The notes beneath the pieces are model-generated. The model saw only the letters and a program-made list of their open reading frames with translations. It made no database searches and was not told the DNA's origin. DNA of 64,000 bases from Geodermatophilus sp. DSM 45219 (GTDB taxonomy: Bacteria > Actinomycetota > Actinomycetes > Mycobacteriales > Geodermatophilaceae): contig NZ_FNIQ01000002.1 of NCBI RefSeq assembly GCF_900104025.1, positions 124,001 through 188,000 of the forward strand, in the 5' to 3' direction. Shown here piece by piece: positions 1 through 64,000 of the stretch; the stretch's first letter is position 1, and every line of letters starts with the position of its first letter. The position numbers and the translations under genes are program-made.

Positions 1-420
1 GGCGACGCCGTAGGAGACCAGGCCGATCCCCATGACCGCGGCGCAGATCATCGCGAACCAGGTCGGCGTGGAGAACTCGGGGCGGTCGGTGTCCCGGCCC
101 AGCCGGATGTCACCGGCCGGGCTGAAGGCCAGGAACACGAGGAAGACCAGGATCGCCAGCGTCACGACCAGGTAGGTCCACCCGAAGGACTCGGTGAGCC
201 AGTTCAGCGACGTCGTGGTGACGGTCGTGAGGTTCTCCGTGAGCAGGACCCCCCACGCGACGAACACCGCGGAGATGGCCACCGAGGTCCAGAAGACCGA
301 TCCCAGCCGGCCGCTGTCCGCGGTGTCGGGGACGGCGTCGGCCGGCAGCGTGGCGAGGTCCGGAGCCGGCGCGGGGGCCGCCGGCTGCTGGGGCACGCGC
401 GCTCCGAGGTCACTGGACAT
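1..420 (-). CDS. BCCT-family (betaine/choline/carnitine) transporter, N-terminal part, runs off the left edge
   Basis: Reading the minus strand from the ATG at 418-420 gives 140 uninterrupted codons to the window edge. A Pro/Ala-rich cytoplasmic N-terminus of about 40 residues is followed by a hydrophobic helix (about 43-62), a second (about 77-98), and then a WFAMICAAVMGIGLVSYGVA stretch. That stretch matches the conserved BCCT segment (WFamMFcAGMGIGLlfwGvaEP in the family). These transporters import glycine betaine or choline by Na+ or H+ symport for osmoprotection. The missing part lies left of coordinate 1. It is divergent from the DUF1185 operon at 750. The family call rests on that one segment and the topology; substrate is unknown. 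Confidence 0.8.
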   Translation of the reverse strand, partial: MSSDLGARVPQQPAAPAPAPDLATLPADAVPDTADSGRLGSVFWTSVAISAVFVAWGVLLTENLTTVTTTSLNWLTESFGWTYLVVTLAILVFLVFLAFSPAGDIRLGRDTDRPEFSTPTWFAMICAAVMGIGLVSYGVA

Positions 421-749
421 GAGGCTCCTCGAGGGGTGGTACGGCGCGATCTACGCCGTCTCTGGTATGCCACAGGACGTTAGGAGCGACACACTCCGGC
501 TGTCAATAGGCAGCCTCCGGTTCGTCGCCGCACGACCCTGCCGGTCAGCCCCCGCCGTGCGTGCAGAAGGCGGTACGCCGACGTATCGACGCAGCTCAAC
601 GCCGATCAAGTGATCAAGGAGCCGCGCGTCCGACATGGCGGCCCGTCGCTCGCTACCAGCACTTCGCGGCCCGGCGTTGACGGCCCGGCGATGACGGCGC
701 TACCGTCCTGTGCCATGCAACAAGCTCCCACCAGGCAGTGGAGGTGCGC
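421..749. other. Intergenic region between divergent genes
   Basis: This 329-base divergent spacer separates the BCCT gene (minus) from the DUF1185 operon (plus) and must hold both promoters. I see no convincing gene, palindrome or repeat. It is slightly less GC-rich around 455-515 (for example GGTATGCC and GTCAATAGG), where promoter elements are plausible, but I cannot assign a -35/-10 pair. Confidence 0.5.
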
Positions 750-1436
750 GTGACCGCCATCGAGATCGCCCAGGCCCGGCACGCCACCCCGGCAGGCGTG
801 ACCCGGGGGGCGGGACCGGCCGTGCACGAGGGCGCGGCCCACGCGGCGGTCGGCGTCCGGAAGGTCGTGCTCTACCGCGAGACGGTGCTCGGCGAGAACG
901 GCAGCGCCCCCGCCGTCCCGGTGCAGCGGGCCACCGCCGCCGCGGTGCTCGCCAACCCCTGGGCCGGCACCGGCCCGGCGACCGACCTGTCCGCGGAGGT
1001 GGCGGTCCTCGCCCCGGTGCTGGCCCGGCTGCTGACCGACCGGCTGATCGCCGCCCTGGGCGGCGTGGACCGCATCGAGGCCTTCGGCAAGGCGGCCGTC
1101 GTCGGGACCGCCGGGGAGCTCGAGCACGCGGCCGCGCTGATCCACACGCCGTACTTCGGCAACCTGGTGCGCGACTTCCTGGACGGCGAGTCGATCATCT
1201 GCTTCGCCGACACACGGGCCGACGCGGGCGAGGCGTTGGTCGTGCCCATGTGGCACAAGACCCAGGCAGCCACCCGCAGCCACTACCAGACGGTGACCGC
1301 GCGGGTGTCCGACGCGCCCCGTGCCGACGAGATCGTCGTCATCGCCGCAGCTTCCACCGGTCCCCGCCCGCACCCGCGCATCGGGGACCGCACCACCGAC
1401 CCCGTCGTGACCGCCGAGAGCCTGGGAGTTTCCTGA
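750..1436 (+). CDS. Amino acid synthesis family protein (DUF1185), first copy
   Basis: The 228-aa product matches the PF06684 'amino acid synthesis' family. The conserved core GKAAVVGTAGELEHAAALIHTPYFGN and the C-terminal RSHYQTVTARVSDAP segment are both present, and both recur in the adjacent paralogue. In-frame GTG codons exist at 738, 744 and 750. I chose 750 because GGAGG at 740-744 sits 5 bases before it. The biochemical function of the family is not established to my knowledge. It is the first gene of a tight forward operon (DUF1185, DUF1185, hydrolase, ALDH, tautomerase, LLM oxidoreductase), so a role in a catabolic pathway is more likely than amino acid biosynthesis. The stop is one base before the next start. 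Confidence 0.85.
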   Translation: MTAIEIAQARHATPAGVTRGAGPAVHEGAAHAAVGVRKVVLYRETVLGENGSAPAVPVQRATAAAVLANPWAGTGPATDLSAEVAVLAPVLARLLTDRLIAALGGVDRIEAFGKAAVVGTAGELEHAAALIHTPYFGNLVRDFLDGESIICFADTRADAGEALVVPMWHKTQAATRSHYQTVTARVSDAPRADEIVVIAAASTGPRPHPRIGDRTTDPVVTAESLGVS

Positions 1437-1437
1437 C

Positions 1438-1989
1438 ATGAAGGTGCGCAAGATCGTGACCATCGTCGAGGAGACCTGCGCGGAGGGCGGCCGTGAGGTC
1501 AGCCCCGCCGCGCGGGTCGCCGTCGTCGCCGCCGTGATCGAGAACCCCTGGGCGGGGCAGGGCTTCGTCGAGGACCTCCAGCCCGGCATCGAGCAGAACG
1601 CCTCGCCCCTGGGCGCCCTCATCGCCCCTCAGGTGCTGGAGGCGCTCGGCGCACCGGCCGAGGCCTACGGCAAGGCCGCCGTCGTCGGGCTGGACGGCGA
1701 GGTCGAGCACGGGTCCGCGCTGATCCACACGCTCAAGTTCGGCGACCACTTCCGGAAGGCCGCCGGCGCGACGACCCTCCTGCCGGCCGTGGAGAAGCGC
1801 GGTCCCGCCGGCGTCGTCTTCGACATCCCGCTCAAGCACGTCACCGACGCGACCATCCGGTCGCACCACCAGACGATCGAGGTCCGCCTCGCCGACGCGC
1901 CCCACCCGGGCGAGCTGGTCATCGCCCTGGCGGCGGCTGCGCAGGGGCGGCCCCAGCAGCGGCTGGCCCCGCTCTCGACCGAGCGCTGA
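1438..1989 (+). CDS. Amino acid synthesis family protein (DUF1185), second copy
   Basis: The 183-aa product is a shorter paralogue of the upstream protein. It shares NPWAG, AYGKAAVVGLDGEVEHGSALIHT and IRSHHQTIEVRLADAPHPGELV. The two are presumably an old tandem duplication or the two subunits of a heteromer. It lacks the N-terminal extension of the first copy and has a KVRKIVTIVEETCAEGG start typical of the family. The ATG is immediately after the stop of the first copy, so the two are translationally coupled. Function unknown; pathway inferred only from neighbours. Confidence 0.85.
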   Translation: MKVRKIVTIVEETCAEGGREVSPAARVAVVAAVIENPWAGQGFVEDLQPGIEQNASPLGALIAPQVLEALGAPAEAYGKAAVVGLDGEVEHGSALIHTLKFGDHFRKAAGATTLLPAVEKRGPAGVVFDIPLKHVTDATIRSHHQTIEVRLADAPHPGELVIALAAAAQGRPQQRLAPLSTER

Positions 1990-1999
1990 GCTGACGGCC

Positions 2000-2731
2000 A
2001 TGGCGAGGTCCCCGTTGGTCCTGCTGCACGGGGTGGGCCTGGACTCCACCATGTGGGAGCCCGTCACGGCCCTGCTCGAGGACGACGTCGACGTGCGGGC
2101 CCTGGACCTGCCCGGGCACGGCCGGCGCGAGCCCGCTCCGGACGGCGTCACGCTCGCCGACCTGGCCGCCGGCGTCGCCGGGGAGGTCCCGCCCGGCTCG
2201 CACCTCGTCGGGTTCTCCCTGGGCGCGCTCGTCGCGCAGCACCTGGCCCGGCACCGTCCCGACCTGGTGGCGACGCTGACCTCGGTCAGCTCGGTGTGCC
2301 GGCGCACCGAGGCGGAGCGGGCGGCGGTGCTGGCCCGGCTGGACTCGGCCGCCGCCGACTTCCCCGGCAGCGTCGCCGCGTCGCTGCAGCGCTGGTACGA
2401 CGGCACCGGCACCGCCCCCGAGGTGGTGCGCCGGACGGAGGCCACGCTGCTGGCCAACGACGTCCCGTCGTACCTGAACTGCTACCGGGTCTTCGCCACC
2501 GCGGACGCCGAGATCGCCCCCGAGCTGCCACGGATAGCCGTCCCGTCGCTGGCGGTCACCGGCGAGCTCGACCCGGGCTCCACGCCGGGGATGACCCACC
2601 GGCTGGCCGACGCGATCCCGGACTGCCGGGCCGTCGTCGTCCCCGGCGCGCGGCACATGCTGCCGGTCCAGCGCCCGCAGGACCTCGTCACCTGTCTGAC
2701 CACCTTCATCGGAGAGAGGGCCCATGTCTGA
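2000..2731 (+). CDS. Alpha/beta-fold hydrolase
   Basis: The 243-aa protein has the alpha/beta-hydrolase signature: LLHGVGLDSTMW oxyanion-hole strand near residue 8, nucleophile elbow GFSLG with Ser73, a GELDPGSTPGM acid region and GARHML with the catalytic His near the C-terminus. It is closest in pattern to 3-oxoadipate enol-lactonase-like hydrolases, but I cannot assign the substrate. It lies 10 bases after the second DUF1185 gene and overlaps the aldehyde dehydrogenase start by 8 bases, so it belongs to the same transcript. It probably cleaves an ester, lactone or C-C bond in the pathway. Confidence 0.88.
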   Translation: MARSPLVLLHGVGLDSTMWEPVTALLEDDVDVRALDLPGHGRREPAPDGVTLADLAAGVAGEVPPGSHLVGFSLGALVAQHLARHRPDLVATLTSVSSVCRRTEAERAAVLARLDSAAADFPGSVAASLQRWYDGTGTAPEVVRRTEATLLANDVPSYLNCYRVFATADAEIAPELPRIAVPSLAVTGELDPGSTPGMTHRLADAIPDCRAVVVPGARHMLPVQRPQDLVTCLTTFIGERAHV

Positions 2732-4211
2732 CCTCGGGCAGTTCGAGCACCACATCGGCGGCGAGTGGGTGGCGCCGGCGGCCGGCGAGTACTTCGAGAG
2801 CACCAACCCGGCGACGGGTGCCGCGCTCTACACCGCGGCGCGCGGCGACGCGGCCGACGTGTCGCGCGCCGTGCGTGCCGCCCGGACCGCCTTCGAGGAC
2901 CCGCGCTGGCGGGACCTCAGCCAGACCCGCCGGGGTCACCTGCTGCGCCGGCTCGGCGACCTCGTCGGCGAGCACGCCGAGGAGCTGGCCCGGATGGAGA
3001 CGCAGGACAACGGCAAGCTGCTGCGCGAGATGCGCGGGCAGCTGACCACCCTGCCCGAGTACTACTGGTACTACGCCGGGCTGGCCGACAAGATCCAGGG
3101 CGACGTCATCCCGACCTCGGACCGCCGGGTGCTGAACTACACCACCCGCGAGCCGCTCGGGGTCGTCGGCGCGATCACCCCGTGGAACTCCCCGCTGACC
3201 CTGACCACCAGCAAGCTCGCCCCGGCGCTGTGCGCCGGCAACACGGTGGTCATCAAGCCGTCGGAGTACACCTCGGCGACGGTGCTGAAGCTCGCCGAGC
3301 TGGTGCTGGAGGCGGGCTTCCCGCCCGGCGCGGTCAACGTGGTGACCGGCTTCGGGCCGGAGGCCGGGCAGGCGCTGGTCGACCACCCGGACCTGGCGAA
3401 GATCTCCTTCACCGGCAGCACCGGCACCGGGGCCCGGATCGCCGCGAGCACGGCGGCCCGGTTCATCGGCTCGACGCTCGAGCTCGGCGGGAAGTCGCCC
3501 AACATCGTCTTCGAGGACGCGGACGTCGCCAACGCCTCGATGGGCGTCGTGGCCGGCATCTTCGCCGCCGCCGGGCAGACCTGCATCGCCGGCAGCCGGG
3601 TGTTCGCGCACCGGTCGGTCTACGACGAGCTGCTGGAGCGGGTGACCGAGCGGGCCCGCAGCATCCGGATCGGCGACCCGCTGCAGGACAGCACCGAGCT
3701 GGGTCCGCTGGCCTTCGCCGACCAGCGGGACAAGGTCGCCGGGTACGTCGACATCGGCCGCAGCGAGGGCGCCCGGGTGCTCACCGGCGGGCGGCCCACC
3801 GACGGCGGGCTGGGCGGCTTCTTCTACGAGCCGACCGTGCTGGTCGACGTGGACAACTCCATGCGCGTCGTCCGGGAGGAGATCTTCGGTCCGGTGGCGG
3901 CGGTCATGCCGTTCGACTCCGAGGAGGAGGTCGTGCGGCTGGCCAACGACACCGAGTACGGGCTGGCTGCCGGCGTCTGGACCTCGGACCTGTCCCGGGC
4001 GCACCGGATGGCTTCGCGGCTGGAGGCCGGGACCATCTGGGTCAACACCTACCGGGCCATGTCGCCGATGTCGCCGCGGCAGGGCTTCAAGAACAGCGGG
4101 GTGGGCGTCGAGCACGGCACGGAGACGATCCGCGAGTACACGCGGCTCAAGAGCGTGTGGATCAACACCAGCCAGGAGCCGGTGGCCGACCCGTTCGTCA
4201 TGCGGAGCTGA
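2724..4211 (+). CDS. Aldehyde dehydrogenase (NAD(P)+)
   Basis: The 495-aa protein is a full-length ALDH superfamily member. The nucleotide-binding ITPWNSPL and FTGSTGTG motifs are present. The general base is Glu253 in LELGGKSPN and the nucleophile is Cys287 in GQTCIAGSR; their 34-residue spacing is the family norm. The EEIFGPV segment is also present. It oxidises an aldehyde to the acid, probably the semialdehyde or aldehyde produced by the other operon enzymes. The ATG at 2724 lies inside the hydrolase gene, with AGAGAGGG just upstream as ribosome-binding site. Substrate is not deducible. Confidence 0.93.
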   Translation: MSDLGQFEHHIGGEWVAPAAGEYFESTNPATGAALYTAARGDAADVSRAVRAARTAFEDPRWRDLSQTRRGHLLRRLGDLVGEHAEELARMETQDNGKLLREMRGQLTTLPEYYWYYAGLADKIQGDVIPTSDRRVLNYTTREPLGVVGAITPWNSPLTLTTSKLAPALCAGNTVVIKPSEYTSATVLKLAELVLEAGFPPGAVNVVTGFGPEAGQALVDHPDLAKISFTGSTGTGARIAASTAARFIGSTLELGGKSPNIVFEDADVANASMGVVAGIFAAAGQTCIAGSRVFAHRSVYDELLERVTERARSIRIGDPLQDSTELGPLAFADQRDKVAGYVDIGRSEGARVLTGGRPTDGGLGGFFYEPTVLVDVDNSMRVVREEIFGPVAAVMPFDSEEEVVRLANDTEYGLAAGVWTSDLSRAHRMASRLEAGTIWVNTYRAMSPMSPRQGFKNSGVGVEHGTETIREYTRLKSVWINTSQEPVADPFVMRS

Positions 4212-4213
4212 GC

Positions 4214-4465
4214 GTGCCCCTCGTCGAGGTGACCCTCGGTGCCGGGCGCACCGACCAGCAGGTCCGCGAGCTGATCCACGAGGTGCACGCGGCCGTGACC
4301 CGGACGACCGGCGCCCGGTCCGAGCACGTCCGGGTCATCGTCCGCGAGGTCCCGCGGGCCCACTGGGCCACCGGGGACGTGACCCTGAGCGAGATGGACG
4401 CCGCCGCGCCGCCGTCCGCCCCTTCCACCACCACCACCACCACCGTCAGTCAGGAGCCGACGTGA
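4214..4465 (+). CDS. Tautomerase (4-oxalocrotonate tautomerase-like)
   Basis: This small 83-aa protein starts PLVEVTLGAGRTDQQ after the initiator, giving the catalytic N-terminal Pro1 of the tautomerase superfamily once Met is removed. The family requires exactly this arrangement, and it fixes the GTG at 4214 as the start, two bases after the ALDH stop. Enzymes of this type interconvert enol and keto acids, fitting an aromatic or heterocycle catabolic operon. The body after about residue 60 is low complexity (APPSAPSTTTTTT), encoded by a short CAC-type trinucleotide run at about 4428-4443. The stop overlaps the next start (GTGA). Confidence 0.82.
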   Translation: MPLVEVTLGAGRTDQQVRELIHEVHAAVTRTTGARSEHVRVIVREVPRAHWATGDVTLSEMDAAAPPSAPSTTTTTTVSQEPT

Positions 4466-5511
4466 AGTTCTCACTGTTCGTCCACATGGAGCGCTGGGAC
4501 GACTCGGTCAGCCACCGCCAGCTGTTCGAGGACCTGACCGAGCTGACCCTCATGGCCGAGGCCGGTGGCTTCAGCACCGTGTGGATCGGCGAGCACCACT
4601 CGATGGAGTACACGATCTCCCCGAGCCCGATGCCGCAGCTGGCCTACCTGGCGGCCCGCACGGAGCGGATCCGGCTGGGCGCGGGCACCATCATCGCCCC
4701 GTTCTGGAACCCGATCCGGGTCGCCGGCGAGTGCGCGCTGCTCGACGTGATCAGCGACGGCCGGATGGAGGTGGGCCTCGCGCGCGGCGCCTACCAGTTC
4801 GAGTTCGACCGGCTGGCCGGGGGGATCCCCGCCTCCAGCGGGGGCACGCACCTGCGCGAGATGGTCCCGGCCGTCCAGGCGCTGTGGCAGGGCGACTACG
4901 CGCACGAGGGGGAGATCTGGCAGTTCCCCACCTCGACCAGCGTGCCCAAGCCGGTCCAGCGGCCCGGACCGCCCGTGTGGATCGCGGCGCGCGACCCCGA
5001 CTCGCACGACTTCGCGGTCAGGTCCGGGTGCAACGTCATGGTCACCCCGCTGATGAAGGGCGACGAGGAGGTGCTCGACCTGACCCGCAAGTTCGAGACC
5101 GCCGTGGCCGCCCACCCGGAGGTGTCCCGCCCCCAGCTCATGGTGCTGCGGCACACCCACGTGCACTCCCCGGACGACCCGGACGGCTGGCGACCCGCGG
5201 CCGAGGCGGTCTCCCGGTTCTACCGGACCTTCGACGCGTGGTTCGGCAACGAGGCCACGCCGGTGGACGGGTTCCTGGAGCCCAGCCCGGAGTCGAAGTT
5301 CGAGGGCCGCCCGGAGTTCGAGCCGGAGAGCCTGCACAAGACCGCGATGATCGGGACGCCGGAGGAGGTCGTCGAGCGGATCCGCTACTACCAGGAGCTC
5401 GGCGTCGACGAGTTCAGCTTCTGGTGCGACAACAGCCTGCCGCACGAGGAGAAGCGGAAGTCGCTGGCCCTGTTCATCGAGCACGTGGTGCCGGCCTTCG
5501 CGCAGGCCTGA
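4462..5511 (+). CDS. LLM-class flavin-dependent oxidoreductase
   Basis: The 349-aa protein shows the bacterial luciferase-like TIM-barrel pattern: AEAGGFSTVWIGEHHS near residue 32, LAYLAARTERIRLGAGTIIAPFWNPIRVAGE, and the C-terminal IGTPEEVVERIRYYQELGVDEFSFW. It is a probable FMNH2- or F420-dependent monooxygenase or oxidoreductase. In such clusters LLM enzymes often perform the oxygen-dependent ring-opening or hydroxylation step (family knowledge), which here would feed the hydrolase and ALDH. The GTG start overlaps the tautomerase stop by four bases. It is the last forward gene of the operon; a convergent hydrolase follows. Confidence 0.92.
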   Translation: MKFSLFVHMERWDDSVSHRQLFEDLTELTLMAEAGGFSTVWIGEHHSMEYTISPSPMPQLAYLAARTERIRLGAGTIIAPFWNPIRVAGECALLDVISDGRMEVGLARGAYQFEFDRLAGGIPASSGGTHLREMVPAVQALWQGDYAHEGEIWQFPTSTSVPKPVQRPGPPVWIAARDPDSHDFAVRSGCNVMVTPLMKGDEEVLDLTRKFETAVAAHPEVSRPQLMVLRHTHVHSPDDPDGWRPAAEAVSRFYRTFDAWFGNEATPVDGFLEPSPESKFEGRPEFEPESLHKTAMIGTPEEVVERIRYYQELGVDEFSFWCDNSLPHEEKRKSLALFIEHVVPAFAQA

Positions 5512-5558
5512 CCGCGCGGCCCGGCCGTGACGCACGGACGCCACGGCCCGGGCCGCCG

Positions 5559-6248
5559 TCAGCCCTGGGCGCGCACCCGGTCGGCGATCAGCCCGGCGAC
5601 GAGCCCGGGCCGGCTGAGCAGCGGGCTGTGGCCGCACGACCACGGCACGCTGCGGGTCGCGCGGCCGGCCATGGCCCGCTGCAGGTCCGGGTGGACGACC
5701 TCGTCGGCGGTGCAGACGGCGTAGGTGGAGGGGACCGACCGCCAGGCGACCGCCTCCGGCACGCCGCGGAAGACGGCGCGGCGGACCGGGCGCAGCCGGG
5801 CCGCCGCCGCGGCCGCCAGGTCGGCCGGGGCGTCGCGGTAGAGCAGCTGCAGGCCCAGGACGGGGTCCAGGGCGACCTCGTCCCCGGACACCCGCAGCGC
5901 CTCGCCCAGCCGGGTGTCGGGCAGGTCCGCGAAGCGCGTCCGGCCGACCGACTCGCCCTCGTCGAGCTGGAAGGCCGCCAGGTAGACCAGCTCGCGCACG
6001 AGCGGGTGGACGCCGGCGGCGGTGACGACCGCGCCGCCGTAGGAGTGCCCGACGAGCACCGCCGGACGGCCGAAGGCGTCCAGGGCGTCCCGTGCCGCGC
6101 GGGTGTCGGCGGCCAGGTCGGTCAGCGGCAGCTCGACGGCGGCGCTGTGCACGCCGTCCTCGGCCAGCGCCGCGCGGACGGCGTCCCAGCACCACGCGCC
6201 GTGCCACAGCCCGTGCACCAGCACGGCTCCCGGCGCCGAGTCGTCCAC
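5559..6248 (-). CDS. Alpha/beta hydrolase
   Basis: The 229-aa product begins VDDSAPGAVLVHGLWHGAWCWDAV. It has the oxyanion-hole HG motif, nucleophile elbow GHSYGG, an acid-containing CTADEVVHPD segment and the histidine in SCGHSPLLSRP. This pattern matches the MenH/hydroxynitrile-lyase/methylesterase-like group. Longer reading frames upstream have no homology, so I place the start at the GTG ending at 6248, 8 bases after the ABM gene. The two form a minus-strand operon converging on the LLM operon. Substrate unknown. Confidence 0.85.
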   Translation of the reverse strand: MDDSAPGAVLVHGLWHGAWCWDAVRAALAEDGVHSAAVELPLTDLAADTRAARDALDAFGRPAVLVGHSYGGAVVTAAGVHPLVRELVYLAAFQLDEGESVGRTRFADLPDTRLGEALRVSGDEVALDPVLGLQLLYRDAPADLAAAAAARLRPVRRAVFRGVPEAVAWRSVPSTYAVCTADEVVHPDLQRAMAGRATRSVPWSCGHSPLLSRPGLVAGLIADRVRAQG

Positions 6249-6256
6249 CGGGGGCC

Positions 6257-6547
6257 TCAGAGGTCGAGGGTCTCGGAGAAGGCGCGCTCCCGGCTGGCCA
6301 GCAGCGGGAGCGTGGGGACGGCGATCCGCCGGAAGTGCTCGGACTCCCCGTGCGCCCGGTAGGCCGCCTCGTCGTCGTAGACCTCGAAGAGCTCGAAGAC
6401 CAGCGGCCGGTCCGGCTCCTGGTGGGCCAGCCACAGCCGGCAGCCCGGTTCCTGCCGGGACAGCGGCCCGAGCCGGGCCAGCGCGTCGCGGACGGCGTCC
6501 ACCGACGCCTCGGTCGCCGTCCACGTGGCCCGCACGACGTAGCCCAC
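6257..6547 (-). CDS. Antibiotic biosynthesis monooxygenase (ABM) domain protein
   Basis: The 96-aa single-domain protein has VGYVVRATWTATEASVDAV at the N-terminus and the ABM pattern EPGCRLWLAHQEPDRPLVFELFEVYDDEAAYRAHGESEHF, where W, F and the AYRAH..SEHF helix are typical of the dimeric ferredoxin-like ABM fold. Members include quinol monooxygenases such as YgiN and small haem-degrading enzymes. The GTG start at 6547 follows an AG-rich leader. It is upstream of and probably co-transcribed with the alpha/beta hydrolase. The exact substrate is unknown. Confidence 0.85.
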   Translation of the reverse strand: MGYVVRATWTATEASVDAVRDALARLGPLSRQEPGCRLWLAHQEPDRPLVFELFEVYDDEAAYRAHGESEHFRRIAVPTLPLLASRERAFSETLDL

Positions 6548-6621
6548 CGCTGCCCCTCTCCCCGGCGCCCCCGTGGCGCCGTCCCGGGCCGCAGTCTCGC
6601 CGACGCCGGGGCGGCATCCGG

Positions 6622-8076
6622 TCAGGGGGTCGGGGTCGGCCGTCGCCGGTGGTGCGGGCTGTCCGGGTTGAGCAGCGAGTGCCGGCGGCCGTAGGCGAAG
6701 TAGATGACGAACCCGATGACCAGCCACACGCCGAAGCGGGCCCAGGTCTCCCAGGGCAGCTGGTAGATCAGGAACAGCGACGACAGGACCCCGAACGCCG
6801 GGACGAAGGGCATGAACGGCAGCCGGAACGAGCGGGGCGTGTCGGGCCGGGTGTAGCGGAACAGGATGACCGCGGCGCACACCACGATGAACGCCGACAG
6901 GATCCCGATGTTGGTCAGGTCCGCGACGGCGCGGATCGGGAAGACCCCGGCGAGCAGGGCCGAGCCGATGCCGGCGATCCAGGTCACCCGCTGCGGGGTG
7001 CCGTGGCGGTCCACTCCGGCGAACCACGGGGGCAGCAGCCCGTCGCGGCTCATGGAGAACCACACCCGGGTGACGCCGAGCAGGAAGGTCAGCATCACGG
7101 TCAGGATGGACAGCACGGCGAACACCGAGATGATGCCGGCGATCACCGGCAGGCCGACGCTGGTGAAGGCCGAGGCGAAGCCGGCCGTCGGGTCGATGTC
7201 CTGGTAGTCCTGCATCCCGGTGAGCACCAGCGTGGCCGCCACGTACAGCACCATCGCGATGACCAGCGACAGGATGATCGCCCGGGGCATGTGCTTCTTG
7301 CCGTCCTCGGCCTCCTCGGCGGCGGTGCTCATGGCGTCGTAGCCGAAGACGGCGAAGAAGACGGTGGCCGCGCCGGTGAGCACCGGGCCGAACCCGGCCG
7401 GCAGGAACGGGTCGTAGTTCCCGGCGTCTATGTAGAAGACGCCCAGCCCGATGATGAACAGGATCAGCAGGATCTTGATCGCCACGGCGACGAGCTCGAA
7501 CCGGCCGAAGGTCCTGGTGCCACGGCTGAGGATGAAGGTCACGAGCAGGCAGATCAGGACGGCCGGGACGTTGACGACACCGCCCTCCTCGGCCGACGCG
7601 GTGAGCGACACCGGCAGGCCGACCCCGAAGCCGTCGAGGAACGCCTCCAGGTAGCCCGAGATGCCGATCGCCACGACCGCGACGATGGCGATGTACTCCA
7701 GCAGCAGGTCCCAGCCGATGAACCACCCGATGACCTCGCCCAGGGCCACGTAGCCGTAGGTGTAGGCCGAGCCCGCCCGCGGGATCATCCCGGCGAACTC
7801 GGCGTAGGACATCGCCGCGGCCGCCGACGCCAGCCCGGCGATGAGGAAGGCGATCAGCACGGCCGGGCCCACGCCGGGGTTGTCCTCGTCGCCGGCCGCC
7901 ACCAGCCCGGCGAGGGAGAAGATCCCGACGCCGATGATGCCGCCGACCCCGATCGCGGTCAGCTGCCAGAGCCCCAGGCTCTTGGTCAGCGCGCCGGCTC
8001 CGCTGTCCTGCTCGATCTCGTCCATCCGGTCGACCGGCATCCGCCGCCAGATCGACCGCTCCGCTCGCGTGCTCAT
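6622..8076 (-). CDS. APC-family amino acid permease
   Basis: The 484-aa integral membrane protein has about 12 to 14 hydrophobic segments. The N-terminal LTAIGVGGIIGVGIFSLAG motif is the signature of APC-superfamily amino acid/cationic amino acid transporters, and SYAEFAGMIPRAGSAYTYGYVALGE is the conserved TM3 loop. The sequence is closest to the cationic amino acid transporter (YfnA-like) group. It probably works as a proton symporter. The ATG at 8076 follows an AGGGGG stretch. It stands alone on the minus strand; no regulatory site is evident. Confidence 0.92.
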   Translation of the reverse strand: MSTRAERSIWRRMPVDRMDEIEQDSGAGALTKSLGLWQLTAIGVGGIIGVGIFSLAGLVAAGDEDNPGVGPAVLIAFLIAGLASAAAAMSYAEFAGMIPRAGSAYTYGYVALGEVIGWFIGWDLLLEYIAIVAVVAIGISGYLEAFLDGFGVGLPVSLTASAEEGGVVNVPAVLICLLVTFILSRGTRTFGRFELVAVAIKILLILFIIGLGVFYIDAGNYDPFLPAGFGPVLTGAATVFFAVFGYDAMSTAAEEAEDGKKHMPRAIILSLVIAMVLYVAATLVLTGMQDYQDIDPTAGFASAFTSVGLPVIAGIISVFAVLSILTVMLTFLLGVTRVWFSMSRDGLLPPWFAGVDRHGTPQRVTWIAGIGSALLAGVFPIRAVADLTNIGILSAFIVVCAAVILFRYTRPDTPRSFRLPFMPFVPAFGVLSSLFLIYQLPWETWARFGVWLVIGFVIYFAYGRRHSLLNPDSPHHRRRPTPTP

Positions 8077-8178
8077 GGGTCCCCCTCGGGCCCCGGGGGG
8101 GCCGTGGCAGTGCTCGGCGAGGCCGCGACAGGTGGATGGTGGGTGCCGCCCGGCCCGGCCGTCAACGCAGCGGGGAGT

Positions 8179-8940
8179 TCACCCGAGCTGCAGGCGGTCG
8201 GCGATCCCGGCCGCGGTGAAGGCGGCCACCAGGTCGTCCCTGCTCTCGCTGAAGTGCGCCCAGCTGTCGCAGTGGGCGGGGACGACCCGGCGGGCGCCGA
8301 GGACCGTCGCGGCCTCGGCGGCCAGCGCACCGTCGATCGTGAGCAGCGCGCCGTCGAACAGGGCGGTGCGGGCGGCGCCGGCGAACAGCACCGCGGTGTC
8401 CACCAGCCCGACGCGGTCGGCGATCTCGCGGACGACGTCCAACGACGCGTTGTCCCCGCTGACGTGCACGGTCGGCAGGTCCGGGGCGGTGAGCACGAAG
8501 CCGACGACCTCGCCGGTCACCGGCTCGCAACCCTCGGGCCCGTGCCGGGCGGGCGTCGCGGTCACCGTGACGGTGCCGCCGTCCGGGCGGGTCAGCTCGA
8601 CGGCCTCCCAGGGGGCGAGCCCGCGGGTCGTCCCGCCGAGGCGCCCGGCGGCGCTGCGGGTGGTGAGCACGACCGGGACGTCGGCGAGCAGCGCGCGGCC
8701 CGACGCGTCGAGGTTGTCGGGGTGCTGGTCGTGGGACAGCAGCACCACGTCGACCGGCCCGAGGTCGGCCGGGTCGGCGGCGGACGGTGCGGTCTTGGTG
8801 AGCACCCGACCACCGCCGAGCGGGTAGTCGCCCGGAGCGTCGAAGGTCGGGTCGGTGAGGAGGCGGAGCCCGCCGTAGCCGATGAGCGTCGTCGGTCCGC
8901 CCAGGACGCGGACGGGGACCTGCTCGGGGGTGTCGGGCAC
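8179..8940 (-). CDS. MBL-fold metal-dependent hydrolase (UlaG-like)
   Basis: The 253-aa protein starts with a strand-rich PTTLIGYGGLRLLTDPTF segment like UlaG-type metallo-beta-lactamase-fold hydrolases. The motif LLSHDQHPDNLD stands where SHxHxDHxD is expected, so Asn replaces the second His of the canonical metal site. ATPARHGPEG and HVSGDNAS, and PAHCDSWAHF near the end, supply further ligands. The family hydrolyses phosphodiesters or lactones; the specific substrate is unknown and the altered motif makes metal content uncertain. It is monocistronic between the permease and the Rv1733c-type gene. Confidence 0.85.
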   Translation of the reverse strand: MPDTPEQVPVRVLGGPTTLIGYGGLRLLTDPTFDAPGDYPLGGGRVLTKTAPSAADPADLGPVDVVLLSHDQHPDNLDASGRALLADVPVVLTTRSAAGRLGGTTRGLAPWEAVELTRPDGGTVTVTATPARHGPEGCEPVTGEVVGFVLTAPDLPTVHVSGDNASLDVVREIADRVGLVDTAVLFAGAARTALFDGALLTIDGALAAEAATVLGARRVVPAHCDSWAHFSESRDDLVAAFTAAGIADRLQLG

Positions 8941-9006
8941 GGGGCACCTCTCGGGATCGGCGGCAGCGGCACGCCGACGCTAGGCCCGGGCCGCGACCGG
9001 CGCAGG

Positions 9007-9576
9007 TCAGGGGACCCGGCGGCTCCAGGTGGGCTCGACGCGGGCCCACCCGCGGGTCCACCGCCGGTCCCGCTGCCGCTCCAGCACCCGGCACAGCCCG
9101 ACGTGGGCGAGGACGGCGGCGCCGACCCCGCCGGCCCAGCCCACCCCGACCAGGACCAGGGTGCTGCGCCGCACCTCCGCCGCGGTCATCGGCTCGTCGA
9201 CGCGCCGCCCGTCGGACGCCGTCCACACCGTCAGGGTGTCCCCGGCCCGGGTGGTGGGGCGCACGGGGACCTCGCCGGTGACCACGGTCCCGCCGGGGGA
9301 GACCCACTGCGCCGCGACGGGGACGCGGGTCCGCGGCGAGGTGTCGCCGGGCACCTCGGGATCGGCGGTCACCACGGCGGTGACCGGCGTGCGCTCCGCG
9401 GCCTGCTGACGGGCGAGGTCGGCCAGGTCGGACCGGACGACGCCCCCGACGGTGAGCGCGACCGGGACCGACAGCAGCACCAGCAACAGCACGACGACCC
9501 GGGACACGGCCTCGACGCGGTCGCTGCCGCGCTTGAGCGGGCCCGAGCCCAGGGTGAACCGGCGGACCAGAGCCAC
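9007..9576 (-). CDS. Rv1733c-family membrane protein
   Basis: The 189-aa protein has a TM helix at about 25-45 ([20 protein letters not shown]), a periplasmic domain with GDTLTVWTASDGRRV, and a second TM near 140-160. The order TM, extracytoplasmic domain, TM is that of the mycobacterial Rv1733c family, a dormancy-associated protein of unknown function. I chose the GTG at 9576 because homology begins at ALVRRFTLGSGPLKRGSDRVEA. No partner gene is evident. Confidence 0.82.
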   Translation of the reverse strand: MALVRRFTLGSGPLKRGSDRVEAVSRVVVLLLVLLSVPVALTVGGVVRSDLADLARQQAAERTPVTAVVTADPEVPGDTSPRTRVPVAAQWVSPGGTVVTGEVPVRPTTRAGDTLTVWTASDGRRVDEPMTAAEVRRSTLVLVGVGWAGGVGAAVLAHVGLCRVLERQRDRRWTRGWARVEPTWSRRVP

Positions 9577-9643
9577 GGCGCCCCCTCCCGTCGACCGACC
9601 TGACCGGTCACTGTCCCAGCTGGAGGCTCCGGGCGGGGACGGG

Positions 9644-10600
9644 TCAGCCGGGCCGGTCGGCGAGCGACACCACCACCTTGCCGCGCAGCCGCCCGGAGCC
9701 CGCGTGACCAAGGGCCGACGCCACGTCCTCCAGGGGCACGACGCGGTCGAGCGGGACGCGCAGGCGGCCGGTGTCGACGAGGTGGGCGAGGTAGGCCAGG
9801 TCGACCGGTGACCGGCGGGTCGCGACCGCGGTCGCACGCGGCCCACCGCCCGGGCGGAGTGCGCGCAGCCTGTCGGGGGACAGCGGCCGGGTCGACACCA
9901 GGACGCCGTCGTCGGTCAGCGCGGGCCGCACCGCGGCGAACCGCAGCGCGCCGGGCGCGTCGAGCACGACGTCCCACCGCCGGCCGGCGGCGAGCACGTC
10001 GTCCCGGTGCCGGTCGAGGACGTCGTCGGCGCCCAGGTCGTGGAGCAGGTCGGCCCGGGCGGGGTCGGCGAGCGCGGTGACGGAGGCGCCGGCGAGCCGG
10101 GCGAGCTGCACGGCGTACGCGCCGATCCCCCCGGCCGCCCCGACGACCAGGACCCGCGGGGCGGTGCGAACGTGCAGGGCGCCCCGGCCGTGCAGGGCCT
10201 GCAGGGCGGTCAGCCCGGCCAGCGGGATCGCGGCCGCCTGCTCGAGGTCGACAGTGCGGGGAGCGCGGGCGGTGCGGTGCTGGGGCAGCAGGACCAGCTC
10301 GGCCATCGCGCCCCCGGTGTGGCCGATGAGGGCCATCACCCGGTCGCCGACCGCGAAGCCGGTGACGGCCGGCCCGCACGCCACGACCTGGCCCGCCAGG
10401 TCGAACCCCGGGGCGACGCGGCCGCCGCCGAGGGCCCGGAACGACCGCCCGCCACGGAGCAGCCCGAGGTCGGTGCCGTTGACGCTGGACGCGGCCACCC
10501 GCACGAGCACCTGGCTGCCCGTCGGGGGTGCGGGTGCAGGCACCTCGACGACCCGCGGTACGACCGACCCGCCGCTGCGGACGAGCCGCACGGCGCGCAT
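9644..10600 (-). CDS. NADP-dependent oxidoreductase (zinc-independent MDR / quinone reductase type)
   Basis: The 318-aa protein has a GroES-like N-terminal domain (VLVRVAASSVNGTDLGLLRG; PGFDLAGQVVACGPAVTGFAVGDRVMA) and a Rossmann domain with VVGAAGGIGAYAVQLARLAGASVTA, the AxxGGxG NADPH-binding signature of quinone oxidoreductases. The C-terminus DRVVPLEDVASALGHAGSGRLRGKVVV is typical. It reduces quinones or enones with NADPH. The ATG at 10600 starts the homology. It is 14 bases downstream of the SDR gene on the same strand, so the two are probably one transcript controlled by the divergent MarR regulator. Confidence 0.92.
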   Translation of the reverse strand: MRAVRLVRSGGSVVPRVVEVPAPAPPTGSQVLVRVAASSVNGTDLGLLRGGRSFRALGGGRVAPGFDLAGQVVACGPAVTGFAVGDRVMALIGHTGGAMAELVLLPQHRTARAPRTVDLEQAAAIPLAGLTALQALHGRGALHVRTAPRVLVVGAAGGIGAYAVQLARLAGASVTALADPARADLLHDLGADDVLDRHRDDVLAAGRRWDVVLDAPGALRFAAVRPALTDDGVLVSTRPLSPDRLRALRPGGGPRATAVATRRSPVDLAYLAHLVDTGRLRVPLDRVVPLEDVASALGHAGSGRLRGKVVVSLADRPG

Positions 10601-10614
10601 CGGGGAGGCGCCGG

Positions 10615-11238
10615 TCACCGGCCGGCGACCAGCGGTGCCTGCCGGAGGTAGTCGGGCCGGCCCGCCAGGTCGGCGAGGAAGGCCGCGAGGTCGGCCCGCG
10701 GGATCGACGTGCGGCGCGGGGAGCACCCGGCGGAGTGCTCGACCCGCCCCGTCGGCGGTCCGTCGACCAGGCGCGGGGCCCGCACGAGCGTCCAGTCCAG
10801 GTCGCTGGCCGCCCACGTCTCCCGCTCCAGCGCCTTGTCCCGCACGGTCTGCCCGCCCAGCCGCTGCAGGAGTGCGGAGACGACGCGGTCGCGCCGCGAC
10901 TTGCGGTCGCCGGGGACGTCCACCCCCGCGCCGCTCACCCCGACGAAGCGGCGCACGCCCGCCTCCCGCAAGGCGGTCACCAGCAGCGGCGCGACCTCCC
11001 GGTGCAGCGTGCCGTCGCCGCGGCGCGGACCGAGCGCGGACACCACCGCGTCGGCGCCGTCCACCAGGGCGCTCAGGGCGCCTGGGTCGCGGGCGTCCCC
11101 CGCCACCCAGGTCACCGCCTCCGGCCCGGCCGGATCCGGCGCCCTGGTCAGGGCGACGACGGTGTGGCCGCGCCGCACCAGCTCGTCGACCAGCAGCCGG
11201 CCGGTCGCCCCCGTCGCGCCGAGTACCGCCACCCGCAC
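10615..11238 (-). CDS. NAD(P)H-binding SDR-type protein (atypical short-chain reductase)
   Basis: The 207-aa protein opens with VRVAVLGATGATGRLLVDELVRRGHTVVAL, the GxxGxxG dinucleotide-binding loop of NmrA-like/atypical SDRs. SALGPRRGDGTLHREVAPLLVTALREAGVRRFVGVSGAGV follows. Several GTG codons lie in frame (11247, 11244, 11238). I prefer 11238 because AGGGAG is 8 bases upstream and the Rossmann strand starts there. It is upstream of the quinone reductase gene and divergent from the MarR gene, with a palindrome between them. This suggests an electrophile- or quinone-stress module; the inducer is unknown. Confidence 0.88.
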   Translation of the reverse strand: MRVAVLGATGATGRLLVDELVRRGHTVVALTRAPDPAGPEAVTWVAGDARDPGALSALVDGADAVVSALGPRRGDGTLHREVAPLLVTALREAGVRRFVGVSGAGVDVPGDRKSRRDRVVSALLQRLGGQTVRDKALERETWAASDLDWTLVRAPRLVDGPPTGRVEHSAGCSPRRTSIPRADLAAFLADLAGRPDYLRQAPLVAGR

Positions 11239-11275
11239 AGCCACCACTCCCTCTCGACCGGGGCCGACCCGGTCA

Positions 11276-11290
11276 TGTGTACGGTACACA
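11276..11290. promoter_or_regulatory. Perfect palindromic operator between SDR and MarR genes
   Basis: TGTGTAC-G-GTACACA is an exact 7-1-7 inverted repeat ending one base before the MarR GTG start at 11292. MarR proteins bind such sites as dimers. The position would block transcription of the regulator (probably leaderless) and of the divergent SDR operon. The symmetry is seen in the sequence; binding is inferred. Confidence 0.7.
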
Positions 11291-11291
11291 C

Positions 11292-11777
11292 GTGACGGAG
11301 CCGGCGTCGGTCGACCTGCAGCTGCTCGACGAGGCGCTGGTCCGGCTCCGCCGGCTGTGGACGGCGTCGCGGGCCTCCGTCGTCGACGAGCTCGGCCGGC
11401 GGGTGGAGATGTCCAGCGTGCTGGTGGTGGAGGCCTGCGCCCGTGCGGGGTCGCACGGCGCCGAGGTCACCGTGGGTGACGTGGCCGCCTTCCTCGACGT
11501 CGAGCCGTCCACCGCGAGCCGGATGGTGGACCGGGCGGAGACCGCGGGGCTGGTCCGGCGCACGGCCTCCACCGTGGACGGACGCCGGGCCGCGCTGCGT
11601 CCCACCGACGCCGGCCGCGCCCTGCGCGCCCGGGCGACCGCCGCCCGGCTCGGCTGGCTGGGCGGGGTGGTCGCGGACTGGCGCCCGGAGGACGTGCACG
11701 CCCTGGCCGCGGCGCTCGCCTCGTTCGCCGACGCGGTCGCCGCGGCCCCACCGCCGGGACCGGCCGCACGCGGCTGA
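11292..11777 (+). CDS. MarR-family transcriptional regulator
   Basis: The 161-aa protein has a winged helix with VTVGDVAAFLDVEPSTASRMVDRAETAGLVRRTASTVDGRRAALRPTDAGRAL at about residues 60-115, the MarR pattern with the wing D-GR motif. Helices on both sides form the dimer. The GTG at 11292 is immediately next to the 15-bp palindrome, so autoregulation and control of the divergent SDR/oxidoreductase operon are likely. It has no conserved cysteine in the usual OhrR position; the only Cys lies in VVEACARAG. Ligand unknown. Confidence 0.9.
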   Translation: MTEPASVDLQLLDEALVRLRRLWTASRASVVDELGRRVEMSSVLVVEACARAGSHGAEVTVGDVAAFLDVEPSTASRMVDRAETAGLVRRTASTVDGRRAALRPTDAGRALRARATAARLGWLGGVVADWRPEDVHALAAALASFADAVAAAPPPGPAARG

Positions 11778-12029
11778 GCGAGGCGGGGGCCGGGCCGGCG
11801 TCCGGCAGCCTGCGCGGGCACACCCACCGTGCCGCACGAGAGGACGTCCGGGAGCACGGCGACCGACCCCTCGCACCGCGCCGGTCGAGCGAGCCACCGA
11901 CCGGTCGTGGGACGAGTGGCTGCGGTCCATGGCGGCCATCGGCGCCGAGCACCTCGACCACGGTCGGGCGGCACCCGTGGCCGTGGCGCTGTGCCCGGCG
12001 ATCCGGCCACCGGCGGGGGAGTCGGGTGC

Positions 12030-12251
12030 TCAGGGGGACGGCGCGGGAGGGCGAGGGGCCTCGAGCAGCAGTTCGAGGAAGTGCTCCACGGCCGCGAGCT
12101 CGGGATCCCCCAGCTCGGCGGTGGCCCGCTGGATCGCCTGGGCGAGCGGCCGGAGGTGCTGCGCGCCGAAGCCGGAGGCCGTCGGGGTCAGCGTCACGAT
12201 GACCTTGCGCCGGTCGCCGGGATCCCGGTTCCGCTGCTGAGGCGACCTCAC
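12030..12251 (-). pseudogene. C-terminal remnant of a MarR-family regulator
   Basis: The 73-codon frame contains RDPGDRRKVIVTLTPTASGFGAQHL, the wing and downstream helix of a MarR regulator (family pattern dpxDRRxvxvxLTpxG), then a C-terminal helix. The DNA-recognition helix and N-terminal half are missing. Upstream on the minus strand the sequence switches at about 12245 to an unrelated membrane-protein fragment in the opposite orientation. I read this as a truncated, probably non-functional gene left by a deletion or rearrangement. Confidence 0.65.
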
Positions 12252-12268
12252 CCGTCGACCGGTGGACG

Positions 12269-12664
12269 GTGCGGGTCCCGCTGGGGCTGTTCACCGGCTG
12301 GGTGACCCTGGCGACCGCGGCCGGCACCACCGAGGCCCTGATCGCCGCCGGCGCCGGCGACCTGTGGCCCGGCCGGCAGTCCTGGGCGGTCGCCGTGCTC
12401 GGCGTCGCCGGCGGCGTGGCCGCCGTCGTCACCCGCGCGGTGCCGGTCTCGCTGGCCTGTCCCGCCGCCGTCGTGTGGGGGCTGGTCGGGACCGTCGCCC
12501 GGTCCCTGCCCGAGCGCCCCGTCCCCGGCATCGCCGCGGCCGCGGCGGCCGCGGCGGTGCTCGGTGCCGCGGCCTCCCCACGCCGCGCGGGCCGCGGGCG
12601 GGCAGGGCGGCGTCGGACGCCGGAGCCGCGCCGCGCGCCCGGGCGGATCTCGGGTCGCCCGTGA
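12269..12664 (+). pseudogene. Truncated membrane protein (C-terminal part of a TspO-like/tryptophan-rich protein)
   Basis: The frame encodes VPLGLFTGWVTLATAAGTTEALIAAGAGDL and three further hydrophobic segments up to about residue 100, then an Arg-rich tail. In the family I am reminded of (tryptophan-rich TspO/MBR-like hypothetical proteins), the pattern lpfslylGWxtvAT is in the second half of a protein of about 260 aa. Here it begins at once, so the N-terminal half seems lost. It may still be translated from the GTG at 12269, but no ribosome-binding site is evident. It abuts the MarR remnant. The family call is tentative. Confidence 0.5.
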
Positions 12665-12864
12665 GCGTGCCGGACCGACCCCTGGACGTACCGCTCCGGA
12701 GACGTCGGACGACCACGTGGGCACGCAGCCCGTGGCGGCACCCAGGCCGTCCGCCGTCGCCGGCCCCACGGCAGCCGCCGGCTCTCGGCTCCTGCACCTC
12801 CGCGGGGTGGGCGGCCCTCACCCGTCGGTCGGCAGGTGGCCGGTCGGGCGGACCGGGCCCGCGC

Positions 12865-13515
12865 TCAGGCCGTGTCGCGGGAGCGGTGCGCCTCGGCGGC
12901 CGCGCGGCGGAGCCCCTCGGCGTCGAGCTCGGGGCCGTAGCCGGGGGTGCCGGGCTGGACCCGCCACCCCTCGGCGAGCGGGCCGAGGTCGACCACGTCG
13001 AAGCCGAACCCCTCGACGAGGGCGGCGACGACGGCCCTGGCCTCGTCGTCGTCCCCGGCGACGGCCAGGGCACGACGGCCGGGCGTGCCCGCCGGCGTGC
13101 CGTGGTCGGCGAGGTGGCCGGCCTGGATGTGGTTGAAGGCCTTGACCACCCTGGACTCCGGCAGGTGCGCCTGCAGCAGCTCCGACGACGTGGTGGTCCC
13201 GTCGTCCAGCTCGGCGATCCGCCCGTCCCGCTGCGGGTAGTAGTTGTTCGTGTCGACGACGACCTTGCCGCGCAGGGGCTCCACCGGCACCTGGCGGTAG
13301 TTCCCCAGCGGGATCGTCACGACCACGACGTCGCCCGCCGCCGCCGCGCCCTCGGCGGTGTCCGCGCGTGCGTCCGGCCCGAGCTCGGCGACCAGGTCGC
13401 CCAGCGTCCCGGGTCCGCGCGAGTTGGACAGCACGACCCGGTGGCCGTGGTCCACCGCCAGGCGGGCCAGGGTGCCGCCGATGGTGCCGCTGCCGATCAG
13501 TCCGATGGTGGCCAT
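12865..13515 (-). CDS. NADPH-dependent F420 reductase-like NAD(P)-binding protein
   Basis: The 216-aa protein starts ATIGLIGSGTIGGTLARLAVDHGHRVVLSNSRGP, a GxGxxG Rossmann loop followed by the SNSRGP motif of F420H2:NADP+ oxidoreductase-like proteins (COG2085). DVVVVTIPLGNY, VVDTNNYYPQRDG and VVKAFNHI continue the family pattern. It transfers hydride between NADPH and F420 or a similar acceptor. The start is the ATG at 13515; upstream in-frame codons lack homology. It is divergent from the universal stress protein gene. Confidence 0.9.
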   Translation of the reverse strand: MATIGLIGSGTIGGTLARLAVDHGHRVVLSNSRGPGTLGDLVAELGPDARADTAEGAAAAGDVVVVTIPLGNYRQVPVEPLRGKVVVDTNNYYPQRDGRIAELDDGTTTSSELLQAHLPESRVVKAFNHIQAGHLADHGTPAGTPGRRALAVAGDDDEARAVVAALVEGFGFDVVDLGPLAEGWRVQPGTPGYGPELDAEGLRRAAAEAHRSRDTA

Positions 13516-13627
13516 GCCCGTCGACAGCACCGCGGCGGGACCGGGTGTTCCACCGGCCGGCAGGGGGCTGACGGCCACGGTGGCGCGCGGCGCCCCCGTG
13601 CTCGTCCGGCTCTCGTAGGGTCCGCCC

Positions 13628-14140
13628 ATGACTCAGGGGATGGACGTGGAGGAGCAGGACGACGGCGTCGCGCGGACGGCCGACGTCCCCGGCGGCGTGC
13701 TGGTCGCGCACGACGGGTCGGACTGCGCCCGGGAGGCGCTGCAGTGGGCCGCGGGCCTCGCGGTCCGGGCCGGTTACCCGCTGCACGTGCTGCGCGCCTG
13801 GAAGATCACCACCGCGCCGCAGCCGGCCACCTGGGAGCCGGGGTACGTGCCCCCGCTCGAGGACTTCGAGAAGGCGGTGCGGGACGAGCTGGAGGCCTCC
13901 GTGGCCGCCGCGGAGCTGGACCCGGCCCTGTCGGTCACCTGCCACGTGGCGCACGGGGCGGCCGCGCGCCGGATCATCGAGTCAGCCGCCCGCGCCGACC
14001 TGCTGGTGGTCGGCGCGCGCGGCCTCGGTGGCTTCGCCGGCCTGGTGCTCGGCTCGGTCAGCGACCAGCTCGTCCGGCACGCACCGTGCCCGGTCACGGT
14101 GGTGCGGACCGGCACGACGCTCCACGACGCGGGGGACTGA
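13628..14140 (+). CDS. Universal stress protein (UspA domain)
   Basis: The 170-aa single Usp domain has GGVLVAHDGSDCAREALQWAAGLAVRAGYPLHVLRAW at about 21-57. The ATP-binding motif GARGLGGFAGLVLGSVSDQLVRHAPCPVTVV is near the C-terminus, matching G-x2-G-x9-G-S. It is therefore expected to bind ATP. Such proteins are often dormancy- or stress-induced in actinobacteria, but no DosR box is obvious here. The ATG at 13628 is the first of two close Met codons (the other is MDVEEQDD). Confidence 0.92.
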   Translation: MTQGMDVEEQDDGVARTADVPGGVLVAHDGSDCAREALQWAAGLAVRAGYPLHVLRAWKITTAPQPATWEPGYVPPLEDFEKAVRDELEASVAAAELDPALSVTCHVAHGAAARRIIESAARADLLVVGARGLGGFAGLVLGSVSDQLVRHAPCPVTVVRTGTTLHDAGD

Positions 14141-14239
14141 GCAGCCCGCCGGCTCGGTTCGGCGAGGGGTGACCGACACCCGCCCGGCGCGCGCCCGGCG
14201 CGCGCACGACCTGTCGGACGGGGCGGCGAGACTGCCGGG

Positions 14240-15901
14240 GTGGACCGGATCCTCCTCGTGCGCCGGCCCGAGGGCGCCGTGGAGGCGCACGAGCCGGGCG
14301 ACGACGGGACGGCGTCCCGCCTCACCCGGCTCCCCGCCGCCGAGCTCGCCCGGTTCGTGCGGGACCGGGAGCGGTCGCCGGTGCGCTGGGTGTGGGACGA
14401 CACCACGCGCTGGTACCCGGCGCTGCTGGACGCCGGCGTGCGGGTGGCGCGGTGCACCGACCTGCGGCTCACCCACGCGGTGCTGCGGCGCTCGCCCCTC
14501 GTCGACCGGTCGCTGCTCGCCGCCGCCGAGACACCCGGCTGGGACGCGCTGCAGCCGGTGACCGCGTCCGACCCGGCCCTCTTCCCGCTCGCGGACCCCG
14601 CCGACGGCCTCGACCCGGTCGCCGAGGACGCCCGCCAGCAGGCGGCGCTGGCCGCGTCGGCGGAACGGGGCCGCCTGGCCCTGCTGCTGGCCGCCGAGTC
14701 CTCCGGGGCGCTGGTGGCCGCGGAGATGACGCACACCGGCCTGCCGTGGCGGGCCGACGTCCACGAGCGGCTGCTCACCGACCTGCTGGGCCCTCGGCCC
14801 GCGCACGGCGCCCGCCCCGCGACGCTGGAGGCGCTGGCCGGGGAGGTGCGCGGAGCGCTGCGGGCGCCGGACCTGAACCCGGACTCGCCCGGCGCCCTGC
14901 TGGCGGCGTTGCAGGCGGCCGGGCTGGCCGTGGCGGACACCCGCTCCTGGAGCCTGGAGCAGCTGGACCACCCCGTCGTCGCCCCGCTGCTGGAGTACAA
15001 GCGGCTCGCCCGGCTGATGACCGCCAACGGGTGGGCCTGGCTGGACGCCTGGGTCCGCGACGGCCGGTTCCGGTCGTGGTTCGTGCCCGGCGGGGTGGTG
15101 ACCGGACGGTGGGCGAGCAACGGCGGGGGAGCGCTGTCGGTGCCGACCCAGGTGCGCCCCGCGGCCGTGGCGGACGACGGCTGGCGGCTCGTGGTCGCCG
15201 ACGTCGCCCAGCTGGAGCCCCGCGTGCTGGCCGGCATGAGCGGGGACGACGCCATGGCCGAGGCGGCCCGCGCCGCCGACCTCTACGCGGGCATGGTGGC
15301 CGCCGGCACCGTGGAGACCCGGGCGCAGGCCAAGCTCGCCCTCCTCGGCGCGATGTACGGCGCCACCCGCGGCGAGAGCGGCCGCATCATGCCGCGGCTG
15401 GCCCGCCGGTACCCCCGGGCGATCGCGCTGGTGGAGGAGGCGGCCCGGGCCGGGGAGCGCGGCGAGGTGGTGCACACCCTGCTGGGCCGCGGCTCCCCGC
15501 GCCCCACCGGCGCGTGGGCGGAGCGCTCCGTCGGGCTGGGCGAGCCGGTCGAGGCCGCCGGGTCCCGGGAGGAGCGCGACCGGCAGCGCCGGGCCTGGGG
15601 GCGGTTCACCCGCAACTTCGTCGTCCAGGGCACCGGTGCGGAGTGGGCGCTGTGCTGGCTGGCCGACCTGCGCAACCGGCTGTGGCGCCTCGGCGGCCCC
15701 GGGCCGCTGGGGGAGCGGCCGCACCTGGCCTTCTTCCTGCACGACGAGGTCGTCGTCCACGCTCCCGAGCACCTGGCCGACGCCGTCGCCGGGGAGGTGC
15801 GGGCGGCCGCCGCCACGGCCGGCCGCCTGCTGTTCGGCGACTTCCCGGTCGACTTCCCGCTCGACGTGTCGGTCGTGCGGTCCTGGGCCGACGCCGGCTG
15901 A
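14240..15901 (+). CDS. Bifunctional 3'-5' exonuclease/DNA polymerase (Pol I-like, lacks 5'-3' exonuclease)
   Basis: The 553-aa protein is a family A polymerase homologue. An N-terminal exonuclease-like half (to about 200) is followed by a polymerase half: RSWFVPGGVVTGRWASNGGGALSVPTQVR (template/primer contacts), the motif A region VVADVAQLEPRVLAGMSGDDAMAEA, the motif B (O-helix) region LALLGAMYGATRGESG and motif C LAFFLHDEVVVHAP. Motif A has DVAQLEPR where Pol I has DYSQIELR, and motif C keeps HDE. This is the actinobacterial accessory enzyme usually annotated with this name. Role in vivo unknown; repair is inferred. The GTG start at 14240 is nine bases after GGCGAGA. Confidence 0.9.
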   Translation: MDRILLVRRPEGAVEAHEPGDDGTASRLTRLPAAELARFVRDRERSPVRWVWDDTTRWYPALLDAGVRVARCTDLRLTHAVLRRSPLVDRSLLAAAETPGWDALQPVTASDPALFPLADPADGLDPVAEDARQQAALAASAERGRLALLLAAESSGALVAAEMTHTGLPWRADVHERLLTDLLGPRPAHGARPATLEALAGEVRGALRAPDLNPDSPGALLAALQAAGLAVADTRSWSLEQLDHPVVAPLLEYKRLARLMTANGWAWLDAWVRDGRFRSWFVPGGVVTGRWASNGGGALSVPTQVRPAAVADDGWRLVVADVAQLEPRVLAGMSGDDAMAEAARAADLYAGMVAAGTVETRAQAKLALLGAMYGATRGESGRIMPRLARRYPRAIALVEEAARAGERGEVVHTLLGRGSPRPTGAWAERSVGLGEPVEAAGSREERDRQRRAWGRFTRNFVVQGTGAEWALCWLADLRNRLWRLGGPGPLGERPHLAFFLHDEVVVHAPEHLADAVAGEVRAAAATAGRLLFGDFPVDFPLDVSVVRSWADAG

Positions 15902-15944
15902 GCCCGGACGGGTGCCCCGGAGCCCTGTGCGCGGTCCCCGGCCC

Positions 15945-18050
15945 TCAGCGGCCGGGAGGTGCCGGGGCGGGCACCACGTCGGGTCCGGCCACCGGTGGCC
16001 GGGGGCGGTCCTGGCGGTGCAGCCGGACGGCGACCAGGACGACGTCGTCGTCGGGCCGGCCGTGCACCATGCGCTCCAGCACGCCGTCGCAGAGGACGTC
16101 GAGGTCCGAGCCGGCGAGCTCCGCCACCACGGACACCAGCCGGTCGATGCCCTCGTCGAGGGTCGCGTCGCGCCGCTCGATGAGCCCGTCGGTGTACAGC
16201 AGCACCGTCGCGTCCCGCCCCAGGGTGGCGACGTGCTCCTCGCGCCGCGTGCCGGGGTCGACCCCGAGCAGCAGGTCAACGCGGCGAGCGGTCTGGACGG
16301 CGACGGTGCCGTCGGACGACAGCACCAGCGGCGGCGGGTGCCCGGCGTTGGACCACACCATGCGGGTCAGCCCCTGCGCGTGCTCCTCGTCGCTCTGCTC
16401 GAAGCGCGCGATCGCCGCGGTGGCCAGCGTGCGCAGCATCAGCGACTCCATCGCGGCGTCCAGCCCGCGCAGGACCTCGGCCGGCCCGGCGCCGCTGTAC
16501 ACGGCGATGCCGCGCAGCAGCCCGCGCAGCTGGCCCATGGCCGCCGCGGCGGCGGTGTCGTGCCCGGCGACGTCCCCGATCACCAGCATGGTGGCCCCAC
16601 CGGGCTGGAGGAACGCGTCGTACCAGTCGCCGCCGACCTGGGCGGCCTCGGCGGCCGGGAGGTACCGGACGACGACCTGCGCGTGGTCGGGCTCGGGTGG
16701 GTCGGTGAGCAGGCTGCGCTGCAGTCCCTCGGCCAGTTGCGCCTGGGCGTTGGTGAGCCGGGCGTTGTCCAGCGCCAGGCCGACGCGGTCGGCGATGTCC
16801 TGGGCGGTCGACTCGTCGTCCGCTGCGCGCACCCGCCCGGCGGAGCCGACCAGGGTGAGCACACCCAGCACCCGGCCGCGCCCGCGGATGGGCAGCTGGA
16901 CCGTCCACCCCGCCCCGGGCGGGACGCCGGTCAGCTGCTGCGGGACCCCGGTGTCCGGCACCCGGGTCACCGCTTCCTCCACCGGCGTCCCGTCGTCCAC
17001 GGCCCCTGGCCGGCCGACGTCGCCGGCGCGGCCGACCCCGTCGGCGAGGGTGACGGTGCAGCCGTCCGCCAGGAGCGGGACCAGCAGGGCCGGCAGGCCG
17101 GCCACCGTGCCGAGGACGTCGGGGGCGGCGACGAGGTCGGCGTTGACCCGGGCCAGCAGCGCCAGCCGGGCCGTGGAGCGCTCGGCCTGCTCGGCGCTGC
17201 GCCGGCGGGCGGTGACGTCGGCGAAGTACAGCGACAGCCCGTCGGGGTTGGGCCAGCAGAGCACCTCGAACCACGTGTCCAGCGGCGCCGGGTAGTAGGC
17301 CTCCAGCGTCTGCGCGACGCCGGTGTCGACCGCGGCCCGGTAGGCGGCCTCGAACTCGTTGCCGACCGTGTCGGGGAAGGCGTCCCAGATCCGGCGGCCG
17401 ATCAGCTCGCCGCGGGGGCGGCCGAGCAGCTGCTCGGCCGCGGGGTTGAGCAGGATGAACCGCCACTCGGTGTCCAGCGACAGGAACCCCGAGGGCATCG
17501 CCTCGAGCACGCGCGCGGTCCGCTGCTCGGCCTCGCGGGCGGCCTGGATCTCGGTGGAGCGGGCGTAGAGCTCTGCCTCCACCTCCTCCGCCCGCGACCG
17601 CCACTGCCGTCCGGTCGCGTCCTCCAGCTGGGCCGCCTGCCGCTCGTGGACGTAGGCGGTCACCTCGTCCACCCGCTGGACGAGCAGCTCGACCCCGCCG
17701 TCCGCTCCCGCGACGGGGACCACGACGTGGGACCACCAGCGCTCGGCCGTGCGCCCGGACGCCGGGTCCACGACGTCGTACCGCTCCACGAACGAGGGAT
17801 CCGGCTTCCCGGTCTGCAGCACGCGGCGGAAGGACCGCACCAGCCGCGGCTCACCGGCCTCGTCGACGGCATCCGAGGTCGGGGGGAACACCTCGAAGAC
17901 CGGGCGGCCCACCAGCTCCTGGCGCGTCCGGCCGACCATGCCCAGGTACGCGCCGTTGGCGTCGACGACGACCAGATCGGGGGTCACCACGAGATGTGGC
18001 GACGGCAGCGCCGCGAACAGTCGTTCGTAGTCCCGGTCCTGTCGGTCCAC
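15945..18050 (-). CDS. PAS/GAF-domain SpoIIE-type PP2C serine phosphatase
   Basis: The 701-aa sensor phosphatase has PAS1 at about 10-125 (LFAALPSPHLVVTPDLVVVDANGAYLGMVGRTRQEL), a linking helix, PAS2 at about 190-300 (LEAMPSGFLSLDTEWRFILLNPAAEQLLGRPRGEL), a GAF-like region at about 305-450 and a C-terminal PP2C domain (VRYLPAAEAAQVGGDWYDAF; VIGDVAGHDTAAAAAMGQLR; LLYTDGLIERRD). Asp residues in GGDWYD, GDVAGHD and YTDGL match the Mn/Mg site of SpoIIE/RsbU phosphatases. It probably dephosphorylates an anti-anti-sigma factor in response to a small-molecule or redox signal. No partner RsbV/RsbW gene is adjacent. Confidence 0.93.
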   Translation of the reverse strand: MDRQDRDYERLFAALPSPHLVVTPDLVVVDANGAYLGMVGRTRQELVGRPVFEVFPPTSDAVDEAGEPRLVRSFRRVLQTGKPDPSFVERYDVVDPASGRTAERWWSHVVVPVAGADGGVELLVQRVDEVTAYVHERQAAQLEDATGRQWRSRAEEVEAELYARSTEIQAAREAEQRTARVLEAMPSGFLSLDTEWRFILLNPAAEQLLGRPRGELIGRRIWDAFPDTVGNEFEAAYRAAVDTGVAQTLEAYYPAPLDTWFEVLCWPNPDGLSLYFADVTARRRSAEQAERSTARLALLARVNADLVAAPDVLGTVAGLPALLVPLLADGCTVTLADGVGRAGDVGRPGAVDDGTPVEEAVTRVPDTGVPQQLTGVPPGAGWTVQLPIRGRGRVLGVLTLVGSAGRVRAADDESTAQDIADRVGLALDNARLTNAQAQLAEGLQRSLLTDPPEPDHAQVVVRYLPAAEAAQVGGDWYDAFLQPGGATMLVIGDVAGHDTAAAAAMGQLRGLLRGIAVYSGAGPAEVLRGLDAAMESLMLRTLATAAIARFEQSDEEHAQGLTRMVWSNAGHPPPLVLSSDGTVAVQTARRVDLLLGVDPGTRREEHVATLGRDATVLLYTDGLIERRDATLDEGIDRLVSVVAELAGSDLDVLCDGVLERMVHGRPDDDVVLVAVRLHRQDRPRPPVAGPDVVPAPAPPGR

Positions 18051-18222
18051 GGTGTCCTCTCGTCGGCGCCCTGCCGCAGAGGGGACGGGTACCAGGATCC
18101 TCCTCCCACCGTCCGGTCACGTCACCGCAACGGCCCGTGTCGCCGCTCACGCAGCGGCGCCCGCGGTCAGCTCCCGGGCCGCAGGTGTCCGTGGGCGTGC
18201 CGGGCCATCCGCTGCCGCGGCG

Positions 18223-18588
18223 TCACGCCGGAGGCCGGCCCTCCACGTCCATGCGCTGCACCAGGTCGCCCGCGAAGGTGTAGACGTGCCGGACCGAGCT
18301 CCGGGCGAGCACGGCGCCGGAGCCGTCGCGGACGACCTGGCGGACGACGACCTCGACCGTGCCGTCGGAGCGCTCGCGGATGCCGGTCGGCTGGACGGCG
18401 GTGCGGATCTCCGCCCACTGGCGCTCCCAGTAGCGGCGGACGGCGTCCTGCCCGACGACCCGGCCGCCCTCCCAGCCGTTGGGCCAGTCGACGTCCGGGG
18501 TCATGGCGGCCAGGACGGCGTCGACGTCCCGGGCGTTGAAGGCCCGGTACAGCGCTCGCAGCAGCTCCTCGTGGCCTGGTGCGGTCAT
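18223..18588 (-). CDS. SnoaL-like / nuclear transport factor 2 family protein
   Basis: The 121-aa protein shows the NTF2-like cone fold pattern: EELLRALYRAFNARDVDAVLAAMTPDVDWPNGWEGGRVVGQDAVRRYWERQW, then strand-rich IRERSDGTVEVVVRQVVRDGSGAVLARSSVRHVYTFAGDLVQRMDV. Members are small ketosteroid-isomerase-like enzymes or binding proteins. I chose the ATG at 18588 because the homology starts there; a longer frame upstream is Arg-rich and not family-like. Function not predictable further. Confidence 0.85.
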   Translation of the reverse strand: MTAPGHEELLRALYRAFNARDVDAVLAAMTPDVDWPNGWEGGRVVGQDAVRRYWERQWAEIRTAVQPTGIRERSDGTVEVVVRQVVRDGSGAVLARSSVRHVYTFAGDLVQRMDVEGRPPA

Positions 18589-18664
18589 GGGCGGGCGTCC
18601 TCCCGGCTCGGCGGTGTGGGGGAGGACGCTCGCACGGCGACGGCGGCACGTCATCGACCAGCTC

Positions 18665-18680
18665 TACCGTCATCCCCAGC
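18665..18680 (-). repeat. Degenerate copy of the dif-flanking polar motif
   Basis: The plus strand reads TACCGTCATCCCCAGC; the minus strand, GCTGGGGATGACGGTA, differs from GTTGGGGATAACGGTA at two positions. It sits in the 101-base gap between the SnoaL and MarR-GNAT genes and points the same way as the other copies left of dif. It is the weakest member and could be chance. Confidence 0.4.
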
Positions 18681-18689
18681 AGGGGCCGT

Positions 18690-19631
18690 CTACCGGGGCC
18701 TCCCGGTCGGCGAGTGCCCTCGCGACGGCACACCGGTGCCCTGCTGAGCGTCGAGGTGCTTCTCGAACCAGTGGTCGGCGAACGGCTCGTCGTTGAAGGC
18801 CGGGACCTCGCGGTACCCGGCCGACCGGTAGAAGGTGATCGCCTCGGCGAGGGACCGGTTGGTCTCCAGCCGCAGCGTCCGGACGCCGGCGGCCCGCGCG
18901 TGCTCCTCGACCGCGCCGAGCAGCCGCCGTCCCACCCCGAGGCCGCGCACGGAGTCGGCCACCCACATCCGCTTGACCTCCGCCGGCTCGCGCCCGTGGG
19001 ACTTCAGCGCGGCGCAGCCCACCGGCTCGCCGTGCAGCCGGGCCAGCAGGAGCAGTCCCGCGGGCGGGACCAGCTCGTCGTCGGCGGCGGGGAGGCTGCG
19101 GCCGGGGTCGAAGCCGTCCGGGAAGCGGCGGGCGAGCTCGGCGAAGTACGCGGCGATGCAGGCCCGCGCGTCCGGGTCGCGGGGGTCGGCCGGGCGGACG
19201 TCGACCATCGAGGCCTGCAGCAGCCGTTCCACCTCGGCCATCGCGGCGACCAGCCGGCTCCGCTGCGCTGCGCCGAGCCCGGCCAGCACCGCGGCGGCCG
19301 CCTCGTCGGAGCGGGCGTCCAGTTCGCCGCGCTCGCGGACGCCGGACGGGGTGAGCCGGGCGACGCGGACCCGCCCGTCCGCCGGGCTGGCCGCCACCGA
19401 GACGAGCCCCTCGGCCTCCAGCGCCCGCAGCACGCGGCTCAGGTACCCGGAGTCCAGGTCGAGCCGGGAGCGCAGCGTCCGGACATCGGTGCCGTCCGCG
19501 CCGACCTCCCACAGCACGCGGGAGTGCCCGAGCGGCCGGCCACGGGCGAGGAAGGCGTCCTCGAGGGCGCCGATGCGCTGGGTGACCGTGCGGTTGAACC
19601 GGCGGACCTGCGCCACCGCCTCCTCGTCCAT
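18690..19631 (-). CDS. MarR-type winged helix fused to GNAT acetyltransferase
   Basis: The 313-aa two-domain protein has MarR-like residues at about 1-145 (RTLRSRLDLDSGYLSRVLRALEAEGLVSVAASPADGRVRVARLTPSG) and a GNAT acyl-CoA domain at about 150-295 (VKRMWVADSVRGLGVGRRLLGAVEEHARAAGVRTLRLETNRSLAEAITFYRSAGY). RGLGVGRR is the acetyl-CoA pyrophosphate loop. This fusion is known in actinobacteria, presumably coupling acylation state to transcription. The ATG at 19631 lies inside a perfect 24-bp palindrome, so the transcript is leaderless or nearly so and probably autorepressed. Confidence 0.92.
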   Translation of the reverse strand: MDEEAVAQVRRFNRTVTQRIGALEDAFLARGRPLGHSRVLWEVGADGTDVRTLRSRLDLDSGYLSRVLRALEAEGLVSVAASPADGRVRVARLTPSGVRERGELDARSDEAAAAVLAGLGAAQRSRLVAAMAEVERLLQASMVDVRPADPRDPDARACIAAYFAELARRFPDGFDPGRSLPAADDELVPPAGLLLLARLHGEPVGCAALKSHGREPAEVKRMWVADSVRGLGVGRRLLGAVEEHARAAGVRTLRLETNRSLAEAITFYRSAGYREVPAFNDEPFADHWFEKHLDAQQGTGVPSRGHSPTGRPR

Positions 19632-19653
19632 CCTCTGACCTTAGTCAGAGGAT
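19630..19653. promoter_or_regulatory. Perfect 10-4-10 palindrome over the MarR-GNAT start (operator)
   Basis: ATCCTCTGAC-CTTA-GTCAGAGGAT is an exact inverted repeat overlapping the ATG of the MarR-GNAT gene at 19631. It also lies only 6 bases beyond the end of the DUF6194 gene. On the minus strand TAAGGT lies about 7 bases before the ATG and could be the -10 element, so a bound dimer would block RNA polymerase. The symmetry is seen; autoregulation is inferred. Confidence 0.7.
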
Positions 19654-19658
19654 GCTGC

Positions 19659-20132
19659 TCAGTGCGGTGCCGCCGCGGTGCGGCGCTCGTACCGCGCCCG
19701 GGCGAGCGCGTGGGCCGTCCGGAGCAGGTCACGGAGGGGCTCTCCCGTGCGCGGGCCCGGGTCCACGACGGCGAGCCAGCCGAGGTGGCCGTAGACGGGG
19801 TGGGCGACGAGCACGTCCGGCGTGCTCGGGTCCACGTCGTCGGTGTCCGGGTCGCGCGGGTGGCGACCGGCCCACCGCCGGAACCCGTCGGTCCCGGCGG
19901 CGACGTTGACGCGGAAGGCGCCGGGGCGGTCCAGCCGGGAGCCCTCGTCGCCGGGGTGGTCCTGGGTGACGATGGTGGCAAAGGGCTGGGTGCGCGGGAC
20001 GACGCCGTCCGGGGCGTAGTAGCAGAACGCGTCGCCCCAGCTGACCTCCGGTGACCCGTCGCCCGGCCGCGGCCGCAGCGTCAGCACGCCGCCCAGGCTC
20101 TCGGTGAACGCGATGACCTCGTCCATGTCCAT
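19659..20132 (-). CDS. DUF6194 family protein
   Basis: The 157-aa protein matches the DUF6194 pattern: VIAFTESLGGVLTLRPRPGDGSPEVSWGDAFCYYAPDGVVPRTQPFATIVTQDHPGDEGSRLDRPGAFRVNV, ending in VYGHLGWLAVVDPGPRTGEPLRDLLRTAHALARARYERR. These small soluble proteins resemble the MmcQ/YjbR fold in their LAVVDPGPRT-like C-terminus. No biochemical function is known to me. Met codons at 20132 and 20126 both fit as starts. It is divergent from the double-MerR gene. Confidence 0.85.
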   Translation of the reverse strand: MDMDEVIAFTESLGGVLTLRPRPGDGSPEVSWGDAFCYYAPDGVVPRTQPFATIVTQDHPGDEGSRLDRPGAFRVNVAAGTDGFRRWAGRHPRDPDTDDVDPSTPDVLVAHPVYGHLGWLAVVDPGPRTGEPLRDLLRTAHALARARYERRTAAAPH

Positions 20133-20161
20133 GGGTTCGAGTGTTTCGCTCAGGTGCTGGT

Positions 20162-20206
20162 GGAGACTTCCGGGGTCTCGACCGAGAGGATCGCATGAGA
20201 AGTCTC
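20162..20206. promoter_or_regulatory. Inverted repeat GGAGACTTC...GAAGTCTCC around the double-MerR start
   Basis: GGAGACTTC at 20162-20170 is mirrored exactly by GAAGTCTCC at 20198-20206, which lies just inside the MerR coding start (ATG 20195). The 27-base spacing is large for one dimer, but the product carries two MerR-type DNA-binding domains, so two half-sites are plausible. AGAGGA at 20185-20190 is the ribosome-binding site. Role inferred. Confidence 0.4.
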
Positions 20207-20920
20207 CAGTCGGGCCTGCGGACGGTCGACGTCGCCCGGCGGGCCGGGTACTCGGTCCAGCAGGTCCGCGACCTGGAGCGCGACGGCGTGCTGCCGCCCG
20301 TGCCCCGCACCGCGTCCGGCCACCGCAGCCACAGCGAGGCGCACGTCCGGGCGGCGCTGGCCTACCGCGCCCTCGCCGCCGGCGTGGGCCCGGTCGACGC
20401 CAAGGCGATCATGCGCGCGGCGCACCGCGACCCGTCCCGGCTGCTGGCGCTCCTCGACGAGGGGCACGCCCGGCTGCACGCCGAACGGCGGGACGTCGCG
20501 CGGGCCAGGGAGGCGGCCGCGGCCATCGCCGCCGAGCCGATCGACCAGCCGCGTCCGTCCGACGCGATGGGCGTCTCCGAGCTCGCCGGCGCGCTCGGCG
20601 TCCGGCCGTCGACGCTGCGGCACTGGGACGCCGAGGGGCTCGTGGTGCCCCGACGATCGCCGGGTGGTCGGGCCCGCAGCTACTCGCCGGGCGACGTCCG
20701 GGACGCGCGGATCGTCCACCAGCTGCGTCGCGCCGGGTACGGCATCGAGGCGCTCCGGGCGCTGGTGCCCGAGCTGCGCCGCGCCGGGCGGTGGGCGGAG
20801 GTCGAGGCCGCGCTGGCCGCCCGGGACGCCGCCCTCACCGCCCGCTCGCGGTCCCTCCTGCGCGGCGCCGCCGCCCTGGAGGCGGTGCTCACCGGAGGAC
20901 ACCTCCCTCCTCCGGGCTGA
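20195..20920 (+). CDS. MerR-family regulator with two HTH domains (TioE type)
   Basis: The 241-aa protein has two MerR-like winged helices. The first is near 8-75 (LRTVDVARRAGYSVQQVRDLERDGVLPPVPRTASGHRSHSEAHVRAALAYRAL) and the second near 125-195 (GVSELAGALGVRPSTLRHWDAEGLVVPRRSPGGRARSYSPGDVRDARIVHQLRRAGYGI). This duplicated layout is that of TioE-type regulators. I chose the ATG at 20195 because a good ribosome-binding site precedes it and the HTH follows. It is divergent from DUF6194. Ligand unknown. Confidence 0.9.
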   Translation: MRSLQSGLRTVDVARRAGYSVQQVRDLERDGVLPPVPRTASGHRSHSEAHVRAALAYRALAAGVGPVDAKAIMRAAHRDPSRLLALLDEGHARLHAERRDVARAREAAAAIAAEPIDQPRPSDAMGVSELAGALGVRPSTLRHWDAEGLVVPRRSPGGRARSYSPGDVRDARIVHQLRRAGYGIEALRALVPELRRAGRWAEVEAALAARDAALTARSRSLLRGAAALEAVLTGGHLPPPG

Positions 20921-20997
20921 GCACGGTGGCCCGGTCGTCGTCGCCCGTGACGCCGCACCGCACGTCACAGGCGACGATGCGGCTGCCGCCGGTCACC

Positions 20998-21387
20998 TCA
21001 CGCGCGGCGCAGCCCGGCGACCTGGAGGGCGGCGAAGCCCGCGACGACGACGCCCTGCAGCACGATCCACACCGTGCCGACGGTCGTGGGACCGCCGGTG
21101 CCGGCCGCGGCGACGGCGAGGCTGCCGGTCGCCCAGAGCGCGTTGGCCGCGACGACGGGGACGACGGCGGACGGCGCGGGCCGCGCAGCGACCGCCCAGA
21201 CACCGGCGCCGAAGAGCAGCAGGAAGGCGCCGACGCCGCGCAGCCACCCCGCGGGCAGCCCGAGCAGGTCGGCGAGCAGCGGCGCGGCCAGCAGGTACGC
21301 GGCACCGTTGGCCGCGGTGACGACGGCGTCCAGCCGCAGCGCGAGCCGCAGCAGCGAGGAGCGGGCGGGAGCAGTGGTGGTGGTCAT
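20998..21387 (-). CDS. Small integral membrane protein, four predicted TM helices
   Basis: The 129-aa hydrophobic protein has a short TTTTAPARSS N-terminus, then helices at about 15-38 (LDAVVTAANGAAYLLAAPLLADLLGL), 43-62 (GVGAFLLLFGAGVWAVAARP), 67-87 and 97-118. This four-helix layout with GAAYLLA and LRGVGAFLLLFGA recurs in actinobacterial proteins of unknown function. It is divergent from an XRE regulator 87 bases away, which may control it. The ATG at 21387 is preferred over 21396. Confidence 0.75.
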   Translation of the reverse strand: MTTTTAPARSSLLRLALRLDAVVTAANGAAYLLAAPLLADLLGLPAGWLRGVGAFLLLFGAGVWAVAARPAPSAVVPVVAANALWATGSLAVAAAGTGGPTTVGTVWIVLQGVVVAGFAALQVAGLRRA

Positions 21388-21474
21388 GGCGACCACGCTG
21401 CCGCCGGCGGGGGAGCGGGTCGATTACCTGCGGGGTAGGCGACGGCGCCCCCGCCCGTCGCTAGCGTCGCCGGG

Positions 21475-22248
21475 GTGACCGCCGCCCGGACCGGACCCTC
21501 CGTGGGGGACCTGCTGCGCACCTGGCGGCAGCGCCGCCGGCTGTCCCAGCTCGACCTGTCCACCGAGGCCGGGGTCTCCGCGCGGCACCTGAGCTTCGTG
21601 GAGACCGGCCGGGCCCGGCCCAGCCGGGAGATGGTGCTGCACCTGGCCGAGCAGCTGGAGGTCCCGCTGCGCGAGCGCAACGAGCTGCTGCTCGCGGCCG
21701 GATTCGCCCCCGTGTACGGACGGCGGGGCCTCGACGCGCCCGACATGGCCGCCGTCCGCACCGCCGTGGACCTGGTGCTCACGGCCCACGAGCCCTTCCC
21801 GGTGGCCGTCGTCGACCGGTCGTGGGAGCTGGTGGCCGGCAACCGCGGCCTCGCGCTGCTCACCGCCGGCGTCGACCCCGACCTGCTCGAGCCCCCGGTC
21901 AACGTGCTGCGACTGGGCCTGCACCCCCGCGGGCTGGCGCGGCGGGTCCTCAACCTGCCGCAGTGGCGCACCCACCTGCTCACCCGCCTGGCCCGAGAGG
22001 CGCACCTCACCGCCGACCCCGGTCTCGCCGCGCTGCACCGCGAGCTCGCGGCGCTGCCGGGCGGCACCGACCGGCGGCTCCCCGACGGCATCGCCGTCCC
22101 GCTGCGCCTCCGGCACGGGGACGGCGTGCTGTCCCTCCTCAGCACGGTGACCACCTTCGGCACCGCCGTCGACCTCACCGCCGCGGAGCTCTCCATCGAG
22201 GCGTTCCTGCCCGCCGACGCCGCCACCGCCGAGGCGCTGCGCAGCTGA
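21475..22248 (+). CDS. XRE-family HTH regulator with MmyB-like ligand-binding domain
   Basis: The 257-aa regulator has an N-terminal helix-turn-helix (LLRTWRQRRRLSQLDLSTEAGVSARHLSFVETGRARPSREMVLHLAEQLEVPLRERNELLLAAGFAP). A MmyB-like PAS-type domain (PFPVAVVDRSWELVAGNRGLALL; VNVLRLGLHPRGLARRVLNLPQWRTHLL) then runs to the end. In this family the C-terminal domain binds a small hydrophobic ligand. It probably regulates the divergent four-helix membrane protein gene and itself. The GTG start at 21475 follows TCGCTAGCGTCGCCGGG with no clear ribosome-binding site, suggesting a leaderless mRNA. Confidence 0.92.
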   Translation: MTAARTGPSVGDLLRTWRQRRRLSQLDLSTEAGVSARHLSFVETGRARPSREMVLHLAEQLEVPLRERNELLLAAGFAPVYGRRGLDAPDMAAVRTAVDLVLTAHEPFPVAVVDRSWELVAGNRGLALLTAGVDPDLLEPPVNVLRLGLHPRGLARRVLNLPQWRTHLLTRLAREAHLTADPGLAALHRELAALPGGTDRRLPDGIAVPLRLRHGDGVLSLLSTVTTFGTAVDLTAAELSIEAFLPADAATAEALRS

Positions 22249-22295
22249 GGGTGCGGCCCGGTGTCGGGCCCCCCGGCCCTGGTAGGGAGTCGGGC

Positions 22296-23096
22296 ATGCC
22301 CGACGCCCCGGTCTACTTCGAGCGCACCGGCCCGTCCCGCTTCCGCGCGACCGAGCGCACCGGCGGCGCGTGGTCGGTCACCGAGCAGCACGTCAGCCCG
22401 CTGAACGGGCTGCTCGTGCACGCGATCGACCGGGCCGTCGCCGAGCGGGCGGCCGGGAGCGCGCCGAACCCCCTGGCCACCGCGCGCATCACCTTCGACA
22501 TCCTCGGCGTCGTCCCGATCGGCGAGGTCGAGGTGCACGTCGAGGTGGTCCGCCCGGGGCGGACCATCGAGCTGCTCGAGGCCGTCGCCGTCTCCGGCGG
22601 CCGGCCCGTCCTGCGGGCCCGCGCGTGGCGGCTGGCCCGGCACGACACCGCGGCGGTCGCCGGTGGAGCGCCCGACGCCCTGACCCCACCGGACGGGCTG
22701 GCGCCGGCCGACCTCGCCGCCGTGTGGCCCGGGGGCTACATCGCCTCGCTCGACGTGCGCCCGCTGCGGGCACCGGAGCCGGGGCGGGCCACGGTCTGGC
22801 TCACCACCCCGGTCGCGCTGGTCGCCGGCGAGCCGGTCAGCGACCTGGCCCGCTTCGCCGGCCTCGTCGACACCGCCAACGGCATCGGCGTGCGCGAGTC
22901 GCCGGCAGCGTGGATGTTCCCCAACGTCGACCTGACCGTCCACCTGCACCGGCAGCCCTCGGGGCCCTGGGTGGGCCTGGACACCACCGTCGTCTTCGGG
23001 CCCGAGGGGCACGGCCTCACCACGACCGTGCTGCACGACCTCGCCGGCCCGGTCGGCCGGGCCGAGCAGCTGCTGACCGTGCGCCCGCTGGCCTGA
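22296..23096 (+). CDS. Thioesterase-family protein (double hot-dog)
   Basis: The 266-aa protein has two hot-dog-like halves. The first has FERTGPSRFRATERTGGAWSVTEQHVSPLNGLLVHAIDRAV and ARITFDILGVVPIGEVEVHVEVVRPGRTIELLEAVAVSGGRPVLRARAWRL. The second has NGIGVRESPAAWMFPNVDLTVHLHRQPSGPWVGLDTTVVFGPEGHGLTTTVLHDLAGPVGRAEQLLTVRP. This is the acyl-CoA thioesterase-like family common in actinobacteria. It probably hydrolyses acyl-CoA. It follows the XRE gene by 47 bases. The ATG at 22296 has GGTAGGGAG upstream. Confidence 0.88.
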   Translation: MPDAPVYFERTGPSRFRATERTGGAWSVTEQHVSPLNGLLVHAIDRAVAERAAGSAPNPLATARITFDILGVVPIGEVEVHVEVVRPGRTIELLEAVAVSGGRPVLRARAWRLARHDTAAVAGGAPDALTPPDGLAPADLAAVWPGGYIASLDVRPLRAPEPGRATVWLTTPVALVAGEPVSDLARFAGLVDTANGIGVRESPAAWMFPNVDLTVHLHRQPSGPWVGLDTTVVFGPEGHGLTTTVLHDLAGPVGRAEQLLTVRPLA

Positions 23097-23239
23097 CGCG
23101 ACGGGCGGTCGGCCGGTCAGGACCGCCCAGTTGTACGCGCCCAGCAGCCGCTCGCCGTCCCCGGTGACGGCGTGGGTGACCTGCTCGTCGGCGACGTGCA
23201 CCTGCCCGGGGGGTTAGCGTCCGACTCGTCACGTCCTCG

Positions 23240-23257
23240 ACCGTTATCCCCAACTGA
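23240..23257 (-). repeat. Dif-flanking polar motif, copy 2
   Basis: The plus strand reads ACCGTTATCCCCAACTGA; the motif sense (minus) is AGTTGGGGATAACGGT. It lies in the 244-base gap after the thioesterase gene, outside any supported gene. Its core and 3' TGA match copy 3 exactly over 18 bases. Confidence 0.75.
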
Positions 23258-23340
23258 ACCGCCGTACGAGCGACAGCCGAGCCAGCAACGACGCAGGAAC
23301 GCCTCGTCGCCGACGGACTGGACCGGCTCCGACCGGGGGT

Positions 23341-23544
23341 TCAGGCCTGCGCGAGTCGCGCGCACTCCGGACAGGGGTGCGCCGAGCCGAGCCCGCGCCG
23401 CCCGGCCCAGCTGCCCTGGACGACGGCGACCGGGGTGCCACAGGCGGCGACCCACGGCGGCGGGCCGTCCGCGGCCTCCCGGGGGACGGCGTGGGCCAGC
23501 TCGCTCTCCTGGTCGCGGCCGGCCGCGTGCGAGGGGCTCGTCAT
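23341..23544 (-). CDS. Small hypothetical protein with CxxC-type cysteines
   Basis: The 67-aa product contains WVAACGTPVAVVQGSWAGRRGLGSAHPCPECARLAQA. The late CPEC and the upstream CGTPV could form a zinc site, as in other short actinobacterial proteins. I do not recognise a named family. Start codons at 23544 (MTSPSHAAG) and 23556 (MLESMTSP) are both possible. Divergent from DUF1918. Confidence 0.55.
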   Translation of the reverse strand: MTSPSHAAGRDQESELAHAVPREAADGPPPWVAACGTPVAVVQGSWAGRRGLGSAHPCPECARLAQA

Positions 23545-23665
23545 GCTCTCCAGCATGGGCCCGGGCCGCGGCCAGGACGGGCGCCGGGTCCCTTGATCGG
23601 TCCCCGTCCCAGGGGCAGGCTGTGACGCACAGCACACAGACGGGGCCAGCCGCCGGGAGGTCGTC

Positions 23666-23866
23666 GTGGAAGCACGCGTGGGGGACCGGATCGTCGTCCG
23701 GTCCACGCACCAGGGGGAGGCCGAGCGCACCGGCCGGGTGCTCGAGGTCAGGGGAGCGGGCGGCGGGCCGCCCTACGTCGTCCGGTGGGACCCCGACGGG
23801 CACACCGGCGTCTTCCACCCGGCCGCGGGCACCTGCGCCGTCGTCCCCGAGCCGGCGAACGGCTGA
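23666..23866 (+). CDS. DUF1918 domain-containing protein
   Basis: The 66-aa protein EARVGDRIVVRSTHQGEAERTGRVLEVRGAGGGPPYVVRWDPDGHTGVFHPAAGTCAVV is a complete DUF1918 SH3-like barrel: the GDR.VV.....G...R.G.I..V....G.PPY.VRW.D.GH....P.P pattern is intact. Function unknown. The GTG at 23666 follows GGAGGT. It is five bases from the EF-G2 gene and likely co-transcribed with it. Confidence 0.9.
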   Translation: MEARVGDRIVVRSTHQGEAERTGRVLEVRGAGGGPPYVVRWDPDGHTGVFHPAAGTCAVVPEPANG

Positions 23867-23871
23867 GCGGC

Positions 23872-25947
23872 GTGGGCAAGGAGACCGTCGCCGCACCGAG
23901 CCCGCGGCCGGCCCGGAAGGTGCGCAACGTGGCCCTGGTGGGCCACGCGGCCGCGGGCAAGACCACCCTCGCCGAGGCGCTGCTGGTCGCCACCGGCGCG
24001 CTGACCCGCGCCGGCCGGGTCGAGGACGGCACCACCTGCCTGGACAGCGAGGAGGTGGAGGTCCGCCAGCAGCGCTCGGTGTCGCTCGGCGTGGCCACCG
24101 TCGAGCACGCCGGGCACCGCATCACCCTGCTCGACACCCCCGGCTCGCCGGACTTCGTCGGCGAGCTGCGCGCCGGCCTGCGCGCGGCCGACGCCGCGCT
24201 GTTCGTCGTCTCCGCCGTCGGCGGCGTCGACGCCACCACCGTGCAGCTGTGGGAGGAGTGCGCGGCCGTGGGCATGCCGCGCGCCGTCGTGGTCACCCAG
24301 CTGGACCGCCCGCGCGCCGACGTCGACGACGCCGTCCGCTCCTGCCGCACGATGCTGGGGGACGGCGTCCTGCCGATGCACCTGCTGCGGCGCGGCCCGG
24401 ACGGCGCGGTCACCGGGCTGTGCTCCCTGCTCGAACCGCACCCGGACGCCGACGACCCGGACGCCGACCGCCTCCGCGCCGAGCTCATCGAGGGGATCAT
24501 CGGGGAGAGCGAGGACGAGACCCTGATGGACCGCTACCTCGGCGGCGAGGAGCTCTCCGTCGCCGACCTGGTCGCGGACCTGGAGACCGCGGTCGCCCGC
24601 GGCCACTTCCACCCGGTGCTGTGCGCGTCCCCGCTGACCGGCGTCGGCGTGCCCGAGCTGCTCGACCTGCTGGTCTCGGCGTTCCCGTGCCCCGTGGAGC
24701 ACGGCTGCCCGCCGGCCACCCGCCCCGACGGGAGGCCGGCGCCCGCGCTGTCCTGCGACCCCGACGGCCCGCTGGTCGCCGAGGTGGTCAAGACCACGAC
24801 CGACCCCTACCTCGGCCGGGTCTCGCTGGTGCGGGTCTTCTCCGGCACCCTGCGCCCGGACACCCCGGTGCACGTCTCCGGCCACGGCCTCGCCGACCGC
24901 GGCCACCCCGACCACGACACCGACGAGCGGATCGGCGCGGTCTCCTCCCCGCTGGGCCCGACGTTGCGCCCGGTCGCGGCCTGTCCCGCCGGGGACGTCT
25001 GCGCCGTCGCCCGGCTCACCACCGCCGAGACCGGCGACACCCTCTCCTCGCCCGAGGACCCCCGCCTGGTCGCGCCGTGGGACCTGCCCACCCCGCAGCT
25101 GCCGGTCGCGGTCGAGGCGGCGTCCCGGGCCGACGAGGACCGGCTGGCCACCGCGCTGTCCCGGCTGGTCGCCGAGGACCCGACCGTCCGGCTGGAGCGC
25201 CGTCCCGACACCGGGCAGCTGCTGCTGTGGTGCGTCGGGGAGGCGCACGCCGAGGTGCTGCTCGAGCGGCTGCGCACCCGGCACGGCGTGGCGGTGGCCA
25301 CGGTGCCGGTGCGGGTACCGATGGTGGAGACCCTCGCCGGGCCGGCGCGGGTCACCGGCCGGCACGTCAAGCAGTCCGGCGGGCACGGCCAGTACGCCAT
25401 CGTCGTGGTCGAGGCCGAGCCCGGCCCGCCGGGCTCGGGGATCGTGTTCGAGCAGCGGATCGTCGGCGGCACCGTGCCCAGCCAGTTCCACTCCAGCGTG
25501 GAGAAGGGCATCCGCGCCCAGGCCGAGCGCGGGGTCAGCGGCGACCGGCCGATCGTCGACGTCCGCGTGACCCTGGTCGACGGCAAGGCGCACTCGGTGG
25601 ACTCCTCCGACGCCGCCTTCCAGGCCGCCGGCGCCCTCGCGCTGCGCGAGGCCGCCGCCGCGGCCGGCACCCGGGTGCTCGAGCCGTGGTGCGAGGTGGC
25701 GGTGGTGGTGCCGGGGGAGTACGTCGGTGCGGTGATGAGCGACCTGTCGGGACGGCGGGCGCGGGTGACCGGCAGCGACGCCGACCCCGAGCGCGACCGG
25801 ACGACGGTGCGCGCCGAGGTGCCGGAGGTCGAGCTGCTCGGCTACGCCGGGGCGCTGCGCTCGGTGTCGCACGGCACCGGGCACTTCAGCCGCCGGCCGC
25901 TGGGCCACGAGCCGGCACCGGCGTCGCTGACCGCCGTCCCGGCCTAG
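23872..25947 (+). CDS. fusA2: Elongation factor G-like protein EF-G2
   Basis: The 691-aa translational GTPase has the G1 P-loop GHAAAGKTT at 24-32, LLDTPGSPDFVGEL as the G3 DxxG region, and TQLD in place of the NKxD G4 motif. G4 substitution is common in this paralogue and marks it as EF-G2 rather than the essential EF-G. Later domains include RVTGRHVKQSGGHGQYAIVVVEAEP and GVSGDRPIVDVRVTLVDGKAHSVDSSDAAF of domain IV. Mycobacterial EF-G2 lacks normal translocation activity; its role is unresolved. The GTG at 23872 is five bases after the DUF1918 stop. Confidence 0.92.
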   Translation: MGKETVAAPSPRPARKVRNVALVGHAAAGKTTLAEALLVATGALTRAGRVEDGTTCLDSEEVEVRQQRSVSLGVATVEHAGHRITLLDTPGSPDFVGELRAGLRAADAALFVVSAVGGVDATTVQLWEECAAVGMPRAVVVTQLDRPRADVDDAVRSCRTMLGDGVLPMHLLRRGPDGAVTGLCSLLEPHPDADDPDADRLRAELIEGIIGESEDETLMDRYLGGEELSVADLVADLETAVARGHFHPVLCASPLTGVGVPELLDLLVSAFPCPVEHGCPPATRPDGRPAPALSCDPDGPLVAEVVKTTTDPYLGRVSLVRVFSGTLRPDTPVHVSGHGLADRGHPDHDTDERIGAVSSPLGPTLRPVAACPAGDVCAVARLTTAETGDTLSSPEDPRLVAPWDLPTPQLPVAVEAASRADEDRLATALSRLVAEDPTVRLERRPDTGQLLLWCVGEAHAEVLLERLRTRHGVAVATVPVRVPMVETLAGPARVTGRHVKQSGGHGQYAIVVVEAEPGPPGSGIVFEQRIVGGTVPSQFHSSVEKGIRAQAERGVSGDRPIVDVRVTLVDGKAHSVDSSDAAFQAAGALALREAAAAAGTRVLEPWCEVAVVVPGEYVGAVMSDLSGRRARVTGSDADPERDRTTVRAEVPEVELLGYAGALRSVSHGTGHFSRRPLGHEPAPASLTAVPA

Positions 25948-26055
25948 CGGACCGCCCGGTACCGCAACCGGGTGGACCCGGGAGTGTCGGCGGAGCCCGC
26001 CGTCGGCACGGGACACTAGCCTCAGGAGCCGGTGTCCAGCGGGTGCGGAGGTGTC

Positions 26056-26706
26056 GTGACGTCGTCCAACGGGCCGTCGGCCGCGGCCTCGGCCCGGCCG
26101 GGGGCGGGCGGATACACCGTCGCCGACCGCAACGAGCTGCCCGACCGCGTCTGGACGCTGCCCAACGCCCTGTCGGTGCTGCGGCTGCTCGGCGTCCCGC
26201 TGTTCCTGTGGCTGCTGCTCGGGCCGCAGGCCGACGGGTGGGCCGTGGTGGTGCTCATGGTCTCCGGGGCCACCGACTGGCTCGACGGCAAGCTGGCCCG
26301 CTCGCTGGGGCAGGCCAGCCGGCTGGGGGCGCTGCTCGACCCGGCCGCGGACCGGCTCTACATCGTCGCCACGCTGGTCGCGTTCGTGCTGCGCGACGTC
26401 GTCCCGCTGTGGGTGGTCGCCGTGCTGGTCGGCCGCGAGGTGGTGCTCGGGGTGGCGCTGCTGGTGCTGCGCGCCCACGGCTGGCCGCCGCTGCAGGTGC
26501 ACTACCTGGGCAAGGCCGCGACGTTCATCCTGCTCTACGCCTTCCCGCTGCTGCTGCTGGCCGAGGGTGACGGGTCTCTCGCCGCGGTCGTGCAGCCGGT
26601 CGCCTACGCGCTGACCGCCTGGGGTGTGGCGCTCTACCTGCTCGCCGCGGTGCTCTACGTCGTCCAGGCCGCCGGACTGGTCCGAGCCGCCCGGTCCGCG
26701 CCGTGA
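26056..26706 (+). CDS. CDP-alcohol phosphatidyltransferase (phosphatidylglycerophosphate synthase-like)
   Basis: The 216-aa membrane enzyme carries the CDP-alcohol phosphatidyltransferase signature in GATDWLDGKLARSLGQASRLGALLDPAADRLY, that is D-x2-D-G-x2-A-R-x8-G-x3-D-x3-D. Five to six helices follow. The gene starts a cluster syntenic with M. tuberculosis Rv1822 (pgsA2). The acceptor alcohol is not certain. The GTG at 26056 has GGAGG four bases upstream; an earlier in-frame GTG at 26032 is less likely. The stop overlaps the next start. Confidence 0.9.
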   Translation: MTSSNGPSAAASARPGAGGYTVADRNELPDRVWTLPNALSVLRLLGVPLFLWLLLGPQADGWAVVVLMVSGATDWLDGKLARSLGQASRLGALLDPAADRLYIVATLVAFVLRDVVPLWVVAVLVGREVVLGVALLVLRAHGWPPLQVHYLGKAATFILLYAFPLLLLAEGDGSLAAVVQPVAYALTAWGVALYLLAAVLYVVQAAGLVRAARSAP

Positions 26707-27635
26707 CCACCCTCCAGCGCGGGGGAGGACCACGGTCCCTGGGCGCCTCGCTGCTCGACCAGGTGCTCGCCGAGACCCTCGACCCCGCGTACGCCCAGGC
26801 CGCCCGGGCCCGTGCGGAGCGCGCCGCGGCCGGCGACCCGCCGCCGCCCCGGCGCCGCGGCCGGCTCGCGGTCGCCGCGGTGCTGGCCGTCGCCGGCGTG
26901 CTGGCCGCGGTCACCTACGACCAGGCCGCCGAGGGCGCGCAGGGCCGCGAGCAGGTGCGCGCGGCGCTGGTCGGGGAGGTGCAGGCCGAGTCGGAGGTCA
27001 CCGACGGGCTGGCCGCCGAGCTGGAGACGGTCCGCGGCCAGGTCTCCGCCGCCCGGGACGCCGAGCTCGCCGCCACCGCCGTCGGCCAGCGGGCGCTGGA
27101 CCGGGTGGAGGACGCCGAGCTCGCCGCCGGGGCGGTCCCGGTCGGCGGCCCCGGCCTGCTGGTCACCCTCGCCGACGCCGAGCCCGACGCCGACGCCGAC
27201 CCGGTCGGGGGCACGGCGGAGGTCGACCCGCGCGGCCAGGTGCGCGACGGCGACCTGCAGCTGGTGGTCAACGCACTCTGGGCGGCCGGGGCCGAGGCGG
27301 TCAGCATCAACGACCAGCGGCTGGGCCCGACGACGGCCATCCGCTTCGCCGGCGAGGCGGTGCTGGTGGACTTCCGGCCGGTCACCAACCCCTACCTGGT
27401 CAGCGCGGTCGGCGACCCCCAGACGCTGCGCGAGCGCTTCCTGGCCAGCCCCGAGGTCGGCGCCCTCGCCGCCATCTCCGAGTCCTTCGGACTGCGTTTC
27501 GAGTTCGCCCAGGAGGACGAGCTGTCCCTTCCCGCCGGGAGCCCGCCCGAGCTCCGTTCCGCCGTCCCGGTGTCCGAGGTGCCGCCCGCCGTGCCCGCCG
27601 ACGACGGGGCACCCGCGCCCGCCCCGGGGGGCTGA
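26703..27635 (+). CDS. DUF881 family protein, first copy
   Basis: The 310-aa protein has a cytoplasmic basic N-terminus, one TM at about 58-77 (LAVAAVLAVAGVLAAVTYDQ), a coiled-coil-like segment (EVTDGLAAELETVRGQVSAARDAELAAT) and a DUF881 domain: VGGPGLLVTLADAEP; LQLVVNALWAAGAEAVSINDQRLGPTTAIRFAGEAVLVDFRPVTNPYLVSAVGDPQTL. It is the counterpart of mycobacterial Rv1823 by position. Such proteins resemble B. subtilis YlxW/X genes of the division cluster. It overlaps the upstream gene by four bases. A role near the cell wall or septum is inferred from context. Confidence 0.9.
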   Translation: MTTLQRGGGPRSLGASLLDQVLAETLDPAYAQAARARAERAAAGDPPPPRRRGRLAVAAVLAVAGVLAAVTYDQAAEGAQGREQVRAALVGEVQAESEVTDGLAAELETVRGQVSAARDAELAATAVGQRALDRVEDAELAAGAVPVGGPGLLVTLADAEPDADADPVGGTAEVDPRGQVRDGDLQLVVNALWAAGAEAVSINDQRLGPTTAIRFAGEAVLVDFRPVTNPYLVSAVGDPQTLRERFLASPEVGALAAISESFGLRFEFAQEDELSLPAGSPPELRSAVPVSEVPPAVPADDGAPAPAPGG

Positions 27636-27637
27636 CC

Positions 27638-27970
27638 GTGATCCCGATCCTCGGCCTGGCCGCCGGCATCCTGCTGGGCCTGGTCTTCGACCCCACCGTC
27701 CCGCTGTGGCTGCAGCCCTACCTGCCGATCGCCGTGGTGGCGGCCCTCGACGCCGTCTTCGGCGGCTTCCGCGCCCGGCTCGACGGGATCTTCGACGCGA
27801 AGGTGTTCGTCATCTCGTTCGTGTCCAACGTGGTGGTCGCCGGCCTGGTCGTGTTCCTCGGCGACCAGCTCGGCGTGGGCGCCCAGCTGTCCACCGCCGT
27901 GGTCGTCGTCCTCGGCATCCGCATCTTCGGCAACGCCGCCGCCATCCGGCGGCACGTGTTCCGGGCATGA
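27638..27970 (+). CDS. sbp: Small basic protein (DUF1290)
   Basis: The 110-aa membrane protein VIPILGLAAGILLGLVFDPTVPLWLQPYLPIAVVAALDAVFGGFRARLDGIFDAKVFVISFVSNVVVAGLVVFLGDQLGVG is the complete DUF1290/Sbp family with three TM helices. It is the counterpart of Rv1824 and of B. subtilis sbp next to ftsA. The GTG at 27638 is two bases after the first DUF881 stop, and the stop overlaps the second DUF881 start (ATGA). Its precise function is unknown; in firmicutes the gene is in the division cluster. Confidence 0.92.
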   Translation: MIPILGLAAGILLGLVFDPTVPLWLQPYLPIAVVAALDAVFGGFRARLDGIFDAKVFVISFVSNVVVAGLVVFLGDQLGVGAQLSTAVVVVLGIRIFGNAAAIRRHVFRA

Positions 27971-28869
27971 CCGGGCCGCAGCGCCCCGTGCCGGGGCCCG
28001 ACGAGCCGCCGGTGGACGACGTCCACCCCGGGGACGACGCCCCGGACCTGGACGCCGCCGCCGAGCCCGACCGCCCCGCGGACCCGGACGTCCCCGCGGG
28101 CCCGGACCGCGCCGCCGACCCGGTCGTCCCGCCCGACGGTGAGCAGTCGGCGGCCGCGTCCCCCGCCCGCCCGCGACGCCGCCGCGACCCGCTCGCCGCC
28201 GCGCTCATCGGCGTCCTCACCCTGCTGCTCGGCTTCGCCTTCGCCGTCCAGGTGCGCACCACCGGGACCGGGGAGGACTACGCGAGCCTCCGCGAGGAGG
28301 ACCTGGTGCGCATCCTCGACGAGCTCGACGCCCGCGAGGACCGGCTGCGCGAGCAGCTCGCCGACCAGCGCGCGGTGCTGCGCGACCTCAACAGCTCCGA
28401 CAGCCAGTCCGAGGCCGCCGTGCAGGACGCCCGCGAGCGCGCCGAGGCCCTCGGGATCCTCAACGGCACCGTCGCCGCGCAGGGGCCCGGCCTGGTGATG
28501 ACCGTCCGCGACCCGGAGGGCCGGCTGCGGGTGGCCGACCTGCTCGACGCGGTCCAGGAACTGCGCGGGGCCGGCGCGGAGACGATGCAGATCGACGGGG
28601 TCCGCGTCGGGGTGTCGACGGCGGTCACCGGCGGGCCCGGGCAGCTGCAGGTCGACGGCACCGCGATCGACAGCCCCTACGAGATCCGGGTCATCGGCTC
28701 CCCGCAGGACCTCGCGACCGCGATGAACATCCCCGGCGGCGTCGTCGACCAGATCGGCCGGCAGGGCGGCACCGTCGACATCGAGCAGTCCGACGCCGTC
28801 GTGGTCGACGCGTTGCGGCCGCTGGACCGCCCTCAATACGCTCAGCCCGACCCGGGCGACGGCGACTGA
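27967..28869 (+). CDS. DUF881 family protein, second copy
   Basis: The 300-aa protein begins with about 75 Pro/Asp-rich cytoplasmic residues. A TM follows (LAAALIGVLTLLLGFAFAVQV, about 76-96), then a coiled coil (EEDLVRILDELDAREDRLREQLADQRAVLRDL) and the DUF881 domain with QGPGLVMTVRDPEGRLRVADLLDAVQELRGAGAETMQIDGVRVGVSTAV. It is the counterpart of Rv1825. The disordered acidic N-terminus is longer than usual. It overlaps sbp by four bases, completing a DUF881-sbp-DUF881 trio that is likely one membrane complex (inference). Confidence 0.9.
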   Translation: MTGPQRPVPGPDEPPVDDVHPGDDAPDLDAAAEPDRPADPDVPAGPDRAADPVVPPDGEQSAAASPARPRRRRDPLAAALIGVLTLLLGFAFAVQVRTTGTGEDYASLREEDLVRILDELDAREDRLREQLADQRAVLRDLNSSDSQSEAAVQDARERAEALGILNGTVAAQGPGLVMTVRDPEGRLRVADLLDAVQELRGAGAETMQIDGVRVGVSTAVTGGPGQLQVDGTAIDSPYEIRVIGSPQDLATAMNIPGGVVDQIGRQGGTVDIEQSDAVVVDALRPLDRPQYAQPDPGDGD

Positions 28870-28911
28870 CGCCGTGCCACCTTCCCTGCCTTCCCGCCGA
28901 GGAGCCGCCGC

Positions 28912-29340
28912 ATGACCACCCCCGACGACCGCCGCTACACCGAGCAGCACGAGTGGGCCCTGCTGCTGGGCGCCGGGGGCCAGGGCGGCGGGCTGCAGGG
29001 CGGCGAGGGCACCGTCGTCCGGGTGGGCATCACCGACCACGCGCAGGACGCCCTCGGCGACATCGTCTTCGTGCAGCTGCCCGAGGTCGGCGCCCAGGTC
29101 ACACCCGGCAACCCCATCGGCGAGGTCGAGTCGACCAAGTCGGTGTCCGACGTCTACTCGCCGGTCCCCGGCACGGTGACGGCGGTCAACGAGGCGCTCA
29201 CCGACGCGCCGGAGACCATCAACGCCGACCCGTACGGGGCCGGCTGGCTGGTCGAGATCGCCGTCGCCGGCGACGGCGGGGACCCCACCGGGGAGCTGCT
29301 GGACGCCGCCGCCTACGAGGCGCTGGTCGCCGGCGGCTGA
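28912..29340 (+). CDS. gcvH: Glycine cleavage system H protein
   Basis: The 142-aa lipoyl carrier has YTEQHEWALL at the N-terminus, VGITDHAQDALGDIVFVQLPEVGAQV, and the lipoylation hairpin GEVESTKSVSDVYSPVPGTV with Lys76 as acceptor. It shuttles the aminomethyl group between GcvP, GcvT and Lpd. A Gly-rich insertion (LLGAGGQGGGLQGGEG) sits in the first beta-loop, where most GcvH have only a short turn; it is also seen in relatives of this cluster. The ATG at 28912 has GAGGAG upstream. It is in the same block as gcvP, with five genes between. Confidence 0.93.
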   Translation: MTTPDDRRYTEQHEWALLLGAGGQGGGLQGGEGTVVRVGITDHAQDALGDIVFVQLPEVGAQVTPGNPIGEVESTKSVSDVYSPVPGTVTAVNEALTDAPETINADPYGAGWLVEIAVAGDGGDPTGELLDAAAYEALVAGG

Positions 29341-29393
29341 CCGGCACCGTCCGCGAGGTCGCGGTCACTATGCTCCCCGTGAGGCGCCGTCGA

Positions 29394-29408
29394 GCCCGCT
29401 CAGCGGGC
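29394..29408. terminator. Hairpin in the gcvH-garA gap
   Basis: GCCCG-CTCAG-CGGGC forms a short perfect stem, enclosed by GAGGC (from 29381) and GCCTC (to 29418). There is no U-tract, as usual in high-GC actinobacteria. It could end gcvH transcription or sit in the garA leader; weak evidence. Confidence 0.35.
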
Positions 29409-29593
29409 GCAGAGCCTCACCCTGTACGTTCGGTTGACCCTCGGGTCGGCCGCTGGTTCCATGACCCACGGCCCGCCGTGCCCGGCGCGGCGGCCGACCT
29501 TCGACGGGCCGCCCGGCCCGTCGTCCGCCGGCCGCCCGCGGCCAGACCCCAGGTCCGCGGCGGTGCCACCCCCCTGCACCGGAGGAGACAGAC

Positions 29594-30106
29594 GTGCACT
29601 GCACTCGTTGTGGCCACAACAACCCCGAGGGCAGTCGCTTCTGCGCGCAGTGCGGCGCGGCGCTGTCCCAGGAGCGGATCGGGGAGTCCACCAGCGTCAT
29701 CCCCAAGGTGGGTGGCGAGGACTCCGCCGAGACCCCCGAGGTCACCGAGGCCGACGCCCACGCCGGCGCGGTCGAGTCGCTGCCCGCGGGCTCGGCGCTG
29801 CTGGTCGTCAAGCGCGGCCCCAACGCCGGCAGCCGGTTCCTGCTCGACCAGGACGTCACCACCGCCGGCCGGCACCCCGACAGCGACATCTTCCTCGACG
29901 ACGTCACCGTCAGCCGCCGGCACGTGGAGTTCCACCGCGAGGGCGGCGGGTTCTCGGTGCACGACGTGGGCAGCCTCAACGGCACCTACGTCAACCGCGA
30001 GCCGGTCGACGTCGCGACGCTGGCCGGTGGCGACGAGGTCCAGATCGGCAAGTTCCGCCTCGTCTACCTGACCGGTCCGCGCACGGGCGAGCCCGCCGGC
30101 GCGTGA
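29594..30106 (+). CDS. garA: FHA-domain regulator GarA/OdhI type with N-terminal zinc ribbon
   Basis: The 170-aa protein has a CxxC...CxxC ribbon (Cys3, Cys6, Cys17, Cys20), a linker with ESTSV at 31-35, and an FHA domain at about 75-160: GRHPDSDIFLDDVTVSRRHVEF and GSLNGTYVNREPVD. The FHA region is nearly identical to mycobacterial GarA, which binds and inhibits 2-oxoglutarate dehydrogenase and glutamate dehydrogenase until phosphorylated by PknB/PknG on the ETTSV motif. Here the first of those threonines is Ser32 and the second is Thr33. The zinc ribbon replaces the usual short N-terminus. The GTG at 29594 follows GGAGGAGA. Confidence 0.92.
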   Translation: MHCTRCGHNNPEGSRFCAQCGAALSQERIGESTSVIPKVGGEDSAETPEVTEADAHAGAVESLPAGSALLVVKRGPNAGSRFLLDQDVTTAGRHPDSDIFLDDVTVSRRHVEFHREGGGFSVHDVGSLNGTYVNREPVDVATLAGGDEVQIGKFRLVYLTGPRTGEPAGA

Positions 30107-30131
30107 TCCGGCGCGCAGCCAGGAGGACGGG

Positions 30132-30854
30132 GTGAGCATGCCCTCCCGCGCGGACGCGTCCGGGGGGCCCGACGAGCGGCACGCGCCCCGGCTCACCATC
30201 GGCGAGGTGCTCACCGTGCTGCGCGAGGACTTCCCGGACGTCTCGATCAGCAAGATCCGCTACCTGGAGTCCGAGGACCTCGTCCACCCGCAGCGCACGC
30301 CGTCGGGGTACCGGAAGTTCTCCTCGGCCGACGTGGCCCGGCTGCGGTACGTGCTGGCCGCCCAGCGCGACCAGTACCTGCCGCTGCGGGTCATCAAGGA
30401 GCACCTCGAGGCGCTCGACCGGGGCGAGCCGCTGCCCGGCAGCACGCCGCCGGCGGCCCCGCCGCCGGAGGAGGAGCCCGACACCGGCAGCCTGACGGCC
30501 GAGCAGTTCGCCCGGGCGTCGGGGCTGGAGGCCGGGCAGCTCGCCGACTGCGTGCAGTTCGGCCTGCTCGCGACCGACGCCGACGGGCGCCACCCGGTGG
30601 CCGACCTGCCGATCGCCCGGGCCGCGGCCGGCCTGGCCCGGCACGGCATCGAGCCGCGGCACCTGCGCGTCTACCAGAACGGCGCCGAGCGGGAGGCCGG
30701 GCTGGTCGAGCAGCTGGTCGCGCCGGTGCTGCGGGCCCGCTCGGAGGAGGCCCGCAACCGGGCCACGGAGAAGCTGCGGGAGCTCGCCGGCCTGTCCGCG
30801 CAGCTGCACGGGGCCCTGCTCGAAGCGCGGCTCCGGGATCTCCTGCGCCCCTGA
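30132..30854 (+). CDS. ftsR: MerR-family regulator FtsR
   Basis: The 240-aa protein has a winged-helix N-terminus RLTIGEVLTVLREDFPDVSISKIRYLESEDLVHPQRTPSGYRKFSSADVARLRYVLAAQRDQYLPLRVIKEHLEAL. Its second half has a second HTH-like segment, LTAEQFARASGLEAGQLADCVQFGLL. This is the pattern of Rv1828/FtsR, which activates ftsZ in corynebacteria. It is 25 bases after garA, as in Mycobacterium and Corynebacterium. GGAGGA precedes the start; the GTG at 30132 or the ATG at 30138 could both serve. Confidence 0.92.
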   Translation: MSMPSRADASGGPDERHAPRLTIGEVLTVLREDFPDVSISKIRYLESEDLVHPQRTPSGYRKFSSADVARLRYVLAAQRDQYLPLRVIKEHLEALDRGEPLPGSTPPAAPPPEEEPDTGSLTAEQFARASGLEAGQLADCVQFGLLATDADGRHPVADLPIARAAAGLARHGIEPRHLRVYQNGAEREAGLVEQLVAPVLRARSEEARNRATEKLRELAGLSAQLHGALLEARLRDLLRP

Positions 30855-30975
30855 CTCGGGCGTACCGTGGTCGCAGCCGGGTCCGAGTCCGGGGCCCGGC
30901 TGCGACCCCCGTCCACCAGCCGCCCGTACCGTTCCACCGCCCGATCCCCCGGGCCGCAGCTGAGGGAGCCCCACC

Positions 30976-31470
30976 GTGCAGGAACTCAGAGTCGTCGGTG
31001 TCCGGGTCGAGCTGCCCGGGAACCAGCCGATCCTGCTGCTCAAGGAGACGCAGGGGGAGCGGTACCTGCCCATCTGGATCGGCGCGGTGGAGGCGGCGGC
31101 GATCGCCTTCGAGCAGCAGGGCGTGCGCCCGGCCCGGCCGATGACCCACGACCTGCTGCGTGAGGTCGTCCGGGCCCTGGGCGCCACGCTCGAGGCGGTC
31201 AACATCACCGAGATGCGCGACGGCATCTACATCGCCGAGCTGGTCTTCGGCGACGAGCGCGTGGTGAGCGCCCGGCCCTCGGACGCCGTCGCCCTCGCCG
31301 TCCGCACCGGCGCCCCCATCTACGGCGCCGAGGACCTGCTCGACGAGGTCGGCATCGAGATCCCCGACGAGCAGGAGGACGAGGTCGAGAAGTTCCGCGA
31401 GTTCCTCGACCAGATCTCCCCGGAGGACTTCGGCGCCGGCTCCGGCTCCGGCGGTGGCGGCCCCGCCTGA
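30976..31470 (+). CDS. Bifunctional nuclease family protein (DUF151)
   Basis: The 164-aa protein QELRVVGVRVELPGNQPILLLKETQGERYLPIWIGAVEAAAIAFEQQGVRPARPMTHDLLREVV matches the DUF151 domain, followed by a short acidic and Gly/Ser-rich tail. Members include plant BBD nucleases; bacterial activity is not established. It is the counterpart of Rv1829 between the two MerR genes. The GTG at 30976 has GAGGGAG upstream. The stop is followed immediately by an interspersed hairpin repeat. Confidence 0.92.
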   Translation: MQELRVVGVRVELPGNQPILLLKETQGERYLPIWIGAVEAAAIAFEQQGVRPARPMTHDLLREVVRALGATLEAVNITEMRDGIYIAELVFGDERVVSARPSDAVALAVRTGAPIYGAEDLLDEVGIEIPDEQEDEVEKFREFLDQISPEDFGAGSGSGGGGPA

Positions 31471-31540
31471 AGAAGGACCACCGTTCCCCCCCACGCCTCA
31501 CAGGTTCGGCGCGGGTCCCTGGACGGTGGCCGTTCCAGTC
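31471..31540. repeat. Post-stop hairpin repeat, copy A (terminator-like)
   Basis: Starting at the DUF151 stop, AGAAGGACC then CCACCGTTCC (31478-31487) pairs, with one bulge, with GGACGGTGG (31521-31529). GCCGTTCCAG and CGTCACC follow. The same frame of flanking words occurs after GH65 (43301) and partly after the GNAT gene (56722). The stem differs between copies but pairing is kept, which supports a structured terminator repeat. Confidence 0.65.
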
Positions 31541-31700
31541 CGTCACCTGGGCCGCCGCGCGGGGCGCGTGTGACTGCTGTGACGGCAGGTGCGGGAGCGG
31601 CGTCGTGGGCCGGTTCGCGGCCCGCTCCGGGTCAAGCCGGGCGCGCGGCGCGCCGATACCCCTCCGATGGGTGAGTGCCGCGACACGCCGCCCTCCTCAG

Positions 31701-31729
31701 TTGACCCACCCCAGGGCCCGGCTTACGGT
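31701..31729 (+). promoter_or_regulatory. Candidate sigma-70-type promoter for the MerR/gcvP part
   Basis: TTGACC at 31701-31706 and TACGGT at 31724-31729 are separated by 17 bases, a good -35/-10 match for a housekeeping actinobacterial promoter, in the 382-base gap before the MerR gene at 31853. The rest of the gap holds the terminator repeat and no gene I can support. Transcription would start near 31736, leaving a leader of about 115 bases. Confidence 0.5.
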
Positions 31730-31852
31730 CGGCGAACAACAGCGGTGGAAGTCCTGGGACGCGACGCGGCAGCCCGCCTGCGGCGACACGACCTCCGGGC
31801 CCCACCGCGGGGGACCGCGGCGACCGCTGCGGGAGCAGAGGAGGACGCTGAC

Positions 31853-32425
31853 GTGAGCGACCAGAGCAACGGCTCCCAGGGTCAGCTCTTCAGCGACGCT
31901 GCCGTGGGCGCGCCGTCCTATGACGAGGTCGACAGCGACCTCGTCGGGTACCGCGGCCCGACGGCGTGTGCCGCTGCCGGCATCACCTACAGGCAGCTCG
32001 ACTACTGGGCCCGTACCGGTCTGGTCGCCCCGTCGGTGCGCAGCGCCACCGGCTCGGGCACCCAGCGGCTGTACTCCTTCCGCGACATCCTGGTGCTCAA
32101 GGTGGTCAAGCGGCTGCTGGACACCGGGGTCTCGCTGCAGAACATCCGCAAGGCGGTCGACCACCTGCGCAACCGCGGCATCAAGGACCTCGCCAACGTC
32201 ACGCTCTTCTCCGACGGCGCCACGGTGTACGAGTGCACCTCCGCCGAGGAGGTCGTCGACCTGCTCGCCGGCGGGCAGGGCGTGTTCGGCATCGCCGTCT
32301 CCGGTGCGCTGCGCGAGCTGTCCGGCGAGCTGGCCGAACTGCCGGCCGAGCGCATCGACGGTGCCCCGCTGCACGCCGCGGACGACGAGCTCGCCCTGCG
32401 CCGCCGCCGCCGCGCCGCGGTGTGA
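31853..32425 (+). CDS. MerR-family regulator (Rv1830-like)
   Basis: The 190-aa protein has the MerR fold at about 25-100: VGYRGPTACAAAGITYRQLDYWARTGLVAPSVRSATGSGTQRLYSFRDILVLKVVKRLLDTGVSLQNIRKAVDHLRNRGI. Its C-terminal half (VTLFSDGATVYECTSAEEVVDLLAGGQGVFGIAVSGALRELSGELAEL) is typical of Rv1830. It is a second regulator in the gcv/garA block, upstream of gcvP by 135 bases. The GTG start at 31853 follows GAGGAGGA. Targets unknown; in mycobacteria the gene is linked to growth-rate control. Confidence 0.92.
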   Translation: MSDQSNGSQGQLFSDAAVGAPSYDEVDSDLVGYRGPTACAAAGITYRQLDYWARTGLVAPSVRSATGSGTQRLYSFRDILVLKVVKRLLDTGVSLQNIRKAVDHLRNRGIKDLANVTLFSDGATVYECTSAEEVVDLLAGGQGVFGIAVSGALRELSGELAELPAERIDGAPLHAADDELALRRRRRAAV

Positions 32426-32428
32426 TCC

Positions 32429-32446
32429 GTCGTCCTACCGGACGAC
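32429..32446. terminator. Hairpin after the MerR gene
   Basis: GTCGTCC-TACC-GGACGAC is a perfect 7-bp stem with a four-base loop starting four bases after the MerR stop. No U-tract follows. It may attenuate read-through into gcvP, which appears to have its own start region. No glycine riboswitch is visible in this 135-base gap. Confidence 0.45.
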
Positions 32447-32560
32447 ACCGAGATCCCCAGAGGTCCCGACGAGGAGCGGACGCAGCGGCTCACCGTAGCC
32501 GGGAACGGCACCCGGTCGCGGTGTCGGCCGGCAGGCCGACGTTGAGGTAGCGTCGTCGTA

Positions 32561-35557
<2,997 letters not shown>

Positions 35558-35572
35558 CGAGCCCGAGGGGCT

Positions 35573-35600
35573 GCGGCGCCGGTCCACCGACCGGCGCCGC
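35573..35600. terminator. Rho-independent-like hairpin after gcvP
   Basis: GCGGCGCCGGT (35573-35583) and ACCGGCGCCGC (35590-35600) form a perfect 11-bp stem with a 6-base loop 16 bases after the gcvP stop. As is normal in high-GC actinobacteria there is no T-tract. It ends the long forward block. Confidence 0.7.
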
Positions 35601-35623
35601 CGCGCGCGGCCGCCCTCCCTTCG

Positions 35624-35641
35624 ACCGTTATCCCCAACTGA
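35624..35641 (-). repeat. Dif-flanking polar motif, copy 3
   Basis: The plus strand reads ACCGTTATCCCCAACTGA (35624-35641), identical to copy 2 over all 18 bases; the sense strand is minus. It lies between the gcvP terminator and the convergent cupin gene. Confidence 0.8.
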
Positions 35642-35749
35642 CGGTCCATGGGCGATCCCCGGGCGGGCCGTCGTCCGGGGAAGGAGCACTCCGCCCCGAC
35701 CGGCCGGCGTCCCTGCGGTGACCACCGGCGTCGGACCGGACCGGTCGGT

Positions 35750-36112
35750 TCAGCCCTTGGCGTACGTCTCCGCCGTCTTGCTCTCGAACTCCAGCGCCAC
35801 GAACGGTTCGTCGCCCACGACCCAGGCGTCGTGGCCGGGTTCCAGCCGGTAGGCGTCACCGGCGCGGATGTCGGCTTCCGCGCCGTCGGTCGCGGCGATG
35901 TGGATCGTGCCGGAGACGACGTACCCGAGGTGCGCCGCCTGGCAGGTGTCCGTCCCGGCCACCGGCTTGATGCAGTCCGACCACCGCCAACCCGGCTGGA
36001 GGGTGAAGCGACCCACGGTGGCGTCGCCCAGGTGCACGACGCCCATGACCGTCTTGTCCGGGGTCCGCGACTCGTCCGGGTGGTCCATGCTCTTCGTCTC
36101 GATGCTGGCCAT
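35750..36112 (-). CDS. Cupin-domain protein
   Basis: The 120-aa protein has a single cupin barrel: GVVHLGDATVGRFTLQPGWRWSDCIKPVAGTDTCQAAHLGYVVSGTIHIAATDGAEADIRAGDAYRLEPGHDAWVVGDEPFVALEF. The histidine and acidic positions are partly conserved (AAHLGYVVSG, EPGHDAWVVGD). Function and metal are unknown. The ATG at 36112 is preferred, as homology starts soon after. It is convergent with gcvP. Confidence 0.85.
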   Translation of the reverse strand: MASIETKSMDHPDESRTPDKTVMGVVHLGDATVGRFTLQPGWRWSDCIKPVAGTDTCQAAHLGYVVSGTIHIAATDGAEADIRAGDAYRLEPGHDAWVVGDEPFVALEFESKTAETYAKG

Positions 36113-36352
36113 CGCTGGTCGCCTCCTGCTCGTCGGGAGGAGTGGAGATGACCGGGCAGCGCCCCGCACGGCGCGACCGAACGGGATGCCCCTGCCGCGT
36201 CGGGCGAGGATGTCCGGTCCCGTGAACTGTCCGCGCTCCGCCTACGACGGTCAACGGGTGGAGTCGTGCGAGCGGCCCATCGCGCCGACGCCTGCGGGGG
36301 GCCGGCCGGGATCCGTGCCGGTGCGGCGCGCACTCGTGCACGTGGTCGACGA

Positions 36353-36384
36353 CCTCTCCGCCACAGGGCCTCTCCGCCACAGGG
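36353..36384. repeat. Two tandem copies of a 16-base unit
   Basis: CCTCTCCGCCACAGGG is repeated exactly twice with no gap, followed by a decaying third start (CCTCGCCGG). It lies in non-coding DNA upstream of the cupin gene. Probably a slippage product. Confidence 0.6.
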
Positions 36385-36486
36385 CCTCGCCGGAATCGCC
36401 GGGGAGGGGGCGCGAGCACGGTGTGCTGCCGCAGCGGTGGCGGCGGAGTGGTCACCGACGGGCGCCCGGAGGACGCCTCAGCACAT

Positions 36487-36507
36487 ACTACCGTTATGCC
36501 CAACAAA
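36487..36507 (-). repeat. Dif-flanking polar motif, copy 4
   Basis: On the minus strand this reads GTTGGGCATAACGGTAGTA, preceded by GGTTT. It has the G-to-C variant in the centre (GGGCATAACGG), shared with the copy at 59054, and the same GTAGTATG tail as the copy at 59991. It is intergenic, 50 bases past the end of coaA. Confidence 0.8.
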
Positions 36508-36556
36508 CCGGCAGATCACTGCAAGGGAAGAACTCCATCGATCGGGGAGCGGGCCC

Positions 36557-37519
36557 TCAGATCTTCCGGAGCAGGACCCGGCGGACCTCGTGGTCGGCGG
36601 CCTTCTGCAGCACCAGCCGCGCCCGGGAGCGGGTCGGGGCGATGTTGTCGCGCAGGTTGGGGCCGTTGACCGCCGCCCAGATGCCGAGAGCGGTCTCCCG
36701 CGCCTGCTCGTCGGTCAGGTCGGCGAAGCGGTGGAAGTAGGCGCTGGTATCGGCGAACGCCGTCCGGCGCAGGGCGAGGAAGCGCTCGACGTACCAGCGC
36801 TGCAGGTCGGACTCGGCGGCGTCGACGTAGACGGAGAAGTCGAAGAAGTCGGAGAGGAACACCTCGGGCCCGCTGCCGTCGGCCCGCCGGCCGGCCTGCA
36901 GGACGTTGAGCCCCTCCAGCACGAGGATGTCGGGCCGGTCGACGACCTGCCGTGCACCCGGCACGACGTCGTAGGCCTGGTGGTCGTAGAGCGGTGCGCT
37001 GACCTGGCCGCGACCGGACTTCACGTCGGCCAGGAAGCGCACCAGCGCCCGCCGGTCGTAGCTCTCCGGGAAGCCCTTGCGGCCGAGCAGCCCGCGGGCC
37101 TCCAGCTCGCCGTTGGGCAACAGGAACCCGTCGGTGGTCACCAGGTCGACCCGCGGGCTGCCCGGTCCGGCGGTCAGCAGGGTCTGCAGCAGCCGGGAGG
37201 TGGTGCTCTTGCCGACAGCGACGCTGCCGGCCACCGCGATGACGTAGGGCACCTTCGCCGTGGAGTCGCCCAGGAACTCGCTCTGCGCCGCCCACAGCCG
37301 CCGGCTGGCCTCGACGTGCAGCCGCAGGAGGCCGGCCAGCGGCAGGTAGACCGTCGCGACCTCGTCCAGGTCGATGCGGTCGCCGAGGCTGGCCAGCGAC
37401 TCCAGCTGCGCGGCGTCCAGGGGCAGCGTGCTGCCCGCGGCGAGCGCCCGCCACGAGTCGCGGTCGAAGACCGCGTACGGCGACACCTGGGGCCGCGCCG
37501 CTGCCGTCACGCCGACCAT
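36557..37519 (-). CDS. coaA: Pantothenate kinase type I
   Basis: The 320-aa kinase has the P-loop [44 protein letters not shown] (substrate loop) and LEGLNVLQ, all diagnostic of type I CoaA. It phosphorylates pantothenate in the first step of CoA synthesis and is normally inhibited by CoA. Length is standard. I chose the ATG at 37519 ([22 protein letters not shown]) because homology begins close to it. It is divergent from the acetyltransferase. Confidence 0.95.
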
Positions 37520-37642
37520 CCCGCTCGCGTCACGTGTCCATCGTGCCGTCACGGCCCGGAGCCTCACCCGCCCGGGTGGGTGGGCGGCGCCCGGACGCCC
37601 GGGAGGGCGGACGCCGTCCCGCGGCCCGTCTAGGGTGCCGGT

Positions 37643-38464
37643 GTGTCCCTGCCCTCCGGGCTGCTCGAGCGCATCGAGCAGTACTTCGCCGCGGCGCCGC
37701 TGCCGGATGCACGCGTGCAGACCGCCGGCGGGCTCGACGTCCCGGTCGGCAGCCCCGCCTGGCCCTACCCGGCGCGGCCGCGCCCGGGGGCGCCGGTGAC
37801 CGCCGACGACGTCCGCGCTGCCGTGGCGCTGCAGGAGGCCGCGGGCCTGCCCGTGGCGCTGGAGTGGATCTGCGAGACCGCGCCCACGGTGGAGGCCGCC
37901 GCCCGGGCCGTGGGCCTGACCGTCGACTCCTCGCCGCTGCTGGTCGTCGCCGATCCGGTCGACCTGCTGCTGCCCCACGGCGTGCGGCTGTACCTCGTCG
38001 GCGCCGACGACCCCGAGCTGCCCCGCTACGAGCGGCTGGTGTCCATCGCCTTCGCCAACCCCGGGCCGCGCTCGCAGGCCGGCGGTGCCGGCGTCGGCGT
38101 GGCGCTGGGCTCCCCGCGCACCGCGGTGCTGCGCGAGCGGATCGCGACCGGGCGCACCGTCATGATGGTCGCCGTCGAGGACGGCGAGCCGGTCGCGGTC
38201 GGCACCCACCACCCGGTGGACGTCGACGGTGCGGAGATCACCGAGATCGCCGGCGTCGCGACGCTGCCTCGGCTGCGCGGCCGCGGCCTGGGCGCGGGGC
38301 TCGCCTCGGCGCTCACCGCGCACGCCCGCGAGACCGCCGACCTGGTGTTCCTGGTGGCCGGGGACGACGACGTGGCCCGGGTCTACGAGCGCACCGGTTT
38401 CGCGTGGCTGGCCACCGTGGGCGTGGCCGACCTGCCCGGTGGCGTGGTGCCGGACGCCGGTTAG
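37643..38464 (+). CDS. GNAT-family N-acetyltransferase
   Basis: The 273-aa protein has an N-terminal substrate half and a C-terminal GNAT domain with [74 protein letters not shown] is the acetyl-CoA loop. The long N-terminal part (about 130 aa) is common in actinobacterial GNATs of unknown substrate. The GTG start at 37643 follows GGGTGCCG. It converges on and overlaps by four bases the serine hydrolase gene at its end. Confidence 0.9.
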
Positions 38465-39369
38465 GCCGGGACGGCCGCGGCGGCCGCGTCCAGCGCCGTC
38501 CTCGCGCCGCCCCAGCCGACCGACGACGGCACCTCGCTGAGCAGCACGACCACCCGCTCACCGACCAGACCGACCGAGTGCAGGTGCCGCTGCCCGCCGA
38601 GGCAGCACATCCAGCCCTGCTTGACCGCGGCGCCGGGCAACGTGCCGAAGGCGCCGAACTGCTGGTCGAAGCCGTCGGCCGCGATCGGGGTGGCGGTCCG
38701 CATCCAGTCCTGCAGGAGCGCGGCGTCCTCCGGGTGGGCCACCACCGGCAGCCGGACCAGGAACCAGGCCAGGTCGGCGGCGGTCGTCATGGTCTCGCCC
38801 CACTGACCCCAGCGCGCCGGCGGTGAGGTGGCGGACAGGCCGTACCGGGTGGCGACGTCGCGCACCATCCGGGCGCCGTCGAAGCGCACCCAGAAGTCCG
38901 AGGCGGCGGGGTCGTCGGAGCTGCGGATCATCACCTCCAGCTGCGCCCGGTCGTCCGGGGTGAGGGTGATCGCGCCGGTGCGGGCGCGGTGCAGCAGGTC
39001 CTCGGCGAGGAAGAGCTTGACCATGGAGGCGGTCGGGAACGGGCGGTCGGCGAGCTCGTTGCCCGCGGTGTGTCCCAGCACCCGCGCGCTCCGGGCCTCC
39101 GCGGCGCGGATGGACACGTCGGTCAGGCGCTGCTCCTGGTGGGCGACCACGACCGCCAGCGTGCCGGCGTCGCCGTAGGCGGCGGTCACCGCCGGGACGA
39201 TCTCGGCGGGGGCGATCTCGGCGGGGGCGACGTCCACGTCGGCGACCGCCGGCCGGGGTGCCACGACCCCGGCCAGCAGCAGCACGAGCAGCAGGACGAC
39301 CGGCGCGGCCGGGGACCCAGTCCTGCGGGGATGCGCCGGGCCGACCCGGTGCACCCCCGACGTCGCCAT
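38461..39369 (-). CDS. Serine hydrolase, class A beta-lactamase-like
   Basis: The 302-aa protein has an N-terminal hydrophobic signal segment ([21 protein letters not shown]) and the SxxK motif in [16 protein letters not shown], as in penicillin-interacting serine hydrolases. [13 protein letters not shown] corresponds to the SDN-like position, and VKQGWMCC to the KTG-like region. It is probably secreted or anchored and acts on cell-wall precursors or beta-lactams. The repeated APAEI near residue 60 is an encoded short tandem. The ATG at 39369 is preferred over the upstream 39414 codon. Confidence 0.88.
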
Positions 39370-39498
39370 GAGGTCATCGTCCGCCCGGCAGGTGACGGGT
39401 GCGCAAACGCTCAAGCACCTGCTGGGTGTCGTGCGCGAAGCGCAGCGGCGCGGTGGCCGACCGTCGCGAAACGGCCCGGGGCCGTTCCCCCGTTCGGG

Positions 39499-40035
39499 TC
39501 AGGCCTGCTCGTAGGTGCCGACCAGCACGGCCCGGGCGAGGGTGTGGCTGAACAGGTTGAAGCCGAGGAAGGCGGGGGTGGCGTCGGCGGTGACGTCGAG
39601 CCGCTCGACGTCGACGGCGTGCACCGCGACGAAGTAGCGGTGCGGACCGTGACCGGCCGGGGGAGCGGCCCCGACGTAGCCGGCGATGCCGGCGTCGTTG
39701 CGCAGCTGCACCGCGCCCTCGGGGAGGCCGCCGTCGGAGGCGCCGCTGGGCAACTCGGTGACCGACACCGGGATGTTGGCCACCGCCCAGTGCCAGAAGC
39801 CGCTGTGGGTGGGGGCGTCGGGGTCGTAGACGGTGACCGCGAAGCTCCGCGTGCCCTCCGGGAAACCCGACCAGGACAGCTGGGGCGAACGGTCCTCACC
39901 GCCGGCGCCCATGACACCGCTCACCTGCGGGGCGGGCAGCGGCGCACCGTCGGTGACGTCGGTGCTGGTCAGCTCGAAGCCCGGCACCTGCGGCAGGAAG
40001 TCGTAGGGGCTGGGCGGCGTCGGGCGGTCGGCCAT
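39499..40035 (-). CDS. YbhB/YbcL-family PEBP protein
   Basis: The 178-aa protein has the PEBP-like pattern: [98 protein letters not shown] follows. The [13 protein letters not shown] segment is the ligand-binding pocket motif. Bacterial members (YbhB) are of unknown function. The ATG at 40035 has GAGGAGA upstream. Standard length. Confidence 0.92.
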
Positions 40036-40205
40036 GGACGTGGTCTCCTCGGGATCGCGGGCGGAGCGGGGCGGGCTGCCCCCGGGCTGACCCTAGGAGG
40101 ACCCCGTCCTCCCCGCCCTCCGTGGGCCCGGGGCGGGGCCGCGCCACGGTGAGCAGCGGGTTTCCGACGACGCGGGCACCGGCGGACGCCGGTACCGTCG
40201 CAGCC

Positions 40206-40940
40206 GTGCTCGGTCTCCCCGGCTCGATCCGGGCCTGCCTGTTCGACCTCGACGGCGTCCTCACCCGGACCGCGACGGTCCACATGGCGGCGTGGAAGCG
40301 CACCTTCGACGAGTTCCTGCGCCGCACCGACCCCGGGGCCGGCGAGTTCACGCAGGCGGACTACAACCGGTTCGTCGACGGCAAGCCGCGGCTCGACGGG
40401 GTGCGCGACTTCCTCGCCAGCCGCGGGATCACCCTGCCCGAGGGGACGCCGGACGACCCGCCCGAGGCCGCCACCGTGCACGGGCTCGGGCTGCGCAAGA
40501 ACCAGCTGGTGCACGCCGAGCTCGCCGAGCACGGCGTCGAGGTGTACCCCGGCTCGGTCCGCTACCTGCGGGCGGCCAAGGAGGCGGGCCTCGCGACGGC
40601 GGTGGTCACCGCGTCGCGCAACGGCGCCCAGGTCATCGAGGCCGGCGGCTTCGCCGACCTGATCGACACCCGCGTGGACGGGGAGGTCGCCGCGGCGCAG
40701 GGACTGCGCGGCAAGCCCGCCCCCGACACCTTCCTCGCCGGTGCCCGGGCGCTCGGGGTGCCGCCGGCGGCGGCGGTGGTGTTCGAGGACGCGCTGGCCG
40801 GGGTGGCCGCGGGCCGGGCCGGCGACTTCGGCTACGTCGTCGGCGTCGACCGGGTCGGGCAGGCCGACGCGCTGGCGGCCTCGGGGGCGGACGTCGTCGT
40901 GCAGGACCTGGCCGAACTGCTCGACGGGGAGGCGTCGTGA
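40206..40940 (+). CDS. HAD-family beta-phosphoglucomutase
   Basis: The 244-aa HAD phosphatase-fold enzyme has motif I FDLDGVLTRTATVHMAAWKRTFDEFL. In DLDG the first Asp is the nucleophile, and V-LTRT matches beta-PGM. VVTASRNGAQVIEAGG is motif II and GKPAPDTFLAGARALGVPPAAAVVFEDALAGVAAGRAG is motif III/IV. It converts beta-glucose 1-phosphate to glucose 6-phosphate. The four-base overlap with the GH65 phosphorylase makes this a complete disaccharide phosphorolysis pair. The GTG at 40206 starts the homology. Confidence 0.92.
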   Translation: MLGLPGSIRACLFDLDGVLTRTATVHMAAWKRTFDEFLRRTDPGAGEFTQADYNRFVDGKPRLDGVRDFLASRGITLPEGTPDDPPEAATVHGLGLRKNQLVHAELAEHGVEVYPGSVRYLRAAKEAGLATAVVTASRNGAQVIEAGGFADLIDTRVDGEVAAAQGLRGKPAPDTFLAGARALGVPPAAAVVFEDALAGVAAGRAGDFGYVVGVDRVGQADALAASGADVVVQDLAELLDGEAS

Positions 40941-43300
40941 CGGAGGGGCGGCCGCACTTCCCGATCGAGCCGTGGTCGCTCACCGAGACCGGCCTGGACC
41001 ACGCCTCCCTCGCCGTCCACGAGTCGGTGTTCGCGCTGTCCAACGGACACATCGGCATGCGCGGGTCGTTCGAGGAGGGCGAGCCGGTCGTCGTCCCGGG
41101 CACGTACCTCAACGGCTTCTTCGAGGAGCGGCCGCTGCCCTACGCCGAGGTCGGCTACGGCTTCCCCGAGCAGGGGCAGACCGTGGTCAACGTGACCGAC
41201 GGCAAGCTGGTGCGGCTGCTGGTCGGCGACACCCCGCTGGACCTCGACTACGGCGAGATCATCGAGCACCGGCGCACGCTGGACCTGCGCCGCGGGCTGC
41301 TGCGGCGGACCACCGAGTGGCGCTCGCCGAACGGGCGCGAGGTGACGGTGACGAGCACGCGGCTGGTCTCGCTGCGCCGCCGGTCGATCGCCGCCATCGA
41401 GTACACCGTCGAGTGCAACGACGGGCAGGGCGACCTCTACATCGCGCTGCAGTCGGACCTGCTGGCCAACGAGCCCAGCGACAGCGGCTCGGAGAGCGAC
41501 GACCCGCGCGCGGCCGCAGCGCTGGCCCGGCCGCTGGCCAACGAGATGGCCGTCGCGCGCGGCCAGCGGGCGGTGCTGGTGCACCGCACCAAGCGCTCCC
41601 GGCTGCGGATGGCCGCCGGGATGGACCACGTCGTCGAGGTGCCCGACAGCTCCACCACCGACATCGAGGCCACCGACGACCTCGCCCGGTTCACCCTGGC
41701 CGCCCGGCTGCCGCAGGGCCGCTCGGTGCGGCTGGTCAAGTACCTGTCCTACGGCTGGTCCTCCCGCAGGTCGGCGGCGGCCCTGCGCGACCAGGTGGAA
41801 GGTGCGCTGGCCACCGCCAAGCTGGCCGGGTTCGAGCGGCTGCTGCGCGAGCAGCGGGAGGTGCTCGACGAACACTGGCAGCACGCCGACGTGGAGATCG
41901 AGGGGGACGACGAGCTGCAGCAGGCGGTGCGGGTCGGCGTCTTCCACCTGCTGCAGGCCGGCCTGCGCGCCGAGCGCCAGCCGATCCCCGCCAAGGGGCT
42001 GACCGGCCCGGGCTACGACGGGCACACCTTCTGGGACACCGAGACCTACGTGCTCCCGGTGCTGACCTACATCGCCCCGGCGGCTGCCCGTGACGCGCTG
42101 CGCTGGCGGCACTCGACCCTCGACCTCGCCCGCGACCGGGCCCGGGAGCTGGGCCGCAGGGGTGCGGCCTTCCCCTGGCGCACCATCCGGGGTGAGGAGA
42201 CGTCGGGCTACTGGCCCGCGGGCACGGCCGCCTTCCACATCAACGCCGACATCGCCGACGCCGTCGTCCGCTACTACAACGCCACCGGGGACGAGGAGTT
42301 CGACCGCGACCACGGCGCCGAGCTGCTCATCGAGACCGCCCGGCTGTGGGCCTCGCTCGGCCACTTCGACGACGAGCACGGGTTCCGCATCGACGGCGTC
42401 ACCGGGCCCGACGAGTACACCGCCGTCGTGGACAACAACGTCTACACGAACCTCATGGCGCAGCGGAACCTGCGCGAGGCGGTCGCGGCGGCGGAGCGCC
42501 AGCCGGAGGTGGCCGGCCGGCTCGACGTGACCGGGGAGGAGACCGCGCTCTGGGAGCGGGCGGCGGCGCTCATGGCGGTGCCCTACGACACCCGGCACGG
42601 CGTGCACATGCAGTCCGACGCCTTCACCCACCACGAGGAGTGGGACTTCGAGGCCACCCCGCCGGACTGCTACCCGCTGCTGATGCACTACCCGTACTTC
42701 GAGATCTACCGCAAGCAGGTGGTCAAGCAGGCCGACCTGGTGATGGCGCTGCACCTGCGCGGGGACGCCTTCACCCACGAGGAGAAGGTCGCCGACTTCG
42801 CGTACTACGAGGCGCGGACGGTGCGGGACTCCTCCCTGTCGGCCACCCAGCAGGCGGTGGTGGCCGCCGAGACCGGCCACCTGGCGCTGGCGTACGACTA
42901 CTGGGGCGAGGCCACCCTGACCGACCTGCAGAACCTGCACGGCAACTCCGGGCACGGGCTGCACATCGCCTCGCTGGCCGGCGGCTGGACGGTCGCGGTG
43001 GCCGGGTTCGGCGGGATGCGCGACCACGACGGGCGGCTGGCGTTCGCGCCGCGGCTGCCCGAGCGGATCACCCGGCTGCGCTTCCGGCTCAACTACCAGG
43101 GCCGGCTGCTGGTGGTCACCGTGGAGCCGGACCGGGCGACCTACCGGCTGACCGAGGGCGACCCGCTCGACGTCCACCACCACGGCCGGCGGCTCACCGT
43201 GACCGAGGAGGAGGTCTGCGCCGACATCCCGCCGGCGCCGCACGTCGAGCCGGTGCGCCAGCCGCACGGAGCGGCCCCGCGGCGTCGCGGCCGCGGCTGA
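40937..43300 (+). CDS. Glycoside hydrolase family 65 phosphorylase (trehalose/maltose/kojibiose type)
   Basis: The 787-aa protein has an N-terminal beta-sandwich (PWSLTETGLDHASLAVHESVFALSNGHIGMRGSFEE) and an (alpha/alpha)6 barrel. The catalytic acid is Glu in RIDGVTGPDEYTAVVDNNVYTNLMA, and KQVVKQADLVMAL is the GH65 signature that binds phosphate and sugar. It cleaves an alpha-glucosidic disaccharide with phosphate to glucose plus beta-glucose 1-phosphate, which the adjacent beta-PGM uses. Which disaccharide is uncertain. The GTG start overlaps the beta-PGM stop; the stop is followed by a hairpin repeat. Confidence 0.93.
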   Translation: MTEGRPHFPIEPWSLTETGLDHASLAVHESVFALSNGHIGMRGSFEEGEPVVVPGTYLNGFFEERPLPYAEVGYGFPEQGQTVVNVTDGKLVRLLVGDTPLDLDYGEIIEHRRTLDLRRGLLRRTTEWRSPNGREVTVTSTRLVSLRRRSIAAIEYTVECNDGQGDLYIALQSDLLANEPSDSGSESDDPRAAAALARPLANEMAVARGQRAVLVHRTKRSRLRMAAGMDHVVEVPDSSTTDIEATDDLARFTLAARLPQGRSVRLVKYLSYGWSSRRSAAALRDQVEGALATAKLAGFERLLREQREVLDEHWQHADVEIEGDDELQQAVRVGVFHLLQAGLRAERQPIPAKGLTGPGYDGHTFWDTETYVLPVLTYIAPAAARDALRWRHSTLDLARDRARELGRRGAAFPWRTIRGEETSGYWPAGTAAFHINADIADAVVRYYNATGDEEFDRDHGAELLIETARLWASLGHFDDEHGFRIDGVTGPDEYTAVVDNNVYTNLMAQRNLREAVAAAERQPEVAGRLDVTGEETALWERAAALMAVPYDTRHGVHMQSDAFTHHEEWDFEATPPDCYPLLMHYPYFEIYRKQVVKQADLVMALHLRGDAFTHEEKVADFAYYEARTVRDSSLSATQQAVVAAETGHLALAYDYWGEATLTDLQNLHGNSGHGLHIASLAGGWTVAVAGFGGMRDHDGRLAFAPRLPERITRLRFRLNYQGRLLVVTVEPDRATYRLTEGDPLDVHHHGRRLTVTEEEVCADIPPAPHVEPVRQPHGAAPRRRGRG

Positions 43301-43372
43301 GAAGAGGACCCCCTCGCCCCCCACCGCTCGCGAGCTCGCGGCGGGACCCTGCGAGGGGGCCGTTCCAGCACG
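43301..43372. repeat. Post-stop hairpin repeat, copy B (terminator-like)
   Basis: Right after the GH65 stop, GAAGAGGACC leads into CCCCCTCGC (43309-43317). This pairs exactly with GCGAGGGGG (43351-43359), with an inner CACCGCTCGCGAGCTCGCGG arm, then GCCGTTCCAG and CGTCACC. It shares words and layout with copy A at 31471 and copy C at 56722. It separates two convergent genes. Confidence 0.7.
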
Positions 43373-44077
43373 TCACCAGAGCAGCCACCAGCCGCCGAGC
43401 AGCAGCGCGCCGACGTCGACCAGCAGGAAGACCCCGACCCACAGCACTGCGGGCAGCCCGGTCAGCCGGGCCAGCTGGTCGGCGTCGGAGTCCGGCGCGG
43501 CCCGGCGGCGGCGGGCCCGCTGCAGCTCGAGCACGGTCCTGGGCGCGGCCAGCAGCAGGAACCACGTCCCGGCGGCGGCGAAGGCCGCCTGCCCGGCCGG
43601 GGGCAGCCAGCCGGTGACGGCCAGGACGACGGCGCCGGTGGCCAGCACCGCCCACAGCCCGTACCAGTTGCGGATCTGCACGAGCAGCAGCGCCAGCAGG
43701 CCCAGCAGGGCCCACAGCAGCCCGACGGCGTGCCCGGCGGCCAGCAGCGCCGCGGCACCCAGCCCGAACAGCGCCGGGCCGGTGTAGCCCGCGGCGCAGG
43801 TGAGCACCATGCCCGGGCCCGTCGGTCGCCCCGCGGACACGGTGAGCCCCGAAGTGTCCGAGTGCAGCCGGATGCCCGCCAGCCGCCGCCCCGCGGCCAG
43901 GGCCACCAGCCCGTGCGCGCCCTCGTGGGCGATGGTCACCACCGTGCGGGCCGGCCCCCAGAGCGCGGGGGACAGGACGACGGCGGCCGCCACGACCAGC
44001 GCGCTCAGCAGGACCGCCGTGGGCAGCTGGGGGAGGGGAGTGCTCACGCGGCCCCAGAAGCCCTCGACGACGTCCAC
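43373..44077 (-). CDS. M50-family-like membrane metallopeptidase
   Basis: The 234-aa membrane protein has about six hydrophobic helices. TVVTIAHEGAHGLVALAAGRRL contains the HExxH-type zinc motif (HEGAH), followed by GIRLHSDTSGLTVSAG as in M50B-like site-2 protease relatives. It is probably a Zn-dependent intramembrane protease or a degenerate relative. The second-half zinc ligand (NxxPxxxxDG) is not obvious, so activity is uncertain. The ATG is at 44077. Convergent with the GH65 gene. Confidence 0.82.
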   Translation of the reverse strand: MDVVEGFWGRVSTPLPQLPTAVLLSALVVAAAVVLSPALWGPARTVVTIAHEGAHGLVALAAGRRLAGIRLHSDTSGLTVSAGRPTGPGMVLTCAAGYTGPALFGLGAAALLAAGHAVGLLWALLGLLALLLVQIRNWYGLWAVLATGAVVLAVTGWLPPAGQAAFAAAGTWFLLLAAPRTVLELQRARRRRAAPDSDADQLARLTGLPAVLWVGVFLLVDVGALLLGGWWLLW

Positions 44078-44192
44078 GACGGGGAGTCAACCGCACGCAG
44101 CTGTGAGCGGGCCGCGTGACGCGGCCGGTCACGGGGACGGCGGACCGCGCCGATGTCCAGGGTGCCGACTCCGACGTCACAGCGGCCAATGA

Positions 44193-44207
44193 TCCGTTAT
44201 CCCCAAC
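44193..44207 (-). repeat. Dif-flanking polar motif, copy 5 (nearest to dif)
   Basis: The plus strand reads TCCGTTATCCCCAAC; the minus-strand core is GTTGGGGATAACGGA. It lies in the AT-rich gap between the M50-like and VOC genes, 1.4 kb left of dif. The GTTTGTTG upstream flank resembles the flanks of the 36490 and 59054 copies. Confidence 0.75.
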
Positions 44208-44213
44208 ATACAA

Positions 44214-44227
44214 CAAACAGATGTTTG
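44214..44227. promoter_or_regulatory. AT-rich palindrome next to motif copy 5
   Basis: CAAACA-GA-TGTTTG is a perfect 6-2-6 palindrome in a patch (about 44199-44250) that is far more AT-rich than anything near it. No gene starts here, since both neighbours end or start away from it. It may be a protein-binding site acting with the polar motif. Role unknown. Confidence 0.4.
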
Positions 44228-44257
44228 AGGAAAAAGAACCACATCAAAGACGCCGCA

Positions 44258-44623
44258 CTAGCCCGACGTCGTCGTCAGGTTGAGCGGGTTGCCGTCGGGG
44301 TCCTTCACGTGCGCGACCCGCTGGCCCCAGGGCATGTCGTTGGCCGGAGCCGGGGCCTCACCGCCCAGCGACTCGACCCGCGCGAGGGCGGCGTCCACGT
44401 CGGGCACCTCCAGGCTCAGCAGGATCCGCCCGGCGGGGGAGCCCTCGACCGACCCGTCGGCGACGACGCCGAGCTCGGAATCGCCGATCCGCAGGCCCAG
44501 GTAGAAGGTCGGGCCGTCCTCGGGGGTCCGGGTGTCCTCGGTGGCGCCGGCGACGCCGGTGTAGAAGCGCGCCAGGCGCTCCAGGTCGTGCGTGACGATC
44601 ATCGGGATGACGCTGCTGGGCAC
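44258..44623 (-). CDS. VOC-family (glyoxalase/bleomycin-resistance-like) protein
   Basis: The 121-aa protein has paired beta-alpha-beta-beta-beta modules: IPMIVTHDLERLARFYTGVAGATED, FYLGLRIGDSELGVVADG, LSLEVPDVDAALARVESLGGEAPAPANDMPWGQRVAHVKDPDGNPLNL. The HVKDPDGNPL motif is diagnostic of VOC proteins. Metal-ligand positions are only partly conserved (H, E), so it may be a binding protein or a non-glyoxalase enzyme. The GTG at 44623 has AAGGAG 5 bases upstream. Confidence 0.88.
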   Translation of the reverse strand: MPSSVIPMIVTHDLERLARFYTGVAGATEDTRTPEDGPTFYLGLRIGDSELGVVADGSVEGSPAGRILLSLEVPDVDAALARVESLGGEAPAPANDMPWGQRVAHVKDPDGNPLNLTTTSG

Positions 44624-44943
44624 GGCTCTCCTTCCGGTGGGGACGTCGAGGAGCAGACCCGGCCCAGACGCCGGACTCATCGGTCGCCGCTCACGGCGGG
44701 CCGGCGTCGTGCTGCTGGCGACGGTGCTCGCCGCCAGCCGTGCCGGCCCTGCTGGGCGTCCCCGCCGCGCTGGTCGCCGCGACGCTCGCGACGCCGATCG
44801 CCGGCGGGGTCGCTGGAGGCGGGCACATCGGTCGCGTCGTGAGGACTGGTGCCGGTGGCGCTCGACTGGGCGCGGATCGAGCGAAGCGACGTCACGTGAC
44901 GAAAGCGAGGGGCGGTCCGGGTAGGGCGTTCAACCGCTCCTGC
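44624..44943. other. Gap before the toxin-antitoxin module
   Basis: This 320-base stretch has no supported gene. A 71-codon frame from 44740 with a hydrophobic start exists but has no family match and no ribosome-binding site. It holds CGTCACGTGACG, a 12-base perfect palindrome (44890-44901). Composition is less GC-rich near the right end, next to the TA promoter. Confidence 0.5.
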
Positions 44944-44969
44944 TTGACTTAGTCCGCCTTGACTAACAG
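44944..44969 (+). promoter_or_regulatory. Promoter/operator region of the toxin-antitoxin operon
   Basis: TTGACT occurs at 44944-44949 and again at 44959-44964, and TTAGTC (44949-44954) mirrors GACTAA (44961-44966). These overlapping direct and inverted repeats directly precede the antitoxin start at 44979 and resemble the operators to which Phd/YefM antitoxins bind for autoregulation. The exact -10 is not certain. Confidence 0.55.
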
Positions 44970-44978
44970 GCTGGGTAC

Positions 44979-45224
44979 ATGTCGAGGACCGTGAACGTCC
45001 ACGAGGCGAAGACCCACCTGTCACGGCTACTGGAAGCAGTGGAAGCAGGGGAGGACGTCGTCATCGCCCGAGCGGGCAAGCCGATTGCCCGGCTCGTCGC
45101 GGTCGTCGCCCGGACCGAGCCCCGAGTGCCGGGGTCGTGGCGCGGTCGGATGGTCATCGCCGACGACTTCGATGAGACACCCGAAGACCTGATCGCCGCC
45201 TTCCACGGTGACGCAGACGAGTGA
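44979..45224 (+). CDS. Phd/YefM-family antitoxin
   Basis: The 81-aa protein SRTVNVHEAKTHLSRLLEAVEAGEDVVIARAGKPIARLVAV is a full Phd/YefM DNA-binding domain (T.N.HEAKT.LS.L...V..GE...I...GKP.A.L). The C-terminal tail RGRMVIADDFDETPEDLIAAFHGD is the toxin-wrapping region. It autoregulates and neutralises the PIN toxin encoded next, overlapping its start by four bases. The ATG follows an operator-like region. Confidence 0.92.
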   Translation: MSRTVNVHEAKTHLSRLLEAVEAGEDVVIARAGKPIARLVAVVARTEPRVPGSWRGRMVIADDFDETPEDLIAAFHGDADE

Positions 45225-45595
45225 CCCTGCTGCTGGATACGCACGTCCTGCTGTGGTGGCTGGCGGACGACCCGCGCCTGACCCCGGCCATGCGAACGGC
45301 GATCGCGGACCCGTCGACGGCGGTCATGGTGTCCGCGGCGTCGGCGTGGGAGGTGGCGATCAAGGCTGCGGTCGGCAAGCTCACGATGCCTGACGGGCTC
45401 CGGCAGGAGTTGGAACAGCACGGGTTCGACGAACTGCCGATCACCGTCGAGGATGGCTTGACCGCCGGCGCGCTGCCGCGTCACCACGGCGACCCGTTCG
45501 ACCGCGTGCTGATCGCCCAGGCCGCACGCCGCAGGCTGACCGTCGTCACGGCCGACCGGCGCTTCGCGGACTACGACGTCCTGACCCTGTCCTAG
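45221..45595 (+). CDS. PIN-domain toxin (VapC family)
   Basis: The 124-aa PIN ribonuclease has LLLDTHVLLWWLADDPRL with Asp6, SAASAWEVAIKAAVGKL with Glu44, RHHGDPFDRVLIAQA with Asp94 and VVTADRRFADYDV with Asp112. These are the four acidic residues of the PIN active site. It is the cognate toxin of the Phd antitoxin and cleaves RNA (often tRNA or rRNA in this family). Its stop lies only 26 bases from the dif site, an unusual location. Confidence 0.92.
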   Translation: MTLLLDTHVLLWWLADDPRLTPAMRTAIADPSTAVMVSAASAWEVAIKAAVGKLTMPDGLRQELEQHGFDELPITVEDGLTAGALPRHHGDPFDRVLIAQAARRRLTVVTADRRFADYDVLTLS

Positions 45596-45621
45596 GTCGG
45601 GGAGGGCCTCGTCGCCCGATA

Positions 45622-45649
45622 ACCTGACATAATGTGCATTATCGGCGTG
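45622..45649 (-). other. dif: dif site (XerC/XerD chromosome dimer resolution site)
   Basis: On the minus strand: XerC arm CACGCCGATAA, 6-bp centre TGCACA, XerD arm TTATGTCAGGT. The 11-6-11 layout and the inner ATAA / TTATGT bases match E. coli dif (arms GGTGCGCATAA and TTATGTTAAAT). They also match the actinobacterial consensus as I recall it, with GCCGATAAT...ACATTATGTCA. The site is non-coding and in an AT-rich pocket of otherwise very GC-rich DNA. It marks the replication terminus, where XerCD activated by FtsK resolves chromosome dimers. The matching arms are seen; function is family knowledge. Confidence 0.88.
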
Positions 45650-46068
45650 AGGAACCGAGCGCCTCGGGAGTGGCTCGGTGGGTCGTCGATCCTCAGCGGC
45701 ACTGACGGCCTCCGTCGGTGCCATCGGGTGGGTGTCGCGTGTCCCGTCGCTCGCCGCACGACGTCTCCGCGGGAACGTCTCCGCGGGAACGTCTCCGACG
45801 CCGATGACGCTCCGGCTGGGGCGACGTCCGCCGGCGCCACCTGGTGACCGGCTCACCACCGGCACGGTCCACCGCTCGTCCAGCGCCGTCCCGTCGTCAC
45901 CGGGTCGCCGACCGCTGTCGGAGCCTGCCGACCCACCCGACCGGGCGCGACCGGCCACCACTTCCCCGGTCCGCTCACCCACCCACAATTCCGTCACAGT
46001 GACGTTTCTGCGCACAGGTCGTCGCCTTCGACGGGCGCTCGGCACGACGGCTGCCTAGGGTCGGGAGC
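45650..46068. other. Non-coding region right of dif with a short tandem repeat
   Basis: There is no supported gene in this 419-base stretch. It holds a 14-base unit ACGTCTCCGCGGGA repeated 2.6 times at 45761-45797, and a CGTCACAGTGACG palindrome at 45992-46004 just upstream of the lipoprotein gene. The first part follows dif directly; the right end should contain the lipoprotein promoter. Confidence 0.6.
45761..45797. repeat. 14-base tandem repeat, 2.6 copies
   Basis: ACGTCTCCGCGGGA at 45761-45774 and 45775-45788 is followed by ACGTCTCCG to 45797. Non-coding, 0.11 kb right of dif. Repeat slippage near the terminus is the simplest origin. Confidence 0.6.
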
Positions 46069-46320
46069 ATGCAACTCCGACGCCCCATCGCCACCTTGAT
46101 GACCGCCCTGGCGCTGTTCGGAGGTGGCGCGACGATCACCGCGTGCTCGGCCGCCGGAAGTGGTGAGCAGGGCGACGGGACCACCGACGGGGACGCCCCG
46201 AGCACCGAGGACGACACCGAGAGCGACCAGGAGTCCGACCCGTCGCAGGACAACGTGCCGGACCTGTCCGACCCCGAGCAGGACGCGGGCACCGGCAGCG
46301 AGGACGTCGAGGACGGCTGA
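46069..46320 (+). CDS. Small secreted lipoprotein with acidic tail
   Basis: The 83-aa protein has a type II signal: basic QLRRP, hydrophobic IATLMTALALFGGGATI, then lipobox-like ITAC with the Cys near residue 26. The mature part is almost wholly acidic and low complexity (DGTTDGDAPSTEDDTESDQESDPSQDN). It is probably lipidated and surface-exposed. No family is recognised. The ATG at 46069 is the only plausible start, as the signal peptide begins there. Confidence 0.7.
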   Translation: MQLRRPIATLMTALALFGGGATITACSAAGSGEQGDGTTDGDAPSTEDDTESDQESDPSQDNVPDLSDPEQDAGTGSEDVEDG

Positions 46321-46337
46321 CGGCGCGGACGGTGCGG

Positions 46338-46760
46338 TCAGCCGGCGGCGCGCTCGGAGACCCAGAGCTTGTCGAGCCGACCGGTGGACCGCACCAACTC
46401 GTGCAGCGAGCGCTCCAGCTCGGCCTTGGTGTGCCGCTCGGCGAGCAGCGTCTCGACGTCCTCGATCGCGCAGCGCAGTTGGTACAGCCGGTCCTGCAGG
46501 CCGTCGAGCTCGGCCCGGGTGACCAGCACGACGTCACCGGACAACCCGGCCTTCGCCGTCGCGGAGCGCTGCTCGTAGGCGCGCTGCCGGCAGGCCTGGC
46601 CGCAGTACTGACGCGGCCGCCCGACCGAGCCCTGCTGGGGCAGCACCCGCCGGCACCAGCCACAACGGCGCTCCGCGTCACTCCCCCGCCGGGGGTTGGG
46701 CAGCCCGGTGTCGGTCGGTGCCTCCTCGCGGATCGCCCGGATCCCCTCTCGCTCTCCCAC
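46338..46760 (-). CDS. Zinc-ribbon-like actinobacterial hypothetical protein
   Basis: The 140-aa protein has CGWCRRVLPQQGSVGRPRQYCGQACRQRAYEQR at about 29-61 with four cysteines. A helical segment LITRAELDGLQDRLYQLRCAIEDVETLLAERHTKAELERSLHELVRSTGRLDKLW (first residues approximate) runs to the end, probably a coiled coil. CxxC-x(n)-CxxxCRQRAY is a recurring actinobacterial zinc motif of unknown function. It is divergent from the GDPD gene. The GTG at 46760 is the preferred start. Confidence 0.8.
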   Translation of the reverse strand: MGEREGIRAIREEAPTDTGLPNPRRGSDAERRCGWCRRVLPQQGSVGRPRQYCGQACRQRAYEQRSATAKAGLSGDVVLVTRAELDGLQDRLYQLRCAIEDVETLLAERHTKAELERSLHELVRSTGRLDKLWVSERAAG

Positions 46761-46914
46761 GCTGCGCACGGTAGACGTCGGCACCGACAGGACCGTGGGA
46801 CACGCCCGACCCACGGCGTGTGCGGGGCCTCCCGGGTGTGACGGAGGGGTCCTGCGCGACGGGTGGCACCGGGTCCCGGGCAGGGCGTGGACCAGCGGCG
46901 TTAGCGTGTCCGCC

Positions 46915-47691
46915 GTGGTCCCCGTCCGGTACGCCTTCCTCGAGGGGCCCACCCCCATCGCGATGGCCCACCGGGGCGGGGCGATCGAGCACCTGGAGAA
47001 CACCATGCCGGCCTTCGAGGCCTGCGTGGCGCTCGGCTACCGGTATCTGGAGACCGACGTCCGGGTGACCGCCGACGGCGTGCCGGTCGTCTTCCACGAC
47101 CCGACCCTCGACCGGGTCACCGACCGCACCGGTCGGGTCGACCAGCTGCCGTGGTCGGAGCTGGCCGGCGCGCGCATCGGCGGCCGGGAGCCGATCCTGC
47201 GCCTGGAGGAGCTGCTCGGCGCCTGGCCCGACGTCCGGTTCAACCTCGACGTGAAAGCCGCCGGCGTCCTGGCGCCCCTGGCGCGGACCGTCCACCGCCT
47301 CGGGGTCGCCGACCGCATCTGCCTCGGTTCCTTCTCCGACGCGCGGGTCGCCGCCGCGCGACGCATCTTCGGGCCCGCGGTGTGCACCTCGCTCGGCCCG
47401 CGGGGCGTCGCGGCGCTGCGGCTGTCCTCCTACTCCCCCCGCGCCGCGGGCCTGGTGCGCATCCCGGCCGGCTGCGCCCAGGTACCCCTGCAGCTGGGCG
47501 GCCGGGCGCTGGTCGACGAGCGGTTCGTCGCCGCGGCGCACGCCCGCGGGCTGCAGGTGCACGTCTGGACGGTCAACACCGAGGCCGAGGTGACGGCGAT
47601 GCTCGACCTCGGGGTGGACGGCGTCATGACCGACCGGCCCGCGATGCTCCGGGAGGTCCTGGAGCATCGCGGGCAGTGGGTACCACGGTGA
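46915..47691 (+). CDS. Glycerophosphodiester phosphodiesterase
   Basis: The 258-aa protein is a GDPD TIM barrel: AMAHRGGAIEHLENTMPAFEACVALGYRYLETDVRVTADGVPVVFHDPTLDRVTDRTG has the HRG, ENT, E-D and HD-LDR-T catalytic motifs. VHVWTVNTEAEVTAMLDLGVDGVMTDRP closes the barrel. It hydrolyses glycerophosphodiesters to glycerol 3-phosphate. TTAGCG at 46901-46906, nine bases before the GTG at 46915, looks like a -10 for a leaderless transcript; GTG at 46906 is an alternative start. Confidence 0.93.
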   Translation: MVPVRYAFLEGPTPIAMAHRGGAIEHLENTMPAFEACVALGYRYLETDVRVTADGVPVVFHDPTLDRVTDRTGRVDQLPWSELAGARIGGREPILRLEELLGAWPDVRFNLDVKAAGVLAPLARTVHRLGVADRICLGSFSDARVAAARRIFGPAVCTSLGPRGVAALRLSSYSPRAAGLVRIPAGCAQVPLQLGGRALVDERFVAAAHARGLQVHVWTVNTEAEVTAMLDLGVDGVMTDRPAMLREVLEHRGQWVPR

Positions 47692-47879
47692 CCGGGATCG
47701 GCGGGCGGATCCGGACCCGGCGGCCGCGCACGCCGCCGTTGACCGCCGGCGAGCCCACCGACCGGCCGGCCCACGTCGACCCCACCCGGCCGACGACGGC
47801 GACCGCGGCGTTCCCCGGCGGCGTCGTCCCCGGTGGGGCCCTCCCCACCGGTCCGGTGCCCGGCGACATCCCGGCGTGA
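47688..47879 (+). CDS. Short hypothetical protein overlapping the GDPD stop
   Basis: The 63-codon frame starts at a GTG that overlaps the GDPD stop (GTGA), the coupling pattern seen often in this genome. The product is Arg/Pro-rich with a Gly/Pro tail (GGVVPGGALPTGPVPGD), no hydrophobic core and no known family. It may be real through translational coupling or just an open frame in GC-rich DNA. Confidence 0.35.
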   Translation: MTGIGGRIRTRRPRTPPLTAGEPTDRPAHVDPTRPTTATAAFPGGVVPGGALPTGPVPGDIPA

Positions 47880-47925
47880 CCTGCGCGTGCTGGACGGTCT
47901 CGACCCCGGCTGACACCCTGCGGCC

Positions 47926-49278
47926 GTGACGACCGCCGCCACCACCGGTCACCCCCGACCCCCCGTCGACCGGGCGCTGCGCCGGGAGCGCTTCGGCTGG
48001 TACTCCTACGACTGGGCGATGTCGGTGTTCAACACCAGCATCACCACGGTCTTCCTCGGCCCCTACCTGACGACCGTGGCCGAGACGGCGGCCGGGCCCG
48101 ACGGCGAGCTGGGCTTCCTCGGCCTGTCCATCCCGCCGGGGAGCTGGTTCTCCTACGTGCTGTCGGCCTCGGTGCTGCTCCAGGTGCTGGTGCTGCCGCT
48201 CACCGGCGCCGTGGCCGACCGCACCGGGCGCAAGCGGGAGATGCTCGCCGCGTTCGCGGCGCTCGGCGCGCTGGCCACCACGTGCCTGTTCTTCGTCGCC
48301 GACGGCCGCTACCTGCTCGGCGGCGCGCTGTTCGTCGTGGCCAACATCAGCTTCGGCGCGGCGACCGTCGTCTACTACTCCTGGCTGCCCGACCTCGCCG
48401 GTCCCGACGAGCGCGACGCCGTCTCCAGCCGCGGCTGGGCGTTCGGCTACGTCGGCGGCGCGCTGCTGCTCGCCGTCCACCTGGGCCTGTTCCTCAACGC
48501 CGGCGCGCTGGGCCTGACCGAGGGCGAGGCGGTGCGGATCTGCCTGGCCACGACGGGGCTGTGGTGGGGCGGGTTCACCGTCTTCACCGTCTCCCGGCTG
48601 CGCAACCGGCCGGTGCGGGAGGCGGTCGGCCGGCCGAGCAGCGGCTTCCGCCAGCTGGCGACGACGCTGCGCGAGATGCGGGCCTTCCCGCTGACGCTGT
48701 GGTTCCTCGGCGCGTACCTGCTGTTCAACGACGGCGTGCAGACGGTGATCTCGCTGTCGGCGGTCTACGCCACCGAGGAGCTCGGTCTCGACCAGGGGGT
48801 GCTGACCGGCGCCATCCTGATGGTGCAGGTCGTCGCGATCGCCGGCGCGCTCGGGCTGGGCCGGCTGGCCGCCCGGTACGGCGCCAAGCGGGTCGTGCTC
48901 GGCGCGCTGGTGGCCTGGATCGGCGTCCTGTTCGCCGCCTTCTCCCTCCAGGAGGGCGCGGTGGCGCAGTTCTACGCGCTGGCCGCCGTCATCGGGCTGG
49001 TGCAGGGCGGCACCCAGGCGCTGTCCCGGTCGCTGTTCAGCCAGCTCATCCCGGCCGGCAAGGAGGCCGAGTACTACGGCTTCTACGAGATCAGCGACCG
49101 CGGCACCAGCTGGCTGGGCCCGCTGGCGTTCGGGCTCACCTACCAGGTGACCGGCTCCTACCGGCTGGCGATCGTCAGCCTCGTCGTCTTCTTCGTGGCC
49201 GGGTTCGTCGCGCTGGCCGCGCTGCCCATCCGCCGTGCGGTCGTCGCGGCGGGCAACACCCCACCGGAGCGTCTGTGA
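47926..49278 (+). CDS. MFS transporter, UMF1/Atg22-like
   Basis: The 450-aa protein has twelve hydrophobic segments. It starts RRERFGWYSYDWAMSVFNTSITTVFLGPYL, the typical UMF1-type YDWANSAF region, with AVADRTGRKREMLAAFAALGAL as the MFS loop 2-3 motif. GGTQALSRSLFSQLIPAGKEAEYYGFYEISDRGTSWLGPLAFGL is the C-terminal half signature. It is probably a solute exporter or effluxer; substrate unknown. The GTG start is at 47926. It overlaps the thymidine kinase start by four bases. Confidence 0.92.
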   Translation: MTTAATTGHPRPPVDRALRRERFGWYSYDWAMSVFNTSITTVFLGPYLTTVAETAAGPDGELGFLGLSIPPGSWFSYVLSASVLLQVLVLPLTGAVADRTGRKREMLAAFAALGALATTCLFFVADGRYLLGGALFVVANISFGAATVVYYSWLPDLAGPDERDAVSSRGWAFGYVGGALLLAVHLGLFLNAGALGLTEGEAVRICLATTGLWWGGFTVFTVSRLRNRPVREAVGRPSSGFRQLATTLREMRAFPLTLWFLGAYLLFNDGVQTVISLSAVYATEELGLDQGVLTGAILMVQVVAIAGALGLGRLAARYGAKRVVLGALVAWIGVLFAAFSLQEGAVAQFYALAAVIGLVQGGTQALSRSLFSQLIPAGKEAEYYGFYEISDRGTSWLGPLAFGLTYQVTGSYRLAIVSLVVFFVAGFVALAALPIRRAVVAAGNTPPERL

Positions 49279-50006
49279 CCGCCCTCGCCGAGACCGGCGC
49301 CGCCCCCCTGCTGGACGCCGTCCCGGCCTCCGGTGACCGCCGGCGGCACCCCGCGCCGGCGCACCTGCGGTTCTTCCACGGACCGATGGACTGCGGGAAG
49401 TCCACGCTGGCGCTGCAGGTCGACCACAACCAGAGCCGCCAGGGACGGCGCGGCCTGCTGCTCACCCAGGGCGACCGCTCGGCCCAGCCGCAGATCAGCT
49501 CCCGGGTCGGGCTGTGCCGCGAGGCACTCGAGGTGGCGCCCGGCACCGACCTGCGGCTGCTGGTGCGCGACCACTGGGCCGCCGGGCACCGGGTGGACTA
49601 CCTGATCGTCGACGAGGCGCAGTTCCTCGCCCCCGGGCAGGTCGACCAGCTCGCCGAGCTCGTCGACGAGTCGCACGTCGACGTCTACGCCTTCGGGCTG
49701 ACCACCGACTTCCGCGCGAGGCTGTTCCCCGGCACCCAGCGGCTGCTCGAGGTCGCCGACGACGTGCAGCGCATCCAGGTCGAGGTGCTGTGCTGGTGCG
49801 GCCTGCCGGGGCTGCTCAACGCGCGGGTGGTCGACGGGCAGATGGTGCGCGAGGGCGAGACCGTCGTGGTCGCCGACACCGCACCCACGCCGGCCCCGGA
49901 CGACCGGGACGCCGACGTTCACTACCAGGTGCTCTGCCGGCGCCACCACGTGCAGGGCCAGCTCGGGCCCAACCCCGCCGGCCCGGGGCAGCTCGCGCTG
50001 CCCTGA
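49275..50006 (+). CDS. tdk: Thymidine kinase
   Basis: The 243-aa type II thymidine kinase has the P-loop FHGPMDCGKST, VDYLIVDEAQFLAPGQVDQLAELVDE (Walker B/DEAQF) and AFGLTTDFRARLFPGTQRLLEVAD (lasso-like loop). Zinc ligands are in CWCG and CRRHH. It phosphorylates deoxythymidine for salvage. The N-terminal extension of about 25 residues precedes the P-loop. The GTG start overlaps the MFS gene stop. Confidence 0.93.
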   Translation: MTALAETGAAPLLDAVPASGDRRRHPAPAHLRFFHGPMDCGKSTLALQVDHNQSRQGRRGLLLTQGDRSAQPQISSRVGLCREALEVAPGTDLRLLVRDHWAAGHRVDYLIVDEAQFLAPGQVDQLAELVDESHVDVYAFGLTTDFRARLFPGTQRLLEVADDVQRIQVEVLCWCGLPGLLNARVVDGQMVREGETVVVADTAPTPAPDDRDADVHYQVLCRRHHVQGQLGPNPAGPGQLALP

Positions 50007-50057
50007 CCCGCGGTCGCACCCGTCGTCCGGGCGCCTCGCCGGATGGACACTCACCGC

Positions 50058-50471
50058 ATGACCGATGAGCCGGCGCTCGACCAGTTGCTGGACGCGTTCA
50101 ACGCGCACGACCTGGACCGGATCATGCGCCTCTTCACCGACGACTGCGTCCTGGAGACCCCTCGTGGCCCTGATCCCTGGGGGACGCGCTACAGCGGTGC
50201 CGCAGCCGTGCGCGAGGGGCTCGCTGCGCGCTTCTCCGGGATCCCGGACGTGCACTACGGCGAGGACGAACACTGGAGCTGCGGTGACCACGCGGTCTCC
50301 CGCTGGCTGCTGACCGGGACGACGACCTCGGGCGAGGAGGTGCGCGTCCGCGGCTGCGACCTGTTCGACCTGGCGTCGGACGGGCGCATCCGCCGCAAGG
50401 ACTCCTACTGGAAGATCGTGACGCAGGGGCAGCCCGGAGCAGCGGCGGCGACCGAGGTCACCGGCGGCTGA
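50058..50471 (+). CDS. SnoaL-like nuclear transport factor 2 family protein
   Basis: The 137-aa NTF2-fold protein ALDQLLDAFNAHDLDRIMRLFTDDCVLETPRGPDPWGTRYSGAAAVREGLAARFSGIPDVHYGEDEHWSCGDHAVSRWLLTGTTTSGEEVRVRGCDLFDLASDGRIRRKDSYWK is the SnoaL-like cone. It resembles the isomerase/hydrolase-like pattern but without clear catalytic residues. Start codons at 50043 and 50058 are possible; I use 50058. Function unknown. It precedes the rbpA promoter region. Confidence 0.85.
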   Translation: MTDEPALDQLLDAFNAHDLDRIMRLFTDDCVLETPRGPDPWGTRYSGAAAVREGLAARFSGIPDVHYGEDEHWSCGDHAVSRWLLTGTTTSGEEVRVRGCDLFDLASDGRIRRKDSYWKIVTQGQPGAAAATEVTGG

Positions 50472-50695
50472 GCAGCAGGTACCGCTCGTCGGCCACCGAG
50501 CGGCCCCACGGTGCCGGGTCGGTCGGCGGGACGACGTCCGCCTCCTGCCGCACGGCCCGGACCAGCCGCCCGGTCCCGGCAGCGGACAGCCCCCACCGGT
50601 GGGATCGTGCCGGTCCGGCCGCCGGGTCTTCCCTCGTCAGGGGGGCGCCGGGCGTCGCGTTACCACCCCATGCGATGATTCTGGATCGATTGCGC

Positions 50696-50722
50696 GGAAT
50701 CTCTCCGCGAACTCTGTCGTTG
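50696..50722 (+). promoter_or_regulatory. Candidate SigR/SigH-type promoter of rbpA
   Basis: GGAAT at 50696-50700 and GTT at 50720-50722 (CGTT from 50719) are 18-19 bases apart, matching the thiol-stress ECF sigma consensus GGAAT-n18-GTT. In Streptomyces and mycobacteria rbpA is a known SigR/SigH-class target, which supports the assignment. The surrounding 338-base gap (50472-50809) holds no gene I can support. Confidence 0.6.
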
Positions 50723-50740
50723 GTCCTCGTGATCCCGCCG

Positions 50741-50758
50741 TGCAGTGGGTACTGCACT
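50741..50758. promoter_or_regulatory. Inverted repeat in the rbpA leader
   Basis: GTGCAGT-GGGT-ACTGCAC is a perfect 7-4-7 inverted repeat about 50 bases upstream of the rbpA ATG and downstream of the candidate promoter. It could be an RNA hairpin in the leader or a repressor site. Confidence 0.45.
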
Positions 50759-50809
50759 GCTGCACGGTGAGTCCGGACCAACACCACCAGCACGAGAGGA
50801 CGGTGTGCC

Positions 50810-51154
50810 ATGGGCGAGCGTTCCCTGCGGGGCAGCCGACTGGGCAGCGTGAGCTACGAGACCGAGCGGAACACCGCACCGATCGAGCGGCAGTACGCGG
50901 AGTACCGGTGCCCGACGGGCCACCTGTTCACCGTGCCCTTCGCGGACGACGCGGAGCTCCCCGACACGTGGGAGTGCAAGTTCGACGGGTCGGCCGCCAA
51001 GCTCGTCGGTGGCACGGAGCCGGCGCCGAAGAAGGTCAAGCCCCCGCGGACGCACTGGGACATGCTCCTGGAGCGCCGTTCGGTGGAGGACCTCGAGGAG
51101 GTCCTGGCCGAGCGCCTCGAGGTGCTCCGCGGCCGGCGGACCCGCGCCAGCTGA
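50810..51154 (+). CDS. rbpA: RNA polymerase-binding protein RbpA
   Basis: The 114-aa protein has GSVSYETERNTAPIERQYAEYRCPTGHLFTVPFADDAELPDTWECKFDGSAAKL (core domain with the C-x-H-x-x-x-C zinc-like site) and the sigma-interaction C-terminus KPPRTHWDMLLERRSVEDLEEVLAERLEVLRG. It binds the housekeeping sigma factor and stabilises the open complex, an actinobacterial hallmark. The ATG at 50810 has GAGAGGA upstream. It is followed by a strong bidirectional hairpin. Confidence 0.96.
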   Translation: MGERSLRGSRLGSVSYETERNTAPIERQYAEYRCPTGHLFTVPFADDAELPDTWECKFDGSAAKLVGGTEPAPKKVKPPRTHWDMLLERRSVEDLEEVLAERLEVLRGRRTRAS

Positions 51155-51173
51155 GCACCTGCACGACACGCCA

Positions 51174-51206
51174 GACGGCCCCGGTGGGATCTCCACCGGG
51201 GCCGTC
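51174..51206. terminator. Strong bidirectional hairpin terminator
   Basis: GACGGCCCCGGTGG (51174-51187) pairs perfectly with CCACCGGGGCCGTC (51193-51206) over a five-base loop. It sits between the convergent ends of rbpA and fxsA. Fourteen G/C-rich pairs with no T-tract is the typical actinobacterial form. Confidence 0.75.
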
Positions 51207-51227
51207 CTGGCGTCTACGGGCGGTCGC

Positions 51228-51752
51228 TCACGGGGTCGGCGTGCCCGGTGCCCGCTCGTCCCGCACGACCTCGCCCTCGATGACCAGCGGCCGCCCGTCG
51301 CGCCAGACGTGCGACCCGGAGGGCCCACCCGGGAACGGCACTCCCGGGGCGCGGTCGCTGCGCACCCGCACCGGGCCGCGCAGCTGCACCGGGACCCGGG
51401 AGGCCACCGCCCGGCCGAGCAGGCCGCGCACGAGGAACCGGGTCGGCGGCAGCAGGCACAGCAGCCCGACGACGTCGCCGATGAAGCCGGGCAGGACCAT
51501 CAGCAGCCCGCCGGCGGCGATGAGCCCGGCGTCCCCCAGGGCCCGCCCGGCCGGGCGCCGCTGCCGGGTGCGCTCCCGCAGCTCGGCCAGCGCCCGGGTG
51601 CCCTGGCGGGCCAGCAGCGCCCAGCCCAGGGCCGTGGTGGCCAGGGCGGCCAGCAGCGTCCAGCCCACGCCGATCCAGGTCGCGACCAGCACGAAGACGA
51701 CGACCTCGGCGACCGCCCACAGGGCGACCAGCACGCGCACGCGGTGTCCCAC
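51228..51752 (-). CDS. FxsA-family membrane protein
   Basis: The 174-aa protein has LVALWAVAEVVVFVLVATWIGVGWTLLAALATTALGWALLARQGTRALAELRER at the N-terminus and LGDAGLIAAGGLLMVLPGFIGDVVGLLCLLPPTRFLVRGLL, the FxsA domain with its LPGFxxDxxGLLLLxPPxR motif. The cytoplasmic tail is longer and Arg/Pro-rich. In E. coli FxsA affects F exclusion of phage T7; the general function is unknown. The GTG at 51752 follows GAGGAGAA. Confidence 0.9.
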   Translation of the reverse strand: MGHRVRVLVALWAVAEVVVFVLVATWIGVGWTLLAALATTALGWALLARQGTRALAELRERTRQRRPAGRALGDAGLIAAGGLLMVLPGFIGDVVGLLCLLPPTRFLVRGLLGRAVASRVPVQLRGPVRVRSDRAPGVPFPGGPSGSHVWRDGRPLVIEGEVVRDERAPGTPTP

Positions 51753-51793
51753 GGTTCTCCTCCCACCCGCCCGGCCGCCGGCGCCGCGTCCGC

Positions 51794-52585
51794 CTACCGG
51801 ACCGCGGTCGACCGCCCGCCGTCGCGGACCCGTCCCGGCACGGGACGGCGGACCAGCCCCGGCAGCCGGTCGGCCAGCCGGTCCTGCAGGCCCCACCAGG
51901 TGACCCGTACCAACGCCTCTTGAACGATCGAGCGGCTCATCTTGCTCCGCCCCGCGGTGCGCTCGGTGAACGTGATGGGCACCTCGACCACCCGGGCGCC
52001 GTCCCGCACCGCCCGCCAGGCCCAGTCGACCTGGAAGCAGTACCCCTGGCTGGCGACGTCGTCGAACGGCAGCCGGTCGACCAGCTCCCCGCGCACGGCG
52101 CGGAAGCCGCCGGTGGCGTCGGCCAGCGGCAGCCGCAGCGACCAGCGGGTCCACACGTTGCCCGAGCGAGACAGCAGCAGCCGGTGCAGCGGCCAGTCCT
52201 CCACCCGGCCGCCGGGCACGTACCGCGAGCCCAGCACGAGGTCGGCGCCGGCCAGCGCGGCGAGCAGGGCGGGCAGCTGCTCGGGGTGGTGCGAGCCGTC
52301 GGCGTCCATCTCGACCAGGACGTCGTAGCCGCGCTCCCGGCCCCAGCGGAACCCGGCGACGTAGGCCGGGCCCAGGCCGGACTTGGTGGTCCGCCGCAGC
52401 ACGTGCACCCGCGGGTCCAGGGCGGCCAGCTTCTCGGCGAGCTCACCGGTCCCGTCGGGCGAGCCGTCGTCCACCACGAGGGCGTGCGCGTCCGGGACGC
52501 TCGCGTGCAGCCGGTCGAGGACGGGCTCGAGGTTGTCCACCTCGTCGTAGGTCGGGACGACGACCAGCACGCGCAGTCCGCTCAC
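51794..52585 (-). CDS. ppm1: Polyprenol monophosphomannose synthase (dolichol-phosphate mannosyltransferase type)
   Basis: The 263-aa GT2 enzyme has LVVVPTYDEVDNLEPVLDRL at the N-terminus and LVVDDGSPDGTGELAEKLAAL, where DDGSPDGT binds the nucleotide sugar. EMDADGSHHPEQLPALLAAL (DAD metal motif) and ADATGGFRAVRGELVDRLPFDDVASQGYCFQVDW continue the family pattern. It makes polyprenyl-phosphate mannose for lipoglycan and glycoprotein mannosylation. In M. tuberculosis the same activity is fused to Lnt (Ppm1); here the lnt stop overlaps this GTG start by four bases, giving separate coupled genes. Confidence 0.93.
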   Translation of the reverse strand: MSGLRVLVVVPTYDEVDNLEPVLDRLHASVPDAHALVVDDGSPDGTGELAEKLAALDPRVHVLRRTTKSGLGPAYVAGFRWGRERGYDVLVEMDADGSHHPEQLPALLAALAGADLVLGSRYVPGGRVEDWPLHRLLLSRSGNVWTRWSLRLPLADATGGFRAVRGELVDRLPFDDVASQGYCFQVDWAWRAVRDGARVVEVPITFTERTAGRSKMSRSIVQEALVRVTWWGLQDRLADRLPGLVRRPVPGRVRDGGRSTAVR

Positions 52586-54204
52586 GCCGCCTCCCCCCGC
52601 GACCGGCGCCGGGCCGGCCCGGGCACCAGCACCACCAGCAGCGCACCGGCGCCCAGGGCCGACAGCAGCCACTCCGGGCCGGCGCCCAGGCGCTCGGCGA
52701 GCGTCGGGGCGTCCCGCTGCGCGATCTCCTCGACGAACACGGCGGACTCGAACAGCCCCGAGGAGGCGGCCAGCGAGCCATCGGGGGCGATGACGGCGGA
52801 GATCCCGCTGGTGGAGGCCAGGGCGACCGAGCGGCCGAACTCCACCGCCCGGACCTGGGCCGCGGCGACCTGCTGCGCGCTCTCGGCGCTGTAGCCGAAG
52901 GTGGCGTTGTTGGTCTGGACGACGATCATCCCCGCGCCCGCGGAGACCGCGTCGTGCACCAGCCCGTCGTAGACGACCTCGAAGCAGATCACGTCGGCGA
53001 TCCGCGCCCCGCCCATCTCCAGCAGCCCGATCTCGTCCCCGGCGGCGAAGTCGCGGCGCACCAGGTCGACCTTGTCGCTGAACAGCCGGAAGAAGTCGCG
53101 GAACGGGACGTACTCGGCGAAGGGGACCGGGTGGCGCTTGACGTAGGTGTCGCCGGGCCCGGTCGCCGGGTCCCAGACGATCGCGGTGTTGCTGATGTAC
53201 TCCCCCGGGCCGCTGACGACCGCGCCCACCAGGACCGGTGCGCCGATCGCCTCGGCGGCGCGGCTGATCTGCCGGGCGGCGTCGGCGTTCTGGTAGGGGT
53301 CGATGTCGGAGCTGTTCTCCGGCCAGACGACGAGGTCCGGCTGCGGCTGCTGCCCGGCCGCCACCGCCTCGGCCAGCGCCACGGTCTGCTCGACGTGGTT
53401 GTCGAGGACCGCCCGCCGCCGCTCGTTGAACTCCAGGCCCGGCTGGGGGACGTCGCCCTGCACCACGGCCACCGTCCGGGTCGGGCCGCCCTCGGTGAGC
53501 GAGGAGCCGGGCAGCGGCAGCCAGGCCAGCCCGCCGAGCGCCGGGACGGCCACCGCGCCGAGCGCGGCCAGCGCGGCGGCCCGCCGTCCGCCGCGGCGCA
53601 GGTGCAGCACGGCAGCGGCCAGCAGCGTGCCGGTGAGGGCGACCGCGAAGCCCACCAGGGGCACCCCGCCGTAGGCGGCGAACGCCAGGAAGGGGCCCTC
53701 GGTCTGGCTGAAGCCCAGCCGGCCCCAGGGGAAGCCGCCGAACGGCAGCCTCCCGCGCAGGGCCTCCTGGGCGACCCACAGCGCCGCGGCCCACAGCGGC
53801 CACAGCGGCAGCCGGGACGTGACCGCGGCGGCCGCACCCAGCAGGGCCACGTACGCCGCCTGCGAGCCGGCCAGGGCCAGCCACGGGAGGGAGCCGACGA
53901 AGATGCCGCTCCACGACAGCAGCGGCACGAAGAACGTGAGGCCGAGGACGAGGCCGAGCCAGGCGCCGGACCGTGCGCGCTGCCCGTGCACCGCGACCGC
54001 GAGGGCGGCGGGGCCCAGCGGGGCCAGCGGCCACCAGGCGGAGCCCGGGAAGGCGAGCAGGAGCAGCAGCCCGCCGACGGCGGCCAGCAGGGTGCGCCAG
54101 GCCACCTGCCCACCCACCCGGCGCCACCGGGACGCGGCCGCCGGCGCCGGGCCGGAGGACCCGGCCGGCCGCTCGAGGGTGCCGCTCGGGATCGCTGGCG
54201 GCAC
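52582..54204 (-). CDS. lnt: Apolipoprotein N-acyltransferase
   Basis: The 540-aa membrane enzyme has about six N-terminal TM helices (WRTLLAAVGGLLLLLAFPG; WLGLVLGLTFFVPLLSWSGI) and a nitrilase domain. The catalytic Glu/Lys/Cys set is in FAEYVPFRDFFRL, VKRHPVPFAEY and ADVICFEVVYDGL. It adds the third acyl chain to lipoproteins. TM helices also follow at the C-terminus. The start is the GTG at 54204 with an Arg/Pro-rich N-terminus. It is the upstream gene of a lnt-ppm pair and drives ppm through the overlap. Confidence 0.94.
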   Translation of the reverse strand: MPPAIPSGTLERPAGSSGPAPAAASRWRRVGGQVAWRTLLAAVGGLLLLLAFPGSAWWPLAPLGPAALAVAVHGQRARSGAWLGLVLGLTFFVPLLSWSGIFVGSLPWLALAGSQAAYVALLGAAAAVTSRLPLWPLWAAALWVAQEALRGRLPFGGFPWGRLGFSQTEGPFLAFAAYGGVPLVGFAVALTGTLLAAAVLHLRRGGRRAAALAALGAVAVPALGGLAWLPLPGSSLTEGGPTRTVAVVQGDVPQPGLEFNERRRAVLDNHVEQTVALAEAVAAGQQPQPDLVVWPENSSDIDPYQNADAARQISRAAEAIGAPVLVGAVVSGPGEYISNTAIVWDPATGPGDTYVKRHPVPFAEYVPFRDFFRLFSDKVDLVRRDFAAGDEIGLLEMGGARIADVICFEVVYDGLVHDAVSAGAGMIVVQTNNATFGYSAESAQQVAAAQVRAVEFGRSVALASTSGISAVIAPDGSLAASSGLFESAVFVEEIAQRDAPTLAERLGAGPEWLLSALGAGALLVVLVPGPARRRSRGEAA

Positions 54205-54527
54205 CCGTGCCTCCCGTGCACCCGCGCGGCCGGGGGTCCCGGTCGCTGGCCTGCCCCGATCCGGTCGGACGGGACGGCACCACCGGCGTCCCCACCGGCG
54301 GCCCCGCTCCCCAGCATCCCATCCCCGCGCGCGACCGCGGACGCCCAGTTCAGGGGTCCCCCCGGCCCGGCGGCCCGGTGGGCGGCCGGCAGGCGTGCGA
54401 CCGCGGGGCCGAGGAGCCGGCGCGACCGGTCCGGGGGAGCACGAGCCGGTGCCCCGGGGGTGGGACTACAGGCACTGCACGGACCGGTTCTCCGCCCCCG
54501 CGGACCGCGGGACGGACCGTGATCCCT
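54205..54527. other. Gap between lnt and the amidohydrolase gene
   Basis: No gene is supported in these 323 bases. The lnt promoter (reading left) must lie in the left part. The right end receives amidohydrolase transcription; CCGCGG-AC-CGCGG near 54499 gives a modest hairpin. No repeat or polar motif seen. Confidence 0.45.
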
Positions 54528-56060
54528 CTACGCGCCAGGGCCCGCCACCGGCACGCCGGCGACCAGCAGCAGCCGGCAGGCGGGCCGCGCCCTGCCCGCG
54601 AGGACCGCCGAGAGCGTCTCCGCCGTGGCCCACAGCGCCAGGTCCGCCGGGGCGCCGACGCCCAGCGGACCCTGCGGGTGCTCGGCGCGCGCGGCGTGCC
54701 AGCCGCCGTGGGTGGCCGCGTCGAAGGCGTCGAAGGGCCGCAGTCCGGACTCCGGCGTGCGGTGGTCCACCGCGGCGTGCACCCCGCCCCACGGGTCCAG
54801 CGCGGTCACCGGGGCGTCGCTGCCCAGCGCCAGGGCGACCCCGGCGTCGGCGAGGTCGGCGAGCGGGTTGGTGGCCAGCGCCCGGTCCACGCCCAGCCGC
54901 TCGGCGTACATCCCGGCGTCCCCGCCCCAGGCGGCGTCGAAGGCCGGTTGCACGCTGGCGACCATCCCCCAGTCTCGCATCCGCCCGACGGCGGCCGCGT
55001 CGGCCATCTCGACGTGCTCCAGGCGGTGCCGGCAGGCCCGTACCGCGGCCCGACCGAGCTCGTCGACGACGGTGCCGACGGCGCCGAGCACCTGGTCGAC
55101 CGCGGCGTCCCCGATGACGTGGAACCCGGCCTGCACGCCGGCGCGGGTGCAGGCGCGGACGTGGTCGACCAGCGACGCGGAGTCGAAGCGCAGGTGCCCG
55201 GCGGTCTCGGGTCGGTCACTGTAGGGACGGCTCAGCGCCGCGGTGTGCGAGCCGAGGGCACCGTCGCAGAACAGGTCGCCCCCGGCGCCGGCCAGGCCGA
55301 GCTCGCGCACCACCTCCAGCCCGCCGCGCTCGGCCAGCTCCCCCCAGTAGCCGAGCACCCGGGGCCCGGGCTCGGCTACGGCGATCGCCAGCAGGCCGGC
55401 CAGGTCGCCGGCACCGGAGACCTCGGGGCCGGCCATCTCGTGCAGGCTGCCGATCCCCAGCGCGGCGGCCGCGGCCCGGGTGGCCCGCTGGGCCGCGGCC
55501 CGCTGGGCGGTGTCCACCGCGCCGTAGGCGGCCTGCCGAGCGGCGTGGTGGGCCTCCAGCCGCAGCTGCCCGTCGGGGTGGGAGCCGGGCAGGTCCGCGA
55601 TGCCGGGGACGCGGTCCAGCAGGGCGGTGGAGACGGTGGCCGAGTGCACGTCGACCCGCGCCAGGTAGGCCGGCCGGTCGCCGACGACGGCGTCCAGGTC
55701 GTGCCGGGTCAGGCCACGGCCCTCCGGCCAGCCGGTCTCGTCCCAGCCGGTGCCCAGCACGATCCCGGACGGCGTGGCCGCGACGTGGGCCCGCAGCGCT
55801 GCCAGGGCGTCAGCAAGGCTCAGGCTCGAGTGGAGGTCGAGGCCGGTCAGCGCCAGGCCGGTCGCGGTGGCGTGCACGTGCGCGTCGACGAAGGCCGGGG
55901 TGAGCAGCGCCCCGTCCCCCGCGACGACCCGACCGGCGGTCGGCGCGTCGGCACCGTCGCCGAGCCAGGCGATCCGGCCGTCGTCCACCAGCACCGCCCG
56001 GCCGGGGCGGTCGCCCACCGTCACGTCGGTGACCAGCAGGCTGCTGCCGGGTTCCGTCAC
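54528..56060 (-). CDS. Amidohydrolase family protein (YtcJ-like)
   Basis: The 510-aa metal-dependent hydrolase has TPAFVDAHVHATATGLALTGLDLH with the HxH motif, FHVIGDAAVDQVLGAVG, HRLEHVEMADAAAVGRM and GSDAPVTALDPWGGVHAAVDH at the end, the layout of the YtcJ group. It hydrolyses an amide or cyclic amide of unknown identity. The GTG at 56060 has GGGAGG upstream; GTG 56069 is the other option. Divergent from the GNAT gene. Confidence 0.9.
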   Translation of the reverse strand: MTEPGSSLLVTDVTVGDRPGRAVLVDDGRIAWLGDGADAPTAGRVVAGDGALLTPAFVDAHVHATATGLALTGLDLHSSLSLADALAALRAHVAATPSGIVLGTGWDETGWPEGRGLTRHDLDAVVGDRPAYLARVDVHSATVSTALLDRVPGIADLPGSHPDGQLRLEAHHAARQAAYGAVDTAQRAAAQRATRAAAAALGIGSLHEMAGPEVSGAGDLAGLLAIAVAEPGPRVLGYWGELAERGGLEVVRELGLAGAGGDLFCDGALGSHTAALSRPYSDRPETAGHLRFDSASLVDHVRACTRAGVQAGFHVIGDAAVDQVLGAVGTVVDELGRAAVRACRHRLEHVEMADAAAVGRMRDWGMVASVQPAFDAAWGGDAGMYAERLGVDRALATNPLADLADAGVALALGSDAPVTALDPWGGVHAAVDHRTPESGLRPFDAFDAATHGGWHAARAEHPQGPLGVGAPADLALWATAETLSAVLAGRARPACRLLLVAGVPVAGPGA

Positions 56061-56190
56061 GTCCGCCACCCTCCCTCGTGCGGCGCACCCTGCGCCCCGG
56101 GGAGGAAGGACAGCACGCCGACGCGGAGGTCGCCGTCCCGGGGTCGGTGTCCGGTGGCCGCGGGTCGCCCGCGGCGGTAGGCAAGGGGGC

Positions 56191-56721
56191 GTGACGGCCG
56201 ACGGCGGACAGCTGCGCACCGCCCGGTTGCGCCTGCGGCCGTGGACGACGGGCCGCGACGACCTGGCCCGCCTGGTGGACCTCTACGGCCGTGACGAGGT
56301 GACCCGCTGGCTGGGTGGCCCCCCGTCGGTGCCGCCGGTCGAGCTGGTCGGCCGGTGGCGCGCGGTGGCCGAGGCCGACGACCGCTTCGGCGTGTGGGCC
56401 CTGGAGGTCGCCGGCCCGGGCCTCGTGGCCGGCACGGTGCTGCTCAAGCCGCTGCCCCGCGGTGTGGGTGAGGTGGAGGTCGGCTGGCACCTCCATCCGG
56501 ACTGCTGGGGCCGGGGGTACGCCACCGAGGCGGCGCGGGCGGTCATCGACCGGGGCTTCCGGGCCGGCCTGCCGGAGGTCTACGCCGTGGTGCGGCCCGG
56601 CAACGCCGCCTCGGTGGCGGTCTGCACCCGGCTGGGGATGACGCCGCTGGGCCGGATGCGGCGCTGGTACGACGTGGAGCTGGACGCCTTCCGGCTCATG
56701 GCACCCGAGGTCGTCGACTGA
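56191..56721 (+). CDS. GNAT-family acetyltransferase (RimJ/RimL type)
   Basis: The 176-aa protein LRTARLRLRPWTTGRDDLARLVDLYGRDEVTRWLGGPPSVPPVELVGRW continues with VEVGWHLHPDCWGRGYATEAARAVIDRGFRAGLPEVYAVVRPGNAASVAVCTRLGMTPLGRMRRWYDVELDAFRL. WGRGYATEA is the acetyl-CoA loop and PGNAASVAVCTRLGM the RimJ/L-type motif. Substrate is unknown. The stop is directly followed by hairpin repeat copy C. GTG start at 56191. Confidence 0.92.
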   Translation: MTADGGQLRTARLRLRPWTTGRDDLARLVDLYGRDEVTRWLGGPPSVPPVELVGRWRAVAEADDRFGVWALEVAGPGLVAGTVLLKPLPRGVGEVEVGWHLHPDCWGRGYATEAARAVIDRGFRAGLPEVYAVVRPGNAASVAVCTRLGMTPLGRMRRWYDVELDAFRLMAPEVVD

Positions 56722-56788
56722 AGGAGGACCCCGTCCTCCTCACCGCTCGCACGCTCGCGGCGAGCCTCTGGACGGGGCCGACGGCGGC
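56722..56788. repeat. Post-stop hairpin repeat, copy C (terminator-like)
   Basis: After the GNAT stop, AGGAGGACC leads to CCCCGTCC (56729-56736), which pairs exactly with GGACGGGG (56770-56777), enclosing CACCGCTCGCACGCTCGCGG. Layout and several words match copies A and B. It separates two convergent genes. Confidence 0.65.
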
Positions 56789-57643
56789 TCACGGGCGGCG
56801 GCGTACGAGGGCCCTGATCCGGCCCAGCGGGGTCGAGCCGGGGCGGGTGCCGCGCACGTCGGAGTGGTCGAGCCGCCCGGCCTCCTCCAGCGTCGGTGCG
56901 GTGCCGCCGAGGTGCACCGGCTGCCACCAGCGGTCGTCGGGACCGGCCGGCTGCTGCGGGTAGGTGCGCTGGGCGTCGTCGACGAGCTGCTCCATCGCGG
57001 TGCGGATGCGCTTCAGCAGCTGCTGGACCTTCTCCCCCGGCTCCGGGCGGATCGGCTCCCCCAGGACGACGGTGACCGCCACGCCGCGCTGCAGGTTCAC
57101 CGGGTGGTGCTTGGTGAACAGCCGCTGGCCGCCCCACACCGCAGCGGGGATCACCGGGACGCCGGCGTCGATCGCCATCCGGGCCGCCCCGGCCTTGAGC
57201 TCCTTGACCCGGAAGCTGCTGCTGATCGTCGCCTCGGGGAAGACACCGACCACCTCGCCGTCCTTCAGCGCCCGGACGGCGAGGTCGAACGCCGCCGCGC
57301 CGGCCTTGCGGTCGACCGGGATGTGGTGCATCGCCCGCATGAGCGGACCGGAGGCCCCGTGGGCGAACACCGACGCCTTGGCCATGAACCGCACCAGCCG
57401 GTGCCGTGGCAGGGCGGCCAGCCCGAGGAAGGTGAAGTCGAGGTAGCTGACGTGGTTGCTGCAGACCACGGCGCCGCCGCTGGTGGGCACGTGCTCGGAG
57501 CCCCGGACGTCGAAGGGGATGCGCAGCAGCCGGAACACCACCAGCACCAGCCGGATGACGAGCCGGTAGGGACGGTCGCGCGGGTCCGGGCGGGGACCGA
57601 ACAGGTCCCGGCGGACGACGTCGCGCCAGCTGGCGGTGTACAT
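56789..57643 (-). CDS. 1-acyl-sn-glycerol-3-phosphate acyltransferase (PlsC family)
   Basis: The 284-aa acyltransferase has GGAVVCSNHVSYLDFTFLGL with the H-x4-D-like catalytic motif (HVSYLD), LVRFMAKASVF, VFPEATISSSFRVKELKAGAARMAI with the FPEGT-like motif, and PVIPAAVWGGQ. Glu replaces the usual Gly in FPEGT (FPEAT), common in actinobacterial members. It transfers acyl to lysophosphatidate or a related acceptor; an Arg/Pro-rich tail of 60 residues follows. ATG at 57643. Confidence 0.9.
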   Translation of the reverse strand: MYTASWRDVVRRDLFGPRPDPRDRPYRLVIRLVLVVFRLLRIPFDVRGSEHVPTSGGAVVCSNHVSYLDFTFLGLAALPRHRLVRFMAKASVFAHGASGPLMRAMHHIPVDRKAGAAAFDLAVRALKDGEVVGVFPEATISSSFRVKELKAGAARMAIDAGVPVIPAAVWGGQRLFTKHHPVNLQRGVAVTVVLGEPIRPEPGEKVQQLLKRIRTAMEQLVDDAQRTYPQQPAGPDDRWWQPVHLGGTAPTLEEAGRLDHSDVRGTRPGSTPLGRIRALVRRRP

Positions 57644-57771
57644 GGCCGGACCCTAACCGCCGCCCCTGGACGTGGCGCGCGACGCCGTCCTCACGCGGCC
57701 CCTATGGCCGACCCCGCGCCGGGCTCCGCTCCTCGCTCGCAGAGCTCGCTGCGATGCTCACCCGGCTGTCG

Positions 57772-58932
57772 TCAGGCGTGGGTGACCTCGACGGCCGCGC
57801 GGACCACCGCGGTCAGGTCGCCGGTCTCCGCGTGCACCCGGCGCTGCAGGTCCGCCCCCGTGCCCCGGTGCAGGACGGCGGCCACCCCGTCGGCCACCCG
57901 CTGCTCGTCCCCGGTCCCCACCAGCGCGGGCCGGACGTGATCCAGCAGCGCGGCCACCACCTCGGCGGCCGGGGCGGGCCGCCCCGTGGCGGGGTGGACC
58001 AGGTCCGCGCCGAGCCCGGAGCGGCTGGCCCGCCAGGCGGCCATGCGGACCACCTCGCTGCGGACGGCGGGCGCCGGGGTCCCGGCCCGCCACTCCCCCG
58101 CAGCCGTGTCCACCAGCCCGCGCACCAGTCCGGCGAGCGTCACGGCGTCCTCGGCGCGCAGGGCGACGTCGGCGACCCGGACCTCGACGGTGGGCCACCG
58201 CTCGGACAGCCGGGCGTCGAAGTAGACCATCCCGGTGTCGACGATCGTCTCGGTCGCGAGCAGCTCCTCGACCAGCCGGTGGTAGGCCGCGGCGTCGGCG
58301 AACAGCTCGTTCGGGCCGGACGACGGCCAGCGGTTCCACGCCTGGGCGCGGTAGCTGGCGTGCCGGCTGTCCCGGCCCAGCCAGAACGGCGAGTTGGTGG
58401 TCAGCGCGGTGAGCACGGGCAGCCACACGCGGATGCGGTTGAGGACCGCCACGCCCTCCTCGTCGTCCTCGACCGCGACGTGCACGTGGCAGCCGCAGGT
58501 CAGCTGCTCGGCGGCGGTGAGCCCGAAGGTGTCGGCCATCTCCGTGTAGCGCCGCCCCGGGGTGTCCTGCGGCTCGACGCGCACCGGAGAGCTGGCCAGT
58601 GCAGCGACCCGGGCGCCGACCCCTCGGGCCGCCGCGTCCGCCCGCTGCCGCCAGTGCCGCAGGTCCGCGGCCACGTCGTCCAGCCCGGTGCAGACCCGGG
58701 TGCCGAACTCCAGCTGCTGGGCCTTCAGCTCGGGAACCAGGCTGCCGCGGGGATCGCCGGCCTCGTCGTCCCCCCGCTCGGCACGGTCGTGCTGCTCGAC
58801 GGTCTCCCCCTCGCCGCGCCGGGCCGCGACCTCGAGCGCGGCCGGACCCAGCGGCACCGGCCGTCCGGACGGGTCGACGACCAGCAGCTCCTCCTCGACA
58901 CCCACCGTGCGCACGCCGACCAGCATCGCCAT
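57772..58932 (-). CDS. Glutamate-cysteine ligase family 2 protein (YbdK-like carboxylate-amine ligase)
   Basis: The 386-aa protein has VRTVGVEEELLVVDPSGRPVPL at the start, the GVEEE motif of GCS2/YbdK, and ELKAQQLEFGTRVCTGLDDVAADL, CGCHVHVAVEDDEEGVAVLNRIRVWLPVLTALTTNSPFWLGRDS and VEVRVADVALRAEDAVTLAGLVRGLV. It is a weak glutamate-cysteine ligase or another carboxylate-amine ligase. An acidic insertion near residues 40-60 (EGETVEQHDRAERGDDEAGD) is longer than in most relatives. ATG at 58932. Divergent from the recombinase-like gene, with the polar motif between. Confidence 0.92.
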   Translation of the reverse strand: MAMLVGVRTVGVEEELLVVDPSGRPVPLGPAALEVAARRGEGETVEQHDRAERGDDEAGDPRGSLVPELKAQQLEFGTRVCTGLDDVAADLRHWRQRADAAARGVGARVAALASSPVRVEPQDTPGRRYTEMADTFGLTAAEQLTCGCHVHVAVEDDEEGVAVLNRIRVWLPVLTALTTNSPFWLGRDSRHASYRAQAWNRWPSSGPNELFADAAAYHRLVEELLATETIVDTGMVYFDARLSERWPTVEVRVADVALRAEDAVTLAGLVRGLVDTAAGEWRAGTPAPAVRSEVVRMAAWRASRSGLGADLVHPATGRPAPAAEVVAALLDHVRPALVGTGDEQRVADGVAAVLHRGTGADLQRRVHAETGDLTAVVRAAVEVTHA

Positions 58933-59053
58933 CGGCCCCTCGACCCGCGCGGCGAGCCGGTGAGAGACCGGACACCCGGGCGGTCGGTGCGTTCGGTGCC
59001 GGAGGCGCCGATGTCTTCGTCTGTCCGGACCACTGTTGATCGTTGTCATGTTT

Positions 59054-59073
59054 GTTCGGCATAACGGTACGAT
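59054..59073 (+). promoter_or_regulatory. Dif-flanking polar motif, copy 6, over the probable leaderless promoter of the 59080 gene
   Basis: GTTCGGCATAACGGTACGAT is the motif on the plus strand, opposite to all copies left of dif. TACGAT (59068-59073) is a good -10, and the ATG at 59080 begins seven bases later, so the transcript should be leaderless. A protein bound to the motif would block this promoter, giving simple autoregulation if the encoded protein is the binder. Confidence 0.7.
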
Positions 59074-59079
59074 CAGGTC

Positions 59080-59937
59080 ATGACCGACCGGTGGGAACCG
59101 CCCCTCCCGGCGATGCCGGCCCCGCCTCCCGAGCGGGCGTGGCAGCGCCTCCCCCCTCCTCCGGGCTACGAGGCCCAGTGGCGCCGGCTCGTCGACGCCG
59201 CCCTCGAGGTCGGCATGGGCCCGGACGCCCTGGTCGCGGAGGGCATGGACCCGATCGCGGACGCCCGCGGCTGGAAGCCGGCCACCGTCGCCCTCTACAG
59301 CAAGGTGGCCCGGTACGGCGGGATCGCGCTGCCGGTGGTGCGCACGCCGGAGCCCGACCCGCCGACCCTGGAGCTGCGGCCACTCTCCCAGATCCGCACC
59401 GAGGACCCCGAGCACCTGCGCACCGTGGCGTGGTGCGCGCTGGCCCTGGGGTGGCCCGCGACCGTCGGCCAGTTCCGGTCGCTGCGCCGCGAGCAGGTGC
59501 ACCCGACAGCACGGCGGGTGCTCGTGCGCACCGAGGACGGCGAGTGGTCGGTGCCGGGCGCGCTGACCGCTTGGCACGCCTGGGAGGAGTGCCGCGCCCG
59601 CTTCCCCGCCCTCGCCGACAGCCCGTGGGTGCTGCCCGCCCTGCGGCGCGGCCCGGGAGTGGCCTCGGCCGTGGGCGCGCGGCTGTCCTCGCAGGCGCTG
59701 CAGGTGACCTTCGCCAAGCACGCCGTGCGGACCGCGCAGCAGCTGCGGCTCACCGCTCCCCCGTCACGGCGCGAGTGGGCCGACGCGCTGGCCGTGCAGT
59801 ACCTGACCCTTTCCTACGACTCCTACCGCCGGCTGGCGCTGGCCGCGGGCGCCGAGCCGGTGGCGCCCCGCGGCGCGGTCCGCGCCAAGCGGAGCGTGGC
59901 CCGCGCCGCGCGGGAGGCGGAGGGCCGCGGCAACTGA
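59080..59937 (+). CDS. Uncharacterised DNA-binding-like protein with degenerate tyrosine-recombinase-like core
   Basis: I do not recognise a named family. The 285-aa protein begins with a Pro-rich linker (to about 30). Residues 62-81, DARGWKPATVALYSKVARYG, read as a helix-turn-helix. Residues 95-220 resemble the core of integrase-type recombinases: HLRTVAWCALALGWPATVGQFRSLRREQVHP would align with the family's TGLRxxEL box, but Pro126 stands where catalytic Arg I is expected. A possible HxxR (His214-Ala-Val-Arg217) and several tyrosines (SYDSYRRLALAAG) follow. A basic tail ends it. It is therefore probably a DNA binder without recombinase activity (inference). It is bracketed by polar motif copies on both sides, like tus next to TerB. 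Confidence 0.6.
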   Translation: MTDRWEPPLPAMPAPPPERAWQRLPPPPGYEAQWRRLVDAALEVGMGPDALVAEGMDPIADARGWKPATVALYSKVARYGGIALPVVRTPEPDPPTLELRPLSQIRTEDPEHLRTVAWCALALGWPATVGQFRSLRREQVHPTARRVLVRTEDGEWSVPGALTAWHAWEECRARFPALADSPWVLPALRRGPGVASAVGARLSSQALQVTFAKHAVRTAQQLRLTAPPSRREWADALAVQYLTLSYDSYRRLALAAGAEPVAPRGAVRAKRSVARAAREAEGRGN

Positions 59938-59990
59938 TCGCCCCCTTCCTGGGTCGTGGCTTGTCTTCCTTCCCGCACAAAAGTGCGTTC

Positions 59991-60010
59991 GTTGGGGATA
60001 ACGGTAGTAT
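59991..60010 (+). repeat. Dif-flanking polar motif, copy 7
   Basis: GTTGGGGATAACGGTAGTAT on the plus strand, 53 bases after the stop of the 285-aa gene and in the same orientation as copy 6. It has the full consensus core, and its TAGTAT tail is shared with copy 4. It lies in the gap before the convergent radical SAM gene end. Confidence 0.8.
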
Positions 60011-60047
60011 GGACGCCGCGACGTGCCACTGCTCTGCAGAGCCGCCC

Positions 60048-61148
60048 TCAGAGCAGCGGGAGCTGCTCGCCCGCCGGCTCGGCGACGGGCCGGCCCCTGG
60101 GCCGGGTCGCCGGCAGGCTGCCGGCGGGGAACGCGCGGTCGGCGTCGCCGGGGATGCCGGCGGGTGTCCCGTCCGCCCCGCGCGCCGCTCCCCCGGCCTG
60201 CCGGTCCAGCCCGTACCGGGCCAGCAACGGCGCGACCCGCTGCTCCAGCCAGGTCCGGTACTCCGGCGCCACCACGGCCCCCCGGCGGTAGAGCTGCTGG
60301 TAGCGCGGTACGAGCTGCGGGTGCTCGCGTGCCAGCCACGCGGAGAACCACTCCCGGGCGCCCGGACGCAGGTGCAGCGGGACGACGGTGACCCCGGTCG
60401 CGCCGGCCTCCGCGATCGCCCCCAGCGCGGCGTCGAGGTCGGCCAGCCGGTCGGTGAGGCCGGGCAGCACCGGGGCGAGGAACACCCCGCAGGACAGCCC
60501 CGCGTCGGCGATGGCCCGGACCAGCTCCAGGCGGGCCCGCGGGCCGGGCACCCCGGGCTCGAGCGAGGCGTGCAGGTCGTCGTCCCAGACGGCCAGGGAG
60601 ACGCCGAGGCCGATCGGGACGTCGCGGGCCGCCGCGGCCAGGAGCGGCAGGTCGCGCCGCAGCAGCGTGCCCTTCGTCAGGATCGACAACGGCGTGCCTG
60701 CGGCGGCCAGCGCGCCGATCACGCCGGGCATCAGCCGGTAGCGTCCCTCGGCACGCTGGTAGGGGTCGGTGTTCGTGCCCAGTGCGACGTGCTCCCGCCG
60801 CCAGGACGGCCGGGCGAGCTCGCGGCGCAGGACGTCGACCAGGTTGGTCTTCACGACCACCTGGGTGTCGAAGTCCTTCCCGGTGTCCAGCTCCAGCCAC
60901 TGGTGCGTCCCACGGGCAAAGCAGTAGACGCACGAATGCGAGCAGCCCCGGTAGGGGTTGATCGTCCAGCGGAACGGCACCGCCGAGTCGCCGGGCACCT
61001 CGTTGAGCGCGCTCTTGCTACGCACCTCGTGGAAGGTCAGCCCGGGGAACTCCGGCACCTGCACGCTGCGCAGCAGGCCGCGCATCGACGGCATGCCGGG
61101 CAGCGTCGCCGGCTCCTCGGCGTCCAGCCGCTGGGCGTCCCACCGCAT
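60048..61148 (-). CDS. Rv2578c-family radical SAM protein
   Basis: The 366-aa protein has INPYRGCSHSCVYCFARGTHQWLELDTGKDFDTQVVVK. C-x3-C-x2-C (CSHSCVYC) binds the [4Fe-4S] cluster that cleaves S-adenosylmethionine. VALGTNTDPYQRAEGRYRLMPGVI and SILTKGTLLRRDLPLL are typical of the Rv2578c/SplB-like (COG1533) group. Relatives include DNA photoproduct lyases. The start at 61148 (MRWDAQ) matches that group; MTGMRWD from 61157 is possible. An SOS-like box directly upstream suggests DNA-damage induction, fitting a repair role. Confidence 0.9.
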   Translation of the reverse strand: MRWDAQRLDAEEPATLPGMPSMRGLLRSVQVPEFPGLTFHEVRSKSALNEVPGDSAVPFRWTINPYRGCSHSCVYCFARGTHQWLELDTGKDFDTQVVVKTNLVDVLRRELARPSWRREHVALGTNTDPYQRAEGRYRLMPGVIGALAAAGTPLSILTKGTLLRRDLPLLAAAARDVPIGLGVSLAVWDDDLHASLEPGVPGPRARLELVRAIADAGLSCGVFLAPVLPGLTDRLADLDAALGAIAEAGATGVTVVPLHLRPGAREWFSAWLAREHPQLVPRYQQLYRRGAVVAPEYRTWLEQRVAPLLARYGLDRQAGGAARGADGTPAGIPGDADRAFPAGSLPATRPRGRPVAEPAGEQLPLL

Positions 61149-61157
61149 GCCGGTCAT

Positions 61158-61173
61158 CCGAACACACGTTCGA
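61158..61173. promoter_or_regulatory. LexA (SOS) box upstream of the radical SAM gene
   Basis: CCGAACACACGTTCGA matches the actinobacterial SOS consensus TCGAAC-n4-GTTCGA at 11 of 12 fixed positions, and lies 10 bases upstream of the ATG at 61148. I recall mycobacterial Rv2578c being among LexA-site genes, which would agree. LexA binding here is inferred. Confidence 0.7.
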
Positions 61174-61198
61174 TCCGGTGTCCAGCGGGCGGCCCCGG

Positions 61199-61678
61199 CT
61201 ACAGCGGCGGGCGGTCCTCGTAGGAGGTGGACAGCACCACCGTCGTCCGCGTGGTGACGTTGGCGGTCTGCCGGATGGTGCGCAACAGCACCTCCAGCGC
61301 GTCGGGGGACGACGTCCGGACCTTGAGCAGGTAGCTCTCCACCCCGGCGACCGCGTGGCAGGCCTCGATCTCCGGCAGGTGGGCCAGCAGCGCCGGGGCC
61401 TCGTCCGGGGTGGCGGCGTCGGTCGGGGTGATGGCGACGAACGCCGTCAGCCCGAGGCCGAGGGCCCGTGCGTCGAGCTTGGCGTGGTAGCCGGTGATCA
61501 GCCCGCGCTGCTCCAGCCGGCGCACCCGCTGGTGCACCGCCGACACCGACAGGCCCACCCGCTCGGCGAGCTCGGTGTAGCTGGCGCGCCCGTCGCGGGC
61601 GAGCGCGGCGAGCAGCGCCCGGTCGACGTCGCCGGAGGTGACCGGCCCGGGGTCAGCCGGGGAGGACGACGAGCTCAC
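61199..61678 (-). CDS. Lrp/AsnC-family transcriptional regulator
   Basis: The 159-aa regulator has an HTH (VDRALLAALARDGRASYTELAERVGLSVSAVHQRVRRLEQRGLITGYHAKLDARALGL) and an Lrp effector domain (AFVAITPTDAATPDEAPALLAHLPEIEACHAVAGVESYLLKVRTSSPDALEVLLRTIRQTANVTTRTTVVLSTSYEDRPP). It probably senses an amino acid. The GTG start lies within the end of the upstream M24 peptidase gene (26-base overlap), so the two are one transcript. A link to peptide-derived amino acids is inferred. Confidence 0.93.
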   Translation of the reverse strand: MSSSSSPADPGPVTSGDVDRALLAALARDGRASYTELAERVGLSVSAVHQRVRRLEQRGLITGYHAKLDARALGLGLTAFVAITPTDAATPDEAPALLAHLPEIEACHAVAGVESYLLKVRTSSPDALEVLLRTIRQTANVTTRTTVVLSTSYEDRPPL

Positions 61679-62798
61679 GCGGGCCCTCGTTGAGCGCGGT
61701 GGCGCCGTCGGGGGTGCAGACGACGATGTCCTCGATGCGGGCGCCGCAGCGGCCCGGCAGGTAGATGCCCGGCTCGACGGAGAAGGCCATCCCCGCCACC
61801 AGGGGCAGCTCGTTGCCCGCGACGATGTAGGGCGCCTCGTGGGTGTCCAGGCCGATGCCGTGCCCGGTGCGGTGGATGAAGTACTCGCCCCACCCCGCCG
61901 CGGTGATCACCTCGCGCGCGGCGGCGTCCACCTGCTCGGCGGTCACCCCGGGCCGGACGGCGGCCGTCGCGGCCCGCTGGGCCTCCTGCAGCACGGCGTA
62001 CCACTCGGCGACCTCGCCGTCCGGGTCGCGGCCGACCGCGTAGGTGCGGGTGCAATCTGACCGGTAGCCGGTGGCCGTCTCCCCGCCGATGTCGACCACG
62101 ACGACGTCGCCGGCCCCGACCACCCGGTCCGACAGCTCGTGGTGCGGGCTCGCGCCGTTGGGCCCGGAGCCGACGATCGTGAAGTCCACCGACACGTGGC
62201 CCTCGGCGAGGATCGCCGCGGCGATGTCGGCCCCGACCTCCGCCTCGGTGCGCCCGGCCCGCAGCCACTCCCCCATCCGCGCGTGCACCCGGTCGATGGC
62301 CGCACCGGCGGCGGCCAGCTCGGCGACCTCGGCCGGCGTCTTCACCATCCGCAGCCGGTCGACGACCGGGCTGCCCAGCTCCAGCGCCGCCCCGGGCAGC
62401 GCGCCCTGCACGCCGAGCGCGTGCAGGGCCCAGGTGCGGTCGCCGACGGCCACGCGCGCGGGCGCGGACCCCAGGCGGGCCGTGGCCGCGCCGGCCAGCA
62501 GCGCGAACGGGTCGTCGGTCTCGTCCCAGGCCAGCACCTCCAGGCCGAGGGCGCCGGCCGGGCTGGCCTCGACCATCGGCGCCTCCAGCCGTGGGACGAC
62601 GAGGAAGGGCTCGCCGCGCCGCGGCACCGCGAGCGCGGTCAGCCGCTCCATGGCGTGGGCGTCGTAGCCGCACAGGTAGCGCAGGTCCGAGCCCGGGGTG
62701 ACGACGAGCAGGTCGACCCCCGTCTCGTCGGCCACCTCCCGCGCGGTGCGCACGCGGTCGAGGGTCACCAGCGGCTGGGACGCGGTCGGGGCGGGCAC
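61653..62798 (-). CDS. M24-family Xaa-Pro-type aminopeptidase
   Basis: The 381-aa protein has a creatinase-like N-terminal domain and a pita-bread C-terminal domain with VVVDIGGETATGYRSDCTRTYAVG, FIHRTGHGIGLDTHEAPYIV, AFSVEPGIYLPGRCGARIEDIVV. The five metal ligands (D, D, H, E, E) are all present. It releases an N-terminal residue before proline from peptides. The GTG start is at 62798. It is upstream of Lrp and divergent from the 5'-3' exonuclease gene by 57 bases. Confidence 0.92.
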   Translation of the reverse strand: MPAPTASQPLVTLDRVRTAREVADETGVDLLVVTPGSDLRYLCGYDAHAMERLTALAVPRRGEPFLVVPRLEAPMVEASPAGALGLEVLAWDETDDPFALLAGAATARLGSAPARVAVGDRTWALHALGVQGALPGAALELGSPVVDRLRMVKTPAEVAELAAAGAAIDRVHARMGEWLRAGRTEAEVGADIAAAILAEGHVSVDFTIVGSGPNGASPHHELSDRVVGAGDVVVVDIGGETATGYRSDCTRTYAVGRDPDGEVAEWYAVLQEAQRAATAAVRPGVTAEQVDAAAREVITAAGWGEYFIHRTGHGIGLDTHEAPYIVAGNELPLVAGMAFSVEPGIYLPGRCGARIEDIVVCTPDGATALNEGPRELVVLPG

Positions 62799-62855
62799 GA
62801 CCGGAGCGTAACCAGCGCACCCGACGGTCGGCCCTGCTCGTTACCGTCCCGAGTC

Positions 62856-63782
62856 GTGACGACGATGCTGCTGGACGCCGCGAGCCTCTACTTCCGCGCG
62901 TTCTACGGGGTGCCCACGAGCGTCACCTCCCCCGACGGCCGCCCGGTCAACGCCGTCCGGGGGTTCCTGGACATGACCGCCCGGCTGGTCACCGCCCACG
63001 CCCCCGACCGGCTGGTCGCCTGCTGGGACGACGACTGGCGGCCGGCGTTCCGCGTCGAGGCGCTGCCGTCGTACAAGGCGCACCGGCTGTCCCCCGACGG
63101 CGGCGAGGAGACCCCGGACGAGCTCGGCCCGCAGGTGCCGGTCCTGGTCGAGGTGCTCGCCGCGGCCGGGCTGGCGCGGGTCGGCGCCCCGGGCTACGAG
63201 GCCGACGACGTCATCGGCACGCTGGCCACCCGGGCCCGCGGCCCGGTCGACGTCGTCACCGGCGACCGCGACCTGTTCCAGCTGGTGGACGACGCACGCT
63301 GCGTGCGCGTCCTGTACACCGCCCGCGGCATCACCGACCTCGACCTGGTCGACGAGGCCGCCGTGACCGCGAAGTACGGCATCCCGGGGCGCGCCTACGC
63401 CGACTTCGCCGTCCTGCGCGGCGACCCCAGCGACGGGCTGCCCGGGGTGGCGGGCATCGGCGCGAAGACCGCCGCCGCGCTGATCACCGAGTTCGGCGAC
63501 CTGGCCGGCATCCGCGCGGCCGCCGCGCGCACCGTCGTCCCGGAGCCGCCGCTGACCGCCGCCGTCCTCAAGCGGCTGCACGCGGGTTCGGACTACCTCG
63601 ACGCCGCCCCGGTGGTCGTCGCCGTCGCCCGCGACATCGACCTGCCGGCGGTCGACGGCGCGCTCCCCCGCCGGCCGGCCGACCCCGACGCGCTGGCGGC
63701 CCTGGCCGCCGCGCACGGCATCGAGTCCTCCCTCAGGCGGCTCGGTGCGGCGCTGGGCTGGCCGGCGGACGTGCTGGGCTGA
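62856..63782 (+). CDS. 5'-3' exonuclease (Pol I-type FEN domain, stand-alone)
   Basis: The 308-aa protein is the flap-nuclease domain of Pol I by itself: MLLDAASLYFRAFYGVP (first acidic residue near the N-terminus), YEADDVIGTLATRARGPVDVVTGDRDLFQLVDD (EADD, GDRD), and the H3TH region VLRGDPSDGLPGVAGIGAKTAAALITEFGDLAGI. It cleaves 5' flaps. Stand-alone copies are common in actinobacteria. GTG start at 62856; TTACCG at 62841-62846 is a possible -10 for a leaderless transcript. The other Pol I-like part (exo-polymerase) lies at 14240. Confidence 0.92.
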   Translation: MTTMLLDAASLYFRAFYGVPTSVTSPDGRPVNAVRGFLDMTARLVTAHAPDRLVACWDDDWRPAFRVEALPSYKAHRLSPDGGEETPDELGPQVPVLVEVLAAAGLARVGAPGYEADDVIGTLATRARGPVDVVTGDRDLFQLVDDARCVRVLYTARGITDLDLVDEAAVTAKYGIPGRAYADFAVLRGDPSDGLPGVAGIGAKTAAALITEFGDLAGIRAAAARTVVPEPPLTAAVLKRLHAGSDYLDAAPVVVAVARDIDLPAVDGALPRRPADPDALAALAAAHGIESSLRRLGAALGWPADVLG

Positions 63783-63785
63783 GGT

Positions 63786-64000
63786 TCAGACCTCTTCCCA
63801 GGTGTAGGCCGCCGTCTGCTCGTCGGTGATGACGATGCGGATGGTGACCTCCTCGTCGTCGGCCGTGGTGCCGGTGCACTCGTAGTCCGCGCCCTGCTCG
63901 ACCTGCATCTCGTCGTCGCAGGTCAGGTCGACCGCGACGCCCTCGATCTCCTGGAACTGCTCGGCGACGTCGTCCTCGACGGCCGAGGTGTCCAGCACGG
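63786..64000 (-). CDS. DUF4333 domain-containing protein, C-terminal part, runs off the right edge
   Basis: The minus-strand frame ends at 63786 and is open to the edge. The visible 71 codons read VEDDVAEQFQEIEGVAVDLTCDDEMQVEQGADYECTGTTADDEEVTIRIVITDEQTAAYTWEEV. This is the DUF4333 pattern with the two cysteines (LTCDD and YECTG). Such proteins are exported lipoproteins or membrane-anchored, usually with a signal or TM upstream, which lies beyond the window. Function unknown. Confidence 0.8.
   Translation of the reverse strand, partial: VLDTSAVEDDVAEQFQEIEGVAVDLTCDDEMQVEQGADYECTGTTADDEEVTIRIVITDEQTAAYTWEEV

Follow-up and report, generated by a model that had tools for sequence, protein, structure and literature searches.

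In this study, we analyzed a 64-kb stretch of an actinobacterial chromosome (Geodermatophilus sp. DSM 45219; this whole stretch is called the window below), whose relatives are Geodermatophilus, Modestobacter, Blastococcus and Goekera, and found that it very likely contains a replication fork trap, that is, a terminator protein together with polar Ter-like sites around dif. At the genomic level, the candidate system displays every hallmark of a fork trap: polar, non-palindromic sites in the terminus that are oppositely oriented across dif, a dedicated terminus-encoded protein that co-occurs with these sites, and a ter site in the promoter region of the gene for this protein. We further consider it likely that the system represents a third class of bacterial fork traps, of independent evolutionary origin, and the first in Actinomycetota, in which a catalytically dead relative of tyrosine recombinases would bind polar Ter-like sites around dif and repress itself via one of them, and which in some genera would have shrunk to a two-site dyad of ~165 bp. 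The features of the window, which has a G+C content of 75%, are as follows.

18661..18684, minus strand: Ter-like site 1, degenerate, weight-matrix score 22.7
23235..23258, minus strand: Ter-like site 2, found by weight matrix
35619..35642, minus strand: Ter-like site 3, found by weight matrix and as a 24-mer with mismatches, in a convergent intergenic region
36485..36508, minus strand: Ter-like site 4, exact match
44188..44211, minus strand: Ter-like site 5, innermost left site, 1.4 kb from dif, weight-matrix score 30.7
45622..45649, minus strand: dif (XerCD chromosome dimer resolution site), where the motif polarity flips; one copy in the genome
59050..59073, plus strand: Ter-like site 6, exact match, over the promoter of the 285-aa gene; proposed operator and polar barrier
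59068..59073, plus strand: possible -10 element (TACGAT) that overlaps site 6 and is located 6 bp upstream of the ATG
59080..59937, plus strand: candidate terminus-site-binding protein gene, 285 aa, ATG start, directed away from dif
59987..60010, plus strand: Ter-like site 7, exact match, between convergent genes, behind the 285-aa gene

The motif is rare and non-palindromic, has the core GTTGGGGATAACGG and is present in seven copies in the window. Exact matches to GTTYGTTSGGSATAACGGTANNAT were observed at three positions (59050-59073 and 59987-60010 on the plus strand and 36485-36508 on the minus strand); no match arose in any of 100 shuffled versions of the window. When up to three mismatches were allowed in this 24-mer, the whole 4.97-Mb genome contained four matches, all of which were inside the window. 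A weight matrix (score >20) revealed seven core starts, at 18667, 23241, 35625, 36491 and 44194 on the minus strand and at 59054 and 59991 on the plus strand; the best score in the reversed control was 12.6. These seven sites are evidently the copies 1-7 of a preliminary description of this DNA. The five minus-strand copies are located left of dif and the two plus-strand copies right of it. The dif site of the window is identical at 27 of 28 bases to that of Frankia alni (CACGCCGATAATGCACATTATGTCAAGT), the sequence of which has been published (PMC3025954), and one copy of dif was found in nearly every genome examined. A gene pair encoding a Phd/YefM-type antitoxin and a PIN-domain toxin (44979-45595) ends ~27 bp before dif. 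A second element, in the 20 bp upstream of the core, is weakly conserved at all sites (C at -19 and GTCG at -10 to -7), which suggests that the footprint of the motif may be nearer 40 bp. What looked like an inverted repeat in this upstream stretch is, according to a covariation test, no conserved hairpin but only the weakly conserved sequence just described.

The 285-aa gene occurs in one copy in the genome. Its neighbours on the two sides are a gene for a GCS2/YbdK-type ligase on the opposite strand (57772-58932) and a radical-SAM gene on the minus strand (60048-61157). According to the preliminary description, the gene at 59080 is flanked by two copies of the motif, the second of them 53 bases past the stop codon. 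Both copies are indeed present as exact plus-strand matches (59050-59073 and 59987-60010), and the distance is correct for the core start of site 7. When the empty site was sought in the genus without the 285-aa gene, the GCS2 neighbour proved to have no close orthologue in that genus.

We then examined the distribution of the protein and the motif in 149 relatives, comprising 71 genomes with the protein, 18 members of the same family without it and 60 genomes from outside the family. The 71 homologues were 68-92% identical and all belonged to one family, Geodermatophilaceae. The motif core GTTNGGNATAACGG was present in each of the 71 genomes that have the protein, so no homologue lacking the motif, which the preliminary description had named as a refutation of its proposal, was found among them, and was absent from all 18 family members that do not have it. 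Outside the family, five matches were detected in 60 genomes, which is near the chance level; the reversed pattern, which served as a control, had two matches over all 149 genomes. Because the family genomes without the protein come from four genera (g4, g5, g8 and g10), independent evolutionary contrasts are few; nonetheless, the match is perfect. The number of exact cores varied from 1 to 12 per genome. When 395 genomes from across the class were searched with a profile, clear homologues were found only within the family, and a single marginal match (E 0.004, ~58 positions) fell in a long reading frame from a different family. On the best reading, the fork trap is confined to Geodermatophilaceae.

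Analysis of site orientation revealed a simple polarity rule, with minus-strand cores left and plus-strand cores right of dif. Of the 330 exact cores found together with dif on one contig, 320 complied with this rule and 305 were less than 50 kb from dif. A single flip from minus to plus was observed on 68 of the 69 contigs with sites on both strands, the remaining one being a circular wrap-around. When one genome was taken per genus, 36 of 38 sites were concordant (binomial p ~3e-9). This polarity and the single flip on 68 of 69 contigs strongly support the terminus role that the preliminary description proposed for the gene product. Moreover, proximity to dif was a general property of the homologues: in all 65 cases with both on one contig, the gene was 7.8-23.5 kb from dif and directed away from it. 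In complete genomes, the distance from dnaA to the trap locus was 46-53% of the chromosome; the locus is thus antipodal to dnaA, as expected for the terminus. The GC and TA skews (400 kb, two complete genomes) gave too weak a signal to place the fork meeting point. The 330 cores include those far cores GTTCGGGATAACGG of Geodermatophilus that share a contig with dif. Such cores, 380-620 kb from dif, were observed in G011, G013, G017, G024 and other Geodermatophilus genomes (for example, L061). They are probably coding coincidences and not trap sites, because the one that was inspected is located in a DNA-ligase-like coding frame, although its strand fits the polarity rule.

The ten exceptions to the polarity rule comprise one circular wrap-around and nine cores in two genera, g11 (Modestobacter-like) and g7, where a divergent pair of sites is found at the promoter of the gene. 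In these genera, the flip of the exact cores occurs at this pair, whose members are ~135-165 bp apart and precede the gene, at a distance of 18-23 kb from dif; their traps would therefore be off-centre. In g11 genomes, such as L048, L055 and L056 (G056, G060 and G072), the exact-core trap was reduced to two opposed sites ~165 bp apart, one of them at the promoter. Weaker opposed partner sites are also present upstream of the gene in several Geodermatophilus and Blastococcus genomes, and the dyad may thus be an old feature.

The main surviving alternative is a polar system that organizes the terminus, in which the bound protein would orient or stop FtsK, SMC or another translocase, or would help XerCD to find dif. 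Polar sites, a flip at or near dif and tight clustering are what would be expected of signals steering a translocase, and the protein is similar to the tyrosine recombinases acting at dif. However, KOPS occur in large numbers across the chromosome and matS is a palindrome, whereas only 1-12 exact cores per genome, mostly within 50 kb, were found here. In addition, the g11 flip is farther from dif than a dif-targeting signal should allow, although a fork trap could tolerate it, and both the site at the promoter and the direction of the gene mirror the arrangement of tus and TerB. We consider this alternative unlikely in comparison with a fork trap.

The site at the promoter appeared to be a constant feature of the fork-trap locus. 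In all 49 distinct upstream regions, a co-oriented site was found over the homologue's own promoter, with a distance of 12-16 bp between the end of its core and the start codon (exactly 12 bp in 39 of them). The preliminary description had suggested testing whether each homologue carries the motif beside it; every gene tested does. In the window itself, the reported overlap of site 6 with a probable -10 element was confirmed for the possible -10 TACGAT, and the spacing between the end of the site and the ATG was corrected from 7 to 6 bases. After the core, the promoter copies read TAGTAT or TAGTGT, and the same stretch is much less conserved in the other copies. If this stretch serves as the -10 element, 6-7 bases before the ATG, the transcript would be leaderless. 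Ter sites within the promoter region of the terminator gene are known for both tus and rtp (PMC10331603). Through the site over the probable -10 of its gene, the 285-aa protein would repress its own expression.

Another explanation for such an arrangement would be a transcription factor that regulates its own gene and a small regulon nearby, with the symmetry around dif as a by-product. The conserved copy over the promoter of every homologue fits this explanation, as do some other copies that are upstream of genes. However, the strand of a site is set by its side of dif and not by the adjacent gene. Based on a rough gene prediction, none of the distinct sites that were placed against it was located inside a gene, though 86% of the sequence was predicted to be coding. 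By the same rough prediction, the 44 distinct sites outside the gene's promoter were distributed among convergent (16), tandem opposite (14), divergent (12) and tandem same (2) positions, and the 16 sites between convergent genes therefore have no promoter to regulate. Because the sites of a regulator would track promoters and the motif sites track dif, the motif does not appear to define a regulon, and we regard this explanation as very unlikely.

With regard to the protein itself, no family match was detected in Pfam, NCBIfam or PHROGs with the single sequence as query, or in Pfam with 49 members. A sequence-profile search of the PDB yielded only chance matches, to a COP9 subunit. Two AF2 models were of modest confidence (pLDDT 67, pTM 0.40-0.45) and predicted an N-terminal domain of four helices (residues 17-79, pLDDT ~90) followed by a C-terminal domain that contains a beta hairpin. 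For the helix-turn-helix-like stretch proposed previously, predicted four-helix N-terminal domain is the more fitting description. When these two modest-confidence models were compared with known structures by Foldseek, nearly all top matches were tyrosine recombinases (Cre, XerA and XerH), and Tus was not among the matches listed, which, given the modest quality of the models, excludes nothing. Superposition on Cre gave a VIA-align Z of 8.8, with residues 97-188 fitting the Cre catalytic domain (86 residues superposed at 2.7 A), and hhalign against actinobacterial Xer proteins revealed a weak co-linear match (108-211, E 0.008, probability 5%). The suggested comparison with integrase and Tus folds therefore favours tyrosine recombinases, as far as predicted models are concerned.

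On the other hand, the conserved catalytic R...K...HxxR...Y of tyrosine recombinases is not kept. The first catalytic Arg had been described as apparently replaced by Pro126; it is indeed absent, never being Arg in 49 homologues, and its position corresponds to either P126 (invariant) or T128 (T/P/A), depending on the alignment. The catalytic Lys of the hairpin is missing. A literal HxxR is present (H214-R217) with tyrosines nearby, but R217 is Gly in 3 of 49 homologues and Y249, the best-spaced tyrosine, is Phe in 10 of 49, whereas Y246 is invariant. The likeliest ancestor of the protein is a tyrosine recombinase whose catalytic activity was lost while its ability to bind specific DNA sites was retained; this ancestry is only probable because the confidence of the AF2 models is modest and the match to the Xer profile is weak. 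An active site-specific recombinase, or a domesticated mobile-element integrase, acting at the motif would account for the predicted fold and the literal HxxR with its neighbouring tyrosines, but is extremely improbable in view of these catalytic losses, the occurrence of the sites as scattered single asymmetric copies and not as paired attachment sites, and the absence of homologues from the plasmid, phage and viral-contig collections searched.

Based on these observations, we propose the following mechanism for the fork trap. The 285-aa protein would bind the ~20-bp asymmetric motif in a fixed orientation. Origin-derived forks would reach the sites from the 3' face and pass, whereas a fork that has moved past dif would meet the 5' (GTTGGGG) face and be held there until the opposite fork arrives, so that the two would fuse near dif. 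We infer arrest at the 5' face because sites acting in the opposite sense, provided that they are barriers in the first place, would stop forks short of the terminus.

Comparison with known systems revealed both similarities and differences. Like Tus/Ter of Enterobacterales, the candidate system comprises a single protein of similar size (285 aa versus 309 aa for Tus) and asymmetric sites of ~20 bp on both sides of dif with one polarity flip, and its gene is directed away from dif, as is tus in E. coli K-12. In that genome, which we read directly, TerB and TerC are both on the plus strand right of dif, and 14 bp separate the end of the TerB core from tus, compared with 12-16 bp here. The Ter sequence of E. 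coli and the motif described here also share TGTTG...TAAC in the same sense, possibly by coincidence. In contrast, the protein has no sequence similarity to Tus (hhalign E 0.27 over 22 residues and no Pfam match; PF05472 was absent from 100 relatives), its predicted fold resembles another family, the core GTTGGGGATAACGG differs in length and sequence, and the array is usually less than 50 kb from dif. RTP/Ter of Bacillus is also similar to the candidate system, as a fork trap whose terminator gene carries an autoregulating site (PMC10331603), comparable to the proposed operator described here. However, RTP works as dimers on paired half-sites (PMC10331603), whereas the site described here is a single asymmetric core and no Pfam match to RTP (PF02334) was found among the 49 members. 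In type I Tus traps, the innermost site is gene-vicinal (PMC8707476), and the exact-core trap of g11 resembles narrow two-site Tus traps in consisting of two opposed sites, one of which is at the gene's promoter. It differs from the trap of Edwardsiella tarda, whose two sites are 56 kb apart around dif, in that only ~165 bp separate its own two sites, which are located 18-23 kb from dif. Finally, XerC, XerD and Cre are similar in predicted fold and in having an alpha-helical N-terminal domain, and differ in that their catalytic set is not conserved here and that the protein falls below Pfam detection for PF00589.

The only bacterial chromosomal fork traps named in the literature searched are Tus/ter and RTP/ter, described in a few clades (PMC6549158, PMC10331603, PMC12809603). 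No report of a fork trap in Actinobacteria or Geodermatophilus was found in the literature searched, whose scope excluded most subscription journals and all preprints. Thus, the functional kind of this system is known, whereas its protein family, site and lineage are new. The cellular need for fork traps is still debated. If our reading is true, a third unrelated system in a distant phylum, with a near-identical layout around dif and a site inside the promoter, would be strong evidence that fork traps are selected for. It would also provide a new protein family for dissecting polar fork arrest, and the sister genera without the trap would offer a natural comparison.
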